Assembly (NCBI GenBank): GCA_016223105.1
Contig: JACRPR010000053.1
Location: forward strand, 1-41,352
Length of the DNA stretch: 41,352 nucleotides
Direction: 5' to 3'
Source: Chloroflexota bacterium
GTDB taxonomy: Bacteria; Chloroflexota; Anaerolineae; UBA4142
Shown here: piece after piece, positions 1-41,352 of the stretch
Position numbering within the stretch: the stretch's first letter is position 1
Layout of the letters: every line of letters starts with the position of its first letter
Position numbers and translations under genes: made by a program
The notes under the pieces: model-generated
What the model was told of the DNA's origin: nothing
Database searches by the model: none
The model's input: only the letters and a program-made list of their open reading frames with translations

Positions 1-8325: not shown

Positions 8326-9147
8326 AAAAAGCAAACCGGCTGGCGATTATTTTTACAAACCGTGATCGGACGTTCGTACCCGCGCGTGATCGGAATGCAA
8401 CGCGAAAAATCGTGGATGTTCTTTGATTTACTTTTGCCACTGCTCCCAATCGCGGCGTACGTATTTGTTTATCGCGCGATGCGCGCGCCCGAAGAGTACG
8501 TCGGGTTCGTTGTGTTCGGCGGCGCGATGACCGCGTTCTGGCTCAACGTGTTGTGGGCAATGTCGTCGCAGTTGTATTGGGAAAAAGAGCAGGGCAATCT
8601 CGCGCTCTACATCATGTCGCCCGCGTCGATGATGGCGATTTTGTTTGGGATGGCGATGGGTGGATTGTTCGCGACTTCGCTCCGCGCGTTTATAATTCTG
8701 ATCGTCGGCAGTTTTCTTTTTAGCGTGCAATACGCGGTCGTCAGTTTTCCGCAATTGCTCCTGGTTTTTCTTTTGGCGATGACTGCGCTGTACGGAATGG
8801 GGATGATGCTCGCGTCGCTCTTTTTGTTGTTGAGCCGCGAGGCGTGGCACCTTTCGAATCTCGCGCAAGAGCCGATCTATTTGCTTTCGGGATTTTATTT
8901 TCCGATCAAATCGCTCAACTTTTGGGTCGCCGCGTTTTCATCGCTGATTCCGCTCACGCTCGGTCTCGATGCGATGCGCCAACTCGCGTTTCCGTCCGGC
9001 GCGAAACTGGGATTCCTCTCGGTCGAAATTGAAATCGCGGTGCTAATCGCGTTGAGCGTGATTTTTCTCGCGGCGGCGCGCGTTCTGCTCGCGTATATGG
9101 AAAAGTTGGCGATTCGCGAAGGACGATTGACGGAGAGTCGGAGGTAA
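8323..9147 (+). CDS. ABC-2 type transporter permease
   Basis: Multi-TM protein; ATGA overlap with the ATPase; LSNLAQEPIYLLSGFYFPIKSL. Confidence 0.85.
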   Translation: MKKQTGWRLFLQTVIGRSYPRVIGMQREKSWMFFDLLLPLLPIAAYVFVYRAMRAPEEYVGFVVFGGAMTAFWLNVLWAMSSQLYWEKEQGNLALYIMSPASMMAILFGMAMGGLFATSLRAFIILIVGSFLFSVQYAVVSFPQLLLVFLLAMTALYGMGMMLASLFLLLSREAWHLSNLAQEPIYLLSGFYFPIKSLNFWVAAFSSLIPLTLGLDAMRQLAFPSGAKLGFLSVEIEIAVLIALSVIFLAAARVLLAYMEKLAIREGRLTESRR

Positions 9148-9150
9148 GTT

Positions 9151-9243
9151 GCAAGTGGTAATTGGTAATTGGTAATTGGAGATTGAGAGAGTGGAAATCA
9201 TTATTCCTAAATCTGAAATCCTAAATTTGAAATCTGCAATTAG
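9151..9243. repeat. Heptad tandem-repeat island C
   Basis: GTGGTAA TTGGTAA TTGGTAA TTGGAGA TTGAGAG ... AAATCTG AAATCCT AAATTTG AAATCTG CAATTAG. Confidence 0.7.
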
Positions 9244-10075
9244 GTCGTTCCGCCTCGCGACCTGGCTCGGCTGGCAGATCGAATCGAACTGGACGGATCC
9301 GTTTTTGTTCGCGGTGTATTCCATCGTCAAGCCGCTCGCGAGCGCGCTGATCCTGGTCGTGATGTACAGCATCATCACGCAAAACGATTTCGCGTCGCCG
9401 TTATTTCCGTATATGTATCTTGGTAACGCGTTCTACATTTACGTCGGCGCGGTGATGGTCGGCGTGTCGTGGGCGGTGATTGACGATCGCGAGCATTACA
9501 AAACGCTCAAGTACATTTACGTCGCGCCGGTCGAAATTCCATTTTACCTGATCGGGCGCGGCGTCGCGCGCTTTATCACCGGTTCGGTCGCGGTGTTCAT
9601 CACGATCACCGCGGGCGTGTTGTTCTTGCGCGTGCCGTTCGATTTTGCCGCGATCAACGCGCCGCTCTTTATCGTCTCGCTTTTGATCGGCGTGATTATG
9701 CTTGCGATGATCGGCTTGATTCTCGCGGGGATCACATTGCAAATCGCGCAACACGTTGGCTTTATCGGCGAGGCGGTCGCGGGCGCGTTGTATTTGTTCA
9801 GCGGCGCGATCTTTCCGCTCGACGTGCTTCCCGAATTTCTGCGCCCCATCGGTTACGCGATGCCGATCACGTATTGGCTCGAACTGTTACGCCGTTCGCT
9901 CGTCGGTTCGGTCGCGAATGCGTTTCCAACGCTCGCAAATTTCAGCGACGCGCAACTCCTCGCGATCTTGATCGCGCTCACCATTGTTTTCGCGCTCATC
10001 GCGATTTTTGTTTTTCGCTATTGTGATCGCCGCGCGCGTGAGCGCGGGCTGATTGATCGCACGTCGAATTATTAA
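9176..10075 (+). CDS. ABC-2 type transporter permease (start uncertain)
   Basis: Multi-TM protein with VGFIGEAVAGALYLFSGAIFPLDVLPEFLRPIGYAMPITYWLELLRR; N-terminal codons lie in heptad repeat. Confidence 0.82.
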   Translation: MEIERVEIIIPKSEILNLKSAIRSFRLATWLGWQIESNWTDPFLFAVYSIVKPLASALILVVMYSIITQNDFASPLFPYMYLGNAFYIYVGAVMVGVSWAVIDDREHYKTLKYIYVAPVEIPFYLIGRGVARFITGSVAVFITITAGVLFLRVPFDFAAINAPLFIVSLLIGVIMLAMIGLILAGITLQIAQHVGFIGEAVAGALYLFSGAIFPLDVLPEFLRPIGYAMPITYWLELLRRSLVGSVANAFPTLANFSDAQLLAILIALTIVFALIAIFVFRYCDRRARERGLIDRTSNY

Positions 10076-10185
10076 CGCGGGATTCAATTCGCCAACCGTT
10101 TTCCGCCCCCCTTTTTCCGCGCCAAGCCCGCTTCGCATTGATCGTCACCTCGAAGGCGCTCGCCGATGATTTTTGTTTTGACATC

Positions 10186-10455
10186 AAGACCTTCGCCAAA
10201 TTGTCCGTACCCCTGAAATTTTCCACTGACGGAAAGGAACACGGACAATCGAAAAAAATACGGCTCTTCAGGAATTAGTGGGGTAGCATAGCCCCTTGTG
10301 GGCGTTGGAATGGAAAAGCACGCGCACAAGGCGCTATGCTACGCGACTAACTCCACCGATTCCTGGAGAACAAAAAATACGAAAAAAAGTCCGCGTTCCT
10401 TTCCGTCAGTGGAAGAAATTTTTGGTTTTGGCGAAGGCATTAACATCAAGACTTG
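10186..10455. repeat. Composite nested palindrome; contains copy 2 of the 116-bp element (10261-10376)
   Basis: Outer arms ccttcgccaaa ... tttggcgaagg and tccactgacggaaaggaacacggac ... gtccgcgttcctttccgtcagtgga around the core element. Confidence 0.75.
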
Positions 10456-11501
10456 GTTTTCATGCTCGAGGCGCACTCGGCGCAATGCAAAACACCTTGC
10501 CGATTCACGCGCAGTTCAAACGTGGGGCGTTGGCAATGCGGACAAACGAGCGCGTCCGTTTTTTCGACGAGCGGATCCCAGGTCAAGGTGAGCGTCGCGG
10601 GATGGATGGTCGGAAATTGTTTTGCGGTAACGCGCGTGGAAATGAACAGGCGCGGAATTTTAACGTGTAGGAGATTGACCAATTTGAGTTGCACGCGCAG
10701 TTGCGCTTTACGCGTAAGTTCATCGAGTCGCAATGCTTCTTCGCGATTGAGCGCGTTTTGGCGCAAGCCCAACGATTCGCTTTCATCGCCGCGCGCATGC
10801 GCTTTCTCGATACGCTCCGCGAGTTCCGCGCGCAAATCGGCATAGTAGCGTTTCATCCGCTCGGTCTGCTCGCCTAGGCGAACCTGGGTTTGATGTTGCC
10901 GCGCGTGCACATCGGCGCGCACCGTGCGGACGATCGCATCGCGCGCGGCAACATATGCGCGCTCGAGCGGCTGGGATGTCGCGTCGGCGAAGGTCCACCG
11001 CCGCGTGTCGGCAAACCGTTGTCCGTTCAGCAATTCGTCGAGATAGCGCACTTGGCGATTGTAATAGCGGTCGAGCGCGAGCGGGTACAGCGCTTGTTCT
11101 TTTTCATCTCCCAGGTACGTAACCTCGAACCAAAAAAGCGTGTGCGTCACATAGCGCGGGCGAATCTGTTCGATCCGCAACGCGACCGCTTCCGGCAAAA
11201 CCAGGTCGCGTGTCACGCGTTCCGCGAGCGCGTGCGGGCGCAAATGCGTGTCGTCGAGAAACGCCAAGCCGATTTGCCCGCGCATCTGCGCGCGCGCCAG
11301 CACATCGTCGAGGAGCGCACTGCCGAACGTGAGCAGTTGCGCCGACGGATGTTCGGGCAACGCGTCGGGATCGAAGGCAACGCGCATCGGCGTATCCGCA
11401 TCGGGCATCAGCACATCGTACACTTGCGGCTCGATCGCATCGGCTAGTCCGCCGACGGCATCCACGTATTCAATTAAAAATTGCTCCAAAGGATCGGTCA
11501 T
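10446..11501 (-). CDS. Uncharacterised protein with C-terminal zinc ribbon, third gene of helicase/methylase cassette
   Basis: MTDPLEQFLIEYVDAVGGLADAIEPQVYDVLMPD...CPHCQRPTFELRVNRQGVLHCAEC; 7 bp downstream of the helicase stop. Confidence 0.8.
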   Translation of the reverse strand: MTDPLEQFLIEYVDAVGGLADAIEPQVYDVLMPDADTPMRVAFDPDALPEHPSAQLLTFGSALLDDVLARAQMRGQIGLAFLDDTHLRPHALAERVTRDLVLPEAVALRIEQIRPRYVTHTLFWFEVTYLGDEKEQALYPLALDRYYNRQVRYLDELLNGQRFADTRRWTFADATSQPLERAYVAARDAIVRTVRADVHARQHQTQVRLGEQTERMKRYYADLRAELAERIEKAHARGDESESLGLRQNALNREEALRLDELTRKAQLRVQLKLVNLLHVKIPRLFISTRVTAKQFPTIHPATLTLTWDPLVEKTDALVCPHCQRPTFELRVNRQGVLHCAECASSMKTKS

Positions 11502-11508
11502 TGTCAAA

Positions 11509-13629
11509 CTATTCAGGCGCGAATTTCTCTCCGAACAATTTTTCTTCTTGCGCGCGCTGACGCAAATAATTTTCTTTTGCCGCGAGCACCTGATCGCCGA
11601 GCCGGTCGAGCGCGGTCCGAAAATCGAGATCGTCGCGCGACTGCGCCCACAAATCGGTGACGATCTCTTCAAATTCCTTTTCCTCGTTCAGGTTTCCCAG
11701 GATCATATCAATCTCGCCAATGACCAATTCGAACATCGCGATTTTCGCTTCGAGCAAATGCAACACCGCGGCTTCGAGCGTATCCGCCGCCGCGAGGTTG
11801 AACACGAACACGTCGCGCGCTTGTCCGATGCGGCTCAAACGTCCGACGCGCTGTTCGATCTTCATCGGATTCCAGGGCAAATCGAAATTGCACACGGCAT
11901 TGCAGAATTGCAGATTGCGCCCCTCGCTTCCCGCGTCGGTGCTGAGCAAGATGCGCGCGTCGTTTTGAAATTGCCGAATCGCTTGCTCCTTTTCGAGACG
12001 CAACAAGCCGCCGTGAAACGCGACCACTTGTTCGCCCGCGTCGCGCAAACACTTTTGCAACCATTCCTGGGTCGCGCGAAATTGCGTGAACACAACCATC
12101 TTGTCGGGAAAATCTTTGAGAAGCGCGCGCAAGCGGTCGGCTTTGCTGTTCTCCGTCAACGCGCGCGCCGTGTCCGCGAATTGCGCGAGCGTCGCGCGTT
12201 CGGTATCGGGCAATCGTTCATCCGCCGCGAGGCGCGCTAGCGTCGGCGCGGCGGCTTGGCTCGTGCTCCCGAGTTCTTTTTGCAAGGTGATGAGCGACAT
12301 CCGCGAGAGCACACGTTTGGATTTGGAATCGCTGGGCAGGGTCAGGTGTTGGCGCACGAAACGCGACACGGCATCGTACAGCGCGCGTTCTTTTTCATTC
12401 AGCGTAACGAGATGCGTTTTCGCGATGCGGCGCGTGAGCGCGAGTCCGACGGTCGAGCGACGATTCCGCACCATCACTTCAGCCAGCAGACGATGCAGTT
12501 CGTCCACATTGCGCGGCATTAATTTGTCGCGGCGATCCACGAATTGTTTTTGGAATGAACGCGCGGTACTGAGGAGACCTGGTTGCAACAGCGTAACGAG
12601 GTTGAATAATTCAGCGAGGTCGTTTTGCACGGGCGTCGCGGTCAACAGCAAAATGTACTGACGGCGCAACTCGGATGCCATTTGCCACAACTGCGTGGTG
12701 CGATTGCGAAAGTGATGCGCCTCGTCTACGATCACCAAATCCCAGTCCTGGTTGAGGATCGCGGCGCGATGCGGTTCGCGTTTCGCGGTGTGGTACGACG
12801 CGATGATGCGGTCGTGCGTTGCCCAGGCGCGCGCGCCTTGCTCGCGAAAACCTGGGTCGTCGTGAACGATGAAATCCAAACCAAACTTGCGGCGCATCTC
12901 GCCTTGCCATTGCTCGACGAGCGACGGCGGCGTGAGAATCAACACGCGGCGCGCGAGTCCGCGCACGACGAGTTCTTCAAGAATGATGCCGGCTTCAATC
13001 GTTTTGCCCAAGCCGACTTCGTCGCACAAGAGCGCGCGACCGCGCAGTCGGCGCAAGACGGTGCGCGCGGTGGAAAGTTGATGCTCGAGCAATGCGACCT
13101 CGCGCAACCAGGGCAGGCACAATAGTTGATCGAACCCGGCGACCATCGCGAGGCGCGTGGCTTGGAGCGCCAAGCGAAAATCGCGCCACCGCGCGCGCGC
13201 GGAACGATTCTCTAATAATGCGACATCGTCGGGGCTGAAAGAAATTAAATCGTTGGGCGCGGCGGCAGTGAGTTGAATCGGCGGAGGCGCTTCGACGCGG
13301 AGGCGAAAACGCGCGGGCATTGCACTGACACATTCGAGGACGAGCATCCCCAGTTGCGCGGAGCGGGCGAGCGGACGTAAATGCTTGACGCTTTTGAACG
13401 CGCCTTGCGCGGCGTTGAATTTGAGCGCGGTCGGCTCGGCGTCTGTCTCAATCACAACTTCGGCTTGGCTGAGCGCGCCGGCGAGAACGGGGTCGAGCGA
13501 CAAAAGACCTTGGCGCAACGCGTCCGCGTCCGCGTTCAATTCGATGCGGTCGCCAATCTGGAAACCAGGTTCGATTATCTGGGGAGCGGTCACGCGCGAC
13601 ATTATAGCCCCATTCGCGCGATCTGCCAA
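11509..13629 (-). CDS. SNF2-family (RapA/HepA-like) DEAD/DEAH-box helicase
   Basis: LLCDEVGLGKTIEAGIILEEL, LVIVDEAHHFRN, LLLTATPVQNDLAELFNLV, STDAGSEGRNLQFCNAVCNFDLPWNPMKIEQRVGRLSRIGQ. Confidence 0.95.
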   Translation of the reverse strand: MADRANGAIMSRVTAPQIIEPGFQIGDRIELNADADALRQGLLSLDPVLAGALSQAEVVIETDAEPTALKFNAAQGAFKSVKHLRPLARSAQLGMLVLECVSAMPARFRLRVEAPPPIQLTAAAPNDLISFSPDDVALLENRSARARWRDFRLALQATRLAMVAGFDQLLCLPWLREVALLEHQLSTARTVLRRLRGRALLCDEVGLGKTIEAGIILEELVVRGLARRVLILTPPSLVEQWQGEMRRKFGLDFIVHDDPGFREQGARAWATHDRIIASYHTAKREPHRAAILNQDWDLVIVDEAHHFRNRTTQLWQMASELRRQYILLLTATPVQNDLAELFNLVTLLQPGLLSTARSFQKQFVDRRDKLMPRNVDELHRLLAEVMVRNRRSTVGLALTRRIAKTHLVTLNEKERALYDAVSRFVRQHLTLPSDSKSKRVLSRMSLITLQKELGSTSQAAAPTLARLAADERLPDTERATLAQFADTARALTENSKADRLRALLKDFPDKMVVFTQFRATQEWLQKCLRDAGEQVVAFHGGLLRLEKEQAIRQFQNDARILLSTDAGSEGRNLQFCNAVCNFDLPWNPMKIEQRVGRLSRIGQARDVFVFNLAAADTLEAAVLHLLEAKIAMFELVIGEIDMILGNLNEEKEFEEIVTDLWAQSRDDLDFRTALDRLGDQVLAAKENYLRQRAQEEKLFGEKFAPE

Positions 13630-13672
13630 TTGACGGCGCGCCGCGCGGTTGATGTGCGTTGCTCCAGTTGTG

Positions 13673-16600
13673 CTATTTTGTTTTTGCTCTGCGCCACAAT
13701 TCTTTTACGACGCGCGCTTGCATCTGCTCGTCCGCGGTAAATGCCGCCACATTTTCGCTGAATAGTTGATCGAGTTCCGCGATCTGCGCGCGATACGCGT
13801 CCAATGCGTGCTTGCAAATCGTCGTGTCGCGCGGAATAGAAACCTTGCCGCTGATTTCGTTTACAATAAGTTGCAACGCGTACTCGGCGCGTTCGGCTGA
13901 TCCAATCGCGACGTATTGACCGCCGATGCGGAGCGAGTTGGGGTTGAACATATCATTCGTGACGAGTTGCGCTTTGCCCGGCGGAAGCAAAATTGAATCG
14001 GTTGCCGCGTTTGCGGGAACAAAAGCATCTAACATTTTGGCAATCGGTTTTGTTTCCAGCGTATCCCAGATTTCATCCGCGATCGATTGCGGCGACGGGC
14101 GACCGCGCCGCGCGGTCATCGAGCGAAACTTTTGCATCTTTTTTTCGGTCGCGCGAATTTCGCGGTAGAGGATGGTCATTGCTTTGTACAATTCCGCGCA
14201 CAGTGCTTCGCGTTCTTTCGCTTTGGTGATGCCAAGCAATTCCAAAACCGCGTCGTCCAATTCCTGGCGGTCTTTCAAAAGTAATTCACCAGATGGTAAA
14301 AGCCCAACGCCATCTACCTCAACCAGTGAAGAAGTTTTCCGTTTGTGCATTGATGCAATTGCTGCACGTAGTCGCTTCGCGATTTCTTTGTTCGCAAGTC
14401 GCGCATCTGGCACAAGCATCATCCTCACATCTACAACTTCAGTTTTCAGAGCGCCTTCACGCCCAGCATAGCGTCCAAATTGATGCTTGCTCAATGTAAC
14501 GACGGTCGAGTTTAATACCGCCCACCACAAATCGGAATCACCATCTGTCGGAGAAACATTGTAGAGATTGCAGTTGACAATGTATTCAGGTTTGTTCAAA
14601 GGGACAATGTGGCGATACTGCTGAGATTTGGACCAAAGAATTGGTGCAGGTTCATCTGCTTGAAGATCATACCATTGTCGCGACGCTGTTCTACCTATAA
14701 TCGAGGTTCCCTGATTAAAGCCCTCCTGCTCGCCCCAATTGATATAGCGCAATGCATTCTTAAAACCAAGTTTGCGCAATTTGTCTTTTGATAGTGAACA
14801 AAGGAAGATTTTGTGTTTGAGATTTGCAGGTTCAACTTCAAGCGTATCTATCTCCATAAGATTGAAAACAAGCGGCTGAAGAAATTTGGCTTCAATTAGA
14901 TGAACGGAACCGTCACCCGCTCTTACGACACGAATCTTCTTAGTTTCAGATGGAGTAATTCCATAGTGATTTTTGAAATCGTGCGGCTTGGTGAAGCGCG
15001 CCAATTCCTCGTCAGTGATGTCACGCGGATAAAAGAATTTGTCACAACCACTGATTATACCGATTTGGATTCGAGCCACTTCATTAAACGGTACAAATTT
15101 GTCTTTCGCGCGTTCCATCAACTTGAAAAAGATTTCGGGCGCGCGGAGGAAAATGCCCCACTTGTAGCCCACGTAATCGTCGGCGGGTGCGGTTACGTTG
15201 TATTCCGCACTTTTCTCGTGCAAAATTTTCTGACCGCCGTTGCCATTTCCATTTCCATTTTCTTCGTCTTCGTCTTCACTCACCTGAATCTTGGAATATC
15301 CCAGTGCGTACAAATCGCCTTGCCGAATGCTACGCACGCGGTAATCGTCTGTTGTCTCGTTCTTTTTGAGCGATTCGATGTGATCGCGCAATTGCTCAAA
15401 ATATCTCTGCCGCGCGTCTTCATCGTCGTAGCGTTCCAACATCTCGGACAGTTCGCGTTGAATCTTGACGAAATGCACGATGTTTGCCGCGCGCTTGCCA
15501 TCGTCCGATTGTCGGCGCAAAATTGTCGCGGCAGTCGACACGCGCGCGCCCGTGAACCAGGGTTCGCTGGCTGATTCAAAAATCGCGATGATTTCAAAAT
15601 TATCGAGCAAGTATTTTTGCAAACGAAAACCATACGACGTGTCGAGCCAGGTCGAACTGGTCAGCAAACCAAGATAGCCGCCGTCTTCGAGGAAGGATGC
15701 CGCGTGCGGAAAAAAGTAAACGTGAATATCCGAACGCCCCGAAAGATTTGCGCCGCGCGCTTCTTTCTTGGCAATGTCATCTTGCAAAAATCGCTTGTAC
15801 GGCGCGCCATAGTACTCGGTGATTTTTTCTTGGCGCACATACGGCGGATTGCCAACAACGGCATCCACTTTGCCGATGCCTTCCATTGGAATTTGTCCGT
15901 TGTAATTTCCCAATGGCACAACGAACGGCGTGCTATTCAAACGCACTTTGAAAAAATCCTGGCGCGCGACGAGCGGATAATTTGCCTCGTCAATCAAATC
16001 GCGCGTGACTAGGTTGATCGTCGTCAGGTGAACGGGATACGCGGAGATGTCGAAACCGTAAAGTTGCCGAATCAAATCGCGATGATGCAACGCACCGTTC
16101 GAGAGTGCGCGCTTGCGCGCATAGGCGCGGACGAGGAATGTGCCGCCGCCGCACGCGCCATCGAGTACGCGGGCTTCGGGTTTGCGAATGCAAAACGTGT
16201 TGATGAGGTCAACGACTTCGCTTCGCGTATAATGTTGTCCGTACTTGTGGCGTTCTTCAGTCGAAAGTAATCGCTCGAAAATCAAGCCGATGACTTCGTG
16301 ATTGATTTGTGTGAAATCAAAACCGTCGGTTTGGTCGCTCAACTCACGCCAACTGCCCACCGCCGCGTCGTTTAGAAATGGAAGCGTGTCGCCGAATCCA
16401 CCTTGAAAAACGGTTTCGTAATCGCCAGTCGTTTTGAGCGCGTGCTGAAACAAATCTTCCAAATGCTTGCCGAGTTCCGCGCCTTGTGTTACCGATTGAG
16501 GAATTCGGAGCGCGCGCATTCGATTGAAACGTCGGCGCAGTGCTTTGTAAAAAACGATTTTGTTCGCGAGAACATAGCAACTGAATTTCGCCGCGCGTTC

Positions 16601-17278
16601 CAAATTGTCGCGGACGATTTCTTCATCGTTCGATAAAACCCAGCCCTGTTCGTCGCGCATCCACTTGTCCAAATCGCGTTTGAATTCTTTCCCGCGTTGG
16701 TACTGCTGGCTAATCGCGGCGAGCGTTTGCGCGACCGGTTGCTCCAGACTCGACTCGTATGCGAAAATAAATTTAGCGTCAAGCGGCAACAAGAGCATCG
16801 GTTGTTCGCCAGAGATCAGCGCGGCGAAACGTTGGAGGAATGTGAGCAGGAAAGAATCAATTTGATTGAGGACACGCGGATGGCGCGTATCGTCGCTGTT
16901 GTGAATCGGCGCGGGCAAGACGTTGTAAGTTTCAACTGCGCGCTCGGTGATCGGCTTGCCGCTTTCCAATGTTTTCCAAAGCACAAGGCGATTCACGTTC
17001 CAGGTAAAGTTGTACTCTGCGCCAACTTCATCGGCTTTGCGATGCGCGTCTTCGACCACGCCTTGTTGCAACGGCGTGCGCCCTTCGGGACTATCCGGCA
17101 TTTTCACTTCGCCCGTCAAAACGATTTTACTCGCGCGATCGTACAGCGTAATGTCGCGGCGTTTGACACTGCCGCGCGCCCGCGCTTCGGTGAACGGCAA
17201 TTCTGAATGTGCCGTCAAAATTTGATTGATGCGCGAAACGATGTCAGCGGTAAATTCCCATTCGGTTGTTTGTGGCAT
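13673..17278 (-). CDS. Type IIG-like restriction-modification enzyme / Eco57I-type N6-adenine DNA methyltransferase
   Basis: SAM motif VLDGACGGGTFLV, catalytic VVGNPPYVRQ; N-terminal RRDITLYDRASKIVLTGEVK resembles a PD-(D/E)XK core; TRD-like QIGIISGCDKFFYP. Confidence 0.9.
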   Translation of the reverse strand: MPQTTEWEFTADIVSRINQILTAHSELPFTEARARGSVKRRDITLYDRASKIVLTGEVKMPDSPEGRTPLQQGVVEDAHRKADEVGAEYNFTWNVNRLVLWKTLESGKPITERAVETYNVLPAPIHNSDDTRHPRVLNQIDSFLLTFLQRFAALISGEQPMLLLPLDAKFIFAYESSLEQPVAQTLAAISQQYQRGKEFKRDLDKWMRDEQGWVLSNDEEIVRDNLERAAKFSCYVLANKIVFYKALRRRFNRMRALRIPQSVTQGAELGKHLEDLFQHALKTTGDYETVFQGGFGDTLPFLNDAAVGSWRELSDQTDGFDFTQINHEVIGLIFERLLSTEERHKYGQHYTRSEVVDLINTFCIRKPEARVLDGACGGGTFLVRAYARKRALSNGALHHRDLIRQLYGFDISAYPVHLTTINLVTRDLIDEANYPLVARQDFFKVRLNSTPFVVPLGNYNGQIPMEGIGKVDAVVGNPPYVRQEKITEYYGAPYKRFLQDDIAKKEARGANLSGRSDIHVYFFPHAASFLEDGGYLGLLTSSTWLDTSYGFRLQKYLLDNFEIIAIFESASEPWFTGARVSTAATILRRQSDDGKRAANIVHFVKIQRELSEMLERYDDEDARQRYFEQLRDHIESLKKNETTDDYRVRSIRQGDLYALGYSKIQVSEDEDEENGNGNGNGGQKILHEKSAEYNVTAPADDYVGYKWGIFLRAPEIFFKLMERAKDKFVPFNEVARIQIGIISGCDKFFYPRDITDEELARFTKPHDFKNHYGITPSETKKIRVVRAGDGSVHLIEAKFLQPLVFNLMEIDTLEVEPANLKHKIFLCSLSKDKLRKLGFKNALRYINWGEQEGFNQGTSIIGRTASRQWYDLQADEPAPILWSKSQQYRHIVPLNKPEYIVNCNLYNVSPTDGDSDLWWAVLNSTVVTLSKHQFGRYAGREGALKTEVVDVRMMLVPDARLANKEIAKRLRAAIASMHKRKTSSLVEVDGVGLLPSGELLLKDRQELDDAVLELLGITKAKEREALCAELYKAMTILYREIRATEKKMQKFRSMTARRGRPSPQSIADEIWDTLETKPIAKMLDAFVPANAATDSILLPPGKAQLVTNDMFNPNSLRIGGQYVAIGSAERAEYALQLIVNEISGKVSIPRDTTICKHALDAYRAQIAELDQLFSENVAAFTADEQMQARVVKELWRRAKTK

Positions 17279-17388
17279 TGCCGATTCCTTGTTTAGGATG
17301 TTTGGATTATAGCGTGAATAAAAATTTCCGCAAGAGTCATTGTTGATGCTTGTCGCGATTTTCTTGTTGTGCTACAATGCCGCTCGCT

Positions 17389-18420
17389 ATGGCAAACACA
17401 ATTATTCAAGTTGACCATCTCTGCAAATACTACCAGGTTCACCAAAAAGAACCAGGTTTGATCGGCTCGCTCAAATCATTTGTCGCGCGCAAGTACAGCG
17501 ATGTCAAAGCGGTGGACGATGTGTCGTTCGCGATTGATGCCGGCGAAGTCGTCGGCTTTCTCGGACCGAACGGCGCGGGCAAAACGACGACGCTCAAAGT
17601 CTTGTCCGGTTTGTTGTATCCCACGCGCGGCGTCGCGCGCGTGCTCGATTTCACACCGCACGAACGGCGCGCCGCGTTTCTGCGAAACATCACGCTCGTG
17701 ATGGGGCAGAAGCAACAACTCAACTGGGATTTGCCGGCGATGGATACGTTTCTCGTCAACGCGGCGATTTACGAAATTCCCGATGAGCAATTCAAAAAAA
17801 CTCTAGCAGAATTGACGGAACTTTTGGAACTCACGCCGTTGTTGAAAAAGCAAGTCCGCAAGTTGTCGCTCGGTGAGCGAATGAAATGCGAACTGTCCGC
17901 CGCGCTTTTGCATCGTCCCCAGGTTTTGTTTCTCGACGAGCCGACGATCGGTCTCGACGTAACGATGCAAACAAAAATTCGCCAATTCATCGCGGATTAC
18001 AACGCGCGTTATGGCGCGACGATCATTCTGACGAGTCATTACATGGCGGACGTAACCGCGCTGTGCAAACGCGTCATCGTGATCGATCATGGCAAGTTGT
18101 TGTACGACGGCGATCTGCACGCGCTCGCGGAAAAGATCGCACCGCACAAATTGATCCGCGTCGAATTTTCGCAACCGCTAAACGGGCAACGGCTCGCCGA
18201 GTACGGCGAAGTCGTCAAGGAGCGCGGACAGCGCGCCGAGTTGTTGATCCCGCGCGATCAAACCTCCCAGGTCGCCGCGCGGATGCTAGCCGAACTGCCC
18301 ATCGCCGACGTAACCATCGAAGAACCGCCCATCGAAGACGTGATCACGCGCGTCTTTGAGCAAGCCGCCCGCGCCCGCGCCGAACGCGGGGAGAGTGATG
18401 AAAATGATAATGATGAGTAA
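17389..18420 (+). CDS. ABC transporter ATP-binding protein
   Basis: GFLGPNGAGKTTTLKVLSG, LSLGERMKCELSAALLHRPQVLFLDEPTIGLD. Confidence 0.92.
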   Translation: MANTIIQVDHLCKYYQVHQKEPGLIGSLKSFVARKYSDVKAVDDVSFAIDAGEVVGFLGPNGAGKTTTLKVLSGLLYPTRGVARVLDFTPHERRAAFLRNITLVMGQKQQLNWDLPAMDTFLVNAAIYEIPDEQFKKTLAELTELLELTPLLKKQVRKLSLGERMKCELSAALLHRPQVLFLDEPTIGLDVTMQTKIRQFIADYNARYGATIILTSHYMADVTALCKRVIVIDHGKLLYDGDLHALAEKIAPHKLIRVEFSQPLNGQRLAEYGEVVKERGQRAELLIPRDQTSQVAARMLAELPIADVTIEEPPIEDVITRVFEQAARARAERGESDENDNDE

Positions 18421-18425
18421 GGTAC

Positions 18426-18494
18426 GTAAATCGTAATTCGTAATTCAAAATTCATTCGGCGCAGAATTACGAATTGCGATTTACGAATTATTGG
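18426..18494. repeat. Heptad tandem-repeat island D
   Basis: AAATCGT AATTCGT AATTCAA AATTCAT tcggcgcag AATTACG AATTGCG ATTTACG AATTATT. Confidence 0.75.
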
Positions 18495-19291
18495 AATTGC
18501 TTATGCTGATCAAATACGCCGTGCTCCTCCGCCGCTCCTTTTCCGCGATGCTCGAATATCGCGCGATGATTTTTATCTGGATGCTCACGAACGTGATGCC
18601 GCTCGTGATGCTTGCGGTGTGGTTCTCGCTGTCCGAGGGTGGACCGATCGCGGGGTATTCACAAAACGATTTCGTCGCGTACTATTTGCTCATCACGTTC
18701 GTCCGCCAAATGACGAACGTGTGGGTGATTTGGGAAATTGATTACGAAATTCGCCACGGCGATTTTTCGATCAAGTTACTGCATCCGCTCAATCCGATTC
18801 ACGAGTACATCGCCAGCCACATCACCGACAAATTTTTACGGCTTGCGGTGATGATCCCGCTCGGAATTTTCGCGTGGATTATTTTTCCAACAATTCATTA
18901 CGATCTCACATTCACAACCGTTACACTTTTTCTGATCGCGCTCGTCGCGTCCTGGCTCATTCGATTTCTGTCCCAGTATTGTTTCGGCTTGCTCGCGTTT
19001 TGGATTTCCGCATCCACCACGCTGAACGAGATTTGGTTCGCGACCTCGTTGATGCTCGGCGGCATCGTCGCGCCGCTCGATCTTTTTCCGGCAAACATTC
19101 AACTCATCGCGAAATACTTGCCGTTTCGATATATGTTCGCATTCCCGGTCGAAATCGTGTCGGGGCGATTAGCGCAAACCGAACTCATCAACGGTCTCGC
19201 CGCGATGCTGGGTTGGTTGATCGTTTCCGTCGTCGTCTATCGTTGGTTGTGGCGACGCGGCTTGAAACACTTTAGCGCGTTTGGTGCGTAA
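18491..19291 (+). CDS. ABC-2 family permease (DUF990-like)
   Basis: FRQ/DY-type motif VRQMTNVWVIWEIDYEIRHGDFSIKLLHPLNPIHEYIASH; APLDLFPANIQ; multi-TM. Start possibly 18503. Confidence 0.85.
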   Translation: MELLMLIKYAVLLRRSFSAMLEYRAMIFIWMLTNVMPLVMLAVWFSLSEGGPIAGYSQNDFVAYYLLITFVRQMTNVWVIWEIDYEIRHGDFSIKLLHPLNPIHEYIASHITDKFLRLAVMIPLGIFAWIIFPTIHYDLTFTTVTLFLIALVASWLIRFLSQYCFGLLAFWISASTTLNEIWFATSLMLGGIVAPLDLFPANIQLIAKYLPFRYMFAFPVEIVSGRLAQTELINGLAAMLGWLIVSVVVYRWLWRRGLKHFSAFGA

Positions 19292-19298
19292 GGCAAAT

Positions 19299-19372
19299 GT
19301 CATTGCGAGCGCACTTTGCGAAGCAATCCCCACCGCGCTGATCGGGGATTGCTTCGCTCCGCTCGCAATGAC
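19299..19372. repeat. GTCATTGCGAG-family palindromic repeat
   Basis: gtcattgcgagcgcactttgcgaagcaatcccc ... ggggattgcttcgctccgctcgcaatgac. Confidence 0.9.
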
Positions 19373-19385
19373 AGAATGAAAAAAT

Positions 19386-20171
19386 ATGCGTTACCTAAGA
19401 CTCCTTTCCGTCTTTTACAAATACTCGCTCCTCAAAGAACTCGAATACCGCGTGAATTTCATCTCCAACATTTTCATGAGCGTGTTCTGGGTCGGGTGGG
19501 GCATCCTCGGCGTTTCGATTTTCTTTTTGCATCGCGACTCGATGGGCGATTGGTCGTTCCCGGAAGTGCTGATGGTCGTCGGCTTGTTCACATTGTTTAC
19601 GGGCGTGATGGAAGCGTTCTTGCGCCCAAACGTCGGCGCGGTGATCGAGCAGATTCGCGACGGCACATTCGATTTCGTGTTGACGAAACCGATCAACGCG
19701 CAATTCATTGCGAGTTTGCGGACGATTGTTTTCTGGCGATTGGCGGATGTGCTCATCGGCTTGAGCATCATCGTGTACGCGCTGGGACAATTGCACGCCG
19801 CGCCAAGCATCGGACAAATCGCGTTCTTTGTTGTGATGCTGGCATCGGGCGCGGTGATCGTCTATTCGATTTGGTTGATGATGGTATCGCTGGCATTCTG
19901 GTTCGTAAAAATTGATAACATCGCCGAATTGTTTTACGCGTTCTACGAAGCGGGACGATACCCGGTAACAATTTATCGCGGCGCGGTGCGCGCGTTACTC
20001 ACGTTCGTCGTGCCGGTCGCGTTCGTTACAACATTTCCCGCGAGCGCACTGCTCGGCAAAATTGACGTCACGACCACGCTCACCGGTTTCGCGTTCGCGA
20101 TTGGATTATTCATCGCGTCGAATCGCTTTTGGAATTTCGCGCTCACGCATTATGCGAGCGCGTCAAGCTAA
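19386..20171 (+). CDS. ABC-2 family permease (DUF990-like)
   Basis: LKELEYRVNFISNIFMSVFWVGWG..., IRDGTFDFVLTKPINAQFIASLR; paralogous layout to preceding gene. Confidence 0.85.
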   Translation: MRYLRLLSVFYKYSLLKELEYRVNFISNIFMSVFWVGWGILGVSIFFLHRDSMGDWSFPEVLMVVGLFTLFTGVMEAFLRPNVGAVIEQIRDGTFDFVLTKPINAQFIASLRTIVFWRLADVLIGLSIIVYALGQLHAAPSIGQIAFFVVMLASGAVIVYSIWLMMVSLAFWFVKIDNIAELFYAFYEAGRYPVTIYRGAVRALLTFVVPVAFVTTFPASALLGKIDVTTTLTGFAFAIGLFIASNRFWNFALTHYASASS

Positions 20172-20206
20172 AAAGACCCGAAGGGTTTTGGAATCCCTTC
20201 GGGTCT
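20172..20206. terminator. Hairpin terminator, ACCCGAAGGGTCT family
   Basis: AGACCCGAAGGGttttggaatCCCTTCGGGTCT. Confidence 0.55.
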
Positions 20207-20254
20207 ATGTTGTAAGATTTTCCCAACCCCAACGATATACCAGGTGCAAACACA

Positions 20255-20713
20255 ATGAAACGCGACATTGCCTTCTTGATGAAATGGATCAATTTTTATC
20301 CGCCGTTTCTCGGCGCGGGGATTCGCGTGAAACACGTCGCGCCGGATTTTCGCACGATCCGCGTCGAGATGAAACTGACGCGCTTGAATTTGAACGCGGT
20401 CGGCACGCATTTCGGCGGATCGTTGTACGCGATGTGCGATCCCTGGTTTATGCTAATCCTGATGCGCGCGCTCGGCGACGGTTACATTGTGTGGGACAAA
20501 GCCGCGCACATTCAATTTCTGCGACCTGGTCGCGGCACCGTTGCCGCAGAGTTTCACATCGCGCAAGCGACGGTTGACGATTTACGCGCGCGCGCGGACG
20601 CGGGCGAAAAAATCGAGCCGACATTCACGGCGGATGTGATCGGCGAAGCTGGTGAGGTAGTCGCGCGCGTCGAAAAATTATTGTACGTTCGCAAGAAAAA
20701 CGCGCGCGCATAA
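20255..20713 (+). CDS. DUF4442 domain protein (hotdog thioesterase-like)
   Basis: LNLNAVGTHFGGSLYAMCDPWFMLILMRALGDGYIVWDKAAHIQFLRPGRG. Confidence 0.8.
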   Translation: MKRDIAFLMKWINFYPPFLGAGIRVKHVAPDFRTIRVEMKLTRLNLNAVGTHFGGSLYAMCDPWFMLILMRALGDGYIVWDKAAHIQFLRPGRGTVAAEFHIAQATVDDLRARADAGEKIEPTFTADVIGEAGEVVARVEKLLYVRKKNARA

Positions 20714-20714
20714 T

Positions 20715-20761
20715 GTCATTGCGAGCATCCTGAGCGGAGTCGAAGGAAGCGAAGCAATCCC
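20715..20761. repeat. GTCATTGCGAG-family partial repeat
   Basis: gtcattgcgagcatcctgagcggagtcgaaggaagcgaagcaatccc. Confidence 0.75.
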
Positions 20762-20801
20762 TGTTTTGCAATGCCGGGTTCGCAACAAGTGTGAGGTTGT
20801 G

Positions 20802-21290
20802 ATGAACGAAAAATCAGTAGCATACTATCGTTCGCCGATTGGCACGCTCGAAATCGTCGGCGACGCGAATGGCATAACGTCCGTTGAATTTGTCGCAGAC
20901 GCGACGCCGAGCGCGGAAACGCCGCGCGATCTAGCCGATTGCGTTTCGCAACTCGACGAGTATTTCAACGGCGCGCGCAAAACATTTTCGCTCGACCTGG
21001 ATTTACGCGGGACCGAATTTCAAAAACGCGTGTGGCGCGAATTGTTGAACATTCCATTCGGGCGCACCGTTGCGTACCTCGACATCGCGCGCGCAATTGG
21101 AAATCGCAACGCGATTCGCGCGGTCGGCGCGGCGAACGGGCAAAATCCAATCGTGATTATCGTGCCGTGCCATCGCGTCATCGGCTCGAACGGATCGCTC
21201 ACCGGGTACGGCGGCGGCTTGTGGCGCAAAGAGTGGCTGTTAAATTTCGAGGGCAATTTGCAACCGACAGGTTTGTTCGATGCGCGATGA
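20802..21290 (+). CDS. ogt: Methylated-DNA--protein-cysteine S-methyltransferase
   Basis: YYRSPIGTLEIVGD..., IIVPCHRVIGSNGSLTGYGGGLWRKEWLL. Confidence 0.93.
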   Translation: MNEKSVAYYRSPIGTLEIVGDANGITSVEFVADATPSAETPRDLADCVSQLDEYFNGARKTFSLDLDLRGTEFQKRVWRELLNIPFGRTVAYLDIARAIGNRNAIRAVGAANGQNPIVIIVPCHRVIGSNGSLTGYGGGLWRKEWLLNFEGNLQPTGLFDAR

Positions 21291-21810
21291 TCGCGACCTG
21301 CTGAAACGCGCGCAAGCGAACGCGGCGGGCTTTGGCGCATTGTTCGATGCGTACTATGATCGGATTTACAAATACGCGTACCGTCGTGTCGGATCGCGCG
21401 AAACGGCGGAGGACATTGCCGCGAGTGTGTTCGAGGACGCGTTGCGCGGCATCAAACGATTGCGCTGGCAGGACAAGCCGCTCGTCGCGTGGTTGTATCG
21501 CATCGCCGCTCGTCGCGTCGCGGATCATTATCGCGCCGCGCGCGATCACGCGCCGCTCGACGATGCGTTGATCGCGCGCGCTGACGATCCGCACGATCGC
21601 GCCACGCGCGCGGAAGAATCGCGCATTGTGCAACGCGGCTTGGCAAAACTCGCCGCGCCCGATCGCGAAATAATCCGGCTTGCCTATTTCGATGAATTGC
21701 GCGGCGAAGCGATCGCGGCGATCTTGAATTGTTCCGCGAGCAACGTGTACGTGCGCTTGCATCGCGCGCTCAAAAAATTGGAAAGGATCGTGAGCGATGA
21801 AATCCATTGA
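21280..21810 (+). CDS. ECF-type RNA polymerase sigma factor
   Basis: FDAYYDRIYKYAYRRVGSRETAEDIAASVFEDAL; region 4 LAAPDREIIRLAYFDELRGEAIAAILNCSASNVYVRLHRALKKL. Confidence 0.9.
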   Translation: MRDDRDLLKRAQANAAGFGALFDAYYDRIYKYAYRRVGSRETAEDIAASVFEDALRGIKRLRWQDKPLVAWLYRIAARRVADHYRAARDHAPLDDALIARADDPHDRATRAEESRIVQRGLAKLAAPDREIIRLAYFDELRGEAIAAILNCSASNVYVRLHRALKKLERIVSDEIH

Positions 21811-22405
21811 CGCGACGTTGATCGCACTGCGCCAGCGCGAAAAAATTCCGGCATCCACGCGGCGCGCCGAAATTCGCGCGCGCGTGCTCGACGCGTTTCC
21901 CGAAATCGGCATCGCGATTTTCAACACGCGCCTGGGTTGGATCGGCATCGCGTGGAACGCGCGCGGGATCGTCGCACTCAATTTGCCGCGCGCGACGCGC
22001 GCTAATGCGTTGCGCGATTTACAACGCGAATTTTCCGATGCCATCGTTCACACGCGCGCGCCGGACGAAATCGAACGCGAACTGCGCGAGTATGTCGCGG
22101 GCACGCGCCGTGAATTTCGATTGGCGCTCGATTGGTCGGCGATTGGCGCGTTTCAACGCGCGGTCTTGCAAGCCGCGCGCAAAATTCCGTTCGGCGAGAC
22201 GCGCAGTTACGGTTGGATCGCGCAACAGATCGGCAACCCGCGCGCATCGCGCGCGGTTGGGCGCGCGCTCGGCGCAAACCCGATTCCGATTATTCTGCCG
22301 TGCCATCGCGTCATTGCCAGCGATGGCGGACTCGGCGGTTATGGCGGTGGCTTGCCGCTCAAACGAAAATTGTTGCAGTTGGAAGGCGCAGTTTTGGATT
22401 TATGA
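21797..22405 (+). CDS. Second methylated-DNA--protein-cysteine S-methyltransferase, with N-terminal extension
   Basis: IPFGETRSYGWIAQQIGNPRASRAVGRALGANPIPIILPCHRVIASDGGLGGYGGGLPLKRKLLQLE. Confidence 0.92.
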   Translation: MKSIDATLIALRQREKIPASTRRAEIRARVLDAFPEIGIAIFNTRLGWIGIAWNARGIVALNLPRATRANALRDLQREFSDAIVHTRAPDEIERELREYVAGTRREFRLALDWSAIGAFQRAVLQAARKIPFGETRSYGWIAQQIGNPRASRAVGRALGANPIPIILPCHRVIASDGGLGGYGGGLPLKRKLLQLEGAVLDL

Positions 22406-22487
22406 TTTCAGATTTATGATTTAGGATTTTCGTTGCGCGAAAAATCAAATCATAAATCATAAATCGAAAATCATAAATTGGAGAAAA
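22401..22487. repeat. Heptad tandem-repeat island E
   Basis: ATTTATG ATTTCAG ATTTATG ATTTAGG ATTTTCG ttgcgcga AAAATCA AATCATA AATCATA AATCGAA AATCATA AATTGGA. Confidence 0.8.
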
Positions 22488-23401
22488 AAATGTTCGCGTG
22501 GTTTATGCTGATCGCGCTCGGTTCGATCTGGGGCGCGAGTTATTTGTTCATCAAAATCGGCGGCGCGGAAATTCCGCCGTTCACGTTTGTTACTGGTCGC
22601 GCATTGATCGCGGCGCTGGCATTGCTCGTGCTCTTGCGCGCGCGCGGCGAGTCGTTGCCGCTCAATCGGCGCGCGCTAAAATTGTTCGCGGTGATGGGCA
22701 TTTTGAATGGCGCGATTCCGTACACCGCGATCACCTGGGGCGAGCTGTCCATCTCCAGCGGCTTGACCGCGATCCTGGTCGCGACCGTGCCACTGTTCAC
22801 CGTAATTTTCGCGCACTGGTTCACGCACGATGAGCGCATGACGCCGGGCAAACTGATCGGCATCGCGATTGGATTTGTCGGCGTCGTGATTTTGTTCGCG
22901 CCGGCTTTGCAACAACACGCGCAAAAAGAATTTTTCGGAATGTTCGCGATCATTATCGCGTCCGCGAGTTATGGCGGCGCATTTATTGTTGTGCGAAAAT
23001 TTATGCTCGGCTTTTCACCCGCGGCGGCGTCCGCCGGACAATTGCTCGCGGGGGCGATCTATATGTTGCCGCTCAGTTTGTTGTTCGACAATCCGCTTGC
23101 GTTGCGTCCATCGTTCGGCGCGCTCGCGTCGCTCATCACGCTGGCTTTGTTCGGCACATCGGTCGCGTACATCATTTATTATTGGCTCGTCGAACACACC
23201 GGCGCGACGCGCGCGTCGCTCGTTACGTACATCAGTCCATTCACCGGCGTAATTTGGGGCGCGCTCATTTTGAGCGAGCCAATCGAGTGGCAAGCGCTCG
23301 TTGGTCTCGCGCTGATTATCGCGGGCATCGGATTGGTCAATCGCAAACCCGCGCCTAGCCACGCCCTCAAGGGTGTGACCAAGTTCGTGGAACCGGAATG
23401 A
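22478..23401 (+). CDS. EamA/DMT-family transporter
   Basis: FMLIALGSIWGASYLFIKIGGAEIPPFTFVTGRALIAALALL; ten-TM pattern. Confidence 0.9.
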   Translation: MEKKMFAWFMLIALGSIWGASYLFIKIGGAEIPPFTFVTGRALIAALALLVLLRARGESLPLNRRALKLFAVMGILNGAIPYTAITWGELSISSGLTAILVATVPLFTVIFAHWFTHDERMTPGKLIGIAIGFVGVVILFAPALQQHAQKEFFGMFAIIIASASYGGAFIVVRKFMLGFSPAAASAGQLLAGAIYMLPLSLLFDNPLALRPSFGALASLITLALFGTSVAYIIYYWLVEHTGATRASLVTYISPFTGVIWGALILSEPIEWQALVGLALIIAGIGLVNRKPAPSHALKGVTKFVEPE

Positions 23402-24498
23402 ACGCGCGCGATATTCTGATCGTCGGCGCGGGTCCCGCCGGTTCTGCCGCCGCGATTCAAATTGCCAATCGCGATCCCGACTTGGCGCGGCGCACCCTGG
23501 TCATTGAGAAAGCGATGTTTCCGCGCGCGAAATTGTGCGGCGGCGGCGTTACGAATCACGCAGACGATTTGCTCCGCCGATTGCGCGCGCAATTCGATGT
23601 GCCGTCCTTTCCGATTCACGCAATCAAATTTGTGTACGCCGATTTGCAATTCACGTTTCACCAGCGCGATATTTTTCGCGTCGTGCGCCGCGAAGAATTC
23701 GATGCCGCGCTCGCGCGCTGTGCGCGTGAACGCGGCATCGAAATTCGTGAAGGCGAAGCGTTGATTGATTTGCGGCGCGATGATCGCGGCGTCGAGATCG
23801 AAACCACGCGCGAAACCTATCGCGCGCAAATTGTGATCGGCGCGGACGGCGCGAACAGTGTCGTGCGCCAAAAACTGGGCTTGGTGAGTTGGCATCGCAT
23901 CGCGCGCCTGATCGAAATTCTCACGCCCGCCGACGCGACGCGCGCGCCGGAGTTTATCGCCCACACCGCCGTTTTCGATTTCACGCCAATCACGCGCGGC
24001 GCGCAGGGATACTATTGGGATTTTCCATCGCTCAAGCAAGGCGTGCCGCTGATGAATCGCGGCATTTTCGATTCGCGCGTGCATCCCGATTTTCCGCGCG
24101 CCGATCTGAAATCAATTTTTGGCGAATCACTCGCGCGGCGTCAACTCGCGCTCGACGACGCGCGTTTGCACGGACATCCCGAACGTTGGTATGATGCATC
24201 GGTGAAACATTCCGCGCCGCGCGTGTTGCTCGCGGGCGATGCGGCTGGCGCGGAGCCGCTGTTCGGTGAAGGCATTTCGCACGCGCTCGATTTCGGAAGA
24301 TTCGCGGCGAACTCTGCGATGCGCGCGCTCGCGCGCCAAGATTTTTCGTTCGCGGATTACGAACGCCGCGTCGCATGGAGCGCGCTCGGCAGACGTTTGC
24401 AATTCAAACGCGCCATCGCGCATCTCATCTATAGCAAACGCGGACAGTGGTTTTATCGGTTGGGATTTAATGTGATGCGCGCGGTGTTTGGAAAGTGA
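23398..24498 (+). CDS. FAD-dependent oxidoreductase (geranylgeranyl reductase family)
   Basis: DILIVGAGPAGSAAAIQIA, GADGANSVVRQKLG, LLAGDAAGAEPLFGEGISHALDFG. Confidence 0.92.
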   Translation: MNARDILIVGAGPAGSAAAIQIANRDPDLARRTLVIEKAMFPRAKLCGGGVTNHADDLLRRLRAQFDVPSFPIHAIKFVYADLQFTFHQRDIFRVVRREEFDAALARCARERGIEIREGEALIDLRRDDRGVEIETTRETYRAQIVIGADGANSVVRQKLGLVSWHRIARLIEILTPADATRAPEFIAHTAVFDFTPITRGAQGYYWDFPSLKQGVPLMNRGIFDSRVHPDFPRADLKSIFGESLARRQLALDDARLHGHPERWYDASVKHSAPRVLLAGDAAGAEPLFGEGISHALDFGRFAANSAMRALARQDFSFADYERRVAWSALGRRLQFKRAIAHLIYSKRGQWFYRLGFNVMRAVFGK

Positions 24499-24539
24499 GA
24501 CCCGTCCGATTTTGAAAATCGGACGGGTCTCGGTTTTTA
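24497..24539 (+). terminator. Rho-independent terminator
   Basis: GAGACCCGTCCGATTTTgAAAATCGGACGGGTCTCGGTTTTT. Confidence 0.85.
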
Positions 24540-24704
24540 TTTCTTTGTTCTTGATTCAACCGCGCGCCAAAATTCGTCGTGTGGAATTCCTTCGCCTTTG
24601 CGAATTTGTTCTTTGGCGGTTCGAATGATTTTGTGAAACTTGGGCGAGTCCGCCAATGCCAATCGTTCGAGTGCTGACCGAGTTTTGCTGATAGATAATT
24701 TCAT
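24537..24704 (-). CDS. Small uncharacterised protein (55 aa), antitoxin-like tail
   Basis: MKLSISKTRSALERLALADSPKFHKIIRTAKEQIRKGEGIPHDEFWRAVESRTKK. Confidence 0.5.
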   Translation of the reverse strand: MKLSISKTRSALERLALADSPKFHKIIRTAKEQIRKGEGIPHDEFWRAVESRTKK

Positions 24705-25543
24705 CTTGTTTTTATTTTCTCCTTGAACAACCCAACGGAAATTGCATGAGCGATACGGGTGAATAGTCGCGACAAATTCACCATCGCGACACACGCAAGT
24801 CCCCACAAGGGAATGATCCACAGCGGCGGAATCTCGCGTGTGATGTATGTCCACTCACCGATGTATGTGCCCAGCCATTCATACGTTCCGCCTAAAATCA
24901 TTCCGCACACGAACAACGCGAACGCGTCATCGAGATCGAACCGGTACGCGATCAACGCGATGCCGACGATGATGCCCGCGATAAAATGCGCGTCGAGTCG
25001 TCCCGACCAATCTACCGCCGCGAGTTGTGGCGCGCTGATCGCGAACGCGAGCGCGGGGATCGCGATCAACAATGCAATTTTAATTGGACGCGGATTAACG
25101 CGGAGGAACGCGGATAAAAATTTCTTGTCCGCGTTCCTCCGCGTCAATCCGCGTCCAATGATCAACGCGCGCAAATGCGTAACCGTGAGCAAACCAATCG
25201 CCCACAACGGCGGCAAATAATCCGGCGGTGTTTGCCCGTTCGAGTACGTCCACACGCCGCGCGTCGTGCCCCACCATTCGCCCCAATAACCGAGCGCGTA
25301 CGCCGCGATGAACAACGGCACATCGGCGCGAGCATCGCTCCGATACAGCACGAGCGCGACAACGATCGCGAGCGCGATCCACGCGGGCGCGCCAACCTGG
25401 GTTAGAATGATCCAGCCGGTTTCGATTCCGCCGAGCGCGGACTGCAAAATGATCCAGAGAAAGAAAACGCGCGCGAGGAAATTGAAAACGGAACCCGCAC
25501 GTATTCTACTCGCGCGTTTCTTCAGGTGTTGGATAAAAGACAT
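24701..25543 (-). CDS. Multi-spanning membrane protein with internal palindromic repeat
   Basis: ALGYWGEWWGTTRGVWTYSNGQTPPDYLPPLW ... GGTYEWLGTYIGEWTYITREIPPLWIIPLWG (internal duplication); TM-rich. Confidence 0.75.
   Translation of the reverse strand: MSFIQHLKKRASRIRAGSVFNFLARVFFLWIILQSALGGIETGWIILTQVGAPAWIALAIVVALVLYRSDARADVPLFIAAYALGYWGEWWGTTRGVWTYSNGQTPPDYLPPLWAIGLLTVTHLRALIIGRGLTRRNADKKFLSAFLRVNPRPIKIALLIAIPALAFAISAPQLAAVDWSGRLDAHFIAGIIVGIALIAYRFDLDDAFALFVCGMILGGTYEWLGTYIGEWTYITREIPPLWIIPLWGLACVAMVNLSRLFTRIAHAISVGLFKEKIKTR
25083..25159. repeat. 77-bp palindromic repeat inside an ORF
   Basis: ATTGGACGCGGATTAACGCGGAGGAACGCGGA ... TCCGCGTTCCTCCGCGTCAATCCGCGTCCAAT, one mismatch across the arms. 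Confidence 0.92.
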
Positions 25544-25639
25544 TCGTAATGCGGCAATTGGTCAGTGCAATTTGACAGCAGACATAGGTTGCTCCTTTAC
25601 GATTTCGGTGCATCTTGCTCGGCGGTGTGATGCATCTGT

Positions 25640-26970
<1,331 letters not shown>

Positions 26971-26976
<6 letters not shown>

Positions 26977-28335
26977 TATAACCCGTTCGACAATCTGCTC
27001 CGCCAACCCGGTGTAGGTGAGTGGCGATAATTCGCGCAATTTTGTTTTCACCGATTCATCTACCGCGAGCGCTTCGATCCACGCGTGATAATTTTCGCGC
27101 GTGAGTGATTTGCCGCGTGTCAATTCTTTCACCGCTTCGTACGCGTCCGCGAAATTTCCGGCGCGCAAAATTGTTTGCGCGCCTTCGGCGATGACTTGCC
27201 ATTGCGCGTCGAGATCGGTGCGCGATTTTCCCGCGTGCGCGGTGATGCGTTCGAGCCCGCGCGCGATATTCGCGTAGGCAATTATGCTATGCCCCAGCGC
27301 AACACCAAATGTCCGCCGAACAGTCGAGTCAGACAGATCACGTTGCAATCGTGATCGCGGCAATTTTTCAGAATAGTGCGCGAACAGCGCATCCGCAATT
27401 CCCAGGTTGCCTTCCGCGTTTTCAAAATCAATCGGGTTGACTTTTTGTGGCATCGTGGACGAGCCAACTTCACCGACAACGACACGCAATTTGAAAATAT
27501 CATCGCTGATATATCGCCACACATCTTGCGCGAGATCAATCAAGATCGAATTCGTCAACCGCATCGCATCGAAAAAATAAATCCAATTATCGTAGGGCGC
27601 GAGTTGGGTCGTAACTAGATTCGGTTCGAGATCGAACGCGCGAATAAATTTTTCACTGAACGCGAGCCAATCCACATTCGGCGCGGCGGCAACAAGCGCG
27701 TTGAAATTTCCAACCGCGCCGGTAAGTTTCGCTTCAAAGCAATGCGCCCCCAGGCTCGCGCGTTGCTTTTTCAAACGCGCGAGAAACACGGCAAACTCTT
27801 TGCCGAGCGTCGTCGGCACAGCGGGCTGACCGTGTGTGCGCGCGAGCATCGGCGTCGCTTTGTGTTCGCGTGCGAGCATCGCGATTTGCGCGATCACGCG
27901 ATCCAGCGCGAGCAGAATCACCGCGTCGCGCGCATCGCGGAGCGCGAGCGCATACGCGGTTTGATTCACATCTTCCGAAGTCAAACCGAAATGCAACCAT
28001 TCGATCACATCGGCGAGCGGCGTCCCAACAAGTTGATCGCGCAGAAAATATTCGATGGCTTTAACATCGTGCCGCGTGCGCGCTTCGTGATCCTTGACGC
28101 GCGCGGCATCATCGAGATCAAAATCAGAGATTAGCGATTGGAGCTTGGAGATTTCCGCGTCAGTTAAATCGCGGACAAGATGCACGTCGCGCGATAACGC
28201 GAGGAGGTATTCGATCTCGATGCGAACGCGCGTGCGGATGAACGCAAATTCGGAAAAGTACGCGCGGAGCGATTCGGTTTCGCGCGCGTAGCGTCCATCG
28301 AGCGGGGAGAGCGCGATCAGAGTTGGATCGATCAT
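26971..28335 (-). CDS. purB: Adenylosuccinate lyase
   Basis: LSPLDGRYARETESLRAYFSE, signature GSSTMPQKVNPIDFEN. Confidence 0.97.
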
Positions 28336-28790
28336 CGTTGCTCTTTGACCGCGCGTCGAATCTCGCGCTCGCTTTCGCGTTTCGCAATCGTTTCGCGCTT
28401 GTCGTACAATTTTTTCCCGCGCGCCAACGCCACCTCGATCTTGGCGCGATTTTTTTTGAGATACATTTGCGTCGGCACGAGGGTAAGACCTTTTTCTTGC
28501 GCGCGTCCCGCCAACCGCATAATTTCTTTGCGGTGCATCAACAATTTGCGATCGCGATACGGATCAGCATTTTGCCGACTCGCCGGTTCGTACGGCGCGA
28601 TGTGCACGTTCATCAACCATAATTCGCCCTGCTTGAATTGCGCGTAACTATCGCGCAGATTCACACTGCCGGCGCGCGCGGATTTGATCTCCGTGCCGGT
28701 GAGCGCGATGCCGGCTTCGTACGTTTCTTCGATGTGATAATCGTGGTACGCTTTGCGATTCGTTGCGAGAATTTTAATTGGATCAGTCAT
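28332..28790 (-). CDS. smpB: SsrA-binding protein SmpB
   Basis: ILATNRKAYHDYHIEETYEAGIALTGTEIKSARAGSVNLRDSYAQ...KKLYDKRETIAKRE. Confidence 0.97.
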   Translation of the reverse strand: MTDPIKILATNRKAYHDYHIEETYEAGIALTGTEIKSARAGSVNLRDSYAQFKQGELWLMNVHIAPYEPASRQNADPYRDRKLLMHRKEIMRLAGRAQEKGLTLVPTQMYLKKNRAKIEVALARGKKLYDKRETIAKRESEREIRRAVKEQR

Positions 28791-28803
28791 AATGACATCA
28801 CAA

Positions 28804-28859
28804 GTAGGGGCGAAGCATTTTTCGTCCTGTGCACAGGACGAAAAATGCTTCGCCCCTAC
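28804..28859. repeat. 56-bp perfect palindrome
   Basis: GTAGGGGCGAAGCATTTTTCGTCCTGTG / CACAGGACGAAAAATGCTTCGCCCCTAC. Confidence 0.95.
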
Positions 28860-28866
28860 CGCGCCA

Positions 28867-28905
28867 CAAAAAATCCCGTTTCCGCACTCGGCGGAAACGG
28901 GATTC
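28867..28905 (-). terminator. Rho-independent terminator of the S41 peptidase gene
   Basis: Minus strand: AATCCCGTTTCCGCcgagtGCGGAAACGGGATTTTTTG. Confidence 0.85.
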
Positions 28906-28915
28906 GCGTTAGCTC

Positions 28916-30118
28916 CTATTTTTTGCCGGTGAGAACTTCTACTGCTTTGTCGAGTTGCGGATCGCGTTTAGCGGCAAGATCGTCGTCGCTGATTGTTACT
29001 TCAATATCCGGCGTAATGCCGATGTGATGAATCTCTTTGTCGAGCGGGCTAAAGAATCGCGCAATCGTCACGCGCAATTCGGACTTGTCGCTGAGCGTAT
29101 GCACGTTTTGCACCGAGCCCTTGCCGAACGTAACGGCGCCGATGATCGTCGCGCGCTTGTGATCTTTTAACGCGCCCGCGACGATTTCGGACGCGCTCGC
29201 CGAACCCTTGTCCACCAGCAAGACCATCGGAATATCCGTCGCGAGTCCGCCGCGCCCGGCTTTGAATTCTTGCTTACGCCCGTCTTTGAATTTTTCGATC
29301 AGGACGATTTGACCTTGTTTCAAAAACTGGCTCGCGACTTCGACCGACACATTCAAGTATCCGCCGGGATTGCGCCGCAAATCGAAAATCAAGCCGGTCG
29401 GTTTTTGCGCGAATAATTCTTGGAAAGCGACGCGCATTTCATCCGGCGCGGTCGAGCCAAAATCGTTCAAGCGCAAGTACGCGATGCTTGTGCCTTCGAT
29501 CATGCGCGATTCGACGAACGGCACGCGAATCGTTTCGCGTTTGAGCGTGAGCGTGAACGTCGGTTGCTTGGCGCGCTGGATCTGCAATTTCACTTCGGTG
29601 CCGCGCGGACCGCGAATCAAGCGAATCGCCTGCATTACATCCATATTTTGAATGACCGTGTCGTCCACTTGAAGAATGACATCGCCGGGCAAAATCCCGG
29701 CTTTGTCCGCGGGTGTGCCTTTGATCGGCGAGACGACGGTGAGGCGACCTTCTTTCATTTCGACGGTCGCGCCGATGCCTTCGAACGATCCGCTCAGATC
29801 GGATGAAGTGATCGCGGAAGTTTTCGCGTCCACAAAACGCGTGTTGGGATCGCCGAGCGCGTTCACCATTCCATCAATCGAACTGTTGACCAATTGATTG
29901 TCATCAATCGGCGTTTTGTAAAAATCTTGCTGGACGAAATTCCATGCTTCCCAGTACACCGGCATATACGGTTTCCAATCTGCCGGCGCGCCGCCATCCG
30001 GGAGTGGGGCGGGCGCGAAAAATTGACGACTCAACACATAACCGCCGCCAAACGCAATCGTGATCAACACGGTCGAAACAATTATCACTATTAGCACGCG
30101 TACGAATATGCGAATCAT
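28916..30118 (-). CDS. S41 family C-terminal processing peptidase
   Basis: PDZ domain GIGATVEMKEGRLTVVSPIKGTPADKAGILPGDVIL; VLLVDKGSASASEIVAGALKDHKRATIIGAVTFGKGSVQ. Confidence 0.95.
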   Translation of the reverse strand: MIRIFVRVLIVIIVSTVLITIAFGGGYVLSRQFFAPAPLPDGGAPADWKPYMPVYWEAWNFVQQDFYKTPIDDNQLVNSSIDGMVNALGDPNTRFVDAKTSAITSSDLSGSFEGIGATVEMKEGRLTVVSPIKGTPADKAGILPGDVILQVDDTVIQNMDVMQAIRLIRGPRGTEVKLQIQRAKQPTFTLTLKRETIRVPFVESRMIEGTSIAYLRLNDFGSTAPDEMRVAFQELFAQKPTGLIFDLRRNPGGYLNVSVEVASQFLKQGQIVLIEKFKDGRKQEFKAGRGGLATDIPMVLLVDKGSASASEIVAGALKDHKRATIIGAVTFGKGSVQNVHTLSDKSELRVTIARFFSPLDKEIHHIGITPDIEVTISDDDLAAKRDPQLDKAVEVLTGKK

Positions 30119-30130
30119 ATTTGCCTCTCT

Positions 30131-30200
30131 CTAATTTCAGATTTCATATTTCAGATTTCACATTCGCAATTTGAAATCACAAATCTGAAATCTGAAATTT
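30131..30200. repeat. Heptad tandem-repeat island G
   Basis: ATTTCAG ATTTCAT ATTTCAG ATTTCAC ATTCGCA ATTTGAA ATCACAA ATCTGAA ATCTGAA. Confidence 0.8.
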
Positions 30201-31394
30201 TTACGCGCCTTTATTCAAGTACTCGATGGCGCGATTGAGTTGCGGATCAATTCCCTTTTGGATCGATTCATTCGTGAGCGGCACGGCAATGTCCGGTTGC
30301 AAGCCCGCGCCTTCGATTTGTTGCTTTCGGGGTGTTAGCCAGGTCGCGGTGGTGATATGCAATGCCGCGCCGTCGCTCAAGCGGCGAATACTTTGCACCG
30401 AGCCCTTGCCGTACGTCGGCTCGCCGATCAAAACGCCACGGCTATGATCTTTGAGCGCGCCCGCGAGAATTTCCGCCGCGCTCGCCGTGCCGTTGTTGAC
30501 AAGCACGACAACTTTGAGATCCACCGCGCCGCGCCGACTGCCAGCTTTGTATTCTTTTTCCGTGCCGTCGCGATATTTTTCGTACAGCACCACATCGTTA
30601 TTTTTCAAAAATTGTCCCGCGATGTCGAGCACCGGATCGGGAAACAATCCGCCGGGATTATTTCGCAAATCCAACACGATTCCGGTGATGCGTTGATTCT
30701 TGAGTGTGTCGAGCGCGCGCGCGAATTCGTTCGCGGTCTCGGCAGTCTCCAGCGTGATCTTGATGTACCCATACGTTGTGTTGGGCAACACTTTGGCTTC
30801 GACTGTGGGCAACGCATATTTTTCGCGGACGAGTTCGAGCTCCATCGGTTTCGGTTCGCCGATGCGCCGCACTTGCAACGCTACTTTGGTGCCGATCGGT
30901 CCGCGCAATAACGCGGCGGCTTCCTGGGGTGTTGTTTGCACCGCGACATCTTTCTCGCCGATCTTGATCACAATGTCGCCGGCGCGCAAACCGGCTTTGT
31001 CCGCCGGCGATCCTGGGATCGGTGCGACAATCGTGAGCACGCCGCCCTTGATGTCGAGATTCAAGCCCACATCGCCGGTCTCGCCTTGCAATGTCGTTTG
31101 CTCGTTACGCGCCGGTTCCGGCTCGATGTAGATCGTGTGCGGATCGTTCAAGCCCTGCAACATGCCGCGAATCGCGCCGCGCGTTAACGTTTGCCGATCC
31201 GGCACATCGCCGTAAAACTCGCCCTGAATTTTTCCCCACGCTTCCCAAAAGAGTGGAAATGTTTTCGGAATATCTGACCGCGTCGGTTGCGTGCGGATTT
31301 GGAAATAGTTAAGTCCAAACCCGGCAAAAAACGCGACGAAGATGATCAACCCGGTCAACAAGAGGATCACCAACACGCGCAGAATCGTTCGCAT
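30201..31394 (-). CDS. S41 family C-terminal processing peptidase (tandem paralogue)
   Basis: MRTILRVLVILLLTGLI...; PDZ plus NNGTASAAEILAGALKDHSRGVLIGEPTYGKGSVQ; AGGAAAGG RBS. Confidence 0.95.
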   Translation of the reverse strand: MRTILRVLVILLLTGLIIFVAFFAGFGLNYFQIRTQPTRSDIPKTFPLFWEAWGKIQGEFYGDVPDRQTLTRGAIRGMLQGLNDPHTIYIEPEPARNEQTTLQGETGDVGLNLDIKGGVLTIVAPIPGSPADKAGLRAGDIVIKIGEKDVAVQTTPQEAAALLRGPIGTKVALQVRRIGEPKPMELELVREKYALPTVEAKVLPNTTYGYIKITLETAETANEFARALDTLKNQRITGIVLDLRNNPGGLFPDPVLDIAGQFLKNNDVVLYEKYRDGTEKEYKAGSRRGAVDLKVVVLVNNGTASAAEILAGALKDHSRGVLIGEPTYGKGSVQSIRRLSDGAALHITTATWLTPRKQQIEGAGLQPDIAVPLTNESIQKGIDPQLNRAIEYLNKGA

Positions 31395-31441
31395 AAGTTT
31401 CCTTTCCTTGCAATCTCGGTGGAGCATCCGAGTTGCGCAGC

Positions 31442-31471
31442 ATTTTAGCACAAGATTGCTCGATTGGTCAA
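31442..31471 (-). promoter_or_regulatory. sigma70-like promoter of the S41 peptidase gene
   Basis: Minus strand TTGACC - 18 bp - TAAAAT. Confidence 0.65.
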
Positions 31472-32398
31472 TCCTCTGTCGCGCCACGATAGTTGAAGGC
31501 GGTGCGGTGCGCCTCTTTGCGTTGCGAACGCGTGGCGCAACGAGTGCGGCGTTAATGTGATTTCAATCCCGGCTTGTTGCGCGAGATCGTTAAACATCAA
31601 ACGCACACTGTCGGTAGTTATTGGTAGAACATTTGTACTTGCGCGCCGGTCATGGCGCGCGAACAATGGCAGTTGATACAACGCGCGACCTTTCGCGCCG
31701 TCCGCGCGTTCTTTGAGATACGTTTGGATCGCGTTCCACGCGGGATCGTCAAAGTACACGATGCGTTGCTTGTTGCCTTTGCCCGTGACGCGCGCAGTGC
31801 GATTGCGATAATCGAGATCGTCGCGCTTGAGCGACACAAGTTCACCGACGCGCATCCCGGACGCGCGCAATGCTTCGAGCATCGCGATATTCCGCAGGCG
31901 CGCAAGATCAAGACGCGGTTTCTTGGGATCGGATTTGATCGCGCGCGCGGCGCGGAGCAGGGCGGTGATCGCTTCGTCGGGCGGCAGTTTCGGCAGAGGG
32001 CGATGATAGCCGCGTCGATATTTTTTGAGCGCGTCGCGCATCCGTTCGAGCTCGGACGCGGGGAGATCGATCAGTTTCTCACGCAAGAGGTAATTGTAGA
32101 ATTGCGAGAGCGTTGAGAGATACGTTCGCAGAGTCGCTTTGGCGATGCCGCGTTCTTCGCTGAGCCAGCGCGCACATTCAAGCACGTCGTCAACATTCAA
32201 TCGCTTGACCGCGTCGGTAGGGGAGCGTTTGGTGTGCGCGAGAAATTCGCGCCAGCGTTCGAGTCCTTGCGCGTACGTCTCGACCGTGCGCGGCGATTGA
32301 CCGACCGCGAGGTCGCGCAAATAATTTTGGATTGCGTTCTCGATAGACGCCGGGCGTGTCGAGTCGTGCGGTGGGGGAGTTGCACGCGGGTTCTTCAA
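31445..32398 (-). pseudogene. Tyrosine recombinase (XerC/D-like) lacking its C-terminal catalytic segment
   Basis: Arg motif ALRASGMRVGELVSL, TGKGNKQR, HSLRHAFAT present; no LGH block or catalytic Tyr before the stop. Confidence 0.8.
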
Positions 32399-32664
32399 AA
32401 TGCCTCCTTATTTACACTCGTCTAAATTACGATTAAGGTAAGTATAACCAAAACTACTTTCCATGTCAAATTCGCTTGACGTAAAGAATATCTGGATAAA
32501 CGGAAAAGATGCTGAAATGTGTGATGTACGCGCGTCATGTGCACGCGCGTGATCACACACGATTGTTCGCGGCGCGCGCAAATTATTTCCGCGCCGCTAA
32601 AACGCTCACCCGGAGATTGGCGCGCTTGAGCACAATTATCTTTATGTGGAACGCGCGGGCGTTA

Positions 32665-32792
32665 GACCCTTCGGGTTTTGGAAACCCGAAGGGTCTTGCG
32701 AACCATCAAACGCGGCTCTGCGACGCTGTAGGACGCGACGACCTGGCATCAGACCTGTCGAGTCTTCACGACCCGAAAGGTCTTGCTCAACA
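32665..32792. repeat. Tandem hairpins of the ACCCGAAGGGTCT family
   Basis: agacccttcgggttttggaaacccgaagggtct and agacctgtcgagtcttcacgacccgaaaggtct. Confidence 0.6.
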
Positions 32793-32964
32793 TCGCGCCC
32801 CTGCTGTTGCGATCAAAGAATAACTTGCCGACTGTTACCCTGAGCGAAGCGAAGGGTCTCGCGCGCTACGAATCGCCTGCGTGCGCCGGCCGGTTGCGAG
32901 ACATTCGTTTATTCGTTGCGCGAAGCGATTCGTTGACGTATAAAATAGAATTTTTGTTCTAGTT

Positions 32965-32994
32965 GGAATTTTGCCGCCGAGTGTGTTATACTGA
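32965..32994 (+). promoter_or_regulatory. Putative promoter of the CpXC-TPR-CHAT gene
   Basis: TTGGAA - 18 bp - TATACT upstream of ATG 33031. Confidence 0.5.
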
Positions 32995-34484
32995 AATTAA
33001 ATCTTTACCGGCGCGAACGAGGAGCCCCCAATGGCAACATCGTTTTCCCAGCGCGTTGATCTGAATTGCCCGCAATGCACTACCCCATTTTCAGCCGAGG
33101 TCTGGCTGATTGTGGATTTGCTCGAACGCCCCGATTTGGCGGCGCAGTGTCGCGCCGGAAAAATCCGCGCGGTTGTTTGTCCCCAGGGGCACGCCGGCAC
33201 ACTTGCCGCGCCTCTGCTCGTTCACGACCCGGCGCGCCGCAAATTGTTGTTGACGCTCCCGCCGAATGTCCCGGAAAACGACGCGCGCCAAATCAACGCG
33301 CAACTCGTCGCGCAGTTGCGCCAAACACTTCCCACCGGCTTGCCGCTCGAGTACTTGAACGAGACCCAGGTTGTGCCGCTCGAACTCCTCCCCGCCGCGC
33401 TGTCCGACGATCCCGATACCGCGCTTGCCGAACAACTCGCGCGCGCGATGCCGCCGTTGATGCGGACGCTCCAAGAATTTATCCAAGCCAAATCCTGGGA
33501 TGAATCCAAAAAGATTCTTGCCGCGCACCCGGAATTATTGACAGACGACGCCGACCTGTTGCTGGCGCAAATGATTGACGCGGCGCGCGAACACGCTCCG
33601 CGGGACGCGAACGCGGAAAAGATTTTTGCGGATCACCGCGAATTATTGCAACACGCGCGCCGCGACGGCATTGACGCCGCGTTTGCCGCGCACCACCGCC
33701 CTGCCCCGAACCAACCGGGCTTGCCGCCCGAATTGCAGGCGCGCTTGCGCGAGTTGAACATTCAATCACCCGAAGACCTGGAACGCGTAATGCGCGAGCA
33801 TCCCGACCTGGCAGAGCAATTGCAACGCGAACTCGCCCGCGCAAATCCGATGATTGCCGCGCTCGAAGCAATAGTGCAAGCCGATTCTCCGCAAGCCGTG
33901 TTGCGCGCCGCGCGCGTGTATCCGGTTTTGCTGGAGGATGCAGGACTGAACGCGCTTCGCGACGCGATTGCGAACGCGCGCCAACAAAATCAAGAACCAA
34001 TGGCAAAACACCTGGAAGCGCGCTTGAACACCCTGCTCCAATTCAAAAACAGCGGAATGTCGTTGAACGATTTAGCGCAGATGGACAATGTAACACAGGC
34101 ATTAGACCCAGCAACCGCCGCCGCGTTGCAAGAGTTGGTTCAACAAGGCGCGGACACGCCGGAGAAATTAGAACAAGCACTGCGCGACCACCCCGACCTG
34201 CGCGAAAAATTGGAACGCGCAACCCGCCGCGCCGCGCCGAGCGGACTGGGCGAAATTCCCGCCGACATCCGCCCACTGTTGGAAGAAATGTCCCGACTGA
34301 ACCGGCTATCCGAAATGCCGCGCAAAATTGAACTGTGCGAGCAAGCGCTAGGTCTTGTACGGCGTCAAGATAACCCAACGATATGGGCAGGATTGCAAGG
34401 TGAACTTGCAAACGCATTGAATCAAAGCCCACACGGTAGTCGTGCTGATAACTTGGAACGCGCCATCGAATGCTATGAAAATAT

Positions 34485-35235
34485 CGCATCCGTTTTCACG
34501 CGCGAGCAATTTCCCGAACAATGGGCGACCACGCAGAACAATTTGGCGAACGCGTACTCGGATCGGATTCGCGGCGAACGCGCAGAGAACCTCGAGCGCG
34601 CCATCGCGCATTACGACAACGCGTTAGCGGTTTATACGCGCGAGCAATTTCCCGAACAATGGGCGACCACACAGAACAATTTGGCGAACGCGTACTCGGA
34701 TCGGATTCGCGGCGAACGCGCAGAGAACCTCGAGCGCGCCATCGCGCATTACGACAACGCGTTAGCGGTTTATCGAACGCGCGGAGAACCTCGAGCGCGC
34801 CATCGCGCATTACGACAACGCGTTAGCGGTTTATACGCGCGAGCAATTTCCGACCGATTGGGCAATGACGCAGAACAATTTGGCGAACGCGTACAAAAAT
34901 CGGATTCGCGGCGAACGCGCAGAGAACCTCGAGCGCGCCATCGCGCATTACGACAACGCGTTAGCGGTTTATACGCGCGCGCAATTTCCCGAACAATGGG
35001 CGACCACGCAGAACAATTTGGCGACCGCGTACAACAATCGGATTCGCGGCGAACGCGCGGAGAACCTCGAGCGCGCCATCGCGCATTACGACAACGCGTT
35101 AGCGGTTTATACGCGCGCGCAATTTCCGACCGATTGGGCAATGACGCAGAACAATTTGGCGACCGCGTATAAGAATCGGATTCGGGGCGAACGCGCGGAG
35201 AATCTCGAGCGCGCGATCGGGCATTACGAAAACGC
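34485..35235 (+). repeat. 138-bp coding tandem repeat (46-aa TPR units)
   Basis: gttagcggtttat recurs at 34623, 34761, 34822, 34960, 35098: spacings 138, 61, 138, 138. Confidence 0.92.
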
Positions 35236-35467
35236 GTTACAAATTCACACGCCGCAGGCATACCCCAGCGACGCGCGCAAGACCGCGCGCAACCTCGGCA
35301 ACTTGTACACCGAAATCCAAAACTGGCAGGGCGCGCGTTCCGCGTTTGCCGTCGCGCTGACCGCCGCCGAACAACTCTTTCGCACTGCGGTTGACCCCAC
35401 CACGCAACGCGACGAAGCCGAACAACTCGCTGAACTCTACGACCGCGATATTTACGCGTGCGTCAAT

Positions 35468-35553
35468 GTCATTGCGAGCGAAGCGAAGCAATCCCCGACC
35501 ACTGAATTGGGGATTGCTTCGCAAACACCGCTCGCAATGACACTCGCAATGAC
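35468..35553. repeat. GTCATTGCGAG-family palindromic repeat within the TPR-CHAT ORF
   Basis: gtcattgcgagcgaagcgaagcaatcccc...ggggattgcttcgcaaacaccgctcgcaatgac, read as NVIASEAKQSPTTELGIASQTPLAMTLAMT. Confidence 0.9.
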
Positions 35554-36803
35554 AAGTGTCGCGCGGGATGCGCTTGTCGCCGCCGAAGCCGCGCGGTCGC
35601 GCGCGTTCCTCAAGCAGATGGGCTTGGGTGATTATGCCGCGCCCGCCGCGCTTCCCACCGCCCTGCGCGAACGCGAAGCGCGTCTGCGCGACGAGTTTCG
35701 CCGCAACGAAGCCGCGCTTGCCAGCGTCAACACGCGCGCCGAACGCGCGAGTGAGGTCGAGCGCACGCTCGTCGCGCAACGCGGCAAACTGACCCAGGAT
35801 ATTGAACAGGTATGGGAGCAAATGCTTCAAGCCACGCCCGCCGCACGCGAGTACGTCGCGCTTCGGCGCGGCACCACGCCCACCTGGGACGATCTGCAAA
35901 CACTCGCGACGCGACTCGGCAAAGACACCGCGCTCGTCGAATTTCACAATCTCGCCGACCAAATCATCGCGCTCGTGTGGCGCGCGGACTGGGTCGCGCC
36001 ACAGTTGATCGCCATCCCGCTGAATCGCGCCCGCTTGCTCAATCGCTATCTCTTGCCATACGAGCAAGAAGTGATCAACCACAAACAGCATACCGAGGTT
36101 GCCCGCCGCGAAACGCACAACGATTGGCTCGCGCTCGGCGACGAATTGCTCGCGCCGCTCGAACCCGCGCTCGGCGATGCGTCGCTCGTCTATTTCATCC
36201 CGCACGGTTATTTGCACATCTTGCCCCTGCAGCCGCGCTTGTGATGGGTGAAGTGTTTATCGAGGAAGCGATTGAACTCGCCAAGTATTTTGGTGTGTCG
36301 CCATTCGTAAACACGCAAGCCACGCGCGCCGCGCTCGCGCAGAACGCGCCGCACAGCAAAATTATTCATCTCTCCTGTCACGGCGCGTTCAACGCGGACG
36401 ATCCGCTCGCGTCCGCGGTTGTGCTCGCGGATGGCAATTACACCGCGCGCGAGTGGATGCGCTTGGAACTCGATGCCGACCTGGTCACGTTGAGCGCGTG
36501 TCAGTTGGCGTTCAGCGAAACAAATCGCGGCGATGATTTGGTTGGAATGGCGCGCGCGCTGTTTTACGCCGGCGCGTCGTCGCTCTTGCTCGCGCTCTGG
36601 TCGGTGCCCGCCGGCACAACGAAAGATTGGATGCTCGATTTTTATTCGCGCGTGTGGCGCAACGGCGCGAAACACCAAACGCTCGCGCACGCGCATCGCG
36701 ACGCCACGCTCGAATTGATGCGCGCGCATCCAAACGCTCCGCACATCTCGGCGCCGTTTGTGTTGATGGGGAATTGGGAGTAACGCAAATTTCTAATTTG
36801 CGA

Positions 36804-36854
36804 GTGGGGCGAGCTTTCTAGCCCGACTCAAGCGGCTTGGAAAAGCCGCACCAC
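36804..36854. repeat. Y-shaped inverted-repeat element, second instance
   Basis: GTGG [GGGC...GCCC] [GCGGCTTggaaAAGCCGC] CCAC. Confidence 0.65.
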
Positions 36855-36869
36855 ATTCGAGGAGACAAG

Positions 36870-37586
36870 ATGCCCGACGAAATTTGGTACGCCGATGATT
36901 TGCTACCGACTGAAAATGCCGTGCAAGAAATTGCGAAAGCGACGACGCGCTCCATCGAGAATGTGCAGGCGGAGGTGAACGCCGAAGTGCGCGGCAAGGT
37001 GTTGATCAATTTGCCGGACTGGGCGCGCGTAACGGACACCGCGAACCTGCTCACGTCGAATCGCGCCGCCGATTTTTATCGCGTGCGACTCGGTTTTCAA
37101 TTCGAGTTGACGCCCGCCGCGCAACACGCGCACGCGCAATTTGTGTACGCGGTCTGCGCCGCGCAGTTGCGGAGCGCGACGGACAGCGCAGAGCAACCGC
37201 GCGTGTACGAAATGTACCCGCGCGATTATTACGAAAAGGACAAACCGCCGACCGCGACGTTCGAACTGGGTCCCGAAATCACGCTGGACAAGGTCGGCGC
37301 ATCGCTCGGCAAAATCAGCGGCGATATCGCGCTGGGACAACTGGAGCCGGTCGTCGTCGGTTTTCCCGGCGCGGAGGAACGCGCGCCGCGCTGGGAATTG
37401 CGTCCGCAAAGCAAAACGCTGATCGGCATCCGTTACTTGTGGTTTCTGCTCCAAGTGCCGCACACCTGCCAGGGCGCGCGCCTCGCCGTGCGCGCCGACG
37501 GCGACATTCAAACGCGTCTGGGGCGGATTGCGATCGGACCGAAAGAACGCGTGCTGGACAAGCGTCCCAGTGTGTTGATTCGATAA
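36870..37586 (+). CDS. Uncharacterised protein immediately downstream of TPR-CHAT
   Basis: MPDEIWYADDLLPTENAVQEIAKATTRSIENVQAEVNAEVRGKVLINLPDWARVTDTANLL...; GGAG RBS; no family recognised. Confidence 0.75.
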   Translation: MPDEIWYADDLLPTENAVQEIAKATTRSIENVQAEVNAEVRGKVLINLPDWARVTDTANLLTSNRAADFYRVRLGFQFELTPAAQHAHAQFVYAVCAAQLRSATDSAEQPRVYEMYPRDYYEKDKPPTATFELGPEITLDKVGASLGKISGDIALGQLEPVVVGFPGAEERAPRWELRPQSKTLIGIRYLWFLLQVPHTCQGARLAVRADGDIQTRLGRIAIGPKERVLDKRPSVLIR

Positions 37587-37594
37587 AAAAACTA

Positions 37595-37630
37595 AAAACC
37601 CGAAGGGTCTCGCAGACCCTTCGGGTTTCT
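37595..37630. terminator. Bidirectional hairpin terminator between convergent genes
   Basis: AAACCCGAAGGGTCTcgcAGACCCTTCGGGTTT. Confidence 0.75.
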
Positions 37631-37636
37631 AGTTGA

Positions 37637-41352: not shown

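Follow-up and report, generated by a model that had tools for sequence, protein, structure and literature searches.

The window analyzed here, a stretch of 41,352 nucleotides that forms contig 249 of a 5.5-Mb draft Chloroflexota genome, carries three adjacent minus-strand open reading frames (ORFs) at positions 10446 to 17278, with no further large ORF beside them. In the direction of transcription, these encode P0001 (13673 to 17278, minus strand; 1201 aa), P0002 (11509 to 13602, minus strand; 697 aa from an ATG start), and P0003 (10446 to 11501, minus strand; 351 aa). An earlier note on this DNA, made from the letters alone, had described the genes as a tightly packed operon with gaps of 43 and 7 bp and as a candidate defense cassette. 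The ORFs, their strand, and their tight packing were confirmed, as was the second gap of 7 bp. The first gap measures 43 bp only if P0002 begins at an alternative TTG codon at 13629 (giving 706 aa), and 70 bp from the ATG at 13602.

On either side of the three genes lies an ABC-2 transporter operon on the plus strand (window positions 7458 to 20171). For one relative (G001, locus L263), the left flank joins the far right flank directly, without the three genes, and for another (G006) the two flanks are on separate contigs, while the helicase genes sit on a third; locus L260 (G011) is a further comparison locus for the ABC-2 flanks. Since relatives lack the three genes between these flanks, which are either joined or rearranged, the site is variable. 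At the downstream end of P0003 lies a palindromic repeat (10175 to 10452), a member of a dispersed repeat family with 81 matching places in the genome (whole or partial, on both strands), including 6183 to 6308 of the window.

P0001 is predicted to be a complete one-chain restriction-modification enzyme, of a known and ordinary kind. Pfam detects Eco57I (E value, 1.4e-19) and N6_Mtase (3.6e-15), the best PADLOC model is REase_MTase_IIG (2.7e-45, residues 41 to 651), with DrmMI far behind (3.4e-15), and sequence relatives in the Protein Data Bank (PDB) include the BseCI methylase. The N6-adenine methyltransferase core (15419 to 16306, minus strand; residues 325 to 620, with Pfam N6_Mtase at 328 to 613) contains DGACGGGTFL at 373 to 382 and NPPY at 477 to 480, and beyond it a target-recognition region is expected. 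The N-terminal PD-(D/E)XK nuclease domain (16919 to 17278, minus strand; residues 1 to 120) carries the motif RRDITLYD...GEVK at 40 to 59, which is kept in relatives as RRDLTLLDR...LTGEVKLP; across 22 sequences, D42 is invariant and E57 and K59 are nearly so. When residues 1 to 320 were modeled with AlphaFold2 (pLDDT 89.8), the sole PDB match below an E value of 0.001 was BpuSI, a type IIG enzyme (2.8e-5), with HsdR nucleases among the subthreshold matches. Nuclease, adenine methylase, and expected target recognition are found together in one polypeptide, the arrangement of a type IIG enzyme; the type IIG-like character, the PD-(D/E)XK-like N-terminus, and the N6A methylase core claimed in the earlier note are all borne out.

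As in type IIG enzymes such as BpuSI, a nuclease, a helical connector, and an N6-methylase occupy a single chain, although P0001 belongs to a distinct family, with full-length relatives of ∼40% identity in many phyla. P0001 can also be likened, by description as a fused methyltransferase-endonuclease rather than by sequence, to TkoI and TkoII of Thermococcus kodakarensis, which are described as large polypeptides of that type (PMC8172983). The full-length relatives (∼38 to 41% identity) come from Hydrogenedentota, Nitrospinaceae, Brocadiaceae, beta- and gammaproteobacteria, Zixiibacteriota, and others, whereas the nearest Chloroflexota relative is ∼35% identical or less. The gene has a GC content of 0.503 and a third-position GC of 0.556, compared to a third-position GC of 0.68 to 0.70 for the two helicase genes, and both of its values fall below those of these two genes and of most neighbors. 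Given this lower GC content and the better relatives outside Chloroflexota, P0001 looks like a recent arrival. A role in defense, which is established in kind for type IIG enzymes, is possible for P0001.

P0002 is one half, the SNF2 ATPase, of a RapA/DrmD-type helicase that is split in two. Its SNF2 core, which RapA-type helicases share, has intact motifs (GLGKT at 197, DEAH at 293, and RVGRLSRIGQ at 585) and is matched by the Pfam families SNF2-rel_dom (1.1e-41) and Helicase_C (6.6e-22), in agreement with the intact SNF2 motor noted earlier. The best PDB match is RapA (7e-49), and the best PADLOC and NCBIfam model is DrmD (7e-82 and 1e-82), with a score of 279 bits against a DrmD cutoff of 610. 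No close relative of the helicase was found in phages.

The third protein had been described as ending in CPHC...CAEC and belonging to no recognizable family. Both points stand: P0003 matches no Pfam family above cutoff, no NCBIfam or PADLOC model, and no PDB protein by sequence, and a search of PDB sequences with the P0003 profile retrieved just weak matches to coiled-coil proteins. Among 20 relatives of P0003, PADLOC gave scattered weak matches, with none for the window protein. Identification as a zinc-ribbon transposase or an SprT-type protein was rejected, the corresponding Pfam matches being far below cutoff. Homologues with 60 to 85% identity are present in related genomes (17 of 100) and others occur on three mobilizable cyanobacterial plasmids; viral contigs yielded no relative. 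From its secondary structure, P0003 may be read as a small alpha+beta domain and a beta sheet into which two long helices are inserted, followed by the zinc ribbon (10473 to 10544, minus strand; CPHC at 320 and CAEC at 340). The columns of C320, C323, and C343 are invariant in the family alignment (A4), and the cyanobacterial versions have no zinc ribbon, so that this element is dispensable. There are also proteins of ∼700 aa in which a RapA C-terminal-like region precedes up to 25 CxxC motifs, with no SNF2 gene beside them (L130, 9070 to 11205; L133, 3373 to 5538; L134, 9276 to 11372; L136; L138; and L142).

Rather than founding a new partner family, P0003 corresponds to the C-terminal half of the helicase, detached as a gene of its own. 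An AlphaFold2 model (pLDDT 89.1), built from an alignment from which the plasmid sequences were left out, was compared to the PDB with Foldseek, and below an E value of 0.001 only four entries were retrieved, all of RapA (1.4e-7 to 6.4e-6, over 306 to 318 columns). One-gene DrmD/RapA-like helicases of Chloroflexota continue past the ATPase with a tail of mostly ∼350 to 550 aa. The profile of the P0003 family matches these tails, including DrmD-like ones, with a probability of 94 to 97% and E values down to 1.4e-11, compared to at most 6% probability for reversed controls, and the match starts where P0002 ends. In Escherichia coli RapA, the best segment for the P0003 profile is residues 756 to 786, collinear with RVAFDPDALPEHPSAQLLTFGSALL of P0003. 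P0003 has weak direct sequence similarity to RapA and to the sister one-gene helicases, and its kinship with them rests on fold and collinearity. This weakness, together with the lack of a sequence family and the existence of some many-CxxC relatives of ∼700 aa without an adjoining helicase, might favor an unrelated zinc-ribbon protein that is merely linked to the helicase gene. Such a protein, however, would not be expected to find RapA as its only significant fold match or to give a collinear profile match that reversed controls do not, its zinc ribbon would not be expected to be dispensable, and sister one-gene helicases carry in their tails the same GHPL motif as P0003, along with a coiled coil. 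We consider an unrelated partner most improbable. A RapA-type C-terminal half is present at the locus, supplied by a separate gene.

P0002 and P0003 are referred to below as the helicase dyad. In all 44 dyad loci collected from Chloroflexota and cyanobacterial plasmids, the two genes are adjacent, on the same strand, and in the same order, with the SNF2 gene immediately upstream of the P0003 homologue; in many, the two genes overlap by 4 bp. The two halves that RapA carries in one chain are encoded by two genes in 44 of 44 loci. In a tree of ATPase domains, for which the sample was mostly from Chloroflexota, 33 of 33 sampled split helicases fell into one clade (support, 0.996), whose sister group consisted of two one-gene helicases (support, 0.995). 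A single ancestral split of the helicase would be the simplest reading of this tree. Co-occurrence, order, strand, and single origin mark the dyad as a conserved two-gene unit, and the homology of the helicase, its division, the strict linkage of its parts, and their common origin are in our view established. Our search of the openly accessible literature turned up no description of a RapA-type helicase divided in this way, and in a BREX survey that treats BrxHII at length, the word "split" is absent.

The dyad resembles several known machines without being one of them. RapA (HepA), the RNA polymerase recycling ATPase of E. coli, has the same SNF2 core and C-terminal half but is a single chain of 968 aa, whereas the dyad consists of two chains; P0003, unlike RapA, ends in a zinc ribbon, and RNA polymerase binding is a property of RapA that extends to the dyad only by analogy. 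DrmD (class 1 DISARM), BrxHII (type 3 BREX), HmaA (DUF499/BR systems), and ArmA (ARMADA) are likewise RapA-like SNF2 motors, with anti-phage roles; the dyad differs from these in being split in two and in having none of their partner genes. The window helicase is of the broad RapA-like kind, without their defining partners. The likeness to DISARM that had been drawn holds for the helicase, which resembles DrmD, and fails for the methylase, which scores far better as a type IIG enzyme than as DrmMI. As had also been pointed out, drmA, drmB, and drmC are absent. DISARM, including a compact form, was rejected: drmA and drmB are missing (the flanks are the ABC-2 operons), the helicase falls far under the curated DrmD cutoff, and the methylase is not of the DrmMI type. 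For the Hma or DUF499 BREX-related systems, in which RapA-like helicases accompany DUF499 ATPases (PMC12839542), no DUF1156 appeared among the Pfam matches, and no DUF499 ATPase was seen among the ORFs beside the three genes when these were judged by eye. As a separate observation, a recurrent Chloroflexota operon encodes an AAA ATPase (BrxC/D-like), a HerA/DUF87 translocase, a protein of ∼420 aa, an N6 methylase, and a second BrxC/D-like ATPase (L148, 1647 to 10458; L149, 4016 to 12459; L208; and L145); its methylase is large and related to P0001, with a degenerate nuclease motif, and the operon is a candidate HerA/BREX-like system.

The reading of all three genes as one cassette is not supported by their distribution. 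No relative of P0001 is found at any other dyad locus, and neither an SNF2 gene nor a P0003 relative is found at any of 74 loci of P0001 relatives, some of which lie on short contigs. The triad does not co-occur at any of these loci, and this lack of co-occurrence for the methylase is the outcome that the earlier note had named beforehand as refuting its proposal. A single three-gene anti-phage system, with the type IIG enzyme as the self-marking component and the helicase pair as its effector in the manner of a compact DISARM, Hma, or ARMADA system, would account for the tight packing on one strand, and it has precedents in the RapA-like helicases that recur with PglX-like methylases in class I DISARM and ARMADA (PMC12458937) and with N6-methylases in DUF499 systems (PMC12839542). 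In addition, DNA methylases nonhomologous to P0001 are encoded upstream of two further dyads, on the same strand as the dyad: a type ISP/IIG enzyme at a distance of 102 bp (L108, 3715 to 6840) and, 1.1 kb away, a PglX-like methylase (L036). Against such a system, besides the failure of the genes to co-occur, stand the composition of the methylase gene, which is foreign to its neighbors, and the fact that P0001 needs no partner, since it carries its own nuclease. Altogether, we regard a three-gene system as very unlikely. For methylases directly upstream of a dyad, ∼0.03 cases are expected over these genomes and two were seen (the window and L108), with a P value of ∼3e-4 that was computed post hoc. 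The association of dyads with DNA methylases is therefore weakly nonrandom, but does not amount to a fixed system.

The genomic surroundings of the dyad were also compared to a control set, for which 82 genes were taken from the same contigs. Many neighbors are ordinary metabolic genes, and a wide scan against this set revealed no family that dominates. Defense genes are commoner beside dyads than in the control set, where no Wadjet or methylase matches occurred, although the numbers are small. Among the 397 genomes of the class, 27 carry the Wadjet gene jetA. Eight genomes have both JetA and a match to the dyad family, and in four of them jetA lies ∼1.5 to 6 kb from the dyad (L025 in G011, L105 in G333, L116 in G125, and L119 in G548). 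Under uniform placement, this proximity has a P value of ∼4e-8, which should be read loosely because two of the four genomes belong to the same family and the comparison was unplanned. At L105, a distance of 115 bp separates the end of jetD from that of the P0003 homologue.

Taken together, the evidence makes it highly probable that the locus holds two independent units side by side, a type IIG enzyme and a two-gene RapA-type helicase of which P0003 is the C-terminal half. In the first unit, a single polypeptide would recognize a short DNA sequence and methylate host adenine, while its N-terminal PD-(D/E)XK nuclease, to judge from its family and conserved residues, would cut unmethylated incoming DNA. 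In the second, which we take to be a DNA-tracking motor, the P0002 ATPase would translocate along double-stranded DNA and P0003 would supply the C-terminal half. The two chains presumably reassociate into one RapA-like machine, which may then strip or remodel proteins on DNA.

The dyad could be a housekeeping, two-chain RapA that recycles RNA polymerase and has no role in defense, with the type IIG enzyme as a separate restriction system. This fits the identity of its solved relative, RapA itself, its presence in six of seven other genomes of the same family that are at least 93% complete, its sequence identities, which track those of PurA inside the family and order, and the many metabolic genes around it. 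Within the class, on the other hand, the dyad is patchy, its third gene being found in 54 of 397 genomes (∼41 with near-full-length matches). In one genome (G031), the identity of its helicase reaches 70%, against 44% for PurA, which points to horizontal transfer. With no gene order shared among loci around the dyad and with copies on mobilizable cyanobacterial plasmids, these identities indicate that the dyad also moves between families. Its clustering with Wadjet weighs further against a housekeeping function, which we consider rather doubtful. Since the dyad clusters with Wadjet and with other restriction-modification genes, a role against mobile DNA is plausible; we put this at roughly an even prospect, somewhat likelier than RNA polymerase recycling. 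Given the methylases at L108 and L036, some functional link between dyads and restriction-modification enzymes may exist. A more specific proposal, offered only tentatively, is that the dyad acts against plasmids or phages as an autonomous motor that spreads horizontally, alone or in aid of resident systems such as Wadjet and type IIG/ISP enzymes. Its C-terminal chain would then be an exchangeable module for sensing or docking, with zinc domains that range from none to ∼25 CxxC motifs.

The new element at this locus is the two-gene RapA-type helicase, and the neighboring type IIG enzyme is of a known kind. A chance neighborhood is thereby kept from being named a new three-gene system, and a family of unknown function is removed, P0003 being the missing half of a known machine. 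A naturally split RapA-type motor would offer a clean way to probe the poorly understood C-terminal half of RapA, BrxHII, and DrmD.

Follow-up and report, generated by a model that had tools for sequence, protein, structure and literature searches.

Relationship to Described Protease and Conflict Systems

The closest described counterpart of the locus reported here is Craspase, the type III-E CRISPR assembly containing Csx29 and Csx30 (PMC10028731, PMC9729208), in which the TPR-CHAT protease Csx29 cleaves the linked protein Csx30 upon binding of target RNA by Cas7-11 (PMC10028731). The window, a stretch of 41,352 nucleotides comprising positions 1 to 41,352 of contig JACRPR010000053.1 from an Anaerolineae bacterium of the phylum Chloroflexota (assembly GCA_016223105.1), similarly carries a gene for a TPR-CHAT protease with a His/Cys dyad and, next to it, a gene for a linked partner protein, designated P. 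In the PDB, the CHAT part has no relatives other than Csx29/Craspase structures (E about 1e-4). Unlike Csx29, which docks on Cas7-11, the window protease possesses a CpXC module and a helical segment at its N-terminus; unlike the Craspase partner, P matches no PDB chain. The initial annotation had seen neither CRISPR nor gRAMP, and this agrees with our results: no Cas7-11-like gene or other CRISPR effector was recognized beside the loci read, and the window CHAT is not a Csx29, scoring 26 bits against the Csx29 model NF041237 of NCBIfam (cut-off 300).

Bacterial gasdermin operons pair a gene for a caspase-like protease with a small gene, a possible substrate. The window resembles them in having a protease gene beside a small candidate-substrate gene; however, P lacks both a profile match to solved structures and a hydrophobic segment.

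NTP-dependent conflict systems of multicellular bacteria, which are networks built from STAND, caspase, TCAD and EAD components (PMC7159879, PMC8195603), share with our loci their occurrence in Chloroflexota and the exchangeability of receptor and effector parts. Sister CpXC loci contain an NB-ARC NTPase together with TCAD2, and remote P genes lie beside CHAT-STAND genes. In contrast to these systems, the P-linked clade has no NTPase switch and no EAD/TCAD adaptor, both being present in the sister loci L086 and L090, and P occurs in no family library; CpXC is not mentioned in PMC7159879. CHAT/STAND sensors diversified by DGR (PMC10907252) likewise place CHAT in a putative sensor-effector protein. 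Unlike in these sensors, neither a reverse transcriptase nor a variable lectin domain was noticed here, and the variable part is the TPR array.

Neither P nor the P-linked CHATs received a convincing match in PADLOC. In the loci read, the flanking genes are for the most part ordinary chromosomal ones and not those of defense islands, and no enrichment of known defense genes was seen on inspection.

Organization of the Locus

On the forward strand, the CpXC zinc module is followed by the helical segment, the TPR array, a linker, the CHAT domain and finally P. The zinc module (CPQC ... CPQGH; 33061–33294) matches Pfam family PF14353 with 41 bits against a cut-off of 25.4 (E = 2.3e-10). It is the only CpXC in its genome, and its residues Cys13, Cys16 and Cys50 are invariant in 12 relatives. 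HPDL/HPELL motifs are repeated along the helical segment, and the TPR array (34498–35239) consists of 138-bp units, equivalent to 46 aa, with TPR_12 repeats above the Pfam cut-off; the first two units are 99% identical. The C-terminal half of CHAT matches PF12770 with 110 bits (cut-off 24; E = 2.4e-31), the CHATs of relatives scoring 154–195 bits, and includes the codons for the catalytic His (LSCHG; 36379–36381) and Cys (LSACQ; 36499–36501). Gene P (36870–37586) is intact, encodes 238 aa, starts 86 bp 3′ of the CHAT stop and is preceded by a good ribosome-binding site. Pfam matches and the 138-bp units bear out the domain architecture given in the initial annotation, and the position, length and strand of the downstream reading frame are likewise as described there.

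A sigma-70-like promoter match (TTGGAA-18-TATACT; 32963–32992, forward strand) is located 38 bp before the start codon of the CpXC-TPR-CHAT gene; it is weak, as the region holds two such matches versus 1.2 expected by chance. A long palindrome with a T-run follows P (37590–37634). Its best score is on the reverse strand, at the end of a convergent IMP dehydrogenase gene, and it may serve both this gene and P. An Rfam search of the region gave no match. Upstream of the locus, a tyrosine recombinase-like ORF (31445–32398) appears frame-shifted at its C-terminal end.

Frame Breaks in the Protease Gene

The CpXC-TPR-CHAT gene of the window is split over three frames (ORFs 33031–35172, 34865–36244 and 35812–36783, all on the forward strand). 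According to ORF calls and Pfam, the first piece (33031–34773) encodes CpXC, the helical repeats and the first TPR units; the second (34865–36244) encodes the remaining TPR array, the linker and the N-terminal CHAT part; the third (36241–36783), recognized by PF12770, encodes the C-terminal half of CHAT with His and Cys. The first break lies at about 34773/34774 within the TPR array, where a repeated, out-of-phase 61-bp piece of a TPR unit (34774–34834) shifts the frame. A stop codon at 36242–36244 constitutes the second break, and the window copy contains no complete open CHAT domain: compared with intact relatives, about 54 CHAT-core residues are absent, some 47 at the stop and some 7 further on. 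As read, this copy can encode no intact protease as one protein. The catalytic His and Cys, initially annotated as intact, are indeed both present as codons, but owing to the frame breaks and the stop at 36242 they do not belong to a translatable protein.

The TPR-CHAT linker carries an in-frame insertion of a 76-bp dispersed palindromic repeat that recurs at about 40 further sites of the genome (35467–35542, forward strand). A second window copy of this REP/MITE-like element is located at 19298–19373.

Because the three frame pieces contain no additional stops, the damage is either recent or an assembly fault, and the protease gene is probably non-functional, or else mis-assembled. An intact locus in the organism, with the frame changes being assembly errors in a repetitive region, would be consistent with the lack of further stops, with the near identity of the 138-bp units (99%) and with the contigs of several relatives that end within the TPR array (L014, L067, L068, L072 and L073). 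We nevertheless consider this explanation rather unlikely, as the second lesion, with its loss of conserved CHAT-core residues, lies outside the repeats, and a collapse of identical repeats should preserve the 138-bp phase.

Of the five loci read over the whole length from CpXC to CHAT, three (the window, L060 and L062, representing three families of the class) show frame changes in the TPR array, for which slippage, decay or an assembly fault may be responsible. The other two are intact through CpXC-TPR-CHAT and encode proteins of 1154 aa (L017) and 1308 aa (L063). Such recurrence, along with the high unit identity within the array, could hint at slippage-driven phase variation acting as a biological on/off switch of the receptor. 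However, all three affected loci come from draft assemblies and their lesions differ in kind, and the window has additionally suffered a CHAT-core deletion that slippage could not reverse; we regard a switch of this type as very improbable. The reading we favor, with some confidence, is that the window contains a damaged copy of a two-gene module conserved in Anaerolineae, comprising a receptor-protease and P, the latter being acted on by CHAT.

Conservation of the P-CHAT Pair

Homologs of P were found in six near relatives and in eight further Anaerolineae genomes, and a profile search of the class matched 15 of 397 genomes. Twelve closer members, the window included, were compared (L014, L015, L016, L017, L018, L019, L059, L060, L061, L062 and L063 being the others). 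In each of these 12 Anaerolineae genomes, a TPR-CHAT gene lies directly upstream of P on the same strand; the initial annotation had named a partner not conserved beside CHAT homologs as grounds for refutation, and the result thus speaks for its proposal. The distance between the two genes ranges from an overlap (L063) through 3–4 bp (L059, L061 and L062), making four pairs within about 4 bp or overlapping, and 34 bp (L017) to about 560 bp (L016), the remaining gaps being about 85–180 bp. In some genomes P and the CpXC end are placed on separate contigs, which break off within the gene and in most cases within the TPR array.

About ten different surroundings are represented among the 12 loci. 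The flanking genes include those for IMP dehydrogenase, a dioxygenase, a histidine kinase and a phosphomutase-like enzyme, as well as ilvD, and they are shared only by L018 and L019, which belong to one genus. As the flanks otherwise differ between loci, only the P-CHAT pair is conserved.

A tree comparing the P-linked CHATs with other CpXC-CHATs and with the other CHATs of the window genome united the former in a single clade (support 95/98; no shuffle gave a value as low). The three other CHAT genes of the window genome have no P adjacent. Within the P-linked clade the catalytic His is kept in 12 of 12 members and the Cys in 11. A Ser replaces the catalytic Cys (LSASQ) in L014 (CHAT gene 1–1770), whose P-linked CHAT is otherwise intact.

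Adjacency by chance, or through a shared housekeeping context, is refuted by the invariable pairing amid differing flanks and by the correspondence between the CHAT clade and the presence of P; its probability is close to nil. Pairwise identities of P and CHAT correlate with r = 0.77 over 66 pairs, which is supportive only, because shared ancestry alone could yield such a correlation. Of the two, P is the faster-changing sequence, with a mean identity of 45% versus 58% for the CHAT half.

Five remote members (L020, L064, L065, L066 and L095, the last of them found by profile) share about 20% identity with the window P over the aligned parts. The P gene of L065 immediately precedes a gene for a 1407-aa CHAT-AAA/NB-ARC-TPR protein, and that of L095, which belongs to a different class of the phylum, immediately precedes a CHAT-STAND gene. 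L066 has P beside a STAND-TPR gene truncated by the contig end, while the P genes of L020 and L064 are themselves at contig ends. Given L065, L066 and L095 together with the closer loci, P accompanies CHAT or STAND proteins wherever its neighborhood can be judged.

The Wider CpXC-Helical Family

When 397 Anaerolineae genomes were searched with a profile built from the CpXC-helical N-terminus, 273 gave a match; many weaker matches represent a distinct protein of about 450 aa. Seven of the long CpXC proteins read have a CHAT match and lack P. In L081 (4601–5848), L085 (5779–7263) and L089 (5566–7014), the CpXC-CHAT gene precedes a small zinc-ribbon-like gene, after which comes a gene for a membrane protein. 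These membrane proteins of about 300 aa are homologous, with 36–43% identity among themselves, and are candidate membrane effectors. A second CHAT gene is the neighbor in L079 and L092 (39% identical), and in L093 a 278-aa gene is located upstream of the CpXC protein.

Two further loci, L086 (3543–8273) and L090 (3287–7662), have the CpXC-helical N-terminus on an NB-ARC NTPase-TPR protein, as Pfam matches show for L086, with an adjoining TCAD2-like gene. Neither has a CHAT match, and in L086 the NB-ARC NTPase stands in place of CHAT. The TCAD2 neighbor has a Pfam match in L086, and its L090 counterpart is 77% identical to it. This pair of loci appears to represent a receptor branch whose output differs. 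In L069 (7358–8443) and L070 (6123–7262), the CpXC-helical gene stands alone and is accompanied by neither TPR nor CHAT nor P. Both genes adjoin a histidine kinase of the type that also flanks the complete locus in L016, and it looks as if the remainder of the module was lost.

The same N-terminus combined with exchangeable effectors and neighbors is a pattern of bacterial conflict systems (PMC7159879, PMC8195603), of which a constant receptor or protease with exchangeable partners is typical. No description of the CpXC-helical family was found in these two papers, as far as they are searchable, and none of a CpXC-CHAT protein in the literature searched, where co-mentions of both words were unrelated. 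We tentatively suggest, at somewhat less than even confidence, that CpXC-fronted receptors may form an undescribed modular conflict family of Chloroflexota, in which a common CpXC-helical sensor is joined to TPR-CHAT or to an NB-ARC NTPase, either with a swappable partner gene of its own, and P would be the dedicated substrate or effector of one protease branch.

Partner Protein P and Proposed Function of the Module

No match to P was found in Pfam, NCBIfam, PADLOC or PDB, and no homolog in phages, plasmids or viral contigs. The statement that P belongs to no recognized family stands, and a housekeeping family, which was also looked for, did not emerge. Judged by its sequence, P is a new protein family. 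The window P retains every residue invariant among its near relatives. Across 16 P sequences, only P117, W175 and G186 are invariant; no His, Cys, Asp, Glu or Lys is among them, and there is no conserved catalytic residue. No transmembrane or hydrophobic segment was detected in P, and an AlphaFold model built from two sequences had a pLDDT of 32. Since it has neither an invariant acid, base or thiol nor a hydrophobic segment, P is not an obvious enzyme or pore; a role in binding or as a substrate is predicted in preference to one as an enzyme or membrane protein.

The lack of an enzyme signature and of a membrane segment would also suit a regulator, that is, an inhibitor, immunity protein or adaptor bound to TPR/CHAT, with the protease cutting another target in the cell. 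The close coupling of the two genes and the co-variation of P with CHAT are as compatible with a bound regulator as with a substrate, and P also pairs with CHAT-STAND-TPR proteins in reversed gene order. On the other hand, the neighboring position in other CpXC-CHATs is taken by a second CHAT or by a membrane protein, which are more effector-like than regulator-like. We regard a regulatory P as a credible but less probable alternative; the substrate or effector reading is slightly ahead of a bound inhibitor or adaptor because the sister branches have effector-like neighbors.

Following the substrate or effector reading, we hypothesize that the CpXC/TPR part binds a trigger or forms a scaffold, and that trigger binding would switch on the CHAT caspase-like protease. 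P would then be a dedicated soluble partner acted on by CHAT, either as a cleaved substrate or as a released effector. In other CpXC-fronted proteins of this class, the place of P is taken by different partner genes, among them the pair of zinc-ribbon and membrane-protein genes. From the composition of the loci we infer a sensing role for the CpXC/TPR part and conflict or defense as the purpose of the module, while the role of P as CHAT substrate or effector is proposed by analogy with Csx29/Csx30. The CHAT gene and P appear to constitute an undescribed, probably defensive two-gene module.

Both the protein family P and the receptor N-terminus CpXC-helical are newly named here. Most of what is known of TPR-CHAT proteases comes from Craspase, whose partner protein revealed the role of the protease. 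A second, apparently CRISPR-free TPR-CHAT branch with a strictly linked partner of a new family provides concrete pairs for testing substrate, trigger and outcome, and the sister branches with membrane-protein partners add further testable pairs.
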